Below are positions 1 to 64,000 of a DNA stretch of 64,000 nt, in pieces. Below the pieces are notes generated by a model. The model was given only the letters and a program-made list of their open reading frames with translations. It had not been told where the DNA came from and ran no database searches. Origin of the DNA: Streptacidiphilus sp. PB12-B1b (GTDB lineage: Bacteria; Actinomycetota; Actinomycetes; Streptomycetales; Streptomycetaceae); contig NZ_CP048405.1 in NCBI RefSeq assembly GCF_014084125.1, forward strand, positions 2,232,001 to 2,296,000, written 5' to 3'. How positions within the stretch are numbered: the first letter of the stretch is position 1; every line of letters starts with the position of its first letter. The position numbers were made by a program, and so were the translations under genes.

Positions 1-50
1 GCAGCACCCGCATCGACCCGGACCCGCATCCGACCCGTAGGAGTACCCGC

Positions 51-950
51 ATGTCCGCCGCAACCCCCCGCAGGATCGCCTTCATCGGCCTCGGCATCAT
101 GGGCAGCCCCATGGCCGCCAACCTGGTCCGGGCCGGGCACACCGTCACCGGCTACAACCTGCAGCAGGACGCCATCGACAAGCTCGTCGCCGCCGGCGGC
201 CGGGGCGCCGACAGCATCGCCTCGGCCGTGGCCGGCGCCGAGGTCGTGATCACCATGGTTCCGGCCGACCCGCAGGTCGAGCAGGCCGTCCTCGGCGAGG
301 GCGGCGTCCTGGAGCACGCCGCGCCGGGCACCCTGCTCATCGACATGAGCAGCATCACCCCGCAGACCTCCCTCAAGGTCGCCGCCGCCGCGCGGGAGAA
401 GGGCGTCCGCACCCTGGACGCCCCGGTCTCCGGCGGCGAGGCCGGCGCGGTCGAGGCGGTGCTCTCGATCATGGTCGGCGGCGCGGCGGACGACTTCGCC
501 GAGGCCGAGCCGCTGTTCGCCGCGCTGGGCACCACCGTCGTCCACGTCGGCCCGGCCGGCTCCGGCCAGACCGTCAAGGCCGCCAACCAGCTGATCGTCG
601 CCGTCAACATCCAGGTCCTGGCCGAGGCCGTGGTCTTCCTGGAGAACGCCGGGGTGGACCTGAAGGCCGCGCTGGACGTCCTGGCCGGCGGCCTGGCCGG
701 CTCGACCGTGCTGAACCGCAAGAAGGCCAACATGATCGGCCGCGAGTTCGCCCCCGGCTTCCGCATCGACCTGCACCACAAGGACATGGGCATCGTCACC
801 TCGGCCGCCCGCGCCGTGGACGCCCCGCTGCCGCTCGGCTCGCTCGCCGCCCAGCTGGTCGCCTCGGCCCGGGCCAACGGCGACGGCTCGCTGGACCACT
901 CCGCGCTGCTCCGCGGCGTCGAGCGGCTCGCCGGACGGGAGGTCAACTGA
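51..950 (+). CDS. glxR: 2-hydroxy-3-oxopropionate (tartronate semialdehyde) reductase
   Basis: The 299-aa protein is a cytoplasmic beta-hydroxyacid dehydrogenase that reduces tartronate semialdehyde to D-glycerate. A Rossmann nucleotide-binding motif [13 protein letters not shown] lies at residues 13-25, the substrate-binding motif [11 protein letters not shown] near 124, and the catalytic lysine in [11 protein letters not shown] near 176. These are the family signatures, and the length is normal. The ATG is preceded by GGAG. The gene is followed after 1 nt by gcl, whose product it consumes, so the two are surely cotranscribed. A 3-hydroxyisobutyrate dehydrogenase is the family alternative, but the gcl linkage favours GlxR. 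Confidence 0.92.
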
Positions 951-951
951 G

Positions 952-2733
<1,782 letters not shown>

Positions 2734-2982
2734 GCCCGCTCGGCCCCGAAGACCCTCCCCCCGCCGGCTGATCCCATCCGGTCGTGCCCGTCGGCGGGGG
2801 GAGACCGCGCCACCTCCCCGGGGCGGGACCCCTTCGCCCGGCGAAGGCAGCCCGTCGCGCCCCCGCCCCGGGGAGGGACCATGCCTCCTCCCGGCGGTGT
2901 GACCCTTCCCCAGGTGGGAACATCCGGTCGTGCCCGCATCGCCGGGAGGAGACCCGCAACGACCCCGAACGTGAGGACGACG
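2734..2982 (+). other. Highly structured gcl-glxK intercistronic spacer
   Basis: The 249-nt spacer encodes no protein but has nested inverted repeats. Perfect stems are 2755-2766 with 2792-2803 (12 bp), 2813-2827 with 2862-2876 (15 bp, enclosing the tight hairpin 2831-2838/2840-2847), and 2885-2895 with 2941-2951 (11 bp). A 16-nt direct repeat, CATCCGGTCGTGCCCG, occurs at 2775-2790 and 2921-2936, each time in the loop just before the closing strand. It may be an attenuator, an mRNA-stability element or an uncharacterised structured RNA. Only the repeats are directly seen. Confidence 0.6.
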
Positions 2983-4134
2983 ATGGCCCAGCAGCGGATC
3001 ACGACCGGACACGTGGTCATCGCGCCCGACAAGTTCAAGGGCAGCCTCACCGCCGCCGAGGCCGCCGAGCGGATCGCGGCCGGCATCCGCCGGGTCGCGC
3101 CGGACACCGAGCTCCGCGCCCTGCCCGTCGCCGACGGCGGCGAGGGCACCGTGCTGGCCGCGCTCGCGGCCGGCTACCGGCGCGAGACGGCCACCGTCGA
3201 CGGCCCCACCGGCGAGCCGGTGCGGGCGCTGCTCGCGGTCCGCGACCGGACCGCCGTCGTGGAGGCCGCCCAGGCCAGCGGCCTGGCGCTGCTGCCCGGC
3301 GGGGTCCGGGCGCCGCGCACCGCGGGCAGCCGCGGCACCGGGCAGCTGATCGCCCGGGCGCTGGAGCTGGGCTGCACCCGGATCGTCCTCGGCCTGGGCG
3401 GCGTCGCCTGCACCGACGGCGGGGCCGGGCTGGTCCAGGCCCTCGGCGGCTCGCTGCGGGACGCCCGCGGCGCGGACCTGGCCCCCGGCGGGGCCGCCCT
3501 GGCGGGGCTGGGCTCGCTGGACCTCGGCGAACTGCCCCGGGCCCTGGCCGGGGTCGAGCTGGTGATCGCCGGGGACGTGGACAATCCGCTGCTCGGCGAG
3601 CGCGGCGCGGCCGCCGTCTACGGCCCGCAGAAGGGCGCCACCCCGGCCGACGTGGCCGAGCTGGACGCCGCGCTCGGCCACTGGGCGGACGCGGTGGCCG
3701 CGCTCACCGGCTCCGACCTGCGCGACGCCCCGGGCGCGGGCGCGGCCGGGGGCCTGGGCTTCGCGGCCGTGGCCCTGCTCGGGGCGCGGATGCGGCCCGG
3801 GATCGAGTTCCTGCTCGAACTGCTGGGCTTCGACCGGGCGGTGCGGGGAGCCCGCCTGGTCGTCACCGGCGAGGGTTGCCTGGACGTGCAGACGCTGCAC
3901 GGCAAGGCACCCGCCGGGGTCGCCGCGGCGGCGGCCGGGGCGGGGGTTCCGGTGGCCGCTGTGGCCGGACGCCTCGAACTGACCGAGGAGCAGTGGCGCG
4001 GGGCCGGTTTCGCCGCCGCCTACGCCCTGGTCGACCTGCTCGGGCCGGACGCGCCCGAGGGGGCCGCCCTCGGCCGGGCGGCCGAGCTGGCCGAGCGGGC
4101 CGGAGAGCGGCTGGCCCGGGATTTCCTGCGCTGA
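2983..4134 (+). CDS. glxK: Glycerate kinase (GlxK family)
   Basis: The 383-aa protein is a cytoplasmic glycerate kinase of the GlxK/GarK family that phosphorylates D-glycerate, usually to 2-phosphoglycerate. It feeds the glycerate made by GlxR into glycolysis. The N-terminus has the family signature APDKFKGSLTAAEAA, with VADGGEGT near residue 50 and LGGVACTDGGAGL near 140. The ATG at 2983 is chosen because it directly precedes the conserved N-terminus and has GAGGA 8 nt upstream. An in-frame ATG at 2881 would add 34 unlikely residues and lies inside the structured spacer. Confidence 0.92.
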   Translation: MAQQRITTGHVVIAPDKFKGSLTAAEAAERIAAGIRRVAPDTELRALPVADGGEGTVLAALAAGYRRETATVDGPTGEPVRALLAVRDRTAVVEAAQASGLALLPGGVRAPRTAGSRGTGQLIARALELGCTRIVLGLGGVACTDGGAGLVQALGGSLRDARGADLAPGGAALAGLGSLDLGELPRALAGVELVIAGDVDNPLLGERGAAAVYGPQKGATPADVAELDAALGHWADAVAALTGSDLRDAPGAGAAGGLGFAAVALLGARMRPGIEFLLELLGFDRAVRGARLVVTGEGCLDVQTLHGKAPAGVAAAAAGAGVPVAAVAGRLELTEEQWRGAGFAAAYALVDLLGPDAPEGAALGRAAELAERAGERLARDFLR

Positions 4135-4175
4135 GCCCGCCCGGTCGCCCCGGCGGACGTGCCCGCCGCCGAACG

Positions 4176-4205
4176 TTGACGTTTTGTTGAAGCCGGACTT
4201 AGGCT
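4176..4205 (+). promoter_or_regulatory. Putative allB-alc promoter
   Basis: TTGACG at 4176-4181 and TAGGCT at 4200-4205 are 18 nt apart, close to a streptomycete vegetative promoter. They sit about 110 nt upstream of the allB start in a small AT-richer patch of an otherwise GC-rich spacer. This is inferred from sequence only. Confidence 0.4.
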
Positions 4206-4315
4206 CGCCCTACTGAAACCGCCCGGCTGTTCCGGCTGCCCACCCGCAGCTTTCCCAGCCATGCCGTGCCGTTGCCCGCGCGCGGGCATCCTGCCGATCC
4301 AGCCCGGAGGTTCCG

Positions 4316-5668
4316 TTGACCGGTTCGCCGAACACCGTGTTCCGCTCCTGCCGCGCCGTCCTCCCCGGCGGCGAGCGCCCCGCCGACGTCGTCGTCCAAG
4401 GCGGTCGCATCACCTCGGTCCTGCCGCACGGCGCGGGCGAGGGCGAGGTGCTCGACCTCGGCGGGCTGGCCCTGCTGCCCGGGCTGGTCGACACCCACGT
4501 CCACGTCAACGAGCCGGGCCGGACCGAGTGGGAGGGCTTCGCCACCGCCACCCGGGCCGCCGCCGCGGGCGGGGTCACCACCGTCGTCGACATGCCGCTG
4601 AACTCGCTGCCGCCGACCACCACCATGGCCGGTCTCGAGGCCAAGCAGAAGGCGGCGGCCGGGCAGACCTTCGTGGACGTCGGCCTGTGGGGCGGCGCCG
4701 TCCCCGGCAACACCGCCGACCTTGAACCGCTGCACCGGGCCGGGGTGTTCGGCTTCAAGAGCTTCCTGGCGCCCTCCGGCGTGGACGAGTTCCCCCATCT
4801 GACGGCAGCTCAACTCGAAGAAGCCATGCTGGAGTTGTCCCGGCTGGGGGCGCTCTCCATCATCCACGCCGAGGATCCGGCGGTACTGGACGCCGCACCG
4901 CACCGGGCCGGACCGCACTACGCCGACTTCCTCGCCTCGCGCCCCGACGACGCCGAGGCCACGGCCGTGGCGACGCTGCTGGAGACCGCCGCCCGGACCG
5001 GCACCCGCGTCCACATCCTGCACGTCTCCTCCGCGGCCGTACTGCCGCTGCTGCGCCGCGCCCGCGCCGAGGGCGTCCGGGTCACCGCCGAGACCTGCCC
5101 GCACTACCTGACCCTGGCGGCGGAGGGCGTCCCCGACGGCGACACCGCCTTCAAGTGCTGCCCGCCGATCCGCGACGAGTCCAACCGCGAGCAGCTCTGG
5201 CAGGCCCTGGCCGACGGCGAGTTCGCGGCCGTGGTCTCCGACCACTCGCCCTCCACGCCCGACCTCAAGCACCTGCCGCGCCACGGCGGCAGCGGCGACT
5301 TCGCCGCCGCCTGGGGCGGCATCGCCTCGCTGCAGCTCGGCCTGCCCGCGGTCTGGACCGAGGCCCGCCGCCGGGGGTTCGCCCTGGCCGACGTCGTGCG
5401 CTGGATGAGCAGCGGCCCGGCCGGCCTGGCCGGACTGTCCGCCAAGGGGGCGATCGCCCCCGGCATGGACGCCGACCTGGTCGCCTTCGACCCGGACGCG
5501 GAGTTCACCGTCGAACCCGAGGGCCTGCACCACCGCAACCCCGTCACCCCCTACGCGGGCCGGGCGCTGACCGGCGCCGTCCGCACCACATGGCTGCGTG
5601 GCCGGGTGGTGGACCTGGCCCCCGACGCCGAGCCCACCGGCCGCCTGATAGCCCGAGGAGAAGCATGA
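4316..5668 (+). CDS. allB: Allantoinase
   Basis: The 450-aa cyclic amidohydrolase opens the allantoin ring to allantoate. The metal-binding motif [15 protein letters not shown] lies near residue 61. GFKSF near 148 carries the lysine expected to be carboxylated, followed by HAEDP near 184, HILHVSS near 235, and the final metal-ligand motif DHSPS near 308. The start is TTG, placed 5 nt after a strong GGAGG; no in-frame ATG fits. The stop overlaps the alc start by 4 nt (ATGA), so the two genes are translationally coupled. Hydantoinase-like relatives exist, but the alc linkage settles the call. Confidence 0.94.
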
Positions 5669-6900
5669 CCGACCGTCAGAATGCCGCCGCCTTCACCGAA
5701 TTGGTCGACCTCGCGGCCCGGGGGCTGGGCGCCGGGGTCGTCGACGCCAACGACGAGCTGTTCGCCGAGAAGGAGAACCTGATCGTCGCCGCCGCCCCGC
5801 AGTTCCGGCCGCACACCTTCGGGCACAAGGGCCAGATCATGGACGGCTGGGAGACCCGCCGCCGCCGCGGCGCCTCCGCCGGGCAGCCGCACCCCACCGA
5901 CGACGACCACGACTGGGCCGTCGTCCGGCTCGGCGCGGCCGGGCTGGTGCGCGGAGTGGTGGTGGACACCGCCCACTTCACCGGCAACTACCCGGAGAGC
6001 GCCTCGGTCGAGGCCGCCTCCGTGCCCGGCCTGCCCTCGCCCGCCGAGGTCGCCGCCGCCGAGTGGGTCGAGATCGTGCCGCGCACCGCGCTCAAGGGCG
6101 ACACCGCCCACGCCTTCGAGGTCGGCTCCGACCAGCGCTTCACCCACGTCCGGCTGAACATCTGGCCCGACGGCGGCGTCGCCCGGCTGCGGGTGTACGG
6201 CGAGGTCGTGCCCGACCCGCGCGACCTGGACGGCCTCAGCTTCGACCTGGCCGCGCAGGAGCACGGCGGGGTCGCCACCGGCGCCTCCGACCGCTACTTC
6301 TCCTCCCCGCACAACCTCAACTCCCTCGGCCGCGCCGCCGTCATGGGCGAGGGCTGGGAGACCCGCCGCCGCCGCGACCGGGACAACGACTGGGTCGAGA
6401 TCCGGCTCGCGGGCACCGGCGAGCCGTTGGCGGTCGAGGTGGACACCACCCACTTCATCGCCAACTGCCCCGGCTGGGCCGCGCTCCAGGGCCGCGACGA
6501 GGCCGGGGAGTGGTTCGAACTGCTGCCGCGCATTCGGTTGCAGCCCGACACCCGGCACCGGCTGCGGATCGGGCCGGGCCGCCCGGTCGATGCCGTCCGG
6601 CTGGACGTCTTCCCCGACGGCGGCGTCGCCCGGCTGCGGCTCACCGGCCGGCTCACCGGCGCCGGGCACACCGCCCTGGCCCTGCGCTGGCTGAACGCCG
6701 TCCCGGCGGCCGAGGCCCGCACCGCGCTGGCCGAGGCCGGGCTCACCGCCCCGGAGGCGCAGGCGGTCGCCGCCGCCCGTCCGCTGGTTGACGCTCCGTC
6801 AGTGAATGCCGCGGTGGCCGCCCTGGCCCCCGCCGACAGCCCCGACGGCGCGGAGACCGCCCGCCGCCGGGCCGCGATCCGGCGGCTGCTGGGCGTCTGA
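5665..6900 (+). CDS. alc: Allantoicase
   Basis: The 411-aa enzyme hydrolyses allantoate to ureidoglycolate and urea. It is built from two homologous allantoicase domains. The first has GWETRRRR near residue 62 followed by [18 protein letters not shown]; the second repeats the pattern with [14 protein letters not shown] near 231 and [12 protein letters not shown]. It starts at the ATG overlapping the allB stop, after GAGGAG. Ureidoglycolate lyase, the next step that releases glyoxylate for Gcl, is not in the window. Its C-terminal 70 residues (Ala-rich) resemble the short domain often appended in actinobacterial allantoicases. Confidence 0.94.
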
Positions 6901-7175
6901 CGACGACGGCCCGCCCGGCAGCCGCCGCCCCTCCCGCGCCCCCGCGCACGCCGAGGACGGCGACACCGCCGCCCGCGTCCTGCCCCGCGTCCACGCCGCC
7001 GACCCGGCCCGGCGGAGGCGGGGGAGCGGCGCGGGCGGGCGGGCGCGGGCGCGGCGGGCGTTGCGGAGCCGCGCTCCGGTAGCGGGACGACACCGTTCGG
7101 TGAAGAGTGTTGCCTGGGCGGACTCCGTCTGCCCCGAGCCGCACCCCCACCCTCGACCCGTCCCCGGAGGCCACC

Positions 7176-7952
7176 ATGCCCGAGGTCAACGAACCCTACG
7201 CGACCGGCACCCCCTGTTGGATCGACCTGATGGCACCGGACCATCAGGGCGCCCTCGACTTCTACCGCGACCTGTTCGGCTGGGAGGGCGAGATCGGCCC
7301 GGCAGAGCAGGGCGGATACTCCGTCTGCACCAAGAACGGCCGCCCGGTGGCCGGCATCGGCCCGGTCATGGCCCCCGACGCCCCCACCGTCTGGACCACC
7401 TACATCTCCACCGACGACGCCCCGGCCACGTTCTCGGCCGTCACCGCCGCCGGCGGCAGGACCCTGACCGAGCTGATGGACGTGATGACCCTCGGCCAGA
7501 TGGCCGTGGTCGAGGACCCGGCCGGAGCGGTCTTCGGCATCTGGGGCCCCAAGGACTTCATCGGCGCGCAGATCGTCAACGAGCCCGGCGCGCTGATCTG
7601 GAACGAGTGCAACACCCGGGACGCCGCGGCTGCGACCGCCTTCTACTCCAGGGTCTTCGGCATCGGCTTCCACGACGCCGAGTTCATGCCCTCGTACAAG
7701 GAGATCCAGGTCAACGGGCGCACCGTGGGCGGGCTCCAGCAGATGTCCGAGGAGGCGTTCGGCACCGAGCTGCCCTCGCACTGGCTGTCCTACTTCGCCG
7801 TGGACGACGTCGACAGCACCCTGGACGCCGCGGTGAAGCGCAACGCCGACGTGATCATGCCCGCCCAGGACACCCCGGTCGGCCGGATGGCCACCATCCG
7901 CGACCCCTGGGGCGCGGTCTTCTCCGTCATCTCCCCCAAGCAGCCCGACTGA
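7176..7952 (+). CDS. Two-domain VOC (glyoxalase/bleomycin-resistance fold) protein
   Basis: The 258-aa soluble protein consists of two VOC modules, about residues 9-120 and 135-255. The first begins GTPCWIDLMAPDHQGALDFY and the second WNECNTRDAAAATAFY. Such tandem proteins are common in actinomycetes, often annotated as hydroxylase or CFP30B-like antigen, and their substrates are rarely known. The ATG follows CGGAGG by 6 nt. It stands alone, with 275 bp of featureless GC-rich DNA upstream and a terminator hairpin downstream. No specific substrate can be assigned. Confidence 0.85.
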   Translation: MPEVNEPYATGTPCWIDLMAPDHQGALDFYRDLFGWEGEIGPAEQGGYSVCTKNGRPVAGIGPVMAPDAPTVWTTYISTDDAPATFSAVTAAGGRTLTELMDVMTLGQMAVVEDPAGAVFGIWGPKDFIGAQIVNEPGALIWNECNTRDAAAATAFYSRVFGIGFHDAEFMPSYKEIQVNGRTVGGLQQMSEEAFGTELPSHWLSYFAVDDVDSTLDAAVKRNADVIMPAQDTPVGRMATIRDPWGAVFSVISPKQPD

Positions 7953-7970
7953 CCCCGCCCCCAGCCCGCA

Positions 7971-8004
7971 CCGCACCCGTCCTGACCTCACCGGACGGGT
8001 GCGG
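7971..8004 (+). terminator. Terminator hairpin after VOC gene
   Basis: CCGCACCCGTCC (7971-7982) and its perfect complement at 7993-8004 form a 12-bp stem with a 10-nt loop, starting 18 nt after the VOC stop. There is no U-tract, as is usual in streptomycetes. Confidence 0.6.
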
Positions 8005-8040
8005 CCCCCTCTGGCGCCGGGCCGCGCCGACCGGCACACT

Positions 8041-8619
8041 GTGCCGGTGACCTGGCGAAACGGCGTGACGCAGACATCGGCCCCGAACGGTGGCGCCCCG
8101 GTGGTGCTGTCGATCCACTTCCGGCCCACCCCGCTGCAGCGCTTCCTGTCGATGCTGGCCCCGGTGGCCCTGTTCGACGTGTACTCGCTGGTCCCGCTGC
8201 TGCATCCGCCGGCGCCTCCAGAGGCCCTGTGGTTCCTACTGTTCTACGACGCCCTCGTCCTGCTCACGGCGCTGATCCCGGGCAGCGGCCGTACCCGGCT
8301 GGGGTACGACGGCGTGCAGGTGCGGCTCGCTGGGCGCACGCGCACCATCCGCTGGCTCGACGTCGACCGGATGGAGCTGCGGCGGCGCTGGGGTGCGACC
8401 TGCGTGGTGCTGCACACCGGGGACGGCCGCTCCACCCGGCTCCCGGCCCCGGTGGACGGCGGGATCGGCGCCATCGCCCGTGATCCGGAGTTCGACACCA
8501 AGCTCGACACCCTCACCGACTGGTGGAGCGCCTGCCGCCGGGCCCATGGCCTGCCCGCGCCGCCCCCGCAGGGCCGTGCGGTTCCGGCCGGGGCTGCGGA
8601 GGGGGCGGTCCGCGCCTGA
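8041..8619 (+). CDS. Small membrane protein with PH-like domain
   Basis: About 192 aa. Two hydrophobic segments (about residues 30-55 and 62-80, containing MLAPVALFDVYSLVPLL and ALWFLLFYDALVLLTALIPG) precede a soluble region with the pattern of a bacterial PH domain (LGYDGVQVRLAGRTRTIRWLD). The function is unknown. The GTG at 8041 is preferred over an in-frame ATG at 7999 because 7999 lies inside the upstream terminator stem. Neither has a convincing ribosome-binding site. The gene is convergent with the SnoaL-like gene. Confidence 0.65.
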   Translation: MPVTWRNGVTQTSAPNGGAPVVLSIHFRPTPLQRFLSMLAPVALFDVYSLVPLLHPPAPPEALWFLLFYDALVLLTALIPGSGRTRLGYDGVQVRLAGRTRTIRWLDVDRMELRRRWGATCVVLHTGDGRSTRLPAPVDGGIGAIARDPEFDTKLDTLTDWWSACRRAHGLPAPPPQGRAVPAGAAEGAVRA

Positions 8620-8626
8620 CGGCAAG

Positions 8627-8662
8627 GGCGGCGCGGGCGCCCTGGGCGGGGTCCGCGCCGCC
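8627..8662. terminator. Bidirectional terminator
   Basis: GGCGGCGCGG (8627-8636) pairs perfectly with CCGCGCCGCC (8653-8662), lying between two convergent genes. Confidence 0.5.
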
Positions 8663-8670
8663 GGCTGCGG

Positions 8671-9330
8671 CTACTTGGTGTGGGCGACCGGGCAGCCGCC
8701 GGTCAGGGTGCCGAGGAAGGCGTTGGGGTCGTAGAAGTGCTCGACCTCCAGCAGCCGCAGGTCGTCGCTGACCTTGGCGATGCTCACGCCGAACATCTCC
8801 ACCTTCTCGCCGGTGGGCTGGAAGCCCTTGTACTCGCCGGAGAAGGTGCCCCAGTGCCGCCAGCGGAAGGTGACGGTGGGGGGAGGCGACAGGACGTCCA
8901 GGACCTCCCAGTAGAAGCCCTGGGGGAACGCCTGGTGGAAGACGTGGTGCGAGGACTCGAAGTCCTCGGAGCCCTTCGGGTAGAAGATGCTGTCGCCGAT
9001 CAGGATGTTGTAGCTGCCGATGTCGGCGATGTCCTGGGCGCTGGCCCACTGCCCGCCGTTGACGCGGGTGCGGAACCGGTCGGTCACCATGGAGACCCAG
9101 GTGGCCGGGTCCTTCTTGTGCGAGACCTCCATCTCGAAGACCTGGACGATGCTCTCGGCGATGGCTTCGAGCGTCCCGGGGGCGTGGTGCGTGGTGCGCT
9201 CGCCCGGCATCACCGTGTGCGACAGGTGGTAGTCGGGGGTCTCCTCACGCCAGTCCCCGGGCGCGGCAGCGGCGATGACCGCCTCGCGCCCCTGGAGCCA
9301 GAGGGGGGTTTCCGCTTGAGCTTCAGACAT
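8671..9330 (-). CDS. SnoaL-like polyketide cyclase / ester cyclase family protein
   Basis: The 219-aa protein has a SnoaL/NTF2-like alpha+beta barrel pattern. The helical N-terminus ends in an HHAPGTLEAIAESIVQVFEM segment, followed by a strand-rich domain with GDSIFYPKG and VTFRWRHWGTFSGEYKG. Family members isomerise or cyclise small metabolites; the substrate here is unknown. The ATG has no strong ribosome-binding site. An inverted repeat, GATGAT-ACAG-ATCATC, lies 38-53 nt upstream. No polyketide genes are nearby, so a role in antibiotic synthesis is unlikely. Confidence 0.75.
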   Translation of the reverse strand: MSEAQAETPLWLQGREAVIAAAAPGDWREETPDYHLSHTVMPGERTTHHAPGTLEAIAESIVQVFEMEVSHKKDPATWVSMVTDRFRTRVNGGQWASAQDIADIGSYNILIGDSIFYPKGSEDFESSHHVFHQAFPQGFYWEVLDVLSPPPTVTFRWRHWGTFSGEYKGFQPTGEKVEMFGVSIAKVSDDLRLLEVEHFYDPNAFLGTLTGGCPVAHTK

Positions 9331-9367
9331 GGTCCATGTGGCCTTTGCTGGACGGCAGTTGCGTGCC

Positions 9368-9383
9368 GATGATACAGATCATC
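9368..9383 (-). promoter_or_regulatory. Putative operator upstream of SnoaL-like gene
   Basis: GATGAT (9368-9373), a 4-nt spacer and ATCATC (9378-9383) form a perfect dyad in the AT-richest part of the 130-bp gap. A TTGACC box reads on the minus strand at 9411-9406. Which protein binds is unknown. Confidence 0.35.
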
Positions 9384-9460
9384 CCCATCTCTGCTGACAG
9401 TTGCAGGTCAACTGGCCGATCATCGACCCTTCGTCTCAATTCCCTTGCCGGGAACGGCGG

Positions 9461-10690
9461 TCAGGCGATGCGCCGGGGCCGGTTCTGCCGGGGACGGTCG
9501 TGCTGGACGTCGTGGTGGATGGGGCCGGAGTGGGCGCTCAGCGGCAGGCAGCCGCCGCCCCGGCGGTGGGCGACGATCTCGGCGGCAACCGCCACCGCGG
9601 TCTCCTCGGGGGTGCGGGCGCCGAGGTCCAGGCCGATGGGGGAGCGCAGCCGGTTCAGCTCCAGGTCGGTCAGGCCGGTCTCGCGCAGCCGCTTCAGCCG
9701 GTCGTCGTGGGTCCGGCGCGAGCCCATGGCGCCGACGAAGCCCAGCGGCATCCGCAGCGCCCGCTCCAGCAGCGGGATGTCGAACTTGGCGTCGTGGGTC
9801 AGCACGCACAGCGCGGTACGGGCGTCCAGGCGCCCGGCGGCGGCCTCGGCGTCGAGGTAGCGGTGCGGCCAGTCGACGACGACCTCGTCGGCGGTGGGGA
9901 AGCGGCGTCGGGTGGCGAAGACCGGGCGGGCGTCGCAGACGGTGACCCGGTAGCCGAGGAAGCCGCCGATCCGGGCGACGGCGGCGGCGAAGTCGATGGC
10001 CCCGAAGACGATCATGCGCGGCGCGGGCACGTGCGCCTCCACGAAGAAGGTGGCGCCCCAGGTGCTCCCGACGCTCCCCTCACCCCCGGCGTCCGCCTCC
10101 GCCGCCGAGGGCTGGCACGGGCGGCCGTCCGGGGCGAGGGTGAACTGTCCGGTGCGGCCGGCGTCCAGCATGGCGCGGGCCTGCCGCACCGCCGCGGCCT
10201 CCAGCGCTCCGCCGTGCGGCAGCGCGCCGCCGCGGGCGAGGGAGCCGTGGTGGGTGGAGCCGGTGACCGCCAGCGCCGCGCCCAGCAGCGCATCCGGCCC
10301 CTCGATCACCCGGACCAGCGCCACCGGGGTGCCCGAGCCGATGTAGGCCAGGCCCGTGTCCAGTGCGTCGTCGGCGCCGGGGGTGACCGGCTGGACGAAG
10401 ACGTCGATGACGCCGCCGCAGGTCAGGCCGACGGCGAAGGCGTCCTCGTCGCTGAAGCCGAAGCGGTGCAGCACCGGGCGGCCGGTGTCCAGCGCCTCCT
10501 GGCAGAGCCCGTACACCGCCCCCTCCACGCAGCCCCCGGAGACGCTGCCCACGGCCTCGCCGTCGGCGTCCACGGCCAGGGCCGCCCCGGGGTCGCGCGG
10601 GGCGCTCCCGGAGACGGACACCACGGTCGCCACGGCGAAGGAGCGACCGGCCCGGTGCCAGGCGTTGAGCTGCTCGGCGATGTCCTGCAT
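9461..10690 (-). CDS. xdhC: XdhC/CoxI family molybdenum cofactor insertion protein
   Basis: The 409-aa protein matches the XdhC family. These proteins bind molybdenum cofactor, protect it during sulfuration and hand it to xanthine dehydrogenase. The N-terminal XdhC_CoxI domain has the motif VSGGCVEGAVY near residue 48. The C-terminal Rossmann-like domain has GYRVTVCDARPVFATRRRFP near 278 and GFVGAMGSRRTHDDR near 345. The ATG has AAGGAG upstream. It sits just downstream of the purine permease and the xanthine dehydrogenase subunits on the same strand, as expected for a helper of that enzyme. Confidence 0.9.
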   Translation of the reverse strand: MQDIAEQLNAWHRAGRSFAVATVVSVSGSAPRDPGAALAVDADGEAVGSVSGGCVEGAVYGLCQEALDTGRPVLHRFGFSDEDAFAVGLTCGGVIDVFVQPVTPGADDALDTGLAYIGSGTPVALVRVIEGPDALLGAALAVTGSTHHGSLARGGALPHGGALEAAAVRQARAMLDAGRTGQFTLAPDGRPCQPSAAEADAGGEGSVGSTWGATFFVEAHVPAPRMIVFGAIDFAAAVARIGGFLGYRVTVCDARPVFATRRRFPTADEVVVDWPHRYLDAEAAAGRLDARTALCVLTHDAKFDIPLLERALRMPLGFVGAMGSRRTHDDRLKRLRETGLTDLELNRLRSPIGLDLGARTPEETAVAVAAEIVAHRRGGGCLPLSAHSGPIHHDVQHDRPRQNRPRRIA

Positions 10691-10760
10691 GGTCGCTCCT
10701 TCGTGCGTTTCCGAGGCGGTGGGGGCTGCTGGGCGGGGCGGCGTCCGTTCAGGCGTCCGG

Positions 10761-12239
10761 TCAGTGGACGCCGAGGACGCGCTGGATCGGGCCGATGAGG
10801 AAGTAGACGAGGAAGATCGCGGTGAGCCCCCACATCAGGGCGCCGGGCTCGCGCCACCTGCCGGTTCCGGCCTTGATGGCCACGTAGGAGACGACGCCCG
10901 CGCCGACGCCGGCGGTGATGGAGTACGTCATCGGCATCACGGCGCACATCAGGAAGGCCGGGACGCCGATCTCGCGGTCCGCCCAGGGGATGTGCCGGGC
11001 CTGGGCCATCATCATCGAGCCGACGACCACCAGCGCGGCGGCGGCCACCTGCCCGGGCACGACCTGCGCCAGCGGCGAGAAGAACAGCATCAGGGCGAAC
11101 ACGCCGCCGGTGACCACGCTGGCCAGCCCGGTCCGGGCGCCCTCGCCGACGCCGGTGGCGGACTCCACGAAGACCGTGTTGCCGGAGGCCCCGGCCAGGC
11201 CGCCGACCATGCCGCCCGCGCCGTCCACCAGCAGGGCCTTGGTCAGGCCCGGCATCCGGCCCTGCTCGTCGGCCAGCCCGGCCTCGGTGCCGACGCCGAT
11301 GATGGTGGCCATGGCGTCGAAGAAGCCGGCCAGCACCAGGGTGAAGACGGCGACCGAGGCGCTGATGAAGCCCATGCCGTGGTGGCCGCCGCGGAACGCG
11401 CCGAAGACGCTGATGTGCCCGAAGAGGCCGAAGTCGGGCGCCGAGAAGGGGCTGCCGTGCAGGGTGGGCACGGAGCCGGTGCCGCCCCACGCCGCCGCGG
11501 AGACACGGCAGGTGGCGTTGACGACCACGGCGAGCACGGTGCCGGTGACGATGCCGATCAGGATCGCGCCGGGCGTCCTGCGGGCCTGCAGCACGAAGAT
11601 CAGCAGCAGGGTGAAGGCGAACAGCGCGACCGGCCAGCCCTCCAGGTGCCCGGCCGGGTTGGTGCCCAACTGGACCGGGTTGGCCGGGTTCCGGCCCACG
11701 AAACCGGCGTTGACCAGCCCGATGAAGGCGATGAACAGGCCGATGCCCATGGTGATGGCGTGCTTGAGCGGCAGCGGTATGCCGTTCATGACCTTCTCGC
11801 GCAGGCCGGAGACCACCATCAGCACGATCAGCGCGCCGTAGATGACGCAGAAGCCGAACGCCTCCGGCCACGAGCAGTGCGGGACGATGATGGTGGACAG
11901 GGCGGCGGAGACGCCCAGCCCGGCGGCCGCGGCCAGCGGCACGTTGCCGATCAGGCCCATGGCGATGGTGGTGACCGCGGCGGCGAGCGCGGTGGCGGTG
12001 GTGATCTGGCCCGCGTCCAGGTGGTGGCCGTTAAAGTCGGCGCCCGACAGCAGGACCGGGTTGAGCACGATGATGTAGGCCATCGCCATGAAGGTGGTGA
12101 GGCCGCCGCGGATCTCGGTCCCGATGGTGGAGCCGCGCGCGCTGATCTTGAAGTAGGCGTCGAGCGCGCCTTTCGGCGCTCTCGGCCCTTGCGCGTCGGT
12201 GGCGCTGATAACTCTGGATTCCGTGGGGATCTGGGTCAC
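10761..12239 (-). CDS. NCS2/AzgA family purine permease
   Basis: A polytopic membrane protein of about 492 aa belonging to the AzgA-type nucleobase permeases, which carry hypoxanthine, guanine or adenine by proton symport. It begins with STIGTEIRGGLTTFMAMAYI, a family hallmark, and shows about twelve hydrophobic segments. The conserved NTVFVESATGVGEGARTGLASVVTG block lies in the middle (about residues 355-380). A GTG start is chosen because GGGAG lies 8 nt upstream; an in-frame TTG at 12254 is less likely. Its position between xanthine dehydrogenase and xdhC points to uptake of the purine to be oxidised. Confidence 0.88.
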   Translation of the reverse strand: MTQIPTESRVISATDAQGPRAPKGALDAYFKISARGSTIGTEIRGGLTTFMAMAYIIVLNPVLLSGADFNGHHLDAGQITTATALAAAVTTIAMGLIGNVPLAAAAGLGVSAALSTIIVPHCSWPEAFGFCVIYGALIVLMVVSGLREKVMNGIPLPLKHAITMGIGLFIAFIGLVNAGFVGRNPANPVQLGTNPAGHLEGWPVALFAFTLLLIFVLQARRTPGAILIGIVTGTVLAVVVNATCRVSAAAWGGTGSVPTLHGSPFSAPDFGLFGHISVFGAFRGGHHGMGFISASVAVFTLVLAGFFDAMATIIGVGTEAGLADEQGRMPGLTKALLVDGAGGMVGGLAGASGNTVFVESATGVGEGARTGLASVVTGGVFALMLFFSPLAQVVPGQVAAAALVVVGSMMMAQARHIPWADREIGVPAFLMCAVMPMTYSITAGVGAGVVSYVAIKAGTGRWREPGALMWGLTAIFLVYFLIGPIQRVLGVH

Positions 12240-12540
12240 GGGTTCCACTCCCAAGGTTCATAGGGGGTTGGGGTGGGGCTCGCGGCCGGCCTGATGACCC
12301 GTCAGGTAGGGGTGGCAGGGGACGGTGCGGCGCGCTTGGTGGGGCTGCCTGGGTGTACGCCGCCCCGGCGAGGACGGCGTACGGCGGTGGTGATCCGGTG
12401 TGCCCGAGTCGTGTGCTGCAAAGCAGTGCTGCGAAACGGTGTTGCGTGCTGCGGTGGTGCATCCCCGGGGCGGTGTGATGCGGGAAGACATGGACTCCGC
12501 CCCGGGGAAACTCGTGTGCGGCCGTGGGGTTGACTGCCCG
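12240..12540 (-). promoter_or_regulatory. Xanthine dehydrogenase / permease intergenic region
   Basis: No gene is seen. On the minus strand it holds a terminator-like dyad for the upstream dehydrogenase (perfect 12-bp arms 12462-12473 and 12497-12508). It then has GCAGCAC repeats preceded by TTT or TTTC (about 12411-12450) and an 8-bp dyad GTACGCCG/CGGCGTAC (12355-12362, 12375-12382). These are candidate regulatory sites for the permease gene. Confidence 0.45.
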
Positions 12541-14910
12541 TCAGGTGCCGGTGAGGTGCTCCGGCCGGACCGGTACCCGGTTCAGGGCCAGGCCGGTCGC
12601 CGCCCGGATCGCCGAGACGATGGCCGGGGTGGACGACAGCGTCGGCGCCTCGCCCACGCCGCGCAGCCCGTACGGGGCGTGCGGGTCGGCGAGTTCCATG
12701 ATCTCCACCGGCTGCGGCGGGGTGTCCAGGATGGTGGGGATCAGGTAGTCGGTGAAGGACGGATTGCGCACCTTGCCCTCGCGGGTGATGATCTCCTCCA
12801 TCACCGCCAGCCCCAGCCCCTGCGTCGATCCGCCCTGGATCTGGCCGACCACCGAGAGCGGGTTGAGCGCCTTGCCGACGTCCTGGCAGGCGGCCAGCTC
12901 GACCACCTTGACCAGGCCCAGCTCCACGTCCACGTCCACCACCGCGCGGTGCGCGCAGAAGGTGTACTGGACGTGGCCGAAGCCCTGCCCGGTCTCCTTG
13001 TCGAAGGGCACGGTGGGCCGGTGGTGGTGCTCGCGGGTGAGGTCGATGGCCCGGTCGCCGAGCAGGTCGGCGATGGAGACCAGCACGCCCGCGGAGGCGG
13101 AGACCACCTTCCCGCCGACCAGCGACAGGTCGTTGCCGGTCCAGCCGTAGCGGCTGCGGCCGAGGCGGAACAGCTCCTGCCGGACCGCCTCGGCGGCCAG
13201 CTTCACCGCGCCGCCGGTCATGTACGTCTGCCGCGAGGCGGAGGTGGAGCCGGCCGAGCCGACGGCGGTGTCGGCGGGGTGGATGGTGACCCGCTCGACG
13301 CCCAGCTCGGTCCGGGCGATCTGCCCGTGCACGGTCACCCCGCCCTGGCCGACCTCGGCCATCGCGGTGTGCACCATCGCCACCGGCTCGCCGCCGATGA
13401 CCTCCAGCCGGACCCGCGCGGTCGAGTAGTCGTCGAAGCCCTCGGAGAAGCCGACGTTCTTCAGGCCGACGGCGTAGCCGACCCCGCGCACGATGCCCTC
13501 GCCGTGCGAGGTGTTGGACAGTGCGCCGGGCATCTCCCGGATGTCGGGGTGGGCGAGGTCCAGCGGCGGCGGCAGCGGCAGGTCCTTGACCTTCTGCAGC
13601 AGCGTGGCCACCGGCGCCGGGGCGTCGATCTGCTGGCCGGTCGGCAGGAACGAGCCCTGCGAGACCGCGTTCAGCTGCCGCAGCTCGACCGGGTCCATCC
13701 CCAGCGCCGCCGCCAGCTTGTCCAGCTGGCTCTCGTACGCGAAGCACGCCTGCACCGCGCCGAAGCCGCGCATCGCGCCGCAGGAGGGGTTGTTGCTGTA
13801 CAGCGCCACGGCCAGGACGTCGACGTTGGGGATCTCGTACGGGCCGACCGACAGCGAGGAGGCGTTGCCGACGACGGCGGGCGAGGCCGAGGCGTAGGCG
13901 CCGCCGTCCAGCACGATCCGGGCCTGCATGTAGACCAGCTTGCCGTCGCGGGTCGCGCCGTGCTCGTAGTGCAGCCGGGCCGGGTGCCGGTGGACGTGCC
14001 CGAAGAACGACTCCTCCCGGGAGTACACGATCTTGACGGGTTTTCCGGTGCGCTGCGCCAGCAGGCAGGCGTGGATCTGCATGGAGAGGTCCTCGCGGCC
14101 GCCGAAGGCCCCGCCGACGCCGGCCAGCGTCAGCCGGACCTTGTTCTCCGGCAGGCCGAGGACGGGCGCGATCTGCTCGCGGTCCACGTGCAGCCACTGG
14201 GTGGCGATGTACAGGTCGATGCCGCCGTCCTCGGCGGGCACCGCCAGGCCGGACTCCGGGCCGAGGAACGCCTGGTCCTGCATGCCGACCTCGTAGTCGC
14301 CGCTGACGACCACGTCGGCCAGGGCGCGCACCTCGTCGTCCACGCCGCGGCCGGAGACGACCTTCTGCTGGTGGACGATGTTGCCGGAGGCGTGGGCCTT
14401 GTACTCGTGCGGCTCGTGCACGTAGCCGTAGGTCTCCGGGTCCAGGCACTGCTCCTCGGTGGTGATCGGCGGCAGCACCTCGTACTCCACCCTGACCTTG
14501 GCCAGGGCGCGGCGCGCGGTCTCCGGGTGGTCGGCGGCGACGATGGCCACGGCCTCGCCGTGGTACCGGATCCGGTCGATGGCCAGGGCCGGCTGGTCCT
14601 GGATCTCCAGCCCGTAGTACTTGCTGCCGGGGATGTCGTCGTGGGTGAGCACGGCGTGCACGCCGGGGGTGGCCAGGGCGCCGGAGATGTCCACGGAGAT
14701 GATCCTGGCCCGGGCGTGCGGGGCGCGCAGCGCCATGCCCCACAGCATGTCCTCGTGCCACAGGTCGGAGGAGTAGGCGAACTCGCCGCGGACCTTCAGC
14801 GTGCCGTCCGGGCGCAGCGGCGAGCCGCCGATGCCGTCCGGGTGCGCGGTGGTGATGGACTGGAGGTTCTTCTCGCCGCGGATGGTCCGCGTGGCGTTGC
14901 GGGCCGTCAC
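12541..14910 (-). CDS. Xanthine dehydrogenase, molybdopterin-binding subunit
   Basis: The 789-aa large subunit carries the molybdenum active site that hydroxylates hypoxanthine or xanthine. It has the molybdopterin-binding motif GVGGAFGGRED (about residue 250), GGAYASASPAV, and near the C-terminus GLRGVGEAPTLSSTPAI, whose glutamate matches the catalytic base of xanthine oxidases. The GTG start at 14910 overlaps the stop of the 2Fe-2S gene (GTGA). The in-frame stretch upstream of it is only the other reading frame of that gene. With the two genes upstream it forms the standard three-subunit bacterial enzyme. Confidence 0.93.
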   Translation of the reverse strand: MTARNATRTIRGEKNLQSITTAHPDGIGGSPLRPDGTLKVRGEFAYSSDLWHEDMLWGMALRAPHARARIISVDISGALATPGVHAVLTHDDIPGSKYYGLEIQDQPALAIDRIRYHGEAVAIVAADHPETARRALAKVRVEYEVLPPITTEEQCLDPETYGYVHEPHEYKAHASGNIVHQQKVVSGRGVDDEVRALADVVVSGDYEVGMQDQAFLGPESGLAVPAEDGGIDLYIATQWLHVDREQIAPVLGLPENKVRLTLAGVGGAFGGREDLSMQIHACLLAQRTGKPVKIVYSREESFFGHVHRHPARLHYEHGATRDGKLVYMQARIVLDGGAYASASPAVVGNASSLSVGPYEIPNVDVLAVALYSNNPSCGAMRGFGAVQACFAYESQLDKLAAALGMDPVELRQLNAVSQGSFLPTGQQIDAPAPVATLLQKVKDLPLPPPLDLAHPDIREMPGALSNTSHGEGIVRGVGYAVGLKNVGFSEGFDDYSTARVRLEVIGGEPVAMVHTAMAEVGQGGVTVHGQIARTELGVERVTIHPADTAVGSAGSTSASRQTYMTGGAVKLAAEAVRQELFRLGRSRYGWTGNDLSLVGGKVVSASAGVLVSIADLLGDRAIDLTREHHHRPTVPFDKETGQGFGHVQYTFCAHRAVVDVDVELGLVKVVELAACQDVGKALNPLSVVGQIQGGSTQGLGLAVMEEIITREGKVRNPSFTDYLIPTILDTPPQPVEIMELADPHAPYGLRGVGEAPTLSSTPAIVSAIRAATGLALNRVPVRPEHLTGT

Positions 14911-15395
14911 CGGGACACCTCCGGGGTGCTGGAGACGCGGGCGGAGGCGAGCCGGACGGCGTCCATGATCTTCTCGTAGCCGGTGCAGCGGCACAGGTTG
15001 CCGGACAGCGCCTCGCGGATGTCGTTGTCGCTGGGCTGGGGCTCGCGCTCCAGCAGGTCGTGGGTCTGCACCAGCAGCCCCGGGGTGCAGAAGCCGCACT
15101 GGACGGCCCCGGCGTCGATGAACGCCTGCTGCACCGGGTCCAGGCCGTGCTCCGGGTCGGCCAGGCCCTCGACGGTGCGGACCGCCCGGTCCTGCACCTG
15201 CCCGGCCGCCACCAGGCAGCTGCAGACCGGCGCGCCGTCCAGGTAGACCGTGCAGGAGCCGCACTCGCCCTGCTCGCAGGCGTTCTTGGAGCCGGGCAGG
15301 CCCAGCCGCTCGCGCAGCACGTACAGCAGGCTCTCGCCCTCCCACACGTCGTCCGCCTCGACCTCGCGGCCGTTGGCGGTGAAGGTCACCCTCAT
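14907..15395 (-). CDS. Xanthine dehydrogenase, 2Fe-2S subunit
   Basis: The 162-aa small subunit passes electrons from molybdenum to FAD through two 2Fe-2S clusters. The plant-ferredoxin-type cluster is ligated by CEQGECGSC plus a downstream cysteine in VCSC. The second cluster uses QCGFCTPG and NLCRCTGY. Length and order match the family. The ATG follows GAGGAG and overlaps the end of the FAD-subunit gene by 4 nt; its own stop overlaps the molybdopterin-subunit start. The order FAD, 2Fe-2S, Mo on one transcript is typical of actinomycetes. Confidence 0.94.
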   Translation of the reverse strand: MRVTFTANGREVEADDVWEGESLLYVLRERLGLPGSKNACEQGECGSCTVYLDGAPVCSCLVAAGQVQDRAVRTVEGLADPEHGLDPVQQAFIDAGAVQCGFCTPGLLVQTHDLLEREPQPSDNDIREALSGNLCRCTGYEKIMDAVRLASARVSSTPEVSR

Positions 15396-16297
15396 GCTGC
15401 GCTCCTCAGGGACTGCGTGTAGTCGTTCCAGGTCCAGGTCAGGGTGCGGCGGGCCATCACCGCGAGCGCGTGGCGGCGGTAGGCGGCGCTGCCGCGGACG
15501 TCGTCGATGGGCGAGGCGGCGGCGGCGACCAGCTCGCCGAAGCGCTGGACGGCGGCCGGGCCGAGCAGGCCGCCACCGGCCCACAGGCCGCGCTCGGCCA
15601 GCTCGCCGGCCAGGAACGCCTCGGCCTCGGCGGCGCGGCGCGGGGTGGGCGCGGCCGAGCCGATGCCGGTGCCGACCGTGCCGTCCTTGGGATGCAGCGC
15701 GAAGCCGAACGCGCAGACGGCGATGACCATGGCGTTGCGGGTGCCGATCTTGGAGAACTGCTGCGGGCCGTCCGCGACCGGGATGCGCACCGCCCGGATC
15801 AGCTCGTCGGGCTGGAGCGAGTTGCGCTTGACCCCGACGTAGAAGTCGTCGATGGCGATCAGCCGGGTGCCGCGCACGGAGGCGGCCTCCACGAACACGT
15901 CCGGGCCGGCCGCCAGCAGCGCCGGGTGGGCGTCGCCGGCCGGGGAGGCCCCGCCGAGGTTGCCGCCCACGCTGCCCCGGTTGCGGATCTGCGGGGAGCC
16001 CACGGTGTTGCCCGCGATCGCCAGGCCGGGCAGCGGGCCGGACAGCTCCCGGGTGATCCGGGCGTACGGCACGGCCGCGCCGAGCCGGATCACCTCGCCC
16101 TGCTGGCCCTCGAAGCGGCCGGACTCCCACTCGGTCAGCTCGCCGATCCGGTTCAGGTCGATCAGCGCGGCGGGACGGTGGCGGTCGAAGTTGAGTTCGA
16201 CCATCACGTCGGTGCCGCCGGAGATCGGCACTGCGGACGGGTTCTCGGCCTTCGCCGCGAGTGCCTCGTCCCAGGTGGCGGGCCGCAGGAACTCCAT
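15392..16297 (-). CDS. Xanthine dehydrogenase, FAD-binding subunit
   Basis: The 301-aa medium subunit binds FAD and passes electrons to NAD+. It has the FAD-binding sequence ISGGTDVMVE near residue 25 and the second motif IAGNTVGSPQIRNRGSVGGN near 94. It is the first gene of the dehydrogenase operon, with AAGGAG 8 nt before the ATG. The 344-bp spacer to the divergent M3 peptidase must carry the operon promoter. A carbon-monoxide dehydrogenase medium subunit is the homologous alternative, but purine context (permease, allantoin genes, PucR) decides. Confidence 0.92.
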   Translation of the reverse strand: MEFLRPATWDEALAAKAENPSAVPISGGTDVMVELNFDRHRPAALIDLNRIGELTEWESGRFEGQQGEVIRLGAAVPYARITRELSGPLPGLAIAGNTVGSPQIRNRGSVGGNLGGASPAGDAHPALLAAGPDVFVEAASVRGTRLIAIDDFYVGVKRNSLQPDELIRAVRIPVADGPQQFSKIGTRNAMVIAVCAFGFALHPKDGTVGTGIGSAAPTPRRAAEAEAFLAGELAERGLWAGGGLLGPAAVQRFGELVAAAASPIDDVRGSAAYRRHALAVMARRTLTWTWNDYTQSLRSAA

Positions 16298-16641
16298 GCG
16301 GTGACTCCTTCGTGTGATGTCTGGCGTGCTGGTCCACTGTCAGGCTCATGGGCCGTGCCCGCCGGGAACCTGCGCCCGGAGCGTCGTCCGCGTCGGCGAG
16401 GTCCCGGTGTGTGAGCCAGTAGACAAGCGTCCGGGCGGGTCGAGGCAGTCACCGATGCCATGAAGACCTGACCCGGCGTCCGTCGCCGAGGCTGTACGTT
16501 TCTCCAAGCCGGGGCGACGGCTGCCGGTCGGCTGCCCGTCGCCGCGGGTTCACCCGCCGTCGGTGCGGCGGCCCGGGGAGGCCGTGAAGGCTTGGCGGAC
16601 CCGGCCGCCGGGCCGGCACCGCCCGGCGTAGTGTCTGCCGG
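16298..16641. promoter_or_regulatory. Divergent promoter region, xanthine dehydrogenase / M3 peptidase
   Basis: No gene is seen in these 344 bp. For the plus-strand peptidase, a -10-like TAGTGT (16629-16634) ends 7 nt before the ATG, implying a leaderless or near-leaderless transcript. For the minus-strand operon, the AAGGAG site is clear but no promoter or PucR site could be fixed by eye. Confidence 0.4.
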
Positions 16642-18675
16642 ATGACAACGGAGACGACGAGGGACAACCCGTTCCTCAGCCCCAGCACCCTGCCGTACGA
16701 ACTCCCGCCGTTCGCCGACATCCGCGAGGAGCACTACCTGCCCGCCCTGGAGCTGGGCATGCGCGAGCAGCTCGCCGAGGTCGCGGCCATCGCCGCCGAC
16801 CCGGCGCCGGCGACCTTCGAGAACACCGTCGAGGCGCTGGAGCGGTCGGGCGCGGTGCTGCGCCGGGCGAAGCTGGCCTTCTACAACCAGTCCTCCGCCG
16901 ACACCACCCCCGGCCTGCAGCAGATCGAGGCGGTGATCAGCCCCGCGCTGGCCGAGCACAGCGACGCCGTCCACCTGGACCAGGCGCTGTTCGCCCGCAT
17001 CGACGACCTGCACCGGCGCGTCGACGAGCTGGGCCTGGACGCAGAGTCCCGGCGCGTGCTGGAGCGCTACCACGCCGGTTTCGTCCGCGCCGGGGCCCGG
17101 CTCAGCCAGGCCGAGCAGGAGCGGCTGCGCGCCCTCAACTCCGAGCTGGCCGGCGCCGCCACCGCCTTCGAGCAGAACGTCTTCGCCGACACCCGGGCCG
17201 CCGCGCTGGTCCTGGACAGCGCCGAGGAGCTGGCCGGGCTCTCCCCGGACGCGGTCGCCGCCGCCGCCGAGAACGGCCGCGCCCTGGGCCGCGACGGCTC
17301 GTACGTGATCAGCCTGAAGAGTTTCTCCAACCAGACCGAGCTGGCCGCGCTGGACGACCCGGCCGTCCGCCGCCGGCTGCTGGCCGCCTCGCTGGCCCGC
17401 GGCCTCGAGTCCAACGGCCCGCTGGCCCGGCGGATGGCCGTGCTGCGCGCCGAGCGCGCCGCCCTGCTGGGCTTCGCCAGCCACGCCGCCTACGAGGTCG
17501 CCGACCAGACCGCGCGCACCACCGACGCCGTCGAGGGGATGCTGGGACGCCTGGTCGCCCCCGCCGTCGCCAACGCCCTCCGCGAGGCCGAGGCGCTGGC
17601 CGCCGAGGCCGGGGTGGACGGCATCGAGGCCGCCGACTGGCAGTACTACGCCGAACGGGTCCGCAAGGCCCGCTTCGACATCGACGCCTCGGCCATGCGC
17701 CCCTACCTGGAGCTGGAGTCGGTGCTGTGGAACGGCGCGTTCCACGCGGCCGGCCTGGTCTACGGCATCAGCTTCACCGAGCGCCCCGACCTGCGCGCCT
17801 ACCACCCCGACGCCCGGGTCTTCGAGGTCACCGACAGCGACGGCAGCCCGCTGGGCCTGTTCATCGGCGACTACCACGCCCGCGAGTCCAAGCGCGGCGG
17901 CGCCTGGATGAACGAACTGGTGGCGCAGTCCGGGCTGCTGGGGCAGAAGCCGGTGGTGGTCAACAACCTCAACATCGCCAAGCCCCCGGCGGGCGAGCCC
18001 GCGCTGCTGACCTGGGACGAGGTCACCACCCTCTTCCACGAGTTCGGCCACGCCCTGCACGGCCTGTTCTCCGACGTCCGCTACCCGCTGGTGGCCGGGA
18101 CGGAGGTGCCGCGCGACTTCGTCGAGTACCCGTCGCAGGTCAACGAGATGTGGGCGGAGTGGCCCGAGGTGCTGTCCCACTTCGCCCGGCACCACGTCAC
18201 CGGCGAGCCCATGCCCGCCGAGCTGGTCACCCGGATGACGCAGGCGCAGACCTTCGGCGAGGGCTTCCGCACCGTCGAGTACCTGGCCGCCGCCCTGCTC
18301 GACTGGGCCTGGCACAGCCTGCCGGCCGGAGCCGAGCCCGCCGACGCCGAGTCCTTCGAGGAGGCGGTGCTGGAGGGCCACGGCCTGAAGCTGGACGCCA
18401 TCCCGCCGCGCTACCGCACCGGCTACTTCGCGCACATCTTCACCGGCGGCTACGCGGCAGGGTACTACGGGTACATCTGGTCCGAGGTGCTGGACGCGGA
18501 CACCGTCGAGTGGTTCAAGGAGGACGGCCGGACCGTCCGCGAGAGCGGCGAGATCTTCCGCCGGGAGCTGCTCGCCAAGGGCGGCAGCGCCGACCCGATG
18601 GCCGCGTTCGCGGGCTTCCGCGGCCGCGCCCCGGAGATCGCGCCGCTGCTCGCGCGGCGCGGCCTCAGCGGCTGA
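16642..18675 (+). CDS. M3 family metallopeptidase (oligopeptidase / peptidyl-dipeptidase)
   Basis: The 677-aa cytoplasmic zinc peptidase cleaves short peptides. The zinc motif HEFGHALHG lies at about residues 467-475, giving the HExxH pair, and a downstream glutamate in FVEYPSQVNEMWAEW completes the site, as in Dcp and thimet-type enzymes. The length is typical of the bacterial Dcp/oligopeptidase A group. The gene has its own promoter and terminator. It stands between purine operons without an obvious link and may be housekeeping. Confidence 0.93.
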   Translation: MTTETTRDNPFLSPSTLPYELPPFADIREEHYLPALELGMREQLAEVAAIAADPAPATFENTVEALERSGAVLRRAKLAFYNQSSADTTPGLQQIEAVISPALAEHSDAVHLDQALFARIDDLHRRVDELGLDAESRRVLERYHAGFVRAGARLSQAEQERLRALNSELAGAATAFEQNVFADTRAAALVLDSAEELAGLSPDAVAAAAENGRALGRDGSYVISLKSFSNQTELAALDDPAVRRRLLAASLARGLESNGPLARRMAVLRAERAALLGFASHAAYEVADQTARTTDAVEGMLGRLVAPAVANALREAEALAAEAGVDGIEAADWQYYAERVRKARFDIDASAMRPYLELESVLWNGAFHAAGLVYGISFTERPDLRAYHPDARVFEVTDSDGSPLGLFIGDYHARESKRGGAWMNELVAQSGLLGQKPVVVNNLNIAKPPAGEPALLTWDEVTTLFHEFGHALHGLFSDVRYPLVAGTEVPRDFVEYPSQVNEMWAEWPEVLSHFARHHVTGEPMPAELVTRMTQAQTFGEGFRTVEYLAAALLDWAWHSLPAGAEPADAESFEEAVLEGHGLKLDAIPPRYRTGYFAHIFTGGYAAGYYGYIWSEVLDADTVEWFKEDGRTVRESGEIFRRELLAKGGSADPMAAFAGFRGRAPEIAPLLARRGLSG

Positions 18676-18688
18676 CCGGGGCCGGTCC

Positions 18689-18719
18689 GCGCCCGCCGGG
18701 GTTGCCCCCCGGCGGGCGC
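18689..18719 (+). terminator. Terminator after M3 peptidase
   Basis: GCGCCCGCCGGGG (18689-18701) and its perfect complement (18707-18719) form a 13-bp stem with a 5-nt loop, 13 nt after the stop. Confidence 0.65.
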
Positions 18720-18876
18720 AGTCGGGTAACGTGCGGCAACACCGCGGACATGCGCCGCCGCCGGGCGCCCGGCCGCCGCCCCGCCCGCTCACTCCCCAAA
18801 CCCCCAGCCCTCAGGCCCCATGGTCCCCAGGCCCCCGGGCCCCCGGGCCCCCACCCTCGCAGACGGAGGTAGCACC

Positions 18877-20451
18877 TTGCGGATCGGCGCGCTGCTCGCC
18901 CCACCCGCACCCCGGCTGCGCCTGCTCGCGGGGCGCGACGAGCTGGACCGGGTGGTCTCCGGCGTGATGACCACCGACCTGCGCGACCCCGGGCGCTACC
19001 TGCACGGCGGCGAGCTGGTCCTGACCGGCATGCTCTGGCGTACCGCCCCGGAGGACTCCGAGCGCTTCGTCCGGGTCCTGGCCGCCGCCGGGACGGTCGG
19101 CCTGGCCGCCGGGGAGGCCGAGGTCGGCCCCGTCCCGGAGGACCTGGTCGCCGCCTGCGAGCGGCACCGGATGCCGCTGTTCGCCGTCCCCGACGACGTC
19201 GCCTTCGCCGAGGTCACCGAGTTCGTGGTGCGGCAGGTCTCGGCCGACCGCGCCGCCGACCTGTCCGCCCTGGTCGACCGGCACCGGGCGCTGGTCTCGG
19301 CGACCGGCGGGGCCGGCCTGGACGCCGTCCTGGAGCTGCTCGGCGGCGACCTGGACCTGGACTGCTGGGTGCTCACCCCCAGCGGCCGGGTGGTCGCCGG
19401 ACCACCCGAACGGCTCAGCGCCGCCGAACGGGACCAGCTGATCCGCGCCCACCTGGACGCCCGCCGCCGCCGCGGCCCCTCCGCCCGCGCCCGGATCGGC
19501 GCCCGCGAGTTCTCGCTGCTCCCGGTCGCCACCGGGACCACCCCCGGCACCCGCCTGCTCTCCGAGTGGCTGCTGGCGGTCGAGGGCGACATCACCGAGT
19601 GGACGCCCAAGCGACGGCAGCTCGCCGAGAACCTCGCCCGGCTGGCCGGTGCCGAGCGCACCCGCCGCGACGAGAGCCGCCGGCTGCGCAGCCGCCTCGC
19701 CGACGAGGTCTTCACCCTGCTCCAGCACGACGCCCCGCCGGACGAGCTGCGCCGCGCCCTGGAGGCGTCGCTGGCCATGGCCGAGAGCGGCGAGGGCTTC
19801 CCGGACGCCTGGGTGGTGGTCTCCGCCGAGAGCCTGGGCCTGCCCGACGGGGCGGTCCGGGCCGCCCTGGTCGAGGCGCTGACCGGCGAGGACGACCGCT
19901 CGCTGATCGGCGGCGGCGGCTCCGGCGCGGTCCTGCTGCTGCCGCAGCCCCCCGGCGGCGCGGGCGTGGCCGAGCGGCTGCGCGCCCTGCTCGCCCCGCT
20001 GGAGGCCGGTCTCGGCCCGGAGGGGCGGCTCACCCTCGGCGCCAGCGCCCCGGCCGGCTCCGCCGGGGGCCTGCGCGGCGCGCTGGAGGAGGCCCGGCAC
20101 GCCCGCCGGATCGCCGCCGCCCGGGTCGGCCGGATCTGCGTCTCCGGCCCGGAGGAGCTGGCCTCGCACGTGCTGCTGCTGGCGGCCGTCCCGGACGAGG
20201 TCCGCCGGGCCTTCCGCGGCCGGCTGCTGGACAAGGTCGTCGGCTACGACCTCGAGCACCAGGCCGACCTGGTCCGCACCCTGGAGGCGTTCCTGCGCTA
20301 CGACGGCTCCTGGACCCGCTGCGCCGCCGCCCTGCACGTCCACGTCAACACCCTGCGCTACCGGATCGGCCGGATCGAGGAGCTGACCGGCCGCGACCTG
20401 TCCCGGCTGGAGGACCGGGTCGACTTCTACCTGGCCCTGGAACTGTCCTGA
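18877..20451 (+). CDS. PucR family transcriptional regulator
   Basis: The 524-aa DNA-binding regulator has the three PucR/CdaR parts. The N-terminal PucR sensor (LLAGRDELDRVVSGVMTTDL) is followed by a central GGDEF-like region (about residues 290-420). The C-terminal helix-turn-helix includes YDGSWTRCAAALHVHVNTLR and RYRIGRIEELTG. PucR proteins control purine degradation in Bacillus and actinomycetes. Placement next to xanthine dehydrogenase and near allB-alc suggests it controls these genes. A TTG start is used because ACGGAGGT lies 6 nt before it; upstream is a C-rich, proline-coding run that is not convincing protein. Confidence 0.88.
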   Translation: MRIGALLAPPAPRLRLLAGRDELDRVVSGVMTTDLRDPGRYLHGGELVLTGMLWRTAPEDSERFVRVLAAAGTVGLAAGEAEVGPVPEDLVAACERHRMPLFAVPDDVAFAEVTEFVVRQVSADRAADLSALVDRHRALVSATGGAGLDAVLELLGGDLDLDCWVLTPSGRVVAGPPERLSAAERDQLIRAHLDARRRRGPSARARIGAREFSLLPVATGTTPGTRLLSEWLLAVEGDITEWTPKRRQLAENLARLAGAERTRRDESRRLRSRLADEVFTLLQHDAPPDELRRALEASLAMAESGEGFPDAWVVVSAESLGLPDGAVRAALVEALTGEDDRSLIGGGGSGAVLLLPQPPGGAGVAERLRALLAPLEAGLGPEGRLTLGASAPAGSAGGLRGALEEARHARRIAAARVGRICVSGPEELASHVLLLAAVPDEVRRAFRGRLLDKVVGYDLEHQADLVRTLEAFLRYDGSWTRCAAALHVHVNTLRYRIGRIEELTGRDLSRLEDRVDFYLALELS

Positions 20452-20505
20452 CGGCCGCCGCCACGCCCGGGCACGGGCCCCGGGTCCGCGTCCGCCGCCG
20501 GAACC

Positions 20506-20519
20506 GGGCAGGATGGCAG
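20506..20519 (+). promoter_or_regulatory. Putative -10 region of the ROK kinase gene
   Basis: GGGCAGGATGGCAG (20506-20519) includes CAGGAT, close to the streptomycete -10 TAGGAT. The same 14 nt precede the next gene (21718-21731), which suggests a shared promoter element and argues against using the ATG inside it as a start codon. Confidence 0.45.
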
Positions 20520-20545
20520 GCAGACGACGGCGGAAGGGACGGAAC

Positions 20546-21634
20546 GTGAGCGGCGCGTACACCCGGACAGGCACCAGGCGCACGGTGCGCACGTCCACCC
20601 GGCGCGACGGCGCTCCCCGCCCCGGCCTGCTGCGGCTGCCCACCGTCGGCATCGACATCGGCGGCACGAAGATCGCCGCCGGGGTGGTGGACGGCGAGGG
20701 CCGCATCCGCGAGCAGCTGCGCACCGAGACCCCGGACCGCTCCAAGAGCCCCAAGGTGGTCGAGGACACCATCACCGAACTGGTGCTGGACCTCGCCGAC
20801 CGGCACGACGTCCACGCGGTGGGCATCGGCGCGGCCGGGTTCGTGGACGCCGACCGGGCCCGGGTGCTGTTCGCCCCGCACCTGTCCTGGCGCAACGAGC
20901 CGCTGCGGGACGCCCTCAGCGCCCGGCTGCGGCTGCCGGTCGTGGTCGAGAACGACGCCAACGCGGCGGCCTGGGCCGAGTGGCGCTTCGGCGCGGGCGC
21001 GGGCCAGGACCAGCTGGTCATGGTCAACCTGGGCACCGGCATCGGCGGCGCGATCGTCCGCGACGGCCGGGTCGAGCGCGGTCGGCACGGCATGGCGGGG
21101 GAGTTCGGCCACATGACCGTGGTTCCCGGCGGGCACCGCTGCCCGTGCGGCAACCGGGGCTGCTGGGAGCAGTACTCCTCGGGGAACGCCCTGGTCCGGG
21201 AGGCGCGGGAGCTGGCCGCCGCGGAGTCGCCGGTGGCCCAGCCGCTGCTGGACCGGGTCGGCGGCGACGCCTCCGCGATCACCGGGCCGCTGGTGACCGA
21301 GGCCGCCCAGCAGGGCGACGCGGTCGCGGTCGAGCTGCTCCAGGAGATGGGCCACTGGCTGGGCCTGGGCATCGCCAACCTGGCCGCGGCGCTCGACCCG
21401 GGCCGGTTCGTCATCGGCGGCGGCGTGTCGGCCGCGGGCGAACTGCTGCTGGGCCCGGCCCGGGAGGCGTTCCGGCGCAACCTCACCGGGCGCGGCTTCC
21501 GGCCCGAGGCGGACATCGTGCTGGCCCAGCTGGGCAACGAGGCGGGCCTGGTCGGCGCGGCCGACCTGGCCCGGCAGGTGGCCCGGCGGTTCCGCACGGT
21601 CAAGCGCAGCCGGGTCGAGCGCCCGCACCACTGA
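20546..21634 (+). CDS. ROK family glucokinase
   Basis: The 362-aa sugar kinase has the ATP-binding DIGGTKIAAGVV, a second phosphate site LGTGIGGAIV, the ROK zinc motif (GHRCPCGNRGCWEQY), and a catalytic Asp in VVENDANAAAWAEW. It lacks an N-terminal helix-turn-helix, so it is a kinase rather than a ROK repressor. An N-terminal basic extension of about 35 residues precedes the kinase domain. GTG at 20546 is preferred because it follows GGAAGG, whereas an ATG at 20513 lies within a promoter-like box. It is likely a second glucokinase besides the main GlkA. Confidence 0.85.
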   Translation: MSGAYTRTGTRRTVRTSTRRDGAPRPGLLRLPTVGIDIGGTKIAAGVVDGEGRIREQLRTETPDRSKSPKVVEDTITELVLDLADRHDVHAVGIGAAGFVDADRARVLFAPHLSWRNEPLRDALSARLRLPVVVENDANAAAWAEWRFGAGAGQDQLVMVNLGTGIGGAIVRDGRVERGRHGMAGEFGHMTVVPGGHRCPCGNRGCWEQYSSGNALVREARELAAAESPVAQPLLDRVGGDASAITGPLVTEAAQQGDAVAVELLQEMGHWLGLGIANLAAALDPGRFVIGGGVSAAGELLLGPAREAFRRNLTGRGFRPEADIVLAQLGNEAGLVGAADLARQVARRFRTVKRSRVERPHH

Positions 21635-21717
21635 CCGCCGCCGCTGATCGGAGCCGCCGCCTGCGCAGGGTGGTGCAGGAAGTACCCCCCTGTTCGTCGG
21701 ACGGACGCCGGCCGCTG

Positions 21718-21731
21718 GGGCAGGATGGCAG
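21718..21731 (+). promoter_or_regulatory. Putative -10 region of the metallo-hydrolase gene
   Basis: This is the second copy of GGGCAGGATGGCAG, 46 nt before the ATG at 21764; the CAGGAT resembles TAGGAT. Confidence 0.45.
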
Positions 21732-21763
21732 CGGAAGATCGTCTGTGAGGGAAGGACAGCACC

Positions 21764-22402
21764 ATGCGGCTCACCAAGTTCGGCCACGCCTGCGTACGGC
21801 TGGAGAAGGACGGGGGCGTCCTCGTCCTGGATCCCGGTGTCTTCAGCGAGGCGGACGCCCTGGACGGGGCCGACGCGGTCCTGATCACGCACGAGCACGC
21901 CGACCACTTCGAGGAGGCCCGGCTGCGGGCCGCCGCCGAGGCCAATCCGGCGCTGGTGATCTGGACCAACGGCGCGGTCGCCGACCAGCTCACCGGGCTC
22001 GGCGAGGGCCGGGTGCGCCGGGTCGGCCACGGGGACGCCTTCACCGCCGCCGGGTTCGACGTCGAGGTCCACGGCGAGTGGCACGCCGAGATCCACCCGG
22101 AGATCCCGCGCATCGGCAATGTCGGTTTCGCCGTGGACGGCGAGGTGTTCCACCCCGGCGACGCGCTGACCGTCCCGGAGCGGGAGATCGGCACGCTGCT
22201 GCTGCCGGTGCACGCGCCCTGGTCCAAGACGGCCGAGGTGGTGGACTACGCCCGGGCCGTCGGCGCCTCCCGGGCCTTCGCCCTGCACGACGTGCTGCTC
22301 AGCGAGGTCGGCCTGGGCCTGGTGCAGAACTTCGTCGGGATGTTCGCCAAGGAGACCGACTACCGGCGGCTGGCCCCGGGCGAGAGCGTCGACCTGGGCT
22401 GA
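21764..22402 (+). CDS. Metallo-beta-lactamase-fold hydrolase (UlaG-like)
   Basis: The 212-aa cytoplasmic protein is of the metal-dependent hydrolase group related to UlaG. The zinc motif THEHADHF lies near residue 43, with the N-terminal KFGHACVRL signature and FHPGDAL near 124. The physiological substrate is unknown; relatives act on lactones or phosphodiesters. The ATG has GGAAGGA about 8 nt upstream. It probably has its own promoter resembling that of the upstream glucokinase gene. Confidence 0.85.
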   Translation: MRLTKFGHACVRLEKDGGVLVLDPGVFSEADALDGADAVLITHEHADHFEEARLRAAAEANPALVIWTNGAVADQLTGLGEGRVRRVGHGDAFTAAGFDVEVHGEWHAEIHPEIPRIGNVGFAVDGEVFHPGDALTVPEREIGTLLLPVHAPWSKTAEVVDYARAVGASRAFALHDVLLSEVGLGLVQNFVGMFAKETDYRRLAPGESVDLG

Positions 22403-22417
22403 CGCCCGCGCCGGGGC

Positions 22418-23041
22418 CTACCCGGCGGTGGACGAGGTCAGGAACGGGCGCAGGAACCCGGACTCCAGCCGTACCACCAGCGGCGGGCCCCAGCGCCTGG
22501 CGGCCAGCAGCACCGGCACGGCCACGCCCGCGCCCAGGACGAATCCGGCCAGCACGTCGTGCGGGTAGTGCGCGCCCACCCAGATCCGGGCGAAGCCCAT
22601 GGCCAGCGCGCACAGCGTCGCCACCGCCCCCAGCCGGCGGCCGACCAGCCACAGCGCGGCAGCCGAGGCGGCGGCGATGGCCGAGTGGTTGCTGGGGAAG
22701 GACCAGTCGCCGACGCCCGGGCAGGGCTGGATGGTCAGCGGCGAGGTGATCACCTGGCAGGGTCTGGCCTCGTCGAAGACGCTCTTGACCAGGTCGTTGA
22801 CGATGTAGGCGGCCACCACGGCGACCGGCACGGCCAGCGCCGCCGCCATCGCGGCGGCGCTGCCGGCCTGCCGGGCCCGCCACCAGCCGGCGACCATCAG
22901 CAGGGCGAAGACGCCCAGGCCGAAACTGGCGTAGCCGGACACCAGGGAGTCGAACCAGTGCGGGGCGTCGGCCGCCCGGGTGATGAACCAGTGGTAGAGG
23001 CCCCCGTCGATGGCGGAGCCGTCCAGGGCGAGTTCGGTCAC
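22418..23041 (-). CDS. PAP2 family phosphatase (membrane)
   Basis: The 207-aa polytopic membrane phosphatase carries the three PAP2 motifs: KSVFDEARP, PSNHSA and RIWVGAHYPHDVLAG. It has about five hydrophobic segments. Such enzymes dephosphorylate undecaprenyl pyrophosphate or phosphatidic acid on the outer membrane face. The GTG start follows GGAG, which overlaps the end of the DedA gene 7 nt upstream, so the two are coupled. Pairing with a DedA protein, a family that recycles undecaprenyl phosphate, makes lipid-carrier recycling the likely job (inference). Confidence 0.88.
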   Translation of the reverse strand: MTELALDGSAIDGGLYHWFITRAADAPHWFDSLVSGYASFGLGVFALLMVAGWWRARQAGSAAAMAAALAVPVAVVAAYIVNDLVKSVFDEARPCQVITSPLTIQPCPGVGDWSFPSNHSAIAAASAAALWLVGRRLGAVATLCALAMGFARIWVGAHYPHDVLAGFVLGAGVAVPVLLAARRWGPPLVVRLESGFLRPFLTSSTAG

Positions 23042-23048
23042 GTGTCGT

Positions 23049-23705
23049 CTACTCCGTGGACTTGGCGGGCTTGCGGCTGCGCAGCAGCTCCAGCGCGATC
23101 GGGGTCACCGACACCAGCACGATCAGGGCGATGATCGGCAGAAGGTAGGTGTCGATGTTGGGGATGGTGTTGCCGAGCGCGTACCCGGCCAGCGTGACGC
23201 CGACCGCCCAGACCGCGCCGCCGACGATCTGCCAGACGGTGAAGGTCCGCAGCGGCACGTTCAGCGCACCGGCCATCGGGTTGAGCACGGTGCGCACCAC
23301 CGGGATGAAGCGGCCCAGCACGATCGCCTTGGCGTGCCCGTAGGTGGCCAGGATCTCCTCGGCGCGCTCCGCGCCCGCCCGCAGGTGCCGGTTGCCGCTG
23401 CGGGCCAGCAGCGGCCTGCCGCCCTTCTGCCCGATCAGGTAGCCGACCTGCGCCCCCAGCAGTGCCCCGGCGACGGCGCAGGCCAGCACCGCGGGCAGGT
23501 TCAGGTGGACGCCGTCCCTGCTGGTGGTGCACAGCAGCCCGGCGGTGAACAGCAGCGAGTCGCCGGGCAGGAAGAAGCCGACCAGCAGCCCGGTCTCGGC
23601 GAAGAGGATGAAGAACACGCCCGCTGCGCCGAAGGCGGCCAGCAGCGAGTTCGCGCTCAGCGGGTTCACCGCCAGATGCATCAGCGCCGTGGGGTCCGGG
23701 GCCAT
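23049..23705 (-). CDS. DedA family membrane protein
   Basis: The 218-aa inner-membrane protein has the DedA/SNARE-associated pattern: FAETGLLVGFFLPGDSLLF, then GAQVGYLIGQKGGRPLL, and GRFIPVVRTVLNPMAGALNVPL. DedA proteins move undecaprenyl phosphate or phospholipids across the membrane and support membrane potential. The ATG at 23705 is used; GGAG lies upstream, with a nearby GTG at 23714 as an alternative. It is followed by PAP2 and is divergent from a BlaI-type repressor whose likely operator lies between them. Confidence 0.88.
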   Translation of the reverse strand: MAPDPTALMHLAVNPLSANSLLAAFGAAGVFFILFAETGLLVGFFLPGDSLLFTAGLLCTTSRDGVHLNLPAVLACAVAGALLGAQVGYLIGQKGGRPLLARSGNRHLRAGAERAEEILATYGHAKAIVLGRFIPVVRTVLNPMAGALNVPLRTFTVWQIVGGAVWAVGVTLAGYALGNTIPNIDTYLLPIIALIVLVSVTPIALELLRSRKPAKSTE

Positions 23706-23769
23706 GGACGTCACACTCCTGCCGTGGTGGACACTGTTCCGTGGCCGGGTGACAGCCCGGCCTTGTCGT

Positions 23770-23805
23770 CTACATACGTGTAGTCGATCCGTGCCACTGT
23801 AGTTG
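23770..23805. promoter_or_regulatory. Candidate BlaI-type operator
   Basis: CTACA-TACG-TGTAG (23770-23783) is a dyad matching the TACA/TGTA half-sites known for BlaI/MecI repressors, followed by another TGTAG half-site at 23799-23803. It lies between divergent dedA and the BlaI-type gene, so it may control both. Confidence 0.5.
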
Positions 23806-23863
23806 ATGTCAGCGGCCGTCCCCGTCACCGGCGGGTCCGGGCGGTCCGGGAGGCGGGAGTCCC

Positions 23864-24280
23864 TTGGTGATGGTCGGACCGCAGCGACGGCACCCCGGCG
23901 AGCTGGAGGCCGGGGTCCTGGCCGTGCTGTGGTCCGCCGACGGCCCGCTCGCCCCCGGCGACATCCAGCGCGCCCTCGGCGGGGGGCTGGCCCGCACCAC
24001 CGTCAACACCATCCTCACCCGGCTGCACGGCAAGGGCGTGGTCACCCGCACGCGTGTCGGCCGCGCCTACGCCTACGCCCCGGCGCGCGAGGCCCAGGAC
24101 GCGCCCGGCCTGGCCGCCCGCCGGATGCGCTCCGAGCTGGAGCGGACCGCCGACCGGGCCACCGTCCTGGCCCGCTTCGTCTCCGGCCTCAGCCCGGACG
24201 ACGAACAACTGCTGCGGGAACTGCTCGACCACGACCCCGACAGCGACGGCCCCGACAGCGACAGCCCCGGCGCCGGGTGA
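23864..24280 (+). CDS. BlaI/MecI/CopY family transcriptional repressor
   Basis: The 138-aa winged-helix repressor has the helix-turn-helix region GDIQRALGGGLARTTVNTIL and RLHGKGVVTRTRVGRAYAY, with a C-terminal dimerisation helix (DRATVLARFVSGLSPDDEQLL). The start is uncertain among TTG 23864, GTG 23867 and ATG 23870; a GGGAG lies upstream. Family members usually sit beside an M56 peptidase that inactivates them. Here no M56 gene adjoins; the only one in the window is at 57317-58258. The C-terminus ends in a short DSDGPDSDSPG tail. Confidence 0.87.
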   Translation: MVMVGPQRRHPGELEAGVLAVLWSADGPLAPGDIQRALGGGLARTTVNTILTRLHGKGVVTRTRVGRAYAYAPAREAQDAPGLAARRMRSELERTADRATVLARFVSGLSPDDEQLLRELLDHDPDSDGPDSDSPGAG

Positions 24281-24290
24281 GAATGGACGC

Positions 24291-24707
24291 ATGGCCTTCT
24301 CCACGACCACCTTCGAACTCACCACCGGCGGCCGCGAGGCAACGGTGGACATCACCGAGCGCTGCGCCGCCTTCCTGCGGGAGGTCGCGCCCGGCGGGGA
24401 CGGCCTGCTGAACGTCTTCGTCCCGCACGCCACGGCCGGGGTCGCCGTCATCGAGACCGGCGCGGGCAGCGACGACGACCTGCTGGCGGCGCTGCGCGCG
24501 CTGCTCCCGGCGGACGACCGCTGGCAGCACCGGCACGGCAGCCCCGGCCACGGCCGGGACCACGTGCTGCCCGGCCTGGTCGCGCCGCACGCCACGCTGC
24601 CGGTGGTCGGCGGCCGGATGGCGCTGGGCACCTGGCAGTCGGTGGTGCTGGTGGACACCAACGGCGACAACCCCAGGCGTACCGTGCGGCTCTCGTTCCT
24701 CGGCTGA
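24291..24707 (+). CDS. YjbQ family protein (UPF0047)
   Basis: The 138-aa protein belongs to the YjbQ/UPF0047 family, some members of which can make thiamine phosphate as a side reaction; the true role is unknown. The signature includes FVPHATAGVAVIETG, HRHGSPGHGRDHVLPGLVAPH and the C-terminal LGTWQSVVLVDTNGD. The ATG lies 10 nt after the stop of the repressor gene without a strong ribosome-binding site, so they are probably coupled by position. Confidence 0.88.
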   Translation: MAFSTTTFELTTGGREATVDITERCAAFLREVAPGGDGLLNVFVPHATAGVAVIETGAGSDDDLLAALRALLPADDRWQHRHGSPGHGRDHVLPGLVAPHATLPVVGGRMALGTWQSVVLVDTNGDNPRRTVRLSFLG

Positions 24708-24870
24708 ACCGCGCCCGCCGCGCCGCCGTTGACGTTTCGCGGCGTTTTGCCCGGCTGCGCATGACACGTGGGTGGGAATTCTTGGCATGAACACTTTGCG
24801 GGGACGTTACTGACTGGTATCAAGAGTGTGGCACCTGATCCGGTGTCACATTCCCGCCGTGGAGGCCCCC

Positions 24871-25683
24871 ATGCGCAGACCCCGCGCACGCTCTCTCCGC
24901 ACCACCAGCGCCGCCGCCCTCTCCGTCCTCGTCCTCGGCGTCACCGGCCTGGCCGCCGCCCCGGCCAACGCCGCCGCCACCGGCTACGCGGCCCTGGGGG
25001 ACTCCTACTCCTCCGGCGTCGGATCCGGGAGCTACATCAGCTCCAGCGGTGACTGCGAACAGAGCACCCTGGCCTACGCCTACCTGTGGCAGAAGGCCAA
25101 CAAGCCCTCCTCGTTCGACTTCGCCGCCTGTTCCGGCGCGACCACCTCGGACGTGCTGAGCAGCCAGCTCTCCGGCCTGAACTCCTCCACCGGGCTGGTC
25201 AGCATCAGCATCGGCGGCAACGACGCCGGCTTCTCCGACACCATGGAGACCTGCGTGCTGGACGGCACCAGCTCCTGCCTCAGCGCCGTGGCCACCGCCG
25301 AGAACTTCGCCACCACCCAGCTGCCCGCCAAGCTGGCCGCCGTCTACGCGGCGATCCGCAAGGACGCCCCCAACGCCCATGTGGTGGTCCTCGACTACCC
25401 GCACCTCTACCAGGTGCCCGGCGACTGCCTGTTCGGCATCAGCGACACCTCGCGCAACGCCATCAACGGCGCCGCCGACACCCTGGACAGCGTCATCGAC
25501 ACCCAGGCCACCGCCGCCGGTTTCACCTTCGCGGACGTGCGCTCGGCCTTCAACAACCACGAGATCTGCTCCGACAGCGCCTGGCTGCACAGCACCACGC
25601 TGCCCATAGACGAGTCCTACCACCCCACCTCCACCGGCCAGGCCGACGGCTACCTGCCCGTCTTCACCGCGGCTGCCGGGTAG
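24871..25683 (+). CDS. Secreted SGNH/GDSL-family hydrolase
   Basis: The 270-aa exported esterase/lipase begins with a signal peptide (RRPRARSLRTTSAAALSVLV, then cleavage after PANA, about residue 30). The mature protein has the block-I motif YAALGDSYSSGVG with the nucleophilic serine, the block-III motif SISIGGNDAGF, and the C-terminal DESYHPTSTGQADGYLP with the catalytic histidine. Cysteines suited to disulfides occur in three pairs. It resembles streptomycete extracellular SGNH esterases and phospholipases. ATG 24871 follows GGAGG; an in-frame ATG at 24826 would spoil the signal peptide. It is monocistronic. Confidence 0.9.
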   Translation: MRRPRARSLRTTSAAALSVLVLGVTGLAAAPANAAATGYAALGDSYSSGVGSGSYISSSGDCEQSTLAYAYLWQKANKPSSFDFAACSGATTSDVLSSQLSGLNSSTGLVSISIGGNDAGFSDTMETCVLDGTSSCLSAVATAENFATTQLPAKLAAVYAAIRKDAPNAHVVVLDYPHLYQVPGDCLFGISDTSRNAINGAADTLDSVIDTQATAAGFTFADVRSAFNNHEICSDSAWLHSTTLPIDESYHPTSTGQADGYLPVFTAAAG

Positions 25684-25715
25684 CAGCGCTCGGGCCACCC
25701 CGCGGATACTGGGGT

Positions 25716-26195
25716 GTGACCCACGACCAGCAGGACAGCGCCTCCGCCCGCCCGGCCTTCATCCACCATGTCGAGCTGTGGACGGACGACCTGTCCACCA
25801 CCGAGCGCCAGTGGGGCCCCGTCCTGCTGGCGCTCGGCTGCGAGCCGTACCAGCACTGGGACGTCGGCCGCAGCTGGCGGCGGGACGGCAGCTACGTGGT
25901 GTTCGAGCAGTCGCCGGACCTGCGGCCCGGCGGCCACGACCGGCTCCGGGCCGGGATCAACCACCTGGCCGTGCGCGGCGAGCGGGCGCCGGTGCTGGCC
26001 GCCGCGCTGGCGGCGGGCTGGACGGTCCGGACCGAGACCGACCGCGCCGTGCACCTGGTGGACGGTCAGGGGTTCGAGCTGGAGGTCGTCCACGCCGAGC
26101 CCGAGCCCGTCCCTGAGCCTGTCCCTGAGCCCGGGCCCGGCGGCAGCGCGGCGGCCGGGCCGGACGCCGAGCCCGGCAGCCCGGCGGGCGGCTGA
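25716..26195 (+). CDS. Small VOC family protein
   Basis: The 159-aa protein is a single VOC module (IHHVELWTDDLSTTERQWG to QGFELEVVHAEP), followed by a low-complexity PEPVPEPVPEPGPG tail and a Gly/Ala-rich end. The GTG start directly begins a typical N-terminus. Its last 130 nt overlap, in antisense, the 3' end of the acyl-CoA synthetase gene. The function is unknown, as for most VOC proteins. Confidence in the domain is good; confidence in the tail being translated is lower. Confidence 0.7.
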   Translation: MTHDQQDSASARPAFIHHVELWTDDLSTTERQWGPVLLALGCEPYQHWDVGRSWRRDGSYVVFEQSPDLRPGGHDRLRAGINHLAVRGERAPVLAAALAAGWTVRTETDRAVHLVDGQGFELEVVHAEPEPVPEPVPEPGPGGSAAAGPDAEPGSPAGG

Positions 26196-28054
26196 CCCGC
26201 GCGTCCCGGGCGTTGGCCGGGGCCCGGCTGCGGGGCGTAGAGCGCGGCGATGTCCGCGGCGCAGGCCCGGGCCACGGCCCGGCGGCGGAGCTTCAGCGAC
26301 GGCGTGAGCAGCCCGTCCCCCTGGGTGAACTCCCCGGGCAGCACCCGGAACGAGCGGATGGACTCGGCCCGGGAGACCGCGGTGTTGGCGGCGGCCACCG
26401 CGCGCTGCAGCTCCGCGTGCAGATCCGGGTCGTGCCGGGCGTCGGCGGGCAGCAGCTGCGGCTTGCCGCGCTGCCGCTGCCAGTGCGCGAGCGCGTCCCG
26501 GTCCAGGGTCAGCAGCGCGGCCACATAGGGCCGGTTGTCGCCGACCACCATGCACTGCGACACCAGCGGATGCACCCGGACCCGCTCCTCGAGGACCGCC
26601 GGGGCGACGCTCTTGCCGCTGCTGGTGACGATGATCTCCTTCTTGCGGCCGGTGATGCTGAGGTAGCCGTCGGCGTCCAGGTGGCCCAGGTCCCCGGTGG
26701 CCAGCCATCCTTGACGCAGCGTCAACTGTGTTGCCTCGGGCGGCCCGAGGTAGCCCTGGAAGACCTGGCCGCCGTGCACCCAGACCTCGCCGTCGTCGGC
26801 GATGCGCACCGTGGTGCCCGGCACCGGTCTGCCCACGGTGCCGAAGCGGGTGCGGTCCGGGGGGTTGGCGGTGACGGCGGCGGTGGACTCGGTCAGGCCG
26901 TAGCCCTCGTACACGGTGATGCCCGCGCCCGCGTAGAACAGCCCCAGCTCGCGGCTCATCGCCGAGCCGCCGGACATGGCGTACCTGGTCCGGCCGCCGA
27001 GCGCGGCCCGGATCCGGCTGTACACCAGGCGGTCGTACACCTGGTGCTGCAACCGCAGCCCCGGCGAGGGGCCCGGCCCGTCGCCGAAGGCGTGCCGCTC
27101 CACGGCGGCGGCGTAGCGCACCGCCAGCTCCACCGCCTTCTCGAACGCCCCCGCCCGGCCCGCCTCCTCGGCGGCCATCCGGGCCCGCTGCAGCAGCTTC
27201 TCGAAGACGTAGGGGACGGCGGGCAGGAACGTCGGCCGGAACGACGCCAGCGCGGGCACCAGCCGGTCCGGGGCCAGGCTGGGCTCGTGGGCCAGGCAGA
27301 TGCCCGCCCGCAACGCGGTGACCTGCACCATCCGCGCGAAGACGTGCGCCAGCGGCAGGAACAGCAGGGCCGAGGGCACCTCCGACCCCTGCTGGCGGAA
27401 GATGTCCTGGTAGCGGGCGATGAGGTTGTCGGCCTCGGCGGCGAAGTTGGCGTGCGTCAGCAGGCAGCCCTTGGGGCGGCCGGTGGTGCCCGAGGTGTAG
27501 ATGACGGTCGCCACCGACTGCGGTGCCACCGAGTACCGGTGCCGGTGCACCAGTTCGTCCGGAACCCCGCGCCCGGCGTTGGCCAGCTGCTTGAAGGCCC
27601 CCGCGTCCACCTGCCAGATGCTGCGCAGCCGAGGCAGGGCGTCGCAGACCGCGCCCACCGTCATCGCGTGCTCCTCGTGCTCCACCACGCAGGCCACGGC
27701 CTGCGAGTCGGCCAGGATCCAACGCACCTGCTCGGCCGAGGCGGTGGGGTACACCGGGACGCTCTGGGCCCCGATGGTCCACAGGGCGTAGTCCAGCACC
27801 GTCCACTCGTAGCGGGTGCGGGACATCAGCGCGACCCGGTCGCCGAAGCGGACGCCCTGGTGCAGCAGCCCCTTGGCGATGGCGAGCACCTCGTCACGGA
27901 AGCCGGCCGCGCTGACCCGGAGCCAACTGCCGTCCTCCGCACGGCGGGCGAGGGCGACCCGGTCCGGGGTCTCCGCGGCGGCGGCGAAGACGGAGTCCGC
28001 CAGTCCGCCGGTGCGCAGCGGCTCCGCCAGCGCCGGTGTCGCAAACTCCCGCAC
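26066..28054 (-). CDS. fadD: AMP-dependent long-chain acyl-CoA synthetase
   Basis: The 662-aa adenylate-forming enzyme activates fatty acids as acyl-CoA via acyl-AMP. It has the P-loop ATIYTSGTTGRPKGC-type sequence VIYTSGTTGRPKGCLLTHANF-region near residue 188, the YEGYGLTESTAAV core motif near 378, GWLATGDLGHLDADG near 452, and the catalytic lysine in GRKKEII near 470. It belongs to the FadD15/long-chain group. The GTG start has GAGGGAG upstream, and a perfect hairpin sits 24 nt before it. The C-terminal 55 residues are Gly/Pro/Ser-rich low complexity, overlapping the VOC gene. Confidence 0.92.
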   Translation of the reverse strand: MREFATPALAEPLRTGGLADSVFAAAAETPDRVALARRAEDGSWLRVSAAGFRDEVLAIAKGLLHQGVRFGDRVALMSRTRYEWTVLDYALWTIGAQSVPVYPTASAEQVRWILADSQAVACVVEHEEHAMTVGAVCDALPRLRSIWQVDAGAFKQLANAGRGVPDELVHRHRYSVAPQSVATVIYTSGTTGRPKGCLLTHANFAAEADNLIARYQDIFRQQGSEVPSALLFLPLAHVFARMVQVTALRAGICLAHEPSLAPDRLVPALASFRPTFLPAVPYVFEKLLQRARMAAEEAGRAGAFEKAVELAVRYAAAVERHAFGDGPGPSPGLRLQHQVYDRLVYSRIRAALGGRTRYAMSGGSAMSRELGLFYAGAGITVYEGYGLTESTAAVTANPPDRTRFGTVGRPVPGTTVRIADDGEVWVHGGQVFQGYLGPPEATQLTLRQGWLATGDLGHLDADGYLSITGRKKEIIVTSSGKSVAPAVLEERVRVHPLVSQCMVVGDNRPYVAALLTLDRDALAHWQRQRGKPQLLPADARHDPDLHAELQRAVAAANTAVSRAESIRSFRVLPGEFTQGDGLLTPSLKLRRRAVARACAADIAALYAPQPGPGQRPGRAGQPPAGLPGSASGPAAALPPGPGSGTGSGTGSGSAWTTSSSNP

Positions 28055-28413
28055 GGGCGCTCTCCCTCAGTCACCGAGCCCTGCCGCACCGTTGCGGCAG
28101 GGCTTGTAAGTTACTGGAGATTAACCACGACGGGCAGAGGTACGACCGATCTCTCCACGCGATCTCCGCAGCCCAGCCCGCTGTCGTCCGGTGCCGCCGG
28201 GGGCCGTCGTCGGCTCGTGGACGAACCGCCGCCCGCCGCCGTCGCGGGCTCCGTCGAATCCTCGTCCCGGGCTCGAACCGGCGCACAGGTGAGGAGTAGG
28301 CTCGCCGCGAATCACTGGTAGCTTGTGCGCCCGAACCTGTCGTCGTGTCGCGTCCGTGTCCGCCAGCACCTGTGCGGTCGGTCGGTCCTGAGCCGGTCTG
28401 TCCGGGGGAGTCC
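28055..28413. promoter_or_regulatory. Divergent fadD / cvnA region with fadD leader hairpin
   Basis: In this 359-bp gap no gene is seen. GCCCTGCCGCA (28078-28088) and TGCGGCAGGGC (28093-28103) form a perfect 11-bp dyad with a 4-nt centre, just upstream of the fadD start. Next to it is an AT-rich patch (28104-28125) that could be the fadD core promoter. The remainder is GC-rich without clear signals. Confidence 0.5.
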
Positions 28414-30918
28414 ATGCGCTTTCGCAGCAGATCCATCCGCGCGAAGGTCGTTGCGCTGCTCCTGGTCCCGCTGGTCTCGCTGATCAGCCTGTGGACGTAC
28501 ACCACCGCCGTCTCGGTGCACCAGGTCTGGTCGCTCACCCAACTGAGCGCCCAGTACACCTGGTTCGGCACCCCCGCCGACGACCTCTCCCGCGCCGTCC
28601 AGGACGAGCGCCGCGCCGCCGTCGCCTTCGCCGCCGCGCCCCTGGGCCGGGGCGACCTGGTCACCCTGCACCGCGCCGAGCAGGCCACCGACCAGGCCGC
28701 GGGCGTCTTCACCGCGCACGCCAAGGACCGGCACAAGCTGCACGGCCTGAGCAGCGCCCAGTTCGACGCGCTCAGCGGCGTGCTGCAGGAGATCGAGTAC
28801 ATCCAGTCCGGCCGGGCCCAGGTCGAACAGCACACCCTGGACTGGTCGCAGGTGTACCTCGACTACACCGGCGCGCAGAGCCCCTTCTTCACGCTGCGGC
28901 TGGCGCTCAGCACCATGCCCGTCGGCAACCTCACCCGGCAGACCGGCGACCTGATCGAGCTGGTCCGGGCCCGGGAGTACATCTCCGAGGAGGACGCGCT
29001 GATGGCCGGGGCCCGCGCCGCGGGCTCCTTCAGCCAGGCCCAGTTCCAGCAGTTCCTCACCGCCGCCGCCGGGGAGCAGTTGCTCTACCAGGTGCACGAG
29101 GCGCAGCTTCCGGCCGACGAGGCGCAGCTGTTCGAGCAGTTCACCGGCGGCACCGAGTACATCGCGCTGACCAACCTGGAGAACCGGGTCTCCGACCTCG
29201 GCCAGACCGCGTCCGTCCGCGACATCTCCGCGGTCAGCTGGCAGACCACCCTCAACACCACCCTGCAGGACCTCAGCGCCATCGACGTCCAGGCCGCCGC
29301 CCTGGCCGGGGCCGAGGCCCGCTCCTACGCCCTGGGCGTCATCTCCCAGCAGGGCATCGTCGGCGCGGTCGGCCTGCTGGCGGTGCTGCTGTCGCTGCTG
29401 GTGTCGGTCCGCGTCGGCCGCAGCCTGGTGCGCGAGCTGGTCGGGCTGCGGGACTCCGCGTTCGACCTCGCCGGGCAGCGCCTGCCGCAGGTCATGCGGC
29501 GGCTGCGGGAGGGCGAGCGGGTGGACCTCGCCACCGAGGTCCCGCAGGTCGAGGCCGGGGACACCCGCGGACGCGACGAGATCGCCCAGGTCGGGCGGGC
29601 CTTCAACGCCGTGCAGCGGGCCGCCGTCGAGGCCGCCGTGGAACAGGCCGAGCTGCGGCGCGGCATCGCCGCCGTCTTCGTCAACCTCGCCCGCCGCAGC
29701 CAGGCCCTGCTCAGCCGCCAGCTGACGCTGCTGGACGAGATGGAGCGCCGCGCCGAGCAGCCCGACGAGCTGGCCGACCTGTTCCGGCTGGACCACCTCA
29801 CCACCCGGATGCGCCGCCACGCCGAGGGCCTGATCATCCTCTCCGGCGCGGCCCCCGGCCGCTCCTGGCGCCGCCCGGTGCGCGTCCTGGACGTGGTGCG
29901 GGCCGCCGTCGGCGAGGTCGAGGACTACGCCCGGGTCCGGGTGCACCGGATGCCGCCGGTGGCGGTGGTCGGCGGCGCGGTCTCCGACGTCGTCCACCTG
30001 ATCGCCGAACTGGTCGAGAACGCCACCGTCTTCTCCCCGCCGCGCACCCAGGTCCGGATCCAGGGCGAGGAGGTCGCCAACGGCTTCGTGCTGGAGATCG
30101 ACGACCGGGGCCTCGGCATGGGCGAGGAGGCCCTGGCCGCCGCCAACGAACGCCTCTCCAGCAGCGGCGACTTCGACCTGGGCGACACCGACCGGCTGGG
30201 CCTGTTCGTGGTCAGCAGGCTCAGCGGCCGGCACGGCATCCGGGTCTCGCTGCGAAGATCCCCGTACGGGGGCACGACCGCGGTGGTGCTGCTGCCGCGC
30301 GAACTGCTGACGGCTGCGGTGGCGCGCAGCTCCGACGTCCGTGTCGAGGAGACCTCCGAGCACGTCCTGCCTGCGGCGCGCATGCGGCTCGGACGTGAAC
30401 TGCCGCAGAGCGCTCCCCAGTTGACGGCGCACTCGGGCTCCGGCGGTCCCCGCCCGGCACCGGTCGAGGACGACGGCACCGGCGGACTGCCGCGCCGCCG
30501 GGCACTGACCTCCCGCGCCGACGGCTACCTCGCGGCGCGCGAGAAGGCCCCGGCGTCCGCCGCCTCCGCCGCCCCGACGCCCGCGCCCGCCGCCGCACCG
30601 TCGGTGGTGTCCGAGCTGCTGCCGCGCCGGATCCGCCAGGCCAGCCTGGCCCCGCAGCTGCGGGAGGCCGCCGAGCGCCGCCGGGCCGGCGATCCGGCCC
30701 CGGACGCCCCGCCCGCGCGCGAGCGCTCCCCCGAGGAGGTCCGCGCCACCTTCTCGTCCTACCAGCGCGGCGTCAGCCGGGGCCGGGGCGCGGCCGTCCC
30801 GCCACCGGAACCACCGGAGCCGTCGCGGCCGTCGCAGCAACCGCGGTCCTCGCAGCCGTCAGAATCGTCCGAGCCGTCCCAGACAGGCACAGCACCAGCG
30901 GAAGGACCGGTCAGATGA
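28414..30918 (+). CDS. cvnA: Conservon sensor kinase-like protein CvnA
   Basis: The 834-aa membrane protein is the histidine-kinase-like first member of a streptomycete conservon. It has an N-terminal membrane segment (VVALLLVPLVSLISL), an extracytoplasmic nitrate-sensor-like domain (about 40-305), and a second membrane segment (VGLLAVLLSLLVSV). Then come a HAMP-like linker and a HATPase domain with IAELVENATVFSPP (N box), DDRGLGMG (G1) and GLFVVSRLSGRHGI (G2). The C-terminal 200 residues are Pro/Ser/Arg-rich. The ATG follows GGGGGAG and the stop overlaps cvnB (ATGA). Confidence 0.9.
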   Translation: MRFRSRSIRAKVVALLLVPLVSLISLWTYTTAVSVHQVWSLTQLSAQYTWFGTPADDLSRAVQDERRAAVAFAAAPLGRGDLVTLHRAEQATDQAAGVFTAHAKDRHKLHGLSSAQFDALSGVLQEIEYIQSGRAQVEQHTLDWSQVYLDYTGAQSPFFTLRLALSTMPVGNLTRQTGDLIELVRAREYISEEDALMAGARAAGSFSQAQFQQFLTAAAGEQLLYQVHEAQLPADEAQLFEQFTGGTEYIALTNLENRVSDLGQTASVRDISAVSWQTTLNTTLQDLSAIDVQAAALAGAEARSYALGVISQQGIVGAVGLLAVLLSLLVSVRVGRSLVRELVGLRDSAFDLAGQRLPQVMRRLREGERVDLATEVPQVEAGDTRGRDEIAQVGRAFNAVQRAAVEAAVEQAELRRGIAAVFVNLARRSQALLSRQLTLLDEMERRAEQPDELADLFRLDHLTTRMRRHAEGLIILSGAAPGRSWRRPVRVLDVVRAAVGEVEDYARVRVHRMPPVAVVGGAVSDVVHLIAELVENATVFSPPRTQVRIQGEEVANGFVLEIDDRGLGMGEEALAAANERLSSSGDFDLGDTDRLGLFVVSRLSGRHGIRVSLRRSPYGGTTAVVLLPRELLTAAVARSSDVRVEETSEHVLPAARMRLGRELPQSAPQLTAHSGSGGPRPAPVEDDGTGGLPRRRALTSRADGYLAAREKAPASAASAAPTPAPAAAPSVVSELLPRRIRQASLAPQLREAAERRRAGDPAPDAPPARERSPEEVRATFSSYQRGVSRGRGAAVPPPEPPEPSRPSQQPRSSQPSESSEPSQTGTAPAEGPVR

Positions 30919-31331
30919 CCGCACCGACGAAGCCCTCCAGCGACCTCAACTGGCTCCTGGACGACCTGGTCCGCCGGGTTCCGGAGATCAGGCACGCGGT
31001 CGTGCTGTCCAGCGACGGTCTGGCCACCGGCGCTTCGGCGGGCCTGAGCCGCGAGGACTCCGAGCACCTCGCCGCCGTCGCCTCCGGCTTCCACAGCCTG
31101 GCCAAGGGCGCCAGCCGGCACTTCAAGGTCGGCGAGGTCCGGCAGACCATGATCGAGCTGGAGCAGGCGTTCCTCTTCGTCACCGCCGCCGGGGACGGCA
31201 GCTGCCTGGCCGTGCTCAGCGAGGCCGAGGCCGATGTCGGCCTGGTCGCCTACGAGATGGCGCTGCTGGTGCGGCGCGTCGGTGAGCACCTCGGCACCGA
31301 CGCGCGAGCCGGACTGCCCGCAGAGCGGTGA
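30915..31331 (+). CDS. cvnB: Roadblock/LC7 domain protein CvnB
   Basis: The 138-aa protein has the roadblock/LC7 fold typical of the second conservon member (LNWLLDDLVRRVPEIRHAVV, LSSDGLATGAS, LIVAYEMALLVRRVGEHLG-like end). It is thought to regulate the partner small GTPase, as roadblock proteins do for Ras-like GTPases at the membrane. It overlaps cvnA by 4 nt (ATGA) and cvnC by 4 nt (GTGA), so stoichiometric translation is likely. Confidence 0.92.
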   Translation: MTAPTKPSSDLNWLLDDLVRRVPEIRHAVVLSSDGLATGASAGLSREDSEHLAAVASGFHSLAKGASRHFKVGEVRQTMIELEQAFLFVTAAGDGSCLAVLSEAEADVGLVAYEMALLVRRVGEHLGTDARAGLPAER

Positions 31332-31816
31332 GCGCGGTGCACGGGGGAGCGGGGGGCCGCTGGGGCGAGCGGCCGGGCAACGACGTCTGGGGCGGCGACG
31401 CCTGGGCCGAGGACGCCTGGGCCGACGACGAGGCCGAACAGGCGCAGCTGGTACGGCCGTACACGCTGACCCGGGGCCGGACCTGGCATGCCGAGAGCGA
31501 CGCCTTCGACGTCATCGCCCAGATCTCCGCCGCCGACAGCGCCGACAGCGCTGACGCGGCCGACGGCCGGGAGCCCGCCGACGGCGAGCTGGCCGAGGAC
31601 CCCGAGCACCAGGCCATCCTGGAGCTGGTCCAGCGCCGCCCGCTGTCGGTCGCCGAGATCGCCGCCGAGACCGACCTGCCGCTGGGCGTGGTCCGCATCC
31701 TGCTCGGCGACCTCCTCGACGCCGACCTCATCACCGTCAGCCGCCCCGTCCCACCCGCACAACTCCCCGACGTCCACATCCTCCGCGAAGTCATCCAGGG
31801 CCTACGCGCCCTCTGA
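31328..31816 (+). CDS. cvnC: DUF742 protein CvnC
   Basis: The 162-aa protein is the third conservon member. The DUF742 signature LVRPYTLTRGRT lies near residue 38, and a C-terminal winged-helix-like part includes LVQRRPLSVAEIAAETDLPL and GVVRILLGDLLDADLI. An Asp/Ala/Glu-rich insertion (SADSADAADGREPADGELAED) sits between them. The GTG start overlaps cvnB. Normally the GTPase gene cvnD follows at once, but here two other genes intervene. Confidence 0.9.
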   Translation: MSAVHGGAGGRWGERPGNDVWGGDAWAEDAWADDEAEQAQLVRPYTLTRGRTWHAESDAFDVIAQISAADSADSADAADGREPADGELAEDPEHQAILELVQRRPLSVAEIAAETDLPLGVVRILLGDLLDADLITVSRPVPPAQLPDVHILREVIQGLRAL

Positions 31817-32066
31817 CCCCACGCCCGCCCCAAGGCCGTTCGCCAGGCACCCCACCCCGCCCGTACCGCCCGCGCTGTGCAGCCCGCGTCACGCGGGCCC
31901 CGCACCGCCCGCGCCCCTGCCCCGCCCGCGCCACCGCGCCCGCTCCGGGCCACGGCCGTTCGGCGGTGGAACCGCTGTTCGCACCGGTGCGCCGCACCGG
32001 CACACGGATGGGGCGTTTGGCGGGTCACCGCCGCTGCGGTCGAGCGCCGCTGGGCAGTCCCTGCGC

Positions 32067-32546
32067 ATGGACAGCAACTCCATCCTGCCGCACCACGATT
32101 GGCCCTGCGAGGCGCTGCCGGTGCATCCGCCCGCGCCCCGGGCCCCGGCGGTGCCGCCGCCGCAGGCGCCGCCCCCGGCCGGGCACAGCGGAACGTTCCC
32201 GCACCTGCCCGCGCCGCGCCTGCCCCGGCTGCCGCGCCTGCCCGACCCGCCGCGCTGCGTGGCGCCGGTCCGGCCGAAGGCCGCCTACCGGCCGCAACCG
32301 CCGCCGCCGCCCCCGCCCCCGACTCCGACCCGGCACCCGCAGGCCGTGCTGCCGCCCAGGCCGACCCCCACCCACCTGCACGCCACCGCCGCCGCCCCGG
32401 TCACCCCGCCGGTGATCGTGCACAGCTCCACGACGGTGCCGTCGGCCTCGCCGGAGGCCGCGTTCGTCTTCGTCGCCGTCACCCTCCCCGCCCTGGTCGC
32501 CGCCGGGGCCGGATTCCTCAGCCACGCCATCGGGAGGCACCGTTGA
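32067..32546 (+). CDS. Proline-rich protein with C-terminal membrane segment
   Basis: The predicted 159-aa protein was not recognised. Most of it is Pro/His-rich (runs such as PRLPRLPRLPDPP and a nine-proline stretch), followed by one hydrophobic segment, AAFVFVAVTLPALVAAGAG, near the C-terminus. It is thus probably tail-anchored with a disordered cytoplasmic part. The ATG at 32067 has no clear ribosome-binding site. The stop overlaps the next start (TTGA), supporting its reality. It is part of the insertion between cvnC and cvnD. Confidence 0.55.
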   Translation: MDSNSILPHHDWPCEALPVHPPAPRAPAVPPPQAPPPAGHSGTFPHLPAPRLPRLPRLPDPPRCVAPVRPKAAYRPQPPPPPPPPTPTRHPQAVLPPRPTPTHLHATAAAPVTPPVIVHSSTTVPSASPEAAFVFVAVTLPALVAAGAGFLSHAIGRHR

Positions 32547-33271
32547 TCCTCGGATTCATCATCTTCGCGCTGTGCGGGGCCCTGGTCGCCGTCCTGGTCC
32601 TGGCCGGTTTCGGACGCACCCCGCGCTCCCGCGAGGGCACCTTCTCCGGCGGCGCGCTCGGCTTCGTCGGCTCCGCCTCGCTGTCGTCCTTCGTGCTGGT
32701 CGCGGCCTTCCTCATCGCCGGGTCCTGGTCCAACATCAACACCGCCAAGGGCCACACCTTCGACGAGGCCCGGGCCCTGAACGCCGCCTACACCGACGCC
32801 GACACCACCACCCGCCCGCTGCTGCGCGACTACGTCACCTCGGTCATCCACGGCGAGTTCAGGACGATGGAGCACGGCCACGCCGACAACTACACCTGGC
32901 ACGACCTGGACGCCGTCCGCGAGCACGTCGACGCCGAGCCCGCCTCCGCCGCCCGCACCCAGGAGTTGAGCGATCTGGACGACGTCTACACCACCCGGCA
33001 GATCCGGCTCGCCGACACCTCCGACACCCTGCCCGCGCCGCTGTACCCGGCGCTGATCGCCACCGGCCTGCTGGTGCTGCTGTACGCGCCGATCGCCGGA
33101 CTCACCTTCAGCCTGCGCGAGTCGGTGGCCCTGGGGCTGGTCGGCGCGGTCGTCGGATTCGCCGTCTTCATGGTGCTGCACATGACCCACCCGTACACCG
33201 GGCCGGTCCACGTCACGGCGATCGCGTACACCCAGAGCCTCGCCCGCTTCGCCCAACTGTCAGGGGGTTGA
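32543..33271 (+). CDS. DUF4239-like (bestrophin-like) membrane protein
   Basis: The 242-aa integral membrane protein has two N-terminal membrane segments (ILGFIIFALCGALVAVLVLAG; SLSSFVLVAAFLIAGSW), a soluble stretch of about 110 residues rich in charged residues (ARALNAAYTDADTTTRPLLRDYV), then two C-terminal segments. This layout matches the DUF4239/bestrophin-like family, whose function is unknown. A TTG start overlaps the preceding stop, so both are coupled. It is followed 22 nt later by cvnD. Confidence 0.7.
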   Translation: MILGFIIFALCGALVAVLVLAGFGRTPRSREGTFSGGALGFVGSASLSSFVLVAAFLIAGSWSNINTAKGHTFDEARALNAAYTDADTTTRPLLRDYVTSVIHGEFRTMEHGHADNYTWHDLDAVREHVDAEPASAARTQELSDLDDVYTTRQIRLADTSDTLPAPLYPALIATGLLVLLYAPIAGLTFSLRESVALGLVGAVVGFAVFMVLHMTHPYTGPVHVTAIAYTQSLARFAQLSGG

Positions 33272-33293
33272 CCGGCCCACTAGGATCACGCCC

Positions 33294-33848
33294 GTGGACT
33301 CCATAGTGGCGCTGAAGATCCTGGTCGCGGGCGGTTTCGGGGCGGGCAAGACCACCCTGGTCGGCGCCGTCAGCGAGATCCGCCCGCTGCGCACCGAGGA
33401 GCGCCTGAGCGAGGCCGGGCGCCCGGTGGACTCCCTCACCGGCGTGGAGTCCAAGGCGACCACGACCGTCGCCATGGACTTCGGCCGCATCGACATCCGC
33501 GAGGGCCTCGCCGTCTACCTCTTCGGCACCCCCGGCCAGGACCGCTTCTGGTTCGTCTGGGACGAGTTGGCGCTGGGCGCGCTCGGCGCGATCGTCGTGG
33601 CCGACACCCGGCGGCTGGAGGACTGCTTCCCCTCGGTCGACTTCTTCGAGCGCCGCGGCATCCCCTTCGTGGTCGCCGTCAACTGCTTCGAGGGCGCCCG
33701 GACCTACCCCCCCGACCAGGTCCGCACCGCCCTCGACCTCGACCCCGCCATCCCCGTCCTCCTCTGCGACGCCCGCGTCCGCGACTCCGTCAAACAGGTC
33801 CTGGTCTCCGTCGTAGAACTCTCCCTCCCCACCGCCCAGCCCGCGTAG
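33294..33848 (+). CDS. cvnD: Conservon small GTPase CvnD
   Basis: The 184-aa Ras-like ATP/GTP-binding protein has the P-loop GGFGAGKTT, the switch II region FGTPGQDRFWF and a modified G4-type region (VAVNCFEG). This is the standard fourth conservon member and probably works at the membrane with CvnB. The GTG start matches the usual MDSxV N-terminus. It is separated from cvnC by 1.48 kb, which is unusual. Its 3' end meets the accessory cassette convergently, and its last codons face a truncated minus-strand reading frame. Confidence 0.92.
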   Translation: MDSIVALKILVAGGFGAGKTTLVGAVSEIRPLRTEERLSEAGRPVDSLTGVESKATTTVAMDFGRIDIREGLAVYLFGTPGQDRFWFVWDELALGALGAIVVADTRRLEDCFPSVDFFERRGIPFVVAVNCFEGARTYPPDQVRTALDLDPAIPVLLCDARVRDSVKQVLVSVVELSLPTAQPA

Positions 33849-33926
33849 CGCCCGTTCGATCTGCCCGTCACTCAGGTCAGGCAGACCGAGGTCGGGAATC
33901 TCGATCCCCAGCTCGTCGTCGCTCAC
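33849..33926 (-). pseudogene. Truncated coupled reading frame at cassette edge
   Basis: On the minus strand a GTG at 33926 overlaps the stop of the 445-aa gene (GTGA). It opens a protein-like acidic frame, starting VSDDELGIEIPDLGLPDLSD and continuing GQIERA. At 33848 it runs into the antisense of cvnD without a stop until 33213. The coupling and composition suggest a real gene whose 3' part was lost when the cassette was joined to the cvn locus. A very short peptide gene cannot be excluded. Confidence 0.4.
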
Positions 33927-35260
33927 AAGGGCCCGGGAATCTGTAGGTGGCCGGCGGCCCTTCCCGTCGCGTCCCTCCGCATGGCAGTCAGGCTCAGGTC
34001 GACGAGACGGGGAACGGGAGTCACATCGAGCTGTTCGCGTGGGTGGAGCAGGCCGCGTTCGCATGTCTCCGCGACCCATACCGTGCAACTGGCCCTTGGA
34101 TAGGCGGGATTGATGCCGATCTCGCCTTTGGGGAGGAAGCCGTTGAAGGGCGTCGGAATCCCCGCTGCGTTCCAGAAGGTCCATGCCTCCAGTGCCTTCG
34201 CCTGTTCGAAGGCCAGGTACAGCTGTGGATAGCGTCCGATGGTACGCATCTCACGAAAGACGAGTTGTCCCAGCAGGGACGGCGCGGCCGTGGCCAGGAC
34301 GTCGAAGCTCGCGTTGCGGAAGGTGAAGGCCGAGGCGTCCTGGGAGGGGTCGAGTGCCACGGCAGTGAACAGATGCGCGAGGCGATCCCTGCAGTACTCG
34401 GCGACCCCGTGCGCCAGTTCGGGCTCGAGCTGGCCGATCAGTTCGATGAGGCGGTCGTGTGACGGGTGGAAGCGGGTCAGGTCGAAGAGTCTGCCCATGT
34501 CCTCCACGGCGCTGAACGCCAGGCGTTTGTAGAGCCGGTTGTTCAACTCGCCGTCCTGGCCGTACTTCCTGGTCTGGGGGGACGTGGAGTGGAGCATCAG
34601 GTACTCCGACAGCACCTCGAAGTAGAGGTAGCCGAGGAAGGGGAAGCTCGGCACCGTGGAGGCGAGTTGGTCGACGAACAGGGCAGGCGGGGTCCGTCTG
34701 CCGGTGGAGTTGGCGAGGAGTACGTCGAGGAACGGGGCCGCCGCCCGGACCCTGCCGGTCGCCGTCTGGCGGAGCCGGACGTCCTCGGAGGGGGTGAGGT
34801 GGCTGCGGTGCTGGAGATAGGTGCGCAGGTGGATGCGGCCCAGCCGCAGGTAGTCGATCCCCCTGGCCGGGACGGGAGCGCTCGGGGTGACCTCGAAGAC
34901 CAGGGTGCTGGTGTGCGCTTTGGTCTCCAGCAGATAGGAGCCCAGGTTGTGGGGGCGCAGCCCGGCGGCCTCCGGGACGAGCGGGGCACAGTAGACGGCT
35001 GCGACGAGACAGCCGGTGGAGGCGTAGAGCTGGCCGCTGGCACGGATGGCGTCCAGCGCGACGGTGGTGTGCATCAGGTGGATGGGCCGTCCGCTGGTGA
35101 GCATCTCGGTCATGGAGTTGTCCCGAAGCAACTCACCCCCCGGCGTGTGGTGTTCAAGGCGGTGGCGCCAGTCGGCGTCACTTTCGGCCAACCCTGCGGG
35201 GACCGGTCGGTCGGCGGCGCGAGTGTGGTCGTGGTGGGCGTCGTCCCAGTCACTGGTCAT
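33923..35260 (-). CDS. Uncharacterised 445-aa cassette protein
   Basis: The protein was not recognised. It is soluble, without signal or membrane segment. Near residue 57 it reads PIHLMHTTVALDAIRASGQL then YASTGCLVAAVYCAPL. This loosely resembles the HxT...G.L opening of ADP-ribosyltransferase/KptA-like folds, but that is only a visual resemblance. Later it is helix-rich (LNNRLYKRLAFSAVEDMGRL, EYCRDRLAHLFTAVALD). Its start overlaps the HD gene by 11 nt. Codon use is less GC-biased than in flanking genes, consistent with transfer. Confidence 0.6.
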   Translation of the reverse strand: MTSDWDDAHHDHTRAADRPVPAGLAESDADWRHRLEHHTPGGELLRDNSMTEMLTSGRPIHLMHTTVALDAIRASGQLYASTGCLVAAVYCAPLVPEAAGLRPHNLGSYLLETKAHTSTLVFEVTPSAPVPARGIDYLRLGRIHLRTYLQHRSHLTPSEDVRLRQTATGRVRAAAPFLDVLLANSTGRRTPPALFVDQLASTVPSFPFLGYLYFEVLSEYLMLHSTSPQTRKYGQDGELNNRLYKRLAFSAVEDMGRLFDLTRFHPSHDRLIELIGQLEPELAHGVAEYCRDRLAHLFTAVALDPSQDASAFTFRNASFDVLATAAPSLLGQLVFREMRTIGRYPQLYLAFEQAKALEAWTFWNAAGIPTPFNGFLPKGEIGINPAYPRASCTVWVAETCERGLLHPREQLDVTPVPRLVDLSLTAMRRDATGRAAGHLQIPGPL

Positions 35261-36011
35261 GGAAGGGCCTTCCCTCGTCGGGTGTCAGGGCGTTGAGGGC
35301 GTGGTCGAGCGCCTGCTGATGGGTGGCGCCGTCGAGCCGGGCCTGTTCGCTGCGGAGTACGAGGTCGAATGCGACGTGGTGCAGCCAGCCGGGCACCGGA
35401 ACCCGAAGCCTGGTGAGGTCGGGCCACCAGCGGGTGCGGGGGAGCCGGTAGCGGTCCAGGCAGTCGGCTGCCTTGAGCAGATCGATCAGATGCGGGGCCT
35501 GCCGGTAGGCCCGGTCCTGATCGGCGGTGAAGGCGTCGTACGGCACGTCGTGAAGGGCTACGGCCGTTGCTGCCTCATGCAGGGCCCGCCTGGACGGGTG
35601 GACGTCGAGTACGGACGTGACGGTGTCTGCGTTCTGCAGGAGCCACGACGCCGCGCGCCATCCATGGCCGGGGTCCTGTCGGTCGTCGTGGCGTCGGCAG
35701 TCGTGGACTGCCGCTGCCGTGCACAGCCCTGCTGTCTGATCACTGTCGAGCCCGGCCCCGTGGCCGAGCAGGGAGGCGAGCAGGCTGACGCGGGCGTTGT
35801 GGCGGACGCCGTGGAGGGAGTCGGCGAGGCGGCTGTCCGCGAACCAGGTGACCTCCGGTACCAGCATCCTCGCCCGGCGTGGGAGGCTGGGACCGGCAGA
35901 GGCGCATGCGGGCCGGTTCCGGAGGATCCAGTCGAGTGTGCCCTGGTCCATCGTCTGGTGGGCTGGTAGGCGGCGGTCCTCGGCAAGCTGCCGCAGCGTG
36001 GGTGAGGGCAT
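35250..36011 (-). CDS. HD domain phosphohydrolase-like protein
   Basis: The 253-aa protein has a HD-superfamily metal site: HGVRHNARVSLLASLLGHG, then AAAVHDCRRHDDRQDPGHG (the HD pair) and a later ALHDVPYDAF. HD proteins hydrolyse phosphate esters of nucleotides; no specific substrate is evident. The ATG follows GAGGA. The start codon shares a CATG with the beginning of the divergent glycosyltransferase region, so their 5' ends nearly touch. The 3' end overlaps the unknown gene by 11 nt, indicating joint translation. Confidence 0.75.
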   Translation of the reverse strand: MPSPTLRQLAEDRRLPAHQTMDQGTLDWILRNRPACASAGPSLPRRARMLVPEVTWFADSRLADSLHGVRHNARVSLLASLLGHGAGLDSDQTAGLCTAAAVHDCRRHDDRQDPGHGWRAASWLLQNADTVTSVLDVHPSRRALHEAATAVALHDVPYDAFTADQDRAYRQAPHLIDLLKAADCLDRYRLPRTRWWPDLTRLRVPVPGWLHHVAFDLVLRSEQARLDGATHQQALDHALNALTPDEGRPFHDQ

Positions 36012-36036
36012 GGGTTCCTCGAAGAGACAGGTACAT

Positions 36037-36903
36037 GTGGGCGTGAAGCTGGGTGTGGCGATTCTGACGATGGGCACGCGGCCGAAGGAGCTGGCCGCGC
36101 TGCTGGCGTCGGTCGGGTCGCAGACGGCTCCTGCCGCCCGGACGGTGCTGATCGGCAACGGGTGCCCCCTGCCGGCGGGGCTGCCGTCCTGGGTGGAGAC
36201 GGTGGAGCTGGCGGAGAATCTCGGGGTCACCGGCGGCCGGAACGTCGCGCTGGAGCACCTGCGCGACATGGATCTGGTACTGGACCTGGACGACGACGGG
36301 CTGCTGGTCGCCGATGACGTGTTCGCCCGGATCACCGCCCTGTACCAGGCCGATGCCCGGCTCGGAATCGTCGGCTTCCGGATCGCGGACGAGACCGGTG
36401 CCACGGCGCGTCGCCACGTCCCCCGGTTGCAGGCCGGGGATCCGCTGCGCGGCGGCTACGTCACCGGATTCCTCGGCGGTGCGCATGTGCTGTCCACGAC
36501 GATGCTGGCGCAGGTCGGCGGCTGGCCGGACGCGTTCTTCTTCGCACACGAGGAGACGGACATGGCGTGGCGTGCTCTGGATGCGGGGTGGCGCGTGCTG
36601 TACGAGCCGCACCTGCTGCTCCAGCACCCCCGCACGTCCCCGGCCCGGCACTCCTTCTTCTACCGGGTGAACGCCCGCAACCGGGTGTACCTGGCCCGTC
36701 GGCACCTGCCCGCCCTGCTGGTCCCGGTCTACCTGGGGGTGTGGGTGGCGCTGACGCTGGCCCGCACCCGTGACCCGGCCGGCCTGCGGGCGTGGTTCGC
36801 CGGGTTCGCCGAGGGGTGGCGCACGCCCTGCGGCCCCCGCCGGCCGATGCGCTGGCGCACGGTGTGGACCATGACCAGACTCGGCCGTCCGCCGGTGATC
36901 TGA
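36037..36903 (+). CDS. Family 2 glycosyltransferase
   Basis: The protein of about 288 aa has a GT-A fold. KLGVAILTMGTRPKELAALL starts the nucleotide-binding domain, and DLVLDLDDDGLL carries the DxD metal motif. FLGGAHVLSTTMLAQVGGWP and FFFAHEETDMAWR match the acceptor/catalytic region of GT2 rhamnosyltransferase-like enzymes. A hydrophobic stretch near the end (PALLVPVYLGVWVALTLA) may touch the membrane. The start is uncertain: GTG 36037 (after AGG) or ATG 36010. It is the only plus-strand gene of the cassette. Confidence 0.8.
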   Translation: MGVKLGVAILTMGTRPKELAALLASVGSQTAPAARTVLIGNGCPLPAGLPSWVETVELAENLGVTGGRNVALEHLRDMDLVLDLDDDGLLVADDVFARITALYQADARLGIVGFRIADETGATARRHVPRLQAGDPLRGGYVTGFLGGAHVLSTTMLAQVGGWPDAFFFAHEETDMAWRALDAGWRVLYEPHLLLQHPRTSPARHSFFYRVNARNRVYLARRHLPALLVPVYLGVWVALTLARTRDPAGLRAWFAGFAEGWRTPCGPRRPMRWRTVWTMTRLGRPPVI

Positions 36904-36908
36904 CGCGC

Positions 36909-38048
36909 TCAGGCGGACTGGTCGCGCAGCCAGTCCGGGAGCGCTTCGGGTGTCCGTTCCAGCCACTGCGCGTACCGCCGTACCCCGTCTTCGATGCCGA
37001 CCCGTGGGGACCAGCGCAGCAGGCTTTCCATCCGGGTGGTGTCCGCGCAGGCGCCCAGCGGGTCGCCCTGAGGCTGAGGGGCCTCCAGGATCCGGCTGCC
37101 GGGGTAGTGCCGGCGCACGAGTTCGGCGACCTGCCGGATGGAGGTGGCTTGTCCCGTGCCGATGTTGACCGTGGACCGGTGGGCGCGAGGCGTGACGGCC
37201 GCCAGAAGGGTCGCGTCGGCGATGTCATCCACGTGGACGAAGTCGCGGACCTGGTGGCCGCCGCCGTTCAGGAGCAGCGGCAGCCCGAGGGAGGCACGCA
37301 TGCCGAACCAGGCGACCACCCAGCTGTGCGAGTTCTCCTTGACCACCTGCGGCTCGCCGTAGACCGAGAAGTACCGGGTGATCGCGTACGAGCCCCCGAC
37401 AAGGCTCAAGGCCGTCTGGTGCTCTCCCCAGACCTTCGTGTTGGCATATACGGACACAGGCACGAGCGGGTCGTTCTCGCTGAACCGCGCAGTCTCGTCG
37501 CACGAAGCGCCGCCGATGCCGTAGACGCTGGCGGAGGAGACGAAGACGAACCTGTCCAGTGTGCCGCTGTGCCTGGCTGCGGCGTCCAGCACGGTCTGAG
37601 TCCCGCTGATGTTCGCCTGCAGGGCGGCCGACGGGTTGCGGGTGCACTGGGCGACGTCGGCCAGGGCGGCGGCGTGAATGACGTAGTCGCTGCGTGAGAC
37701 CAGGTCGTCCATCAATGCGGAGTCGGTGATGTCGCCCGCGATCACATCCGGATCGGCCGGGGAGATGCCGAACACCGTCGAGTAGACGGACGAGCCGTAG
37801 GCGTCCAGCCGGCCCACGGCCAGAGGATTGGCCCCGATGCCCCGAAGCCTGTGCACGATGCGACTGCCGACCAGTCCGAAACCACCCGTCACGGTGACGG
37901 TCGCACCGGCGAGACCGGCCAGGCGGTCCAGGGCGTTCACGGCGTTCACGGCGTCGGTCGTTCGCGGCGCGGCCACGCAGGGGCTTTCCGCCAGGGCAGC
38001 GGTCAAGGTGTCCCGCGCGCGTTCAGCGCGGGTGTGATGGATCGTCAT
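36909..38048 (-). CDS. NAD-dependent epimerase/dehydratase (extended SDR)
   Basis: The 379-aa nucleotide-sugar enzyme of the extended SDR family has the Rossmann motif TGGFGLVGSRIV at about residue 54, preceded by an unusual 45-aa N-terminal extension. The catalytic SSASVYG and YANTK pairs lie in the middle, with the C-terminal VHVDDIADATLLA typical of GalE/RmlB-like enzymes. With the neighbouring GT2 it could supply an activated sugar. It is convergent with the GT2 gene (5 nt gap). Confidence 0.82.
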   Translation of the reverse strand: MTIHHTRAERARDTLTAALAESPCVAAPRTTDAVNAVNALDRLAGLAGATVTVTGGFGLVGSRIVHRLRGIGANPLAVGRLDAYGSSVYSTVFGISPADPDVIAGDITDSALMDDLVSRSDYVIHAAALADVAQCTRNPSAALQANISGTQTVLDAAARHSGTLDRFVFVSSASVYGIGGASCDETARFSENDPLVPVSVYANTKVWGEHQTALSLVGGSYAITRYFSVYGEPQVVKENSHSWVVAWFGMRASLGLPLLLNGGGHQVRDFVHVDDIADATLLAAVTPRAHRSTVNIGTGQATSIRQVAELVRRHYPGSRILEAPQPQGDPLGACADTTRMESLLRWSPRVGIEDGVRRYAQWLERTPEALPDWLRDQSA

Positions 38049-38150
38049 GCATCCAGGGTGACGGTGGACTTCCCGGGCGTGAACGCCTGCGGAGTGCTAC
38101 TTCCTGAAGTCGTACCGGGCCCGAATGATACGTGGCGTAGCACGACGGGT

Positions 38151-39353
38151 TCAGCGGGTGAAGAGGCTGATACCGAGGATGCCGCCCAGCCTGCGGACCC
38201 GGGTGGTGCTTGCGTGGCCGGACCGTTGCATGATCGCGCCGGGCAGCGCCTGGTGGCGTGCCCAGTCGGGGTGGTGGCTGCACACGTCCAGGAGGGTGTC
38301 CAGGGCGGCGTCGTGCTGGCGGGTGTCTGCCTGGGCCAGGGCGATGTCCAGGGCGAGGCGGTTGCGCCCGGCCTGGGCGAGCGGGGTGAGGTCGCCCAGC
38401 GACCGGGCCAGGGTGAGTGCCTTGCCGGGTTCCCCCAGCACGGTGTGGATGCCGATGGCCTGGGCGGTGACGGTCGTCGGGCCGTACGAGGTGCCGTTGA
38501 TCATCACGTCGCGCCCCATCCGGGCTGCGACCGCACGCCCTTGGCTCAGCAGGTCCCGGGCGCGGTCGCTGTGGCCGCTGCGTGAGGCGACCACGGCCGC
38601 GAACGTGACGTGCCATCCGTAGGCGGCGAGTTGCTCCATGTCATGGTCCGCGTAACGGGGCTCGATCGACTCGTAGGCGAGGGCGGCTGTGCCGGCGGCC
38701 TGGTCCAGGCGGGCGTCGCGCAGGTAGATCCACGAGCGTCCGCAGTCGACCATGGCGGTGCGCAGGGGGTCGCCCGCCCTCTCGGCGTGGTGACGGGCGT
38801 GACCGATGGCGGCGTACGCCAGATCCCGTGCTCCGTGGAACTGCGCGGCATAGGCCGAGAGGCGGTAGGCGTCGGCCAGCAGGCCGTGGGCTGCGCACCG
38901 CCGGTCCTCTGCGGCGGCGTTCAGCAGGGCGGCGGCCTGGACGACGGCAGGAGCGGCCAGCGTGCCTGCCCGGGTGTAGTCCCCGGCGCGGTAGTCCGCC
39001 CAGGCGGTTGCGAGTTCGGAGGCCAGCTCGGCTGTGCGGGGCGGCTCGCCGGGGATGCCGACTCCGGCAGCGGTGTCGTGGACGGTGCGGGACAGCTCCC
39101 GCAGCATCGCCCGATCGCCGATCAGCGCCGACCGGCGCGGGGCCTGCTGACCGAGGATCACGGACACGTCGGCGTGCAGCGCGGCGGAGAGCTTGAGCAG
39201 GGACGGCAGGCCGATGCCGCCGCCCTGGGACCGTTCGGCCTTGCGCACCGTCGCCGGGGAAACCCCTGCGGCGTCCGCGAGTTGTTCCTGGGTCATTCCG
39301 GCGCGAAGCATCTTGATGCGTTGGCCGGTGGAGTAGTCGGACCATTGCGTCAT
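38151..39353 (-). CDS. XRE family regulator with TPR-like repeats
   Basis: The 400-aa cytoplasmic DNA-binding protein has an N-terminal Cro/C1 helix-turn-helix (RIKMLRAGMTQEQLADAAGV, SPATVRKAER). Helical repeats resembling TPRs cover about residues 110-390. This architecture is common for streptomycete regulators that sense a peptide or small ligand. The ATG has GGAG 9 nt upstream. It is flanked by the SDR and HAD genes on the same strand and is the best candidate regulator of the cassette. Confidence 0.82.
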   Translation of the reverse strand: MTQWSDYSTGQRIKMLRAGMTQEQLADAAGVSPATVRKAERSQGGGIGLPSLLKLSAALHADVSVILGQQAPRRSALIGDRAMLRELSRTVHDTAAGVGIPGEPPRTAELASELATAWADYRAGDYTRAGTLAAPAVVQAAALLNAAAEDRRCAAHGLLADAYRLSAYAAQFHGARDLAYAAIGHARHHAERAGDPLRTAMVDCGRSWIYLRDARLDQAAGTAALAYESIEPRYADHDMEQLAAYGWHVTFAAVVASRSGHSDRARDLLSQGRAVAARMGRDVMINGTSYGPTTVTAQAIGIHTVLGEPGKALTLARSLGDLTPLAQAGRNRLALDIALAQADTRQHDAALDTLLDVCSHHPDWARHQALPGAIMQRSGHASTTRVRRLGGILGISLFTR

Positions 39354-39391
39354 GGGATGCGTCTCCGTCCGTGGGTGGCCTCTTTCGGACG

Positions 39392-40084
39392 TTACCCCTT
39401 CGCGGGTGCGGGTGACCCCGTGATCCCCAGCAGGGAGGCCAGGGCGGTGAGCGTGTCGTCCGTGCCGTCGGCCAGGACGGTCGTGATGCCCAGGGCCTCG
39501 GCGGGCGGCAGGTTCGCCCGCTGGTCGTCCACGAAGACGCACTCGCCTCCGGTCAGCCCCATGCGGGCGAGCGTACGGCGGTAGATCTCCGGGGCGGGCT
39601 TGGCGATTCCCTCGTGCCCGGAGACCACGGCCACATCGAAGAGGTCCTCCACCCCCAAGGCCAGGTACGGGTTGTAGGGGTCCAGGCCGAAGGAGTTGGA
39701 CAGCAGGGCGACGGTGTAGCCCGCCGTCCTGGCCGCCTTCGCCAGGGCGACCATGCCCTGATCGGCGCCCACCGCTGCCCAGACCCGGCCCATCAGGTTG
39801 TCGTGGTCGGCGACCCCGAGGACAGGCGCGGTCAGCCGGTTCCAGTGCGCCTGGGTGATCAGGCCCCTTTCCAGGTCGGCATAGAGCCGCCGTATCTCGG
39901 GGTGGGTGCCGAGGACCCGGTGCCACGCTCCGGCATCCAGGCCCTGGTCGGTGCACCACCCCCGGTGGGCTGCTCCGACGTCGGCAGTCAGCACGCCCAC
40001 GAAGTCGAGAATCAGCCCACGGTAGGGCAACCTTCCTGCCGCTGACGGGGGTTGGACGGCGGTGGGGTGGGTGTTCGGCGCCAT
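39392..40084 (-). CDS. HAD superfamily hydrolase-like protein
   Basis: The 230-aa HAD-fold protein has motif I as LILDFVGVLTAD: the nucleophilic Asp is present, but the second Asp of DxD is replaced by valine. Motif II is VALLSNSFG and motifs III-IV are GIAKPAPEIY and CVFVDDQRANL. Loss of the second aspartate occurs in HAD dehalogenases and non-phosphatase members, so phosphatase activity is doubtful. ATG with GGAGGA upstream. It is the first minus-strand gene of the cassette, followed by the XRE regulator. Confidence 0.78.
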   Translation of the reverse strand: MAPNTHPTAVQPPSAAGRLPYRGLILDFVGVLTADVGAAHRGWCTDQGLDAGAWHRVLGTHPEIRRLYADLERGLITQAHWNRLTAPVLGVADHDNLMGRVWAAVGADQGMVALAKAARTAGYTVALLSNSFGLDPYNPYLALGVEDLFDVAVVSGHEGIAKPAPEIYRRTLARMGLTGGECVFVDDQRANLPPAEALGITTVLADGTDDTLTALASLLGITGSPAPAKG

Positions 40085-40453
40085 GCTGTCGTCCTCCGGG
40101 TGAGTGGTCCCGGCCGGACGATACCCGCCGACGGGTGCGGTCAGGCCCGGGGTGGCGGACGCCCGTGCAGTCGGGTCAGCGGGGCGGTGCGTGGAAGGGG
40201 CCGGTGGGGGCGAAGGCGTGGGCGGCGAAGCGTTCGCCGATGCGGCGGTGGGTGGCGGCGTCGGGGTGGAGCTGATCGGGGAGGGGCAGTTGGGCGCATG
40301 ATTCAGGATGCCGGGGCCGCCGCGAGCGAGGGTCGACTTGGCTGATGCGGCGTCAACAGATCTGCGGAATAAGGGATTCCTCCATGGAACCGGTCATACA
40401 AGCCGCACAATAGGTCTTCACGGGATCGGCACATCGGGGGGTGAGGCGGGGCG
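40085..40453. other. Junction region right of cassette
   Basis: The 369-bp interval contains the broken SGNH-hydrolase tail (separate entry) and then about 150 bp of lower-GC DNA (40300-40450) without a recognisable gene or repeat. The latter probably contains the promoter of the following plus-strand gene. Confidence 0.5.
40176..40298 (-). pseudogene. C-terminal remnant of an SGNH/GDSL hydrolase
   Basis: On the minus strand the last 40 codons before a TGA at 40178-40176 read QLPLPDQLHPDAATHRRIGE followed by RFAAHAF. This is the conserved C-terminal block (DxLHP...H.RIGERF) of SGNH hydrolases, including the catalytic Asp/His region. No start codon or upstream homologous part is present; the frame degenerates beyond about 40300. 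It is a deletion remnant, marking a rearrangement at the cassette edge. Confidence 0.65.
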
Positions 40454-41062
40454 GTGGTGGCAGCAGTGGCGGGAGCGTCGGCGCGGCCCGGAGCGGATCC
40501 CGGCGGCGGGGGGAGGCACGCGCCGGGGCAGGAACCGGCCGGGACGGGGACGGCCGGGGCCGGGACGGCGCGGGACGACCGGGGGTCGGGCGCCTACCGG
40601 CGCGGGTCCTGGCGGTCCGGGCTCGGCTGCGGCATCACCCTGCTCAGCGTGGTGGCGCTGGTCGCGGTCGGGCAGCTGGCGGGGGTGCTGGCGCACCGGC
40701 CGGGCCGCAGCAGCTCCGCGGTGGTGCTGGCGGCGCGGCTGAACGCGCTGCCCGCCGCACGGCAGGCGGTGCCCGGCACCGGCGAGGGCGTGGCCACGCT
40801 GGTCGCCGGGCTGGGGCTGCCGTCGAGCACCACCGTCGACACCCAGTTCCGGCCCGGTGACACCGTCGTGGCGATCGGCGTCACCGGGGACTGCGTGTTC
40901 GTGGACGTCCACGACCGGCGGCTGGACGCCTGGCCCGCCCCGGAGCTGTCGCCCTGCACCGCCTCCGTCGCCTACCGGACGGTACTGACCTTCCGCCGCC
41001 GGGCCGCCGCCGAGCAGAGCGCCGACACCGCCGCCAGCGCGCTCCCCCACCCCCCGGCCTGA
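40454..41062 (+). CDS. Hypothetical single-pass membrane protein
   Basis: The predicted 202-aa protein was not recognised. A Gly/Ala/Pro-rich N-terminus (about 50 residues) precedes one hydrophobic segment, GCGITLLSVVALVAVGQLAG. A probably extracytoplasmic domain follows with two cysteines (TGDCVFVDVHDRRLD and ELSPCTASVAY) that could form a disulfide. The GTG at 40454 has AGGCGG upstream. It ends convergently near the fahA stop. Confidence 0.55.
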   Translation: MVAAVAGASARPGADPGGGGRHAPGQEPAGTGTAGAGTARDDRGSGAYRRGSWRSGLGCGITLLSVVALVAVGQLAGVLAHRPGRSSSAVVLAARLNALPAARQAVPGTGEGVATLVAGLGLPSSTTVDTQFRPGDTVVAIGVTGDCVFVDVHDRRLDAWPAPELSPCTASVAYRTVLTFRRRAAAEQSADTAASALPHPPA

Positions 41063-41098
41063 CCCCGCCGACGCCTGTCGGCGGCGCCGCTCAGGTCG

Positions 41099-42303
41099 TC
41101 AGGCGGGTGGTGGGCTGATGGTGCCGGTGACCTCGCCGAGGCTGATGCGGGGGCCGTTCGGGGCGGGGCCGGGGGCGGTGGCGGTGATGGTGACTGTGTC
41201 GCCGTCCTCCAGGAAGCTGCGGGTGGAGCCGTCGGCCAGCCGCAGCGGCTCGGTGCCGTTCCAGCTCAGCTCGATCAGCGAGCCGCGCTGGTCGGCCGCC
41301 GTGCCGGAGACCGTGCCCGAGGCGTACAGGTCGCCGGTGCGCAGCGAGGCGCCGTTGACGGTCATGTGGGCCAGCATCTGCGCGGGCGACCAGTAGGTGT
41401 CCCGGTAGCGCGGCCGGGAGACCGCTTGGCCGTTGAGCCGGATCTCCAGCTCCAGGTCCAGCCCCAGGGCTGCTTCTCGGCCAGGTACGGCAGCGGCTCC
41501 GGCGATTGCGGCGGGGTCTCCACCCGGGCGTGCTCCAGCGCGGCCAGCGGCACCACCCAGGGCGACACCGAGGTGGCGAAGGACTTGCCGAGGAAGGGGC
41601 CGAGCGGCTGGTACTCCCAGGACTGGATGTCCCGGGCGGACCAGTCGTTGACCAGCACCACGCCGAAGACGTGCTCGGCGAAGGCGTCCGTGCCGACCGG
41701 GGTGCCCAGCTGCGAGGGCGCGCCGACGATGAAGCCGATCTCGGCCTCGATGTCGAGCCTGCGGCTGGGGCCGAAGTCCCCGGCCCCGCGCTGCCCGCTG
41801 GGCCTGCGCACGGCGGTGCCGGAGGGGACGACCGTCCCGGCGCGGCCGTGGTAGCCGACCGGTAGGTGCTTCCAGTTGGGCAGCAGCGCCTCGCCGCCGG
41901 GGCGGAACATCCGGCCGAGGTTGGTGGCGTGCGCCTCGGAGGCGTAGAAGTCGACGTAGTCGGCGACCTCCACCGGCAGCCGCAGCGCCACCTCGTCGAT
42001 CGGGTGCAGGTTGCGCTCGCAGAAGCCGCGCCGCTCGTCGGTGGTGAGCATCCGCCGCACCTGGGCCCGGACGTACGCCCACTCGCGCGGGCCGCGCCGC
42101 AGGAAGCGGTTGAGCGAGCCGGTGGCGAGGTCCGCGCCGAGCGGGGTGCCCGCCCACATGGCGGCCAGGTCCAGCACGTGCCCGCCGATGGCGACGCCGA
42201 CCCGGGGGCCGGTGCCGGAGCCGCCGCGCAGCGGTTCGAAGACGCCGTAGGGCAGGGTGTCGGCGGTGAAGCCGCAGCCGTCCGGTACCGGAACCCAGCT
42301 CAC
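41099..42303 (-). pseudogene. fahA: Fumarylacetoacetase, interrupted by a one-base frameshift
   Basis: The enzyme splits fumarylacetoacetate into fumarate and acetoacetate, the last step of tyrosine/homogentisate catabolism. The first frame reads from SWVPVPDGCGFTADTLPYGV through VVLVNDWSARDIQSWEYQPL and FLGKSFATSVSPWV to PYLAEKQPWG, then leaves frame. The continuing LDLELEIRLNG, TYWSPAQMLAHMTVNGASLR, GDLYASGTVSG tail is in another frame. One C seems missing near 41460-41466. Total length (1205 nt) is one short of a 401-aa gene. The GTG start overlaps the hmgA stop. Either a true inactivation or a sequencing error. Confidence 0.85.
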
Positions 42304-43547
42304 GAACGGTCCCCCTGCGGCGGGAGTTCGCCCTGCGGCGGCAGCTCGCCCTGCGGGCCGCGGCCGCTCCAGCTCCAGGCGTACCGGCCGTCGTCGCCGG
42401 CCCGGCCGCCCTCGGCCAGGTCCAGCGGGCGGAAGGTGTCGACCATGACCGCCCGCTCGTCGAAGAACTCGGCGCCGATGCTGCGCTCGTACGCGCCGGG
42501 CTGCGGCCCGTGGGTGTGGCCGCCGGGGTGCAGCGAGACCGAGCCCTGGCCGATGCCGGAGCCCTTGCGGGCCTCGTAGTCGCCGCCGCAGTAGAACATC
42601 ACCTCGTCGCTGTCCACGTTGGAGTGGTAGTAGGGGACGGGGATGGACAGCGGGTGGTAGTCGACCTTGCGCGGCACGAAGTTGCAGATGACGAAGCCGT
42701 TGCCCTCGAACACCTGGTGCGCCGGCGGCGGCTGGTGGATCCGGCCGGTGATCGGCTCGTAGTCGCGGATGTTGAAGGCGTACGGGTAGAGGCAGCCGTC
42801 CCAGCCGACCACGTCGAAGGGGTGCTCGGGGGTGGTGAGCACCGTTCCGCCGATGTCGCCGCCGACGCGGTGCTTGACGTACACCTCGACGTCGCCGGGC
42901 TCCTCGCTGAGCAGCGGGCCGACCGGGCCGCGCAGGTCGCGCTCGCAGAACGGCGCGTGCTCCAGCAGTTGGCCGAACTTGGAGAGGTAGCGCCTGGCCG
43001 GGGTGATGTGGCTGTTGGCCTCGATGGCGTACAGCCGCAGCGGCGCGTCGCCGGTGGGCAGCCAGCGGTGGGTGGTGGCGCGCGGCACGACCACGTAGTC
43101 GCCCTCGCCGACCTCGATGCTGCCGAAGACGCTCTCCATCACGCCCGAGCCGGACTCGAGGTAGACGCACTCGTCGCCGATGGCGTTGCGGTAGAGCGGG
43201 GAGGGGAGCCCGGCGGCGACGTAGGCGATGCGGACGTCGGCGTTGCCGAGGACGACCCGGCGGTCGCGGACCGGGTCGGCCTGCCGCCAGCTCTCACCGG
43301 GGAAGAGGTCGTGCAGCCGGAAGTGGTAGGGCTTGAGCGGGTGGTTGGGCTCGGGCTTGTCCTCGGCGGGCTGCCAGACCCGGCTGTCGACCAGCGCGGA
43401 CGGCAGGTGCCGGTGGTACAGCAGGGAGGAGTCGGAGGAGAAGCCCTCCTCGCCCATCAGCTCCTCGAAGTAGAGCCGCCCGTCCGGATCCCGGTGCTGG
43501 GTGTGCCTCTTCGGGGGGACCGACCCGGTGCTGCGGTAGTACGCCAC
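42300..43547 (-). CDS. hmgA: Homogentisate 1,2-dioxygenase
   Basis: The 415-aa non-heme iron enzyme opens the homogentisate ring. It is of the bacterial cupin type: early HTQHRDPDG, then EGDYVVVPRATTHRW, SNVDSDEVMFYCGGDYEARK, and the metal-ligand region SLHPGGHTHGPQPGAYERSI. The C-terminus carries a tandem QGELPPQGELPPQGD repeat. The GTG start follows AGGAGG by 7 nt. The stop overlaps the start of fahA (GTGA), showing a hmgA-fahA operon. The hpd gene for the previous step is not in the window. Confidence 0.9.
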   Translation of the reverse strand: MAYYRSTGSVPPKRHTQHRDPDGRLYFEELMGEEGFSSDSSLLYHRHLPSALVDSRVWQPAEDKPEPNHPLKPYHFRLHDLFPGESWRQADPVRDRRVVLGNADVRIAYVAAGLPSPLYRNAIGDECVYLESGSGVMESVFGSIEVGEGDYVVVPRATTHRWLPTGDAPLRLYAIEANSHITPARRYLSKFGQLLEHAPFCERDLRGPVGPLLSEEPGDVEVYVKHRVGGDIGGTVLTTPEHPFDVVGWDGCLYPYAFNIRDYEPITGRIHQPPPAHQVFEGNGFVICNFVPRKVDYHPLSIPVPYYHSNVDSDEVMFYCGGDYEARKGSGIGQGSVSLHPGGHTHGPQPGAYERSIGAEFFDERAVMVDTFRPLDLAEGGRAGDDGRYAWSWSGRGPQGELPPQGELPPQGDRS

Positions 43548-43901
43548 TTTTCGCCTCCTGAGCGACACTGGCCAGGGCTGACGCCCCGGTAGGGGCCTCG
43601 GCTCAATCCCATGGCGCGGACCCCCGCACTGTCAAGGAACGCCCGGTCGAGGAATGCCCGGGCCGTCCGTGGTGCACTCGCGGCCTGCCGGATCGCCTGT
43701 CGGCAACTCTCCGGACACGCGCATGTAACGATCAGCTGACCTTGCAGAAAGTTGCTGCAAGGACTTTCCAGCACGATGACACCCCTGTTACGTTCCTCCC
43801 CAAGCCCGACGGCAGTACCGGAGCGTCGGCTGGGCGAGGGCCTTGTGCGAAGGACCGAGCCAACCCCCACTTGGGCATACCCACCCTCCAAGGAGTGCAC
43901 A
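43548..43901. promoter_or_regulatory. Divergent hmgA / malE promoter region
   Basis: No gene in the 354-bp gap. It holds the malE operator dyad (43741-43761, own entry). The region 43600-43700 has AAGGAACGCCCGG / AGGAATGCCCGGG near-repeats of unknown meaning. An hmgA promoter could not be fixed. Confidence 0.45.
43741..43761 (+). promoter_or_regulatory. MalR-type operator upstream of malE
   Basis: CTTGCAG (43741-43747), a 7-nt spacer and CTGCAAG (43755-43761) form a perfect dyad 141 nt before the malE start. CTTGCAG repeats are the described binding element for MalR in Streptomyces mal promoters. Confidence 0.7.
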
Positions 43902-45185
43902 ATGCGTCGTGGCATTGCGGCAGCTGTTCTGGCAACGGCGATAGCGGTTTCTGCAAGCGCTTGCGGAAGCAGCTCGAGCGGCAGCTCGTCGACCAAGGCC
44001 GGCGGCCCGGTCACCATCACCTGGTGGGACACCTCGGACGCCACCAACGAGGCGCCGACCTACAAGCTGCTGGTCGCGGACTTCGAGAAGGCCAACCCCA
44101 GCATCAAGGTCGACTACGTCAACGTGCCCTTCGGCACCGCCGAGACCAAGTTCCAGACCGCCGCAGGCAGCTCTGGCGCGCCCGACGTGCTCCGCTCCGA
44201 CATCGGCTGGACCCCGGCCTTCGCCAAGGCCGGCTACCTGGCCCCGCTCGACGGCACCCCGGCCATGGCCGACCAGTCCTCCTTCGAGGCCAGCCTGATC
44301 AAGCAGGCCAGCTACGGCGGCCACGTCTACGGCGCGCCCCAGGTCACCGACACCCTCGGCCTGATGTACAACAAGGCCCTCTTCGCCAAGGCCGGGATCA
44401 CCGCCGCGCCCACCACCTGGGACCAGCTGAAGTCCGACGCCGCGCTGATCAAGCAGAAGTCCGGCACCGACGGCTTCGCCCTGGAGGCGTCCGCCTACTA
44501 CGCCATGCCGTTCCTCTTCGGCGAGGGCACGGACATGGTGAACGCCACCACCAGCAAGATCACCATCAACTCGCCTGCCGCGGTCAAGGCCATCACCACC
44601 GCCAAGAGCATCGTCGGCGCCCCCGGCGTGTCCAAGCTGGACATCACCGCCAACGCCGACACCGACATCATGGACGCCTTCGAGAGCGGCAAGGTCGCCA
44701 TGGTCGTCCAGGGCCCCTGGGACATCACCAACGTCTACGCGGGCTCCGCCTTCACCGACAAGGCCAACCTGGGCATCGCCCCCGTCCCGGCCGGCTCCAC
44801 CGGCACCGCCGGAGCCCCCACCGGCGGCCAGAACCTGGTCGCCTACGCCGGGGCCGACGCCGCGCACCTCGCCGCCTCCGAGAAGTTCATCGCCTTCATG
44901 ACCTCGGCCTCCAGCGAGACCCTGACCGCGCTGAAGAACGGCACCCTGCCCACCCGCAGCGACGCCTACACGGCCGCCGTCAAGGCCAACCCGGGCATCG
45001 CCGGCTACCAGGCCATCCTCAAGGACTCGGTGCCGCGCCTGGCCCTGCCCGAGTACAGCTCGCTCTACACGCCGCTCGGGGTCGACTACACCAAGATCCT
45101 GGCCGGCCAGGAGAGCGTCCAGAGCGGCCTGAACTCCACCGCCCAGGCGATCTCCAAGCTGCTCCCCTCGTACGCCGCCCAGTAA
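43902..45185 (+). CDS. malE: Maltose/maltodextrin ABC transporter substrate-binding lipoprotein
   Basis: The 427-aa extracellular solute-binding protein has a lipoprotein signal peptide ending in SASAC (cysteine at about residue 21), followed by a Ser/Gly linker. The mature domain has PVTITWWDTSDATNEAPTYK, PQVTDTLGLMYNKALFAKAG and VAMVVQGPWDITN, typical of MalE-type proteins. The ATG follows AAGGAG by 6 nt. It heads malE-malF-malG-aglA. A strong hairpin separates it from malF. A 12-bp perfect palindrome lies within its signal-peptide codons. Confidence 0.92.
   Translation: MRRGIAAAVLATAIAVSASACGSSSSGSSSTKAGGPVTITWWDTSDATNEAPTYKLLVADFEKANPSIKVDYVNVPFGTAETKFQTAAGSSGAPDVLRSDIGWTPAFAKAGYLAPLDGTPAMADQSSFEASLIKQASYGGHVYGAPQVTDTLGLMYNKALFAKAGITAAPTTWDQLKSDAALIKQKSGTDGFALEASAYYAMPFLFGEGTDMVNATTSKITINSPAAVKAITTAKSIVGAPGVSKLDITANADTDIMDAFESGKVAMVVQGPWDITNVYAGSAFTDKANLGIAPVPAGSTGTAGAPTGGQNLVAYAGADAAHLAASEKFIAFMTSASSETLTALKNGTLPTRSDAYTAAVKANPGIAGYQAILKDSVPRLALPEYSSLYTPLGVDYTKILAGQESVQSGLNSTAQAISKLLPSYAAQ
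43953..43964 (+). promoter_or_regulatory. Intragenic LacI-type palindrome in malE
   Basis: GCAAGCGCTTGC is a perfect 12-bp palindrome with the central CG typical of LacI/GalR operators. It overlaps codons 18-21 of malE, about 195 bp from the upstream CTTGCAG dyad, a distance suited to repression by looping. Confidence 0.5.
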
Positions 45186-45192
45186 AGAAGCT

Positions 45193-45230
45193 GCCGGCCG
45201 GGCCGCACCTCCCTGAGCGGCCCGGCCGGC
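45193..45230 (+). terminator. malE-malF intercistronic hairpin
   Basis: GCCGGCCGGGCCGC (45193-45206) pairs perfectly with 45217-45230, a 14-bp stem with a 10-nt loop starting 8 nt after the malE stop. It could protect malE mRNA or partly terminate, giving more binding protein than permease. Confidence 0.65.
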
Positions 45231-45330
45231 CACCGGCGTCCCCACCGCCGGACGCAGCACCCGCGGGGCCAGGGGCAGCGAGCAGAGCAGACGACTGTGT
45301 ACGACCGGAATCATGAATGAGGTGTCGCGG

Positions 45331-46332
45331 ATGACCGTCGCCGTCCAGGGCGGAGCCCTTGAGGAGGGCCGGGGCCGAGCGCCCCGGCGCGGGCCGTTCG
45401 CCAGGATCAGGCAGTCCTACGACCGGTACTGGTACGCCTGGGCGATGTCCGCCCCGGTCGCCCTGGTCATCGGCCTGGTGGTGCTCTACCCGCTGGCGCG
45501 CGGGATCTACCTGTCGCTGACCAACGCCACCAGCCTCAACGTCGGCCGCACCATCGGGGTGAACCACATCCCCGACAGCTACTCCTGGGTCGGACTGCAC
45601 AACTACGAGCAGATCCTCTCCGGCGCCGACCACGAGTTCTGGCCGCACTTCCTGTGGACCATCGTCTGGACGGTCGGCTGCGTCGTCCTCACCTACGGCC
45701 TGGGCCTGGGCCTGGCCGTGCTGCTCAACCGGCAGGCCCGGGGACGCACGCTGTACCGGGTGCTGCTGGTGCTGCCCTGGGCGGTGCCCACCTTCGTCAC
45801 CATCTTCTCGTGGCGGCTGATGCTCACCGACAACGGCGTGGTCAACAACCTCTTCTCGCTGCTGCACCTGCCCACCCCCAGCTGGCTGAGCGTGCCCCTC
45901 TGGCAGAAGGTCGCGGCCATCGCGGTCAACACCTGGGTCGGCGTGCCGTTCATGATGGTCTCGCTGCTGGGCGGCATGCAGGCCATCCCGAGCGAGCTGT
46001 ACGAGGCCGCCGAGATGGACGGCGCCACCCCCTGGCAGCGGTTCCGGCACGTCACGCTGCCGGGGCTGCGCCCGGTCAGCAGCACCATCATCCTGCTCGG
46101 CGTGATCTGGACCTTCAACCAGTTCAACGTGATCAACCTGCTCTTCGGCAGCACCGGCAGCGACAGCGTGCAGATCCTGGTCACCTACGCCTACCAGCTG
46201 TTCTACGCCCAGCAGCCGCAGGACTTCGCGGACTCCGCCGCGTACGGCGTGATCATCCTGTCGATGCTGATCGTCTTCACCGGCTTCTACCGCCGCTGGC
46301 TGGCCCGCAACGAGCAGCAGGCCGCGTCATGA
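45331..46332 (+). CDS. malF: Maltose ABC transporter permease MalF
   Basis: The membrane permease of about 333 aa has six hydrophobic segments and the ABC-permease EAA loop (EAAEMDGATPWQRFRHVTLP) that contacts the ATPase. The ATG at 45331 follows GAGGTG; ATG 45313 is an alternative. The stop overlaps malG (ATGA). The dedicated ATPase is not in the window; in Streptomyces the shared MsiK ATPase energises such importers (family knowledge). Confidence 0.92.
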   Translation: MTVAVQGGALEEGRGRAPRRGPFARIRQSYDRYWYAWAMSAPVALVIGLVVLYPLARGIYLSLTNATSLNVGRTIGVNHIPDSYSWVGLHNYEQILSGADHEFWPHFLWTIVWTVGCVVLTYGLGLGLAVLLNRQARGRTLYRVLLVLPWAVPTFVTIFSWRLMLTDNGVVNNLFSLLHLPTPSWLSVPLWQKVAAIAVNTWVGVPFMMVSLLGGMQAIPSELYEAAEMDGATPWQRFRHVTLPGLRPVSSTIILLGVIWTFNQFNVINLLFGSTGSDSVQILVTYAYQLFYAQQPQDFADSAAYGVIILSMLIVFTGFYRRWLARNEQQAAS

Positions 46333-47462
46333 GCAGCGAGACCGCCAGCACCCCCGACCCGCAGGCCGCAGCAGCAGGAGCCGCCATGAGCGTCGCCGAC
46401 CGAGCCGAACCCCGCACCACCGGCGCCACGACCACCGAGGCCGAGGCCGCGCCCGCGTCCGAGCCCGCCGCGCCCGCGTCCGAGCCCGCCGCGCCCGCGA
46501 CCGTGCCGGTGCCCGCGCCCGCCGAGCCCGGCACGGCGCCCGCCGCACCCGGCACCGCGACCGCCGCCGTCACCGCCGCACCGGCGTCCGCACCGGCGTC
46601 CGCGTCCGGCCCGGGGCGTCGGCCCCGGCTCCGGGGCCGGCGCAGCCGCGGGGCCTCGCTGCTGCTGCACGGCACCCTCGCCCTGGCCAGCCTGGTCGCG
46701 GCCTTCCCGGTGGCCTGGATCGCGTACATCTCGCTCGGCCCCGGCACGGACGACTTCCTGCACCCCGGGCGCATCCTGGGCAAGGCTTCGCTGTCCAACT
46801 ACGGCTACGTGCTGTTCCACACCGACTTCTTCACCTGGTTCGCCAACTCCGTGGTCGTCGGCGTCGGCACCATGGTGTTCGGGGTGCTGCTGGCCGCCAG
46901 CGCCGGGTACGCGGTCTCCCGGATGCGCTTCCCCGGGCACCGCCAGCTGATGTGGACCTTCCTGGTGACCCAGATGTTCCCGGTCGCGGTGCTGCTGGTG
47001 CCGCTCTACAACATCATGGGCAAGCTGGACCTGCTGGACAGCTACCAGGGCCTGATCATCATCTACTGCAGCACCGCCGTGCCGTTCTGCGCCTTCATGA
47101 TGAAGGGGTACTTCGACACCATCCCGGTCGAGATCGACGAGGCCGGCCGGATCGACGGGCTCAGTCCCTTCGGCGTGTTTTGGCGGCTGATCGTGCCGCT
47201 GGCCCGCCCCGGACTGGCCGTCGCCGCCTTCTACAGCTTCCTCACCGCCTGGGGCGAGGTCGCCTACGCCTCCGTGTTCATGCTCTCGTCCGACAAGTAC
47301 ACGCTCGCGGTGGGTATCCAGACCTTCGTCAGCCAGTACAACCAGCAGTGGAACCTGATGGCCGCCATGGCCGTCCTGGTCGCCATCCCGGCCGCGCTGG
47401 TCTTCTACCTGGTGCAGAAGCACCTGGTGACCGGCCTCACCGCGGGCGGTACCAAGGGCTGA
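46329..47462 (+). CDS. malG: Maltose ABC transporter permease MalG
   Basis: The second permease is 377 aa from the ATG that overlaps the malF stop, or 358 aa from an ATG at 46386 that has a better AGGAG site. The first 95 residues are Ala/Pro/Glu low complexity with a tandem PASEPAA repeat, unusual for MalG. Then come six membrane segments and the EAA motif (EIDEAGRIDGLSPFGVFWRL) near residue 275. The C-terminal KHLVTGLTAGGTKG is typical of MalG. It acts with MalE and MalF in maltodextrin import. Confidence 0.92.
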   Translation: MSSETASTPDPQAAAAGAAMSVADRAEPRTTGATTTEAEAAPASEPAAPASEPAAPATVPVPAPAEPGTAPAAPGTATAAVTAAPASAPASASGPGRRPRLRGRRSRGASLLLHGTLALASLVAAFPVAWIAYISLGPGTDDFLHPGRILGKASLSNYGYVLFHTDFFTWFANSVVVGVGTMVFGVLLAASAGYAVSRMRFPGHRQLMWTFLVTQMFPVAVLLVPLYNIMGKLDLLDSYQGLIIIYCSTAVPFCAFMMKGYFDTIPVEIDEAGRIDGLSPFGVFWRLIVPLARPGLAVAAFYSFLTAWGEVAYASVFMLSSDKYTLAVGIQTFVSQYNQQWNLMAAMAVLVAIPAALVFYLVQKHLVTGLTAGGTKG

Positions 47463-47519
47463 CCCCCGCGCGGCGCCGGCCCCGCGCTCCCCGCGCGTGC
47501 CCTTCACGCCCCCACGCAC

Positions 47520-47559
47520 GTTGATCAACTGCTGCTCACCGTCAACTGCTCACCGTCAA
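47520..47559 (+). repeat. Palindrome and tandem repeat before aglA
   Basis: GTTGATCAAC (47520-47529) is a 10-bp palindrome. Right after it CTGCTCACCGTCAA is exactly repeated in tandem (47532-47545 and 47546-47559). These sit 22-60 nt before the aglA start and could be operators or an internal promoter. Confidence 0.5.
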
Positions 47560-47581
47560 CCGCCTGAGCCCAAGGGATTCC

Positions 47582-49303
<1,722 letters not shown>

Positions 49304-49304
49304 C

Positions 49305-50354
49305 ATGGCATCAGGCCGACCGGCGGCCGTGCCCGCGCCCCGCCTGTCCGACATCGCCGCCCAGGCGGGGGTGAGCGAGGCCACCGTCTCCCGGGTGTTC
49401 AACGGGAAGGCGGGGGTGTCCGCCACCACCCGGGAGACGGTGCTGGCGGCGCTGGACGTGCTCGGCTACGAGCGCCCGGTACGGCTGCGGCAGCGCAGCG
49501 CCGGGCTGGTCGGCCTGATCATGCCCGAGCTGAACAACCCCATCTTCCCGGCGCTGGCCCAGGTCATCGAGAAGGTGCTGACCCGGCACGGCTACACGCC
49601 GGTGCTCTGCACCCGCACCCCGGGCGGCTCCACCGAGGACGAGCTGGTGGACATGCTGGTGGACCGGGGGGTCACCGGCATCGTCTTCGTCTCCGGCCTG
49701 CACGCCGACACCGCCGCCGACACCGGGCGCTACGCCCGACTGGCCGCGCGGGGTGTGCCGTTCGTGCTGATCAACGGCTACAGCGAGCTGATCCCGGCGC
49801 CGTTCGTCTCCACCGACGACCGGCTGGCGATGCGGATGGCCGTGCAGCACCTGGCCGAACTCGGCCACGAGCGCATCGGCCTGGCCCTGGGCCAGCGCCG
49901 GTTCGTGCCGGTGCTGCGCAAGTTGGAGGGGTTCGCCGCCGCCTGCCGGGACCTCCTGGGCCAGGAGCCGGAGCAGAGCGCGGAGCGGGTCAGGCACACC
50001 CTGTTCAGCGTCGAGGGCGGCCACGCGGCCGCCGCCGGGCTGCTGGAACAGGGCTGCACGGCGGTGGTCTGCGGCAGCGACCTGATGGCCTTCGGCGTGA
50101 TCCGCGCCGTGCGCCAGCACGGGCTGAGCGTCCCGGGGGACGTCTCGGTGGTGGGCTTCGACGACTCGCCGCTGATCGCCTTCGCCGACCCGCCGCTGAC
50201 CACCATCCGCCAGCCGGTCGAGGCCATGGGCGCGGCCGCGGTGGACGCCCTGCTGGAGGAGATCAACGGCAACGGCACGCACCGCGACGAGTTCGTGTTC
50301 CAGCCCGAACTGGTCGTCCGCGGCTCGACCGGAGCCGCCCGCCCGCGCGGCTGA
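49305..50354 (+). CDS. malR: LacI family regulator (MalR-like), copy 1
   Basis: The 349-aa repressor has the N-terminal helix-turn-helix and hinge (RLSDIAAQAGVSEATVSRVF; NGKAGVSATTR) and a periplasmic-binding-protein-like effector domain. The latter ends with VVGFDDSPLIAFADPPLTT, IRQPVEAMGAAAV. It follows aglA by 1 nt, so it is cotranscribed with the mal operon. Its recognition helix is nearly identical to that of the next gene, so both should bind the same operators. In other streptomycetes malR lies upstream of malE, usually as one gene. Confidence 0.88.
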   Translation: MASGRPAAVPAPRLSDIAAQAGVSEATVSRVFNGKAGVSATTRETVLAALDVLGYERPVRLRQRSAGLVGLIMPELNNPIFPALAQVIEKVLTRHGYTPVLCTRTPGGSTEDELVDMLVDRGVTGIVFVSGLHADTAADTGRYARLAARGVPFVLINGYSELIPAPFVSTDDRLAMRMAVQHLAELGHERIGLALGQRRFVPVLRKLEGFAAACRDLLGQEPEQSAERVRHTLFSVEGGHAAAAGLLEQGCTAVVCGSDLMAFGVIRAVRQHGLSVPGDVSVVGFDDSPLIAFADPPLTTIRQPVEAMGAAAVDALLEEINGNGTHRDEFVFQPELVVRGSTGAARPRG

Positions 50355-50477
50355 CCGGGACGACCCGCCGCCCCGGCAGGCGGTGATCGCCGGAAGCTGC
50401 CGTACTGCCCGGTCAGGTTGCCCCCGTGCAATAGTCTTGCCCGGACAGCGAATCCGGCCGACACACGGGACGACTAC

Positions 50478-51503
50478 GTGAACACAGCACGGCTGGCGGA
50501 CATCGCGGCGCAGGCGGGGGTCAGCGAGGCCACCGTCTCCCGCGTGCTGAACGGCAAACCGGGGGTGTCCGCCACCACCCGGCAGATGGTGCTGGCCGCG
50601 CTGGATGTGCTCGGCTACGAGCGCCCGGTACGGCTGCGGCAGCGCAGCGCCGGGCTGATCGGCCTGATCACCCCGGAGCTGAGCAATCCCATCTTCCCGG
50701 CGTTCACGCAGGTCATCGAGCAGGTACTGACCCGGTACGGCTACACGCCGGTGCTGTGCACGCAGACCCCGGGCGGCTCCACCGAGGACGAGCTGGTGGA
50801 GCTGCTGGTCGAGCGCGGGGTCACCGGCATCGTCTTCATCTCCGGTCTGCACGCCGACACCACCGCCGACACCGAGCGCTACGCCCGGCTGAACGGCAAG
50901 GGCGTCCCCTTCGTCATGATCAACGGCTACAGCTCCCGGATCAGCGCCCCCTTCATCTCCCCGGACGACCGTGCGGCCATGCACATGGCCGTGCAGCACC
51001 TCGCCGGGCTCGGCCACGAGCGGATCGGCCTGGCCGTCGGCCCGGCCCGGTTCGTGCCGGTGGAGCGCAAGCTGGAGGGCTTCGCCGACGCCATGGGCAC
51101 CGCCTTCGGGCTGGACGCCGCCGGTGTGGCCGAGCTGGTCCAGCACTCGCTGTTCACCGTGGAGGGCGGCCAGGCCGCCGCCACCGCGCTGCTGGACCGG
51201 GGCTGTACCGCGATCGTCTGTGGCAGCGACCTGATGGCCTTCGGGGCCATCCGCGGCGTCCGCGCCCGGGGGCTGGCCGTGCCCAGGGACGTCTCGGTGG
51301 TGGGTTTCGACGACTCGCCGCTGATCGCCTTCGCCGACCCGCCGCTGACCACCATCCGCCAGCCGGTCGAGGCCATGGGCGCGGCGGCGGTGAACGTCCT
51401 GCTGGAGGAGATCAGCGGCAACCCGGCCCAGCGCGGGGAGTTCGTCTTCCAGCCGGAGCTGGTCGTCCGCGGCTCGACGGCCGCCGCGCCCCCGCGCGGC
51501 TGA
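50478..51503 (+). CDS. LacI family regulator (MalR-like), copy 2
   Basis: The 341-aa regulator is a close tandem paralogue of the upstream gene (RLADIAAQAGVSEATVSRVL). Some stretches are almost identical at DNA level, such as 50146-50250 and 51291-51395, differing at very few bases. That implies recent duplication or gene conversion. The GTG start at 50478 directly precedes the conserved N-terminus; an in-frame TTG-like upstream extension is not convincing. The 123-bp gap contains TTGC-CCCCGT-GCAA (50418-50431), a possible weak operator, so it may have its own promoter. Confidence 0.88.
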   Translation: MNTARLADIAAQAGVSEATVSRVLNGKPGVSATTRQMVLAALDVLGYERPVRLRQRSAGLIGLITPELSNPIFPAFTQVIEQVLTRYGYTPVLCTQTPGGSTEDELVELLVERGVTGIVFISGLHADTTADTERYARLNGKGVPFVMINGYSSRISAPFISPDDRAAMHMAVQHLAGLGHERIGLAVGPARFVPVERKLEGFADAMGTAFGLDAAGVAELVQHSLFTVEGGQAAATALLDRGCTAIVCGSDLMAFGAIRGVRARGLAVPRDVSVVGFDDSPLIAFADPPLTTIRQPVEAMGAAAVNVLLEEISGNPAQRGEFVFQPELVVRGSTAAAPPRG

Positions 51504-51609
51504 GCCCGAGCCCGCCCGGGGCGGGCACGGCGACGGCGGCGGAGGCCCGGGCGCTGCCGCCCCTGCCTCCGCCGCCGTGGAAGACCCGCCGCGGTACCGC
51601 CGGCGCCGG

Positions 51610-52524
51610 TCAGCCCAGCTCGGCGTCGCGGGCGATGCCGAGTGCGCCCAGGTAGAGGCCGAGCGCCAGCCGGGCGATGGTCGGGTACGCGCCCAGGGGC
51701 TCCGCCGCCGGGCAGTCCACCTCGGCCGCAACGGACTTGAGCAGGTCGGCCTCGACCTCGGGGCCGACCAGGTACGGCGCCAGCGCGGGCTGCGCGCAGC
51801 CCGCCCCGCGCAGCTCGGCCACGGCTGCCGCCACCGAGCCGGGCTGGTCGAGCGAGGCGGCGACCACCGGCACGGCCAGGCGCGCGGCCAGCAGCACCCC
51901 GGTGATCCCGGCGTGCTGCAGCGCCTCCTCGCCGCCGACCGTGGCCAGCACCACGCCGTCGGCGGAGGTGTTCACGGCGAACAGCCGGGCCCGGTCGGCC
52001 CGGGCCAGTCCGGCCTCGGACAGCCGCACGTGCAGCGCCTCGGCCAGCAGCGGGTGCGGGCCGAGTGCGTCGGTGACGGTGAACTCCCCTTCCAGCGAGG
52101 CGAGGACGCTCTGCAGCGCGGCGCTGGCGCCGGGCAGCAGCGGTACGACCACCGGCGCGGCGATCTCGCTGCCGGCCGCCCGCTTCTCGGCGTCGCGCGC
52201 GAGCACGGCGGCCAGGGTCGGCGCGGTTTCGCCCTCGGAGAGGGCCTCCTGGCCCTCGGCGGGGGCGTCGTCGCCGGTCAGGACGGTCTCCGCGGCCAGG
52301 TAGACGGCGGTGGCGTCGATGCCGGGCTGCTCCGCGCGGACCAGCGAAACCAGCTCGTCGGCGATCTGCTGGGCGGCCGCGGTGGCCTCGCTGGGGACGG
52401 CCAGGAGCAGCGCGGGAGCACCCGCGGGTATCTCGGGTCGCTCGGGACGACGGTGGCGGCCACGCGCCCGCGAGCCGGGGGTGCGGACGGGCAGCGGGGT
52501 GCTGGGAGTGGCGGCAGAGCTCAT
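51610..52524 (-). CDS. Sirohydrochlorin chelatase (CbiX-like) family protein
   Basis: The 304-aa cytoplasmic protein resembles the actinomycete CbiX-like chelatases, which insert cobalt or iron into sirohydrochlorin. The signature region [19 protein letters not shown] is in the middle, with repeats of the alpha/beta pattern before and after. The ATG at 52524 has no ribosome-binding site. A TACGAT -10 box 8-13 nt upstream suggests a leaderless mRNA. The first 40 residues are basic and Pro-rich. Biochemical identity is not certain because some members lack activity. Confidence 0.72.
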
Positions 52525-53141
52525 GTCGGACGATCGTAGGTCATACGTGCGGACACCGGGAGACGGGCTCCCGCTTTGCACGGGTGAACTCCCGACCCTT
52601 TGTCGGTATTTGCCGGGGTTCGCCGGGGATCGGATTCCCATTCCGCCGAACGGCAGTGGCTAAACCTGCGGTCGGCATCCTCTCACCGGCCCCTCACCGG
52701 GCCGGTTTCCCGCACCGGTGGCGCGGAACTGACCCCGCGTCGGCCCCGCTCGCACTGTCCCCGGCCTGCGCAGAGGCTGCGGAGCGCCTGCGCGGGGCCT
52801 GCGGGCGGCCTGTGGCCGGATGGCCGGAACCTTCCGCTGGTGAGCAGCGTCACATAGGTGAGTCGTACAAATGGTTACTGACTGTGTGTTACTGCCGCGT
52901 TCCATGCCGTCGATCTTGCCGCTGACCGCACCGTCGCTGTCGCCCAGGGTCGCGGGCCTGTACCGCTATGTCCGGCTTTGCGAGGTCAGGTCGCGCGTCC
53001 GGAGCGGCAGTTGTCACATGTGGTGAACGCACGTGCACACGCATTGGCAGCTGCACGTGCACCTGCACTGGCGATACCATTACGTGCAGTGAGGCTACCC
53101 GCTGCCTCGCGGAGCACCACTCGCACTTTCGGGAGACACCT
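52525..53141. promoter_or_regulatory. Intergenic region upstream of the DUF397 gene
   Basis: No gene is supported in these 617 bp. The left end holds the chelatase promoter; about 52640-52830 is GC-rich and featureless; 52840-52900 is AT-richer. From 53015 on it holds CACATGTG (53015-53022) and the TGCACGTGCA palindromes listed separately. Confidence 0.5.
53029..53089 (+). promoter_or_regulatory. TGCACGTGCA palindrome cluster, left
   Basis: GCACGTGCAC at 53029-53038, TGCACGTGCA at 53052-53061, CCTGCACTGG at 53062-53071 and ACGTGCAG at 53082-53089 lie 53-113 nt before the DUF397 start, around a possible -10 TACCAT (53075-53080). They are probably operator sites for the XRE regulator of the trio. 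Confidence 0.6.
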
Positions 53142-53378
53142 ATGCGTCGCACGTACAACGGCATGGCTGCCACGGATATAGACGGCGTGGTCTGGCAGAA
53201 GAGCCGCCTGAGCAATTCGCAGGGGCAGTGCGTCGAGTTGGCCCGCCTGGCGGACGGAGACATCGCGGTGCGGAACTCCCGCTTCCCGTCCGGGCCCGCG
53301 CTCATCTACACCCGGGCGGAGATCGCGGCCCTGCTGGACGGGGTCAAGAAAGGCGAGTTCGACCACCTGGCCGAGTGA
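53142..53378 (+). CDS. DUF397 small protein
   Basis: The 78-aa protein has the DUF397 core (VVWQKSRLSNSQGQCVELAR, then GDIAVRNSRFPSGPALIYTR and AEIAALLDGVKKGEFDHLAE). In streptomycetes DUF397 proteins are encoded next to XRE-DUF5753 regulators, for example at the whiJ and bldB-like loci, and are thought to modulate them by direct contact. The ATG follows GGGAG by 6 nt. Its promoter has the same palindromes as the XRE/ATPase divergent region at 54.25 kb. Confidence 0.85.
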   Translation: MRRTYNGMAATDIDGVVWQKSRLSNSQGQCVELARLADGDIAVRNSRFPSGPALIYTRAEIAALLDGVKKGEFDHLAE

Positions 53379-53599
53379 GCGGGGATCCGCCGACGCCCTC
53401 CGGTGGCACCGGGGGGCGCTTGTGAACGGGGGGCCGGTGCGCCGATCCGGTCCGGGCGTGGCGAGTGCGTCCGGGGCGTGGTGCGGGCCGGAACGGGGGC
53501 GGCGGCCCGGGTGCGTGTGCGGGCGTGCACCGGGGCCCGTGCGGGCGCTGACGGTACGGCGGGGGCCGGGTCCGTCCGGACGGCCGCCCTGTCGTGCCG

Positions 53600-54127
53600 T
53601 CAGCCCTCCCCGCCGGACAGGTCGAACAGGGCCCAGACCACCTTGCCGGCGGCTACGGGGTGCCAGCCCCAGGACTGGCTGAAGGAGTCCACCAGGTGCA
53701 GTCCCCGGCCGGACTCGGCGATGAAGTCCGCCTCCCGGGCGACCGGGCCGCTGGTGCTCGGGTCGCTCACCGCGCAGACCACCTGCGGCGACCGCCGGAC
53801 CAGGCTGAGGCGTATCAGTGCGGACGGCGTGTGGCTGGCGTCCAGCTGCTGGTTGATCGGGTCCTGCGCGCCTCTGCGCCCCCAACAGCTGGTCCGCTGC
53901 GCCGGCGCCTGCGCGGCGGCCGGCCCGAGCGCGTGCCGCAGCGCATTGGTCACCAACTCGCTCGCCACCAGCGCGATGTCGTCGAAGAGATCGGTGAGCT
54001 GCCAGCGGTTGAGCGTGAGCTTGGTGAACTCCCGGGCGGTGCGCACCGACTCATGGCGTGGCGCGAGCGCGCAGCTGACCACGTCGGAGTCGGTGGCCAC
54101 GGCGGCCACCGTCGAGCTCGGGCTCAT
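53600..54127 (-). CDS. RsbW/SpoIIAB-like ATP-binding protein
   Basis: The 175-aa protein is a small GHKL ATPase like streptomycete anti-sigma-type kinases. It has the N box ALVASELVTNALRHA and the G box ESGRGLHLVDSFSQSWGW. No membrane or sensor domain is present. The ATG at 54127 follows GGGAGGAG; longer upstream extension is not credible because it runs through the palindrome region. It is divergent from the XRE gene. Such ATPases are often paired with XRE-DUF5753 and DUF397 genes in morphological control loci; the target is unknown. Confidence 0.82.
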   Translation of the reverse strand: MSPSSTVAAVATDSDVVSCALAPRHESVRTAREFTKLTLNRWQLTDLFDDIALVASELVTNALRHALGPAAAQAPAQRTSCWGRRGAQDPINQQLDASHTPSALIRLSLVRRSPQVVCAVSDPSTSGPVAREADFIAESGRGLHLVDSFSQSWGWHPVAAGKVVWALFDLSGGEG

Positions 54128-54483
54128 GAAGAGCTCCTCCCATAAAGGCGCTGCGACGCCTGTCACCGCCTCGTCCCCGAAGGGCGCACGAGGCGGAAGA
54201 TCGGCGTGGCACGAGGGGGGAGCGTGGTCCCCGCAGGACTGCCAGTGGGCGTGCAGGTGCACGTGCACCATGGTCCTCTTCGCATACGTCAGATGCAAGA
54301 GTGGATTCACGTGCATGTGCGCGGAAGGCAGATGCACGTGCATCTGCGTATGCACGGAGTAGTCTTCCGGTAGCACGCAGCAGCAGTCGCGGACCCGAGG
54401 GCACCGTCGTGCCTGTACATGCACCCTTCGGGGCCGGTTAGTGGCAGACTGTGCGCTGAATTCCAGGGTGGAGGTTCAACGGA
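54128..54483. promoter_or_regulatory. Divergent ATPase / XRE promoter region with palindrome array
   Basis: In this 356-bp gap TGCACGTGCA-type sites recur. GGTGCACGTGCACC (54256-54269) is a perfect 14-bp palindrome; ACGTGCATGT is at 54309-54318. GCAGATGCACGTGCATCTGC (54328-54347) is a perfect 20-bp palindrome. Partial sites are at 54350-54355 and 54415-54424. The density suggests cooperative binding, most simply by the adjacent XRE protein. Confidence 0.6.
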
Positions 54484-55350
54484 ATGACCACAGTTCAGCC
54501 GGGGAGCGGCTCGATGGTGCGCCGGATCCTCCTCGGCTCCCAGTTGCGCCGGCTCCGTGAGGGCAAGGGCATCACACGCGAGGACGCGGGCTACACGATC
54601 CGTGCCTCCGAGTCCAAGATCAGCCGCATGGAACTCGGGCGCGTCAGCTTCAAGGAGCGTGACGTGACGGACCTGCTCAGCCTGTACGGGGTCGAGGACG
54701 AGACCGAGCGCGCCGCGCTGCTGACGCTGGTGCGCGAGGCCAACCAGGCCGGTTGGTGGCACAGCTTCAGCGACGCCATGCCCAACTGGTTCCAGACCTA
54801 CGTCGGCCTGGAGGAGGCGTCCGCGCTCATCCGGCTCTACGAGGTCCAGTTCGTCCCCGGGCTGCTGCAGACCGAGGACTACATGCGCTCGCTGATGACG
54901 CTGAACCGCCCCAACCTGGACCGCACCGAGGTCGACCGCCGGATCAACGTCCGGATGCACCGGCAGAAGCTGGTCGAGGACGCCGAGGGCCCCCGGCTGT
55001 GGGCCATCGTGGACGAAGCCGCGCTGCGCCGCCCGGTCGGCGGCCCCACCGTGATGCGCGCGCAGATCCAGCGGCTGATCGAGGCCGCCGACATGCCCAA
55101 CGTCATCCTCCAGGTCATGCCGTTCCGCTTCGGCGGCCACGCGGCCGAGAGCGGCGCCTTCACCATCCTGCGCTTCCCCGAGCAGGACCTGCCGGACGTG
55201 GTCTACCTGGAGCAGCTCACCAGCGCCCTCTACCTGGACAAGCGCGACGACGTCGACCAGTACCTCCAGGTGATGGAGCGGCTCAGCGTCGACAGCCAGA
55301 CCCCCGCCAGCAGCGTCGAGCTGCTCAGCGAGATGCTCAAGGAGTCCTGA
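54484..55350 (+). CDS. XRE family regulator with DUF5753 domain
   Basis: The 288-aa WhiJ-type regulator has an N-terminal helix-turn-helix (QLRRLREGKGITREDAGYTI and ASESKISRMELGR) and the DUF5753 ligand/partner domain (VQFVPGLLQTEDYMRSLM; VILQVMPFRFGGH; FPDVVYLEQL-like end). The ATG has GGAGG upstream. With the DUF397 and ATPase genes it forms a trio found in many copies in streptomycetes and linked to development. The 3' end overlaps the convergent TetR gene by 14 nt. Confidence 0.9.
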   Translation: MTTVQPGSGSMVRRILLGSQLRRLREGKGITREDAGYTIRASESKISRMELGRVSFKERDVTDLLSLYGVEDETERAALLTLVREANQAGWWHSFSDAMPNWFQTYVGLEEASALIRLYEVQFVPGLLQTEDYMRSLMTLNRPNLDRTEVDRRINVRMHRQKLVEDAEGPRLWAIVDEAALRRPVGGPTVMRAQIQRLIEAADMPNVILQVMPFRFGGHAAESGAFTILRFPEQDLPDVVYLEQLTSALYLDKRDDVDQYLQVMERLSVDSQTPASSVELLSEMLKES

Positions 55351-55945
55351 ACGGGCTCGGCCGCAGCAGCGGATCGAGCCCGTAGCGGACGAAGAGGTCG
55401 TCCCTGATCATGCGGGGCTCGGCCTCCGCGCCGGGCAGCAGCAGGCCCATGCAGGCCCCCATGAGGGCGCTGCGCAGCACCGCGTGCTCCGCCGCCGGGT
55501 CCTCGGCCCCGCGCCGCCCCAGCACCTGCTGCAGCAGCCCGCCGAAGCGCTTCTGCTCGGCGTCCTGGATGAACCCCTCGGCGCTCGGCGCCAGGATCAG
55601 CGACAGGTGGGTGCGCATCAGCGTCGGCCGCGCCGCCGCCAGCCCCAGTACCGTGTCGATGGACGTCGCCAGCCACAGGTCCGGCGCGTCGTCCTCGCCG
55701 AGCCCGGCCAGCGCCGCCCCCAGCGTCTGGTGCATCAGCCGGTGCATGGAGGTCTGCAGCAGGATCCGCTTGCCCGGGAAGTAGTACGACACCAGGCCCC
55801 GCGCCAGCCCGGCCCGCTCGGCGATGTCGCCCAGCGTGGTGCCCTCGAAGCCGCGCTCGTCCACCAGATCCACGGTCGCCTGCATGATGCGGGCCCGGGA
55901 GCGGGCGCGCATCGCCTCGTTGACTGCTGCCGCTCGGGGTGACAT
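55337..55945 (-). CDS. TetR family transcriptional repressor
   Basis: The 202-aa regulator has the N-terminal helix-turn-helix (RIMQATVDLVDERGFEGTTL, then GDIAERAGLARGLVSYYFPG) and a ligand-binding C-terminal domain of the usual size. The ATG follows CAGGAG. A perfect dyad, ATTGGCT-TCG-AGCCAAT, lies 16-32 nt upstream, most likely its own operator. The DMT transporter gene upstream on the same strand is a possible target. Confidence 0.87.
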   Translation of the reverse strand: MSPRAAAVNEAMRARSRARIMQATVDLVDERGFEGTTLGDIAERAGLARGLVSYYFPGKRILLQTSMHRLMHQTLGAALAGLGEDDAPDLWLATSIDTVLGLAAARPTLMRTHLSLILAPSAEGFIQDAEQKRFGGLLQQVLGRRGAEDPAAEHAVLRSALMGACMGLLLPGAEAEPRMIRDDLFVRYGLDPLLRPSPFRTP

Positions 55946-55960
55946 GGTGCTCCTGCGATC

Positions 55961-55977
55961 ATTGGCTTCGAGCCAAT
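55961..55977 (-). promoter_or_regulatory. Operator dyad upstream of tetR
   Basis: ATTGGCT (55961-55967), TCG, AGCCAAT (55971-55977) is a perfect dyad followed by a TATA-like stretch, at the position expected for an autoregulatory TetR operator. Confidence 0.6.
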
Positions 55978-56147
55978 ATACGGCCGCGACCCTGGGCCGC
56001 GCGGGACCGGGCCGGATCGCCGACACGGGGGATCGGCGAACCGGTCCGGTCCGTCTCCACTACGGTCCGCCTCCATTGCACCACCCCCGCCCGCACCGCC
56101 TCCGCCCGGCCTTCCACGGCCGGCGTTCCACGGCCGCGGGCCGGGCC

Positions 56148-57077
56148 TCAGCGCGGCAGCGGGGTGCGCGGGCGGCTGCTGTTCTCGCGCGGCGGCGTGC
56201 GGACGCTCGGCCCGGTCTGCGCGGTGGGGCAGGCGTCCGGCATCGCCGGGTGCCGTCCGATGATGATCACGCCCAGCACGATGCACAGCAGGCCCACGCC
56301 CTCCCAGGCCAGCGCCCCCGAGGTCACCCGCAACCGGTCGCCGAGGAAGGCCACCCCGCAGGCGATGCCGGTCAGCGGCTGGGCCGCGGTCAGCGCGGGC
56401 AGCGACATCCGCAGCGGCGCGGCCTCGAACGCGCTCTGCACCAGCACCAGCCCCACCACCCCGATCGCCACCACCGCGTACAGCTGCCAGCTGTGCAGCA
56501 GCAGCTCCACCCCGCCGCGGTTGAAGCGCTGGCCGGAGGTCCGGGTCAGGGCGTCCTGCAGTCCGTAGAGCAGCCCCGCCGCCAGCGCCAGCAGCGTCGC
56601 CTCCTCCAGCATCGGCAGCCGCTTCGCTATCGACACCAGCAGCAGCGCCACCCCGGCCACCACCCCGAACACCAGCCAGTGCCGCAGCTCCCCGGCCTCG
56701 GTGCCGCCGCCGGTCGGCTGCCCGCCGAGGATGAACATGGCCACACCGGCGCCCAGCAGCAGCACCCCGCCCCAGCCCGACCGGCCCAGCGTCTGCCGGG
56801 TGATGGCCCGGGCCAGGCCCATGGCGAACAGCAGATTGGTCGCCAACAGCGGCTCCACCAGCGAGATCCGGCCCAGCGACAGCGCGACCGCGCTCATCAC
56901 CTGCCCGCCCACCATGAACGCGATCCCCAGCAGCCACTCGCGCTGCCGCATCAGGCGCAGCAGCAGCCGGAACGACAGCATGTCCGAGGCCGGGGCCTGC
57001 TGCGCCGCGTGCTGCTGGAGCACGAAGCCGAGGCCGAGGAGACAGGCCGCGCCCAATCCGAGCAGAAAGACCGTCAC
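56148..57077 (-). CDS. DMT/EamA-type (NIPA-like) membrane transporter
   Basis: The 309-aa membrane protein has about nine to ten hydrophobic helices (VFLLGLGAACLLGLGFVLQQ at the start; GGVLLLGAGVAMFILGG; GVGLLCIVLGVIIIG at the end), as in drug/metabolite transporters of the NIPA-like branch. The substrate is unknown. A Pro/Arg/Ser-rich C-terminal tail follows the last helix. A GCCCGGAC-GA-GTCCGGGC dyad (57103-57120) lies 26 nt upstream and may be an operator or hairpin. It precedes the TetR gene on the same strand. Confidence 0.8.
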   Translation of the reverse strand: MTVFLLGLGAACLLGLGFVLQQHAAQQAPASDMLSFRLLLRLMRQREWLLGIAFMVGGQVMSAVALSLGRISLVEPLLATNLLFAMGLARAITRQTLGRSGWGGVLLLGAGVAMFILGGQPTGGGTEAGELRHWLVFGVVAGVALLLVSIAKRLPMLEEATLLALAAGLLYGLQDALTRTSGQRFNRGGVELLLHSWQLYAVVAIGVVGLVLVQSAFEAAPLRMSLPALTAAQPLTGIACGVAFLGDRLRVTSGALAWEGVGLLCIVLGVIIIGRHPAMPDACPTAQTGPSVRTPPRENSSRPRTPLPR

Positions 57078-57102
57078 GATGAGCCACCCAACATCCAGTG
57101 CA

Positions 57103-57120
57103 GCCCGGACGAGTCCGGGC
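57103..57120 (-). promoter_or_regulatory. Dyad upstream of the DMT transporter gene
   Basis: GCCCGGAC (57103-57110), GA, GTCCGGGC (57113-57120): a perfect 8-bp dyad. It does not resemble the tetR operator. The rest of 57121-57316 is GC-rich and featureless. Confidence 0.4.
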
Positions 57121-57316
57121 GTAGCTCCTTCATCGGCAGCCTAGCGCGGTCCGATGAGAACGGCCTGAGCGTCGACCGGCCTCCCGCAGCCCCCGGGCAG
57201 CGCCCCCGGCCCGCCTCCCGGCGTCCGCGCGCACTCGCTGCTGCCGGACGTCCGCGCAGGTCAGCGCCGAGGCCAGGACCCGATGCGGGTCGCGCGGCCG
57301 GAGCCCGGGGCCGGGG

Positions 57317-58258
57317 TCAGAGCAGGGCGCGCAGCCCCGGGGCGAAGGCCAGCACCACCGGGGCGCCCAGGGCCACCAGGGCGGTCGCGGTCAGCCGCAG
57401 CCGGACCGCCACCGGCAGCCGGGGCTCGCCGGTCAGCAGCCGGTCGACCCGGCGCGGGACCTCCGCGAACGGCGCCGGACAGGTGGGGGAGTGGTCCGGG
57501 TTCAGCTCCACCAGGGCGATCGCGGTGGCCAGCCGCCCGTGCCGGCGGGCGGCGGAGTCGTCGGCGGCCAGTTCGACCAGACGGCCCACCTGCGAGCGGA
57601 ACAACCCAAACACCCGGGCCCCGGGAAAGCCGGTGTTGAGCGCCTCGGCGCACTGCATCAGCCAGTGGTGCCGGGCCCGGACGTGGCCGCGCTCGTGCGC
57701 CAGCGCGGCGGCGAGCTCACGGTCGCTCAGCCGGTGCAGCGCCCCGGTGGTCACCACCAGCCGGGCGTCCGGCCCGGGCAGCGACCACGCCTGCGGCCGG
57801 GCGCTCTCCAGCACCACCAGTCGCTCCCGGGCGGCCGGCTCCCGGCCCAGCCCGGCCGGCAGCTCCGGGGCCCGCACTGTCAGCTCCCGCTGCCTGCGGC
57901 GGCGCAGCGCCCGGGCCGAGCGGACCTCGGCGGTGAGCGACTGCGCGGTGCGCACCCCGCCGTACGCCAGCAGCAGCGTCCCGGCGACGGCCCAGGGGCG
58001 GGCGTACGGCAGCCGGTACGCGGCCTCGACCCCGCGCGGGGCACCCAGGAACAGCAGCCGCCCGATCTCCGGCCAGGCGGCCGTGCTGGTCAGCAGCATC
58101 GACAGGCCGCAGCACAGCAGCACCGCCACCACCAGGCACTGCCAGGCCCACAGCGCCAGCACCGGCTCACGCTCCACCCAGCTCGCCCGCGCCAGCAGGC
58201 GCGGCCCGACGGTGGCCAGGAGCAGGCCGAGCACCAGCAGGGCTGGCAGGACGTTCAA
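57317..58258 (-). CDS. M56 family membrane metallopeptidase
   Basis: The 313-aa membrane zinc protease is of the BlaR1/MecR1 peptidase type. N-terminal hydrophobic segments are followed by the zinc motif ALAHERGHVRARHHW (HExxH) at about residue 195, then VELAADDSAAR with the third ligand region, and a C-terminal membrane segment. A TTG start follows GCGGAGGG. These proteins usually cut a BlaI-type repressor encoded next to them, but no BlaI gene is adjacent; the only one is at 23864. A DUF5134-like gene lies upstream on the same strand. Confidence 0.85.
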   Translation of the reverse strand: MNVLPALLVLGLLLATVGPRLLARASWVEREPVLALWAWQCLVVAVLLCCGLSMLLTSTAAWPEIGRLLFLGAPRGVEAAYRLPYARPWAVAGTLLLAYGGVRTAQSLTAEVRSARALRRRRQRELTVRAPELPAGLGREPAARERLVVLESARPQAWSLPGPDARLVVTTGALHRLSDRELAAALAHERGHVRARHHWLMQCAEALNTGFPGARVFGLFRSQVGRLVELAADDSAARRHGRLATAIALVELNPDHSPTCPAPFAEVPRRVDRLLTGEPRLPVAVRLRLTATALVALGAPVVLAFAPGLRALL

Positions 58259-58401
58259 CGGGGCCCTCCGCTGGCAGGTCCGACGGCACGCGACACGGCG
58301 TACGTCCCCCAACGTAGACGCGGGCGGGCGGGCGCGTCAGCAGATCACCCGTTCCGTGACGGATGCCACTCGGCTGCCCCCGCGCCCGGACCTCCCGGCG
58401 C

Positions 58402-59067
58402 TCACATGGTGAGCAGCATGGCGAACATGCCCATGCCCAGCACCATCCGGCACGCCTGCGGCAGCTCCGGCGCGCCCAGCAGCCGCCGCGCCACGGAGCC
58501 GCGCGCGCCGCCGACCGGACCCCCCGCCACCCCCGCCGCTGCGCCCGCGGCCGGGGCGCCGATCAGTTGGACGCCGCTGACCAGCGCGTACCCGCCGAAG
58601 AACAGCAGCAGGCCGCCGGTCAGCAGCGGCGCCCCGGCGGAGCCCGCGCCGCCCGCCATCCCGGCCATGCCCGGCACGGTCGAGGCGGCGACCACCGCCA
58701 TGTAGACCATCGCCAGGTGCCCGACCGCGTGGTAGAGGTGGTGCCCGCGATGGCCCGCATGGCCGGTCGATCCGGCCCCCTCCGGTGCCCGGGCGGCGCC
58801 GTCCCGGCTGGCCGGCCGCAGTCCCTCGGCCAGCGACCAGGCCGCCGCCCCGCCGAAGAGCACCGCCCAGACCGCCACCGGAACCCCCCGGGACAGCCCG
58901 TAGGGGAGCGCCATGGCTGCCATGCCCAACCCCTTGAGGGCTTCGGAGGCGTCCAGCTGCCGCTCGCCCCGCGCCGTCCCGGGCCGCAGCAGCCGTACCA
59001 AGCAGTACAGGCCCGTCATCCCCATCAGTCCGGTCAGCAGCCAGTCCACCACGCTGGAACCATGCAT
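58402..59067 (-). CDS. DUF5134-like membrane protein
   Basis: The 221-aa protein has several hydrophobic segments (VVDWLLTGLMGMTGLYCLVR at the start; VPVAVWAVLFGGAAAWSLAE) and a His-rich loop (GHAGHRGHHLYHAVGHLAMV) that could bind metal. This is the pattern of DUF5134, a family often beside M56 peptidases in actinomycetes. The function is unknown. The ATG follows GAGAGGGG. The upstream divergent region carries two related dyads. Confidence 0.7.
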   Translation of the reverse strand: MHGSSVVDWLLTGLMGMTGLYCLVRLLRPGTARGERQLDASEALKGLGMAAMALPYGLSRGVPVAVWAVLFGGAAAWSLAEGLRPASRDGAARAPEGAGSTGHAGHRGHHLYHAVGHLAMVYMAVVAASTVPGMAGMAGGAGSAGAPLLTGGLLLFFGGYALVSGVQLIGAPAAGAAAGVAGGPVGGARGSVARRLLGAPELPQACRMVLGMGMFAMLLTM

Positions 59068-59415
59068 CCGGGCCCCTCTCGACACAGCGCTCGAGCGCTG
59101 CCTCCACCATGACGGGCGGCACAGGAGAACTACAGGGCGCAATGGGGGGCGCACGCTCGCAGCGCACTCCTCCCTACGGAGGATCTGCGGCCGACCCCCG
59201 AGGCCCGGCGTACTCCGATGGGAGTACGCCGCCACCGCTGTGCCCCGTCGGGACTACGAACCGACAGGCCGTTAATCATCCCCGGGTCTGTCTTCCCTGG
59301 CGAAAGCGCTCGTTACGTTTGACCGGCCCGAGTCGTCAGGCGAATGGCAGGCAGGCCCTGCGTCAGCCCCTGCGTCAGCGACAAAGCAACCGAAGCAGGG
59401 ACGGACGACACACCC
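59068..59415. promoter_or_regulatory. Divergent region with two related dyads
   Basis: No gene is seen in 348 bp. Two dyads share the pattern TNCTCC-N4-GGAGNA: TCCTCC-CTAC-GGAGGA (59168-59183) and, within GGCGTACTCC-GATG-GGAGTACGCC (59207-59230), TACTCC-GATG-GGAGTA. Their centres are 43 bp apart, about four helical turns. They are probably paired sites for one dimeric regulator. Confidence 0.5.
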
Positions 59416-60699
59416 ATGGGACGACTCCTTCGCCTCCCGATGCAGCGCCGCGCCGGAGCACAGCTCCCCACCCCGCCGCGTGCAGTGATCGTCTCCGCCA
59501 GTGTCGGCGCGGGCCATGACGCCGTCGCCGGGGAACTGGCCGCCCGCCTGGAGGAGGCCGGAGTCGTCGTCGACCGCCACGACTTCCTGGACGTGCTGCC
59601 CGGCCCGGCCGGACGCATCCTGGTCGGCTCCTACCACCGGATGCTGGAGCGCGCCCCGTGGAGCTGGAAGCTGCTCTACGGCAGCCTCGACAACCGGCGC
59701 GGGGTCGCCATGCAGGCCGGCCTGTTCACCTTCCTGGCCGGACGCCGGATGAAGGCCCTCCTCCCCGCCGACACCAGCATCATCGTCTCCACCTACCCGC
59801 TCGCCAGCCAGGTGCTGGGACGCCTGCGCAGGCGCGGCAAGGTCGAGCAGAAGGTGCACACCTACCTCACCGACTTCTCCGTGCACGCGCTGTGGACCTG
59901 CGCCGACGTCGACTCCCACCTCGCCATCCACCAGGTCCCCGCCGCCCAGGCCCGGGGCGCGGGCTGCGGCGGCGTCTCGGTGATCGCCCCGGTGGTGGAC
60001 CGCCGCTTCACCCCGGTCACCCCCCGGCTGCGCCGCGCCGCCCGGGCCCGCCTCGGCCTGCCGCAGGACGCCAGGCTGGCGCTGCTGGTCGGCGGCTCCT
60101 GGGGGGCGGGCGAGATCGAGCGCACCGTCGGCGACATCGAGGCCGCCGACCCCGGCATCACCTGCGTCGTGGTCTGCGGCCGCAACGAGACTCTGCGCGA
60201 GCGGCTGCTGGCGGCCGGCGTCCGGCACGCCTACGGCTGGGTGGACGACATGCCCAGCCTCATGCACGCCTCCGACGTCCTGGTCCAGAACGCGGGCGGG
60301 ATGACCGTCCTGGAGGCCGTCGCCGCCGGGCTGCCGGTGATCACCTACCGCTCCATACCCGGGCACGGCCTGACCAACGCGGCCGCCCTGGACGAGGCCG
60401 GCGTCGCCCGCTGGGTCCGCGCCCAGGGCGAGCTGGCGGACGCCCTCGGCCAGGCGGTCAGCTCCGGCCGGGCCGCGACCGCCGCCGACGGCGCCCGGGT
60501 GGTGGCCCTGCCCGGCGTCGACGTCGTGGACCTGCTGCTGGAGAGCGCCGGCCTGGACCGCCCGGCCGCCCGCACCGGCGCCGCCCGGATCGCGGCCGAC
60601 CACGCCGCAGCCGCAGCGACCGCCGCCGCGGCCGTTGCCGTCGCTGTCGCCGGGCACCCCGCAGACAAGGCCAACGCCCCGATGGAGTACGTCCGTTGA
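59416..60699 (+). CDS. MGDG-synthase-like glycosyltransferase (GT28 fold)
   Basis: The 427-aa protein resembles the diacylglycerol glucosyl/galactosyltransferase group. The N-terminal domain has VIVSASVGAGHDAVAGELA and KVHTYLTDFSVHALW. The C-terminal nucleotide-sugar domain has LALLVGGSWGAGEIERTV and VQNAGGMTVLEAVAAGLPVI. It probably glycosylates a membrane lipid on the cytoplasmic side. The C-terminus is Ala-rich low complexity. ATG 59416 is preferred over ATG 59344, as the conserved domain begins soon after. Its stop overlaps the deacetylase start (TTGA). Confidence 0.85.
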   Translation: MGRLLRLPMQRRAGAQLPTPPRAVIVSASVGAGHDAVAGELAARLEEAGVVVDRHDFLDVLPGPAGRILVGSYHRMLERAPWSWKLLYGSLDNRRGVAMQAGLFTFLAGRRMKALLPADTSIIVSTYPLASQVLGRLRRRGKVEQKVHTYLTDFSVHALWTCADVDSHLAIHQVPAAQARGAGCGGVSVIAPVVDRRFTPVTPRLRRAARARLGLPQDARLALLVGGSWGAGEIERTVGDIEAADPGITCVVVCGRNETLRERLLAAGVRHAYGWVDDMPSLMHASDVLVQNAGGMTVLEAVAAGLPVITYRSIPGHGLTNAAALDEAGVARWVRAQGELADALGQAVSSGRAATAADGARVVALPGVDVVDLLLESAGLDRPAARTGAARIAADHAAAAATAAAAVAVAVAGHPADKANAPMEYVR

Positions 60700-61430
60700 G
60701 TCGAGCACTGAAGACCGCAGCCGCTCTCGCCGGGGGGCTCGCACTCGCGCACGCCGCCCCGGCGCTCACCTCGATCCAGCCGCTGGAGCCGCTGCGCACC
60801 CGGTTCTTCCCGGGCTACGGCGGCAAGGGCGACCCCGGCCATGTCGCGCTCACCTTCGACGACGGCCCCGACCCGCTGTCCACGCCGCGCTTCCTCAAGC
60901 TGCTGGAGAGCCGGGGGCTGAAGGCCACCTTCTTCCTGCTCGGCTTCATGCTGGAACGCGATCCGGGCCTCGGCCGGGAGATCGCCGCCGCCGGGCACGA
61001 GATCGCCGTCCACGGCTACCTGCACCGCCCGATGCTGGTGCGCACCCCCCGGCAGACCCGGGACGACCTGCACCGCGCCCGGGACCTGGTCGCCACCGCG
61101 ACCGGCGAGGCCCCGCGCTTCTACCGCCCCCCGTACGGCATCGCCACCACCTCGGCGCTGACCACGGCGCGTTCGCTGGGCATGACCCCGGTGCTGTGGA
61201 CCAGCTGGGGCGCGGACTGGCGCTCCGGAGCCACCGGCACCTCCGTCTACGACACGGTCACCGGCAACCTCGACGGCGGCGGCACCATCCTGCTGCACGA
61301 CTCCGACTGCACCTCGGCCCCGGCGTCCTGGACGGCGACGCTGAGCGCCCTGCCGCGCATCCTGGACCACTGCGAGGCCCAGGGCTGGAAGGTCGGCCCG
61401 CTGGCCCGGCACGGGCTCGCCACGGCGTGA
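60696..61430 (+). CDS. Polysaccharide deacetylase family protein
   Basis: The 244-aa protein has a NodB-homology domain after an N-terminal hydrophobic segment (LKTAAALAGGLALAHAAPAL) that may be a signal or anchor. NodB motifs are present: LTFDDGPD (metal Asp), HGYLHRP (metal His pair), YRPPYG and ILLHDSD. Such enzymes remove N- or O-acetyl groups from polysaccharides or glycolipids. A TTG start with GGAG upstream overlaps the glycosyltransferase stop, so the pair is translationally coupled, possibly making and trimming the same glycoconjugate (inference). Confidence 0.88.
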   Translation: MSRALKTAAALAGGLALAHAAPALTSIQPLEPLRTRFFPGYGGKGDPGHVALTFDDGPDPLSTPRFLKLLESRGLKATFFLLGFMLERDPGLGREIAAAGHEIAVHGYLHRPMLVRTPRQTRDDLHRARDLVATATGEAPRFYRPPYGIATTSALTTARSLGMTPVLWTSWGADWRSGATGTSVYDTVTGNLDGGGTILLHDSDCTSAPASWTATLSALPRILDHCEAQGWKVGPLARHGLATA

Positions 61431-61460
61431 GCCCACGGCGCTGACCCACGGCCCTGAGCC

Positions 61461-61507
61461 GACGACGGCGGTGGCACCCGGATCTCCGGGGTGCCACCGC
61501 CGTCGTC
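61461..61507. terminator. Strong bidirectional terminator
   Basis: GACGACGGCGGTGGCACCC (61461-61479) pairs perfectly with 61489-61507: a 19-bp stem between convergent genes, 31 nt after the deacetylase stop and 19 nt after the stop of the minus-strand gene. Confidence 0.8.
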
Positions 61508-61525
61508 GCGTTGCGCAGGGCGGCC

Positions 61526-62569
61526 TCAGACGGCCACCGACTCCTCGATCTCCTCCTCGGCGGCCGCCTCCGCGTCGCCCGCCGCCGTCAGCGCCCGGGC
61601 CCGCCGCTGCTCGGCGAACCGGGCCAGCGCGGTCGTCAGCAGCCCCACCACCAGCCACAGCGCCAGCGTGACCAGGTTGCGGTCCAGGCCGTGGCCGCCG
61701 AAGTAGACCAGGTCGCGGGCGCCCTCGACGAAGCCCGCGCCGTTCCAGAACGCGTGCAGCCCGCCGAAGAAGCCGTTCTGCAGCTCGGGCCGGAAGATCC
61801 CGCCGGAGCTGGTGAAGTTCAGCATGACGAACAGCACCATCACCCCGAGCGTGGTCCACCGCTTCAGGAAGGTGTGCAGGCCGACGCCGACGAACAGGAT
61901 GCCGGCCGAGTAGAGCCAGGACATGCCCCAGACGCCCCACAGCCCGTGGTCGACGATGTGGAACAGCGGTCCGGCGAACAGCGCGCCGAGCAGGCTCACC
62001 GCGAAGGACACCCCGACCACCAGCAGCGCCCGCACCCGCATGGGCAGCGTCCCGCCCGCCCCGCCGAGCACCGCCACCGAGGCGTACGAGCCGATGCTGA
62101 CCGCCACCAGCAGGAAGAACAGGCCCTGCCCGGTCGGGTCGCCGGGGGCCGGCGGGGCCACGTCGTCCACGGCCAGCGGCGCGCCCTGGGCGCTCGCCAG
62201 CGGGGTGAAGACCTTCTCGACGGCGGTCGCGTCGGTGTCCGAGCCGGCCGAGGCGACCAGCAGCTGCGGCGCCCTGCCGGGGAGGTACGCCCCGGCGATG
62301 TCCCGGTGCATCAGCGCGGTCACCGCGGCCTGCCGGTCCGGCACGGTGCGGACGTCCAGCGCCTGCCCGGCGTCCTGGCCGAGCGTGCGGGCCAGGGCGG
62401 TGGCCGAGGGGCCGCTGCCGACCACGGCGACCGGCAGGTGGTGCGGCGCGGGTGAGGCGAACGCACCGAGGTAGGCGAGGCCCATCCCCAGGCACATCAG
62501 CAGCGGGGTCAGCAGGTGCGTCAGCACGTGGCGCAGCTCGGTCGTCTCAGCTCGTTGCCCGGCGGACAT
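61526..62569 (-). CDS. YhgE/Pip or DUF3533-like membrane protein
   Basis: The 347-aa membrane protein has one N-terminal hydrophobic segment (LLTPLLMCLGMGLAYLGAF), then an extracytoplasmic domain of about 125 residues. Five further membrane segments follow (for example LFFLLVAVSIGSYASVAVLG and GMSWLYSAGILFVGVGLHTF). This arrangement resembles the Pip/YhgE and DUF3533 families, related to ABC-2 permeases without an ATPase. The C-terminal tail is Ala/Glu-rich. The ATG has no clear ribosome-binding site; a perfect dyad in an AT-rich patch lies 28-49 nt upstream. Confidence 0.75.
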   Translation of the reverse strand: MSAGQRAETTELRHVLTHLLTPLLMCLGMGLAYLGAFASPAPHHLPVAVVGSGPSATALARTLGQDAGQALDVRTVPDRQAAVTALMHRDIAGAYLPGRAPQLLVASAGSDTDATAVEKVFTPLASAQGAPLAVDDVAPPAPGDPTGQGLFFLLVAVSIGSYASVAVLGGAGGTLPMRVRALLVVGVSFAVSLLGALFAGPLFHIVDHGLWGVWGMSWLYSAGILFVGVGLHTFLKRWTTLGVMVLFVMLNFTSSGGIFRPELQNGFFGGLHAFWNGAGFVEGARDLVYFGGHGLDRNLVTLALWLVVGLLTTALARFAEQRRARALTAAGDAEAAAEEEIEESVAV

Positions 62570-62596
62570 CGGCCCTACCTCCAGAAGGTTGGCATT

Positions 62597-62618
62597 TACA
62601 ACTTAACTTCAAGTTGTA
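62597..62618 (-). promoter_or_regulatory. AT-rich operator dyad
   Basis: TACAACTT (62597-62604), AACTTC, AAGTTGTA (62611-62618) is a perfect 8-bp dyad, with a further TATACAAC half-site at 62620-62627. It is one of the few AT-rich spots in the window and precedes the minus-strand membrane gene. It fits a MarR- or PadR-type site. Confidence 0.55.
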
Positions 62619-62727
62619 CTATACAACCAATGGGCCATGGATGCACGCCCGCCCGCCTGGCACCGTCGGAGGGCAGGGGAGAAAGTAGGCTGAAAGCCGC
62701 AAAGGGTGCGCGGTCGTCAGCCCACCC

Positions 62728-62755
62728 TTGAACGGGACAACCTTCTGTATATACC
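62728..62755 (+). promoter_or_regulatory. Putative promoter of the DUF6421-like gene
   Basis: TTGAAC (62728-62733) and TATACC (62750-62755) are 16 nt apart, about 40 nt before the ATG at 62796. Confidence 0.45.
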
Positions 62756-62795
62756 GTGTCTTAACGACAGTTCCTTCGGCCTAGGCAGGGTTCCC

Positions 62796-64000
62796 ATGCA
62801 AAATCTCTCGTTGACTCCCGCGATAGCAGGCGATCCGGCCGTCGAGACAGGCGCTCACCCCGCCTGGATTGCGCTGAAGTCCGCCGTCGAGGAACTGCGT
62901 CCGTTCCAGTCCAAGGACGGCTCGATCGACCTCAACTCCCGTGGCGCCACCACCCGCGACGAGGCCGACGCCCTCCTCGGCACCATCACCGCGAGCGTCC
63001 GCGAGCTGGCCCCCTCCTTCCCGCACGACGCCGCCTACCTCGACGCCGTCGTCGCCGACCTCACCCGCTGGGCCGACTCCGGCTACGCCGTCCCCGACTT
63101 CCTCGACTCGCTGCTGGCCTTCCAGCCCGCCGGACAGCGCGAGGACGGCCTCGCCCACCTCGTCGTCTTCCCGATGTACACCCAGAACGGCAACCCGGAC
63201 CGCAACCTCGAAGCCGTCCTGCTCAACGTCGTCTGGCCGGACTGGCTGGCCGAGCTGGAGCGCACCCGCTTCGACAACCCGATGTTCGTGCCGATCACGT
63301 TCACCGACTTCACCGCGGGCTACGACACCAACTCCGCCGTGCTCTTCCCCGAGACCGTCGCCGTCCGCGAGGCCCCCGAGCGCTTCACCTGGGGCGGGAT
63401 CTTCTGCGACCGCGAGGCCGCCCGCTTCCGCGCCGTCTCCACCGCCGCCGTCTCCACCCTCGGCCTGGAGATCCCCGCCGACGCCGCCAAGCTGCTGGAG
63501 GACCAGGAGCTGGCCCAGCAGACCTTCGTGCTGTGGGACCTGGTCCACGACCGCACCCACAGCCACGGCGACCTGCCGTTCGACCCCTTCATGATCAAGC
63601 AGCGCAGCCCGTTCTGGATGTACGGCCTGGAGGAGCTGCGCTGCGACCTCACCGCCTTCAAGGCCGCCGTCCAGCTCGAGGCCGAGGGCCGCGAGCAGGG
63701 CCGCAACGTCCAGTACGCCATCCTCTTCGACCGGATGTTCCGCTTCCCGGTCAGCGGCGGGCGCGTCCGCAACTACGACGGCCTCGGCGGCCAGCTGCTC
63801 TTCGCGTACCTGCACAAGCACGACGCGCTGCGCTGGACCGACAACCGGCTGCGCATCGACTGGGAGCGGGTCGCCACCGTCACCACCGACCTGTGCACCG
63901 AGATCGAGACCCTCTACCGCGAGGGCATCGACCGGCCCAAGACCGCCCACTGGCTCGCCGCCTACGAGCTGGTCTCCCGCTACCTCACCCCGCACCCCGC
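62796..64000 (+). CDS. DUF6421-like protein (partial, runs off the window)
   Basis: The reading frame is open for 401 codons to the window end, so the 3' end is missing. The protein is soluble with no signal. Recognisable stretches are HLVVFPMYTQNGNPDRNLEA, FVPITFTDFTAGYDTNSAVL and LWDLVHDRTHSHGDLPFDPF. They match, from memory, a conserved actinomycete protein of unknown function (DUF6421). The histidine-rich DRTHSHGD region may bind metal. The ATG follows AGGCAGGG. Its own promoter is likely. Confidence 0.75.
   Translation, partial: MQNLSLTPAIAGDPAVETGAHPAWIALKSAVEELRPFQSKDGSIDLNSRGATTRDEADALLGTITASVRELAPSFPHDAAYLDAVVADLTRWADSGYAVPDFLDSLLAFQPAGQREDGLAHLVVFPMYTQNGNPDRNLEAVLLNVVWPDWLAELERTRFDNPMFVPITFTDFTAGYDTNSAVLFPETVAVREAPERFTWGGIFCDREAARFRAVSTAAVSTLGLEIPADAAKLLEDQELAQQTFVLWDLVHDRTHSHGDLPFDPFMIKQRSPFWMYGLEELRCDLTAFKAAVQLEAEGREQGRNVQYAILFDRMFRFPVSGGRVRNYDGLGGQLLFAYLHKHDALRWTDNRLRIDWERVATVTTDLCTEIETLYREGIDRPKTAHWLAAYELVSRYLTPHP

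Follow-up and report, generated by a model that had tools for sequence, protein, structure and literature searches.

Gene content of the locus

The window, that is the whole stretch of 64,000 nucleotides (64 kb) that was analysed, holds three neighbouring genes which an earlier note on this DNA had named as a DUF397/ATPase/XRE trio. These names proved right, with matches to PF04149, to PF13581 and to HTH_31 and DUF5753:

53142..53378, + strand: DUF397 (BldB-like) protein of 78 aa (PF04149, 2.3e-18), found at the same place in 165 loci
53600..54127, - strand: AbaA-like HATPase_c_2 protein (PF13581, 4.3e-10), hereafter the ATPase
54484..55350, + strand: XRE/WhiJ-like regulator of 288 aa with HTH_31 and DUF5753 (PF19054, 2.8e-58; PF13560, 3.9e-15), hereafter the XRE protein

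Given this gene order (DUF397 forwards, ATPase backwards, XRE forwards), the clusters of sites described below correspond to the region upstream of DUF397 and to the divergent ATPase/XRE intergenic region. The regulator has WhiJ-like traits, namely an N-terminal HTH and a C-terminal DUF5753 domain over the cut-off, together with DUF397 and AbaA-like neighbours. Streptomyces genomes are rich in clusters of the WhiJ/BldB/AbaA kind, which influence development and antibiotic production. No solved structure related by sequence was found for the XRE protein (up to E 0.01) or for the DUF397 protein (up to E 1), and the predicted structure of the former (mean pLDDT 58) was too poor for use.

By homology, the ATPase start may be the GTG at 54166, and a TTA at 54143-54145 would then be codon 8; this TTA is coding only if translation begins at 54166. 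A TTA is present near the start of the upstream-extended ATPase frame in 152 of 165 loci, and in 151 of them it shortly precedes the region that is homologous to the window ATPase protein. Such a codon would add translational control through the bldA tRNA.

Palindromic sites in the window

The three perfect palindromes that the earlier note had reported in both promoter regions of the trio are present. Indeed, exact TGCACGTGCA occurs three times in the window (53052-53061, 54258-54267 and 54333-54342), against a mean of 0.12 and a maximum of 1 in 100 dinucleotide shuffles. When one mismatch is allowed, 12 copies are found for 3.06 expected, of which 7 lie at the trio locus, and all five window copies of TGCANNTGCA are also located there (0.60 expected in 64 kb). 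The additional near-copies thus exist (7 at the locus with at most one mismatch), but several of them are not independent and overlap at 6-bp offsets, because these regions hold TGCANN-like hexamers in register. The candidate operators, to which no strand is assigned, are the following:

53028..53068: DUF397 operator array built of hexamers phased at 6 bp; exact TGCACGTGCA occupies 53052-53061, and copies with one mismatch lie at 53028 and 53058
54252..54269: operator beside the putative -10/start of the ATPase gene, TGCAGGTGCACGTGCACC, with the exact core at 54258-54267
54256..54269: 14-bp perfect palindrome GGTGCACGTGCACC, which encloses the same exact core (54258-54267)
54306..54315: TTCACGTGCA operator, separated by 7 bp from the downstream putative -35 of the ATPase gene, a placement common to several genera
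54328..54347: GCAGATGCACGTGCATCTGC, a perfect palindrome of 20 bp with its core at 54333-54342, taken as the upstream operator of the ATPase gene

The TTCACGTGCA site at 54306-54315 is the window equivalent of the ATPase operator common to other loci and has an exact palindrome on either side. As with the 20-bp palindrome, a second exact core at the identical 75-bp distance was also found in three other loci (L063, L064 and L065). In the DUF397 array, GCA recurs seven times at 6-bp steps (53029, 53035, 53041, 53047, 53053, 53059 and 53065).

Conservation of the site

Loci were gathered by similarity to the XRE protein alone. The XRE match scored at least 320 bits in 193 of 200 loci (L062-L261); those dropped were L075, whose frame is broken, and L076-L081, which are remoter paralogues. 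Of the 193, 187 have DUF397 and ATPase genes upstream on the expected strands. The six loci without this synteny (L084, L094, L096, L106, L114 and L115) were left uncounted, and four of them are rearranged clusters that were refetched. A 12-mer redundancy filter left 171 loci, or 165 once six loci of another gene order were removed; counts given over 171 loci include these six. DUF397 upstream regions were counted in the 159 of the 165 loci that have at least 120 nt before the gene. The locus set was also widened by 40 further matches out of a longer list.

In the ATPase-XRE intergenic region, exact TGCACGTGCA is present in all 165 non-redundant Streptomycetaceae loci with the order DUF397/ATPase/XRE. 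Upstream of DUF397 it is found in 151 of 159 loci (158 with at most one mismatch), and in the coding parts (253 kb) in only one of 165. It ranks first among the 1024 palindromic 10-mers, the runner-up being found in 22 of 165 loci. The 165 loci are mostly from Streptomyces and are not independent; the remainder come from the genus of the window and from several further genera. Of the exact cores, 155 of 189 in the intergenic region and 160 of 171 before DUF397 have no symmetry past 10 bp.

A class-wide draw of 148 genomes gave 39 with an XRE match, 28 of them outside the family. Nineteen loci were taken from these 28 genomes outside Streptomycetaceae, and the exact site was found in 16 of the 19 (3.8 kb examined each) and was missing from three. 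Judging from these comparisons, TGCACGTGCA is a deeply conserved operator of this gene cluster. Separately, we observed a copy in the convergent DUF397-ATPase spacer of 16 of 165 loci, and most of the inspected ones adjoin a terminator-like hairpin.

Promoters served by the sites

When each is read along its own transcript, the promoters of the ATPase gene and of DUF397 have one common consensus, approximately CGTGCACGTGCATCTGC.C.TGCATC, in the same orientation. If [AT]TGCRT is taken as the putative -35, an operator (at most one mismatch) precedes this hexamer by 7 bp at the ATPase promoter in 159 of 171 loci and at the DUF397 promoter in 75 of 171; in none of the 171 loci does the same gap of 7 face the XRE gene. 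Adding a -10-like RASCAT gives the full ATPase geometry, which 128 of 165 loci have (the spacer being 17 bp in 124 of them); none of the 165 has it on the XRE-facing strand. The full DUF397 geometry with a TAYSAT -10-like box is present in 65 of 159 loci, and TAYSAT lies at most 45 bp past an operator (at most one mismatch) in 152 of 159. As the geometry was sought after the sequences had been viewed, these counts are descriptive, and the following boxes were assigned by consensus:

54270..54298, - strand: putative ATPase-gene promoter (TTGCAT 54293-54298, 17 bp, GACCAT 54270-54275)
53075..53080, + strand: putative DUF397 -10 box TACCAT, separated by 13 bp from the exact operator before it
54442..54450, + strand: putative XRE -10 region TGGCAGACT; the nearest operator lies 95 bp upstream

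The XRE -10-like box TGGCAGANT is found in 156 of 165 loci, at a median of 124 bp (55-244) downstream of the nearest operator. The XRE upstream region also carries a conserved block of its own.

The rearranged clusters (n=4, from two other genera) separate the XRE gene from the ATPase intergenic region. Exact sites are located upstream of DUF397 and upstream of the ATPase gene in all four, and no site was found within 400 bp upstream of XRE in any of them. The sites are thus better suited to the promoters of DUF397 and the ATPase gene than to that of XRE, and their direct control of the XRE gene is improbable in this gene order. Consequently, the simplest reading of the earlier note, that the XRE protein autoregulates and controls its partners, is retained in part: a specific operator set is located at the promoters of DUF397 and the ATPase gene, most likely with the XRE protein as its binder (conservation, and co-variation of helix and site), but direct autoregulation is not supported as the simplest reading.

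It might still be argued that the XRE protein binds these sites chiefly for autoregulation, DUF397 and ATPase being further targets. The ATPase-XRE intergenic region is shared, XRE regulators often autoregulate (SCO1979 is cited among others in the accessible text of PMC12565409), and loss of WhiJ9 raised whiJ9 RNA twofold, as given in the accessible part of PMC10294661. Moreover, six of the 19 loci from other families (L316-L320 and L322) have a site 79-157 bp upstream of XRE. In four f17 loci this site lies 126-157 bp upstream of XRE, with DUF397 directly after XRE; in L317 it lies at 79 bp, with DUF397 located elsewhere. Control of XRE is thus possible in some lineages. Against autoregulation as the chief function are the four rearranged clusters, the distant loci L309-L313 and L315, in which no site was found within 1 kb upstream of XRE, and the median distance to the XRE -10-like box. 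We regard this alternative as rather unlikely.

Phased arrangement of TGCA units

Pairs of TGCA are strongly phased in both regions. At lags of 6, 12, 18, 24 and 30 bp, 230, 184, 185, 102 and 41 pairs were counted before DUF397 and 246, 208, 191, 34 and 29 in the intergenic region, for 1.3-2.2 pairs in shuffles over lags 6-30 bp; lag 6 is partly built into the 10-mer and the longer lags, which are not, share descent. Off-register lags are mostly close to zero, the clearest exceptions being lag 7 before DUF397 (41) and lags 21 (33) and 39 (54) in the intergenic region. Lags of the same size are also prominent in genera beyond Streptomyces. Likewise, the gap from the operator to the DUF397 -10-like box (159 loci) is 30-31 bp in 92 loci, 6-7 bp in 31, 42-44 bp in 15, 12-13 bp in 8, 18 bp in 4 and another value in 2, with none found in 7. 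Considering both the lags and the gaps, TGCACGTGCA looks like two adjacent units of a phased array.

Genomic extent of the motif

The earlier note had spoken of a palindrome regulon and had proposed a genome-wide search for the motif in promoters. The host genome contains 16 copies of TGCACGTGCA against 11 of a control pattern, and 20 genomes contain 242 against 338, the single control being the motif read backwards. Thirteen genomic copies are located outside the cluster: 10 in ORFs with coding-type GC3, two that are coding by eye and one that is ambiguous. This GC3 rule can overcall: as the open ATPase frame continues beyond the start codon in the upstream direction, two of the three cluster copies were also assigned to an ORF. 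In genome G003, the only three copies are those of the cluster itself. A profile made from 61 sites finds the trio cluster alone below E 0.1 in the genome (150 candidates scored per genome, with rough E-values and with training sites that match by construction). A regulon in the wide sense was therefore rejected on present evidence, since outside the cluster the motif is no commoner than the control and 12 of its 13 copies look coding. Relatives may have extra targets, such as a VOC-like ORF in genome G030 with a double site in front of it.

Candidate binder and co-variation of helix and site

The recognition helix IRASESKISR(M/L)ELGRV is found in 163 of the 165 site-bearing loci, and IRGSESKISRMELGRV (IRGSESK...) in the other two. 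The XRE protein of the window passes the curated cut-off of NF058600 (SCO1979), with 411.5 against 350 bits, and this model spans at least two groups. Group B, composed of the 30 best-scoring NF058600 matches, all from one genus (g9), has an LRVAP-type or LHVAP-type helix in 30 of 30 loci (LHVAP in two) and no TGCACGTGCA in any of the 30; a group B protein (L032) is 45% identical to that of the window. Upstream of 28 of these 30 genes there is another dyad, CACTCTG-N7-CAGAGTG, which was first spotted by eye and then counted, the scan for shared perfect palindromic 10-mers having missed it. Two recognition helices are thus paired with two different operators.

A second gene order (ATPase backwards, then DUF397 and XRE forwards) has mostly SHAK-type helices, and the exact site lies upstream of DUF397 in 8 of 16 such clusters, these being the fetched ones with a DUF397 neighbour and a subset of those existing. 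No site was found at four solo paralogues (L288-L290 and L300) that have an SESK-type helix and no DUF397 or ATPase matches, and the stretches examined around the remaining 15 DUF5753 loci in the genome of the window contain no exact copy.

The adjacent TetR gene was considered as the source of the binder and rejected, as no relative of it was found in the 80 named Streptomyces loci (the best 80 of at least 563), all of which bear the site. Because helix and site co-vary, the site follows the cluster genes and the TetR neighbour is excluded, the XRE protein is most likely the binder of TGCACGTGCA.

Another widely conserved regulator, to which the XRE gene would merely be adjacent, seems improbable to us. 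Other inputs do exist at the locus, since the accessible parts of PMC6767563 and PMC10771440 list SCO3424 as a sigma-E target and SCO3423 as a sigma-E target under ethanol stress, respectively; the conserved block upstream of XRE could be counted on the same side. However, such a regulator would have to account for a site that follows XRE, DUF397 and ATPase through rearrangement, into a second gene order and across family boundaries, that co-varies with the XRE helix, and that is genome-wide no more frequent than the one control pattern; the TetR neighbour, for its part, is excluded.

Proposed mechanism

We consider it probable that the palindromes serve a single cluster, of WhiJ/BldB/AbaA type and most likely orthologous to SCO3421-SCO3424, as its own local operators, to which the XRE-DUF5753 protein binds at the DUF397 and ATPase promoters. 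According to this proposal, the XRE protein would bind TGCACGTGCA within the 6-bp-phased TGCA arrays at the DUF397 promoter and at the divergent ATPase promoter, and binding at both would make the two genes answer to one protein. By analogy with WhiJ9 and WhiJ, it would set ATPase and DUF397 expression, and the DUF397 protein may feed back on it, as proposed for the WhiJ/SCO4542 pair. The accessible text of PMC10294661 reports that WhiJ9 activates iosA from repeats upstream of iosA, and that loss of BldB raises abaA paralogues. For the ATPase gene, we lean slightly towards activation from the site just upstream of the -35. It is only narrowly favoured over repression, because in this genus there are also sites over the ATPase -10/start and over the DUF397 -35 region, positions that are more easily read as repression. 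The promoters singled out for assay are thus those of the BldB-like and AbaA-like partners and, in this gene order, not that of the regulator's own gene.

Several observations weigh against this proposal of XRE-bound local operators. The 165 loci come mostly from Streptomyces and are not independent, and WhiJ9, a paralogue with a mapped site, binds direct repeats and not a palindrome according to the accessible part of PMC10294661. In addition, the site is missing from 8 of 16 second-order clusters, from 8 of 159 DUF397 promoters (exact site), from 3 of 19 distant loci and from the four solo paralogues with an SESK helix, and the proposal does not account for the copy in 16 of 165 convergent DUF397-ATPase spacers.

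A type II toxin-antitoxin operator, with the XRE protein as antitoxin and the DUF397 protein as toxin, is highly improbable: such pairs are indeed predicted as toxin-antitoxin systems (stated in the accessible parts of PMC6262351 and PMC10364602), but DUF397 has here its own upstream region and is separated from XRE by a third gene and over 1 kb, so that the two do not form the adjacent pair expected of such a system. Least credible of all is a structural DNA or RNA element (terminator, recombination or methylation site), which would suit the perfect dyads and the copies in 16 of 165 convergent spacers, mostly beside a terminator-like hairpin where inspected, but not the fixed distances to promoter hexamers, the near-absence from coding DNA or the symmetry that is mostly lost past 10 bp (155 of 189 intergenic and 160 of 171 DUF397 cores stop at 10 bp).

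Returning to operators bound by the XRE protein, we propose tentatively a bolder form, possible though doubtful. The operator would be a promoter-fixed phased TGCA array (6-bp register), extending into the promoter itself, on which XRE dimers assemble side by side, perhaps with oligomers of the BldB-type DUF397 protein. It would constitute an ancient cis-code in several actinobacterial families, partly present in a second paralogous cluster (cross-talk), and a sister subfamily would have switched both helix and dyad.

Relation to known systems

The cluster is most likely the orthologue of S. coelicolor SCO3421-SCO3424 rather than of SCO1979. This assignment was made because of the TTA codon of the ATPase gene, a sigma-E-like site in one locus (L245) and an XRE gene that is not directly followed by DUF397. 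Briefly, the TTA is shared (152 of 165 loci here, and 12 of 14 SCO3423 orthologues in Table 2 of PMC4255298, a source accessible in part). The sigma-E site of sco3424, as given in the accessible part of PMC6767563, is found upstream of DUF397 in L245 alone among the loci searched, with 2 mismatches out of 29 (8 for the next best). SCO3421 is absent from the 15 XRE-DUF397 pairs in Table 1 of the accessible part of PMC10364602, and here too the XRE gene has no directly following DUF397. We infer that the DUF397 gene of the window is the counterpart of SCO3424. The accessible literature naming SCO3421-SCO3424 gave nothing on a function of SCO3421 itself. The domains are the same in SCO1979/NF058600, but group B of this model differs in helix, site and dyad, and orthology to SCO1979 from the NCBIfam label was accordingly set aside.

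With regard to the site, the statement of the earlier note that no described regulator of this family has it agrees with our literature search: no paper combining TGCACGTGCA and Streptomyces was found, Zhu et al. 2020 on the paralogue SCO1979 and the motif tables of PMC12565409 (a survey with 223 XRE motif clusters in its accessible part) being outside the scope of this search. A query with GCACGTGC, Streptomyces and binding site returned matches that are seemingly unrelated by title (alpha-glucans, uronate dehydrogenase).

WhiJ (SCO4543) and SCO4542 are alike in gene types in the sources accessible in part, where SCO4542, a DUF397 protein, is proposed to keep WhiJ off its operator (Ainsa 2010, cited in PMC6262351); no operator sequence for WhiJ was found in this accessible literature. 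Among such clusters, the sole mapped operator in the accessible literature is that of WhiJ9, which binds three direct repeats CGXXCTCAAC in S. venezuelae (PMC10294661, accessible part). The WhiJ9-BldB9-IosA system resembles the present one in its WhiJ-like regulator beside a BldB paralogue and in its site in the divergent intergenic region upstream of the target. It differs in its direct repeats, in place of TGCA units in 6-bp register; CGXXCTCAAC has 8 matches in the window and none within 53000-54500. The kind of system is already known, and the operator, its targets and its evolutionary depth appear to be new.

Translation of the AbaA-like gene

A TTA codon lying close to the start of the AbaA-like gene is conserved in 152 of the 165 non-redundant Streptomycetaceae loci that have the gene order of the window, and this conservation suggests, as read from the sequences, a bldA-dependent translation of the gene. 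In the window, the triplet (54143-54145) is coding only with a translation start upstream of the ATG at 54127.

Additional sequence features of the loci

The convergent DUF397-ATPase spacer holds an additional copy of the palindromic 10-mer TGCACGTGCA, the putative operator core, in 16 of these 165 loci, most of which have a hairpin-like sequence immediately after it.

Loci with TGCACGTGCA in the convergent spacer
L135, L179, L182-L184, L187-L191, L197, L200, L203, L205, L207, L211

In Streptomyces loci, the profile of the intergenic region ahead of XRE shows that GTAATCGAATGAGTACGGG...TTTTGGTGGCAGA is conserved as a block that follows the operator and precedes the start of XRE; it may be a site for another regulator acting on XRE. 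In another species of the window's genus (genome G030, contig C3), two copies of TGCACGTGCA spaced by 24 bp (L282:4001-4034) lie upstream of an ORF named by eye as VOC/glyoxalase-like, a possible recruited target.

The window also encloses two closely similar LacI-type regulator ORFs in tandem, identified by eye from their translation:
49305-50354, first LacI-type ORF
50418-51503, second LacI-type ORF
No relative of the first was found around the cluster in 80 named Streptomyces loci (the best 80 of at least 563 matches).

Comparison with group B of NF058600

The 30 group B loci of NF058600 (L032-L061) encode a paralogous XRE with another recognition helix. Upstream of it, 28 of them carry a CACTCTG-N7-CAGAGTG dyad (CACTCTGAAATTTTCAGAGTG in L032), located 81-330 bp before the XRE match start and different from the window operator; ACACTTGGCAAG is likewise kept in 28 of the 30. 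We propose this dyad as a candidate operator of the group B XRE subfamily and, possibly, of SCO1979, after which NF058600 is named.
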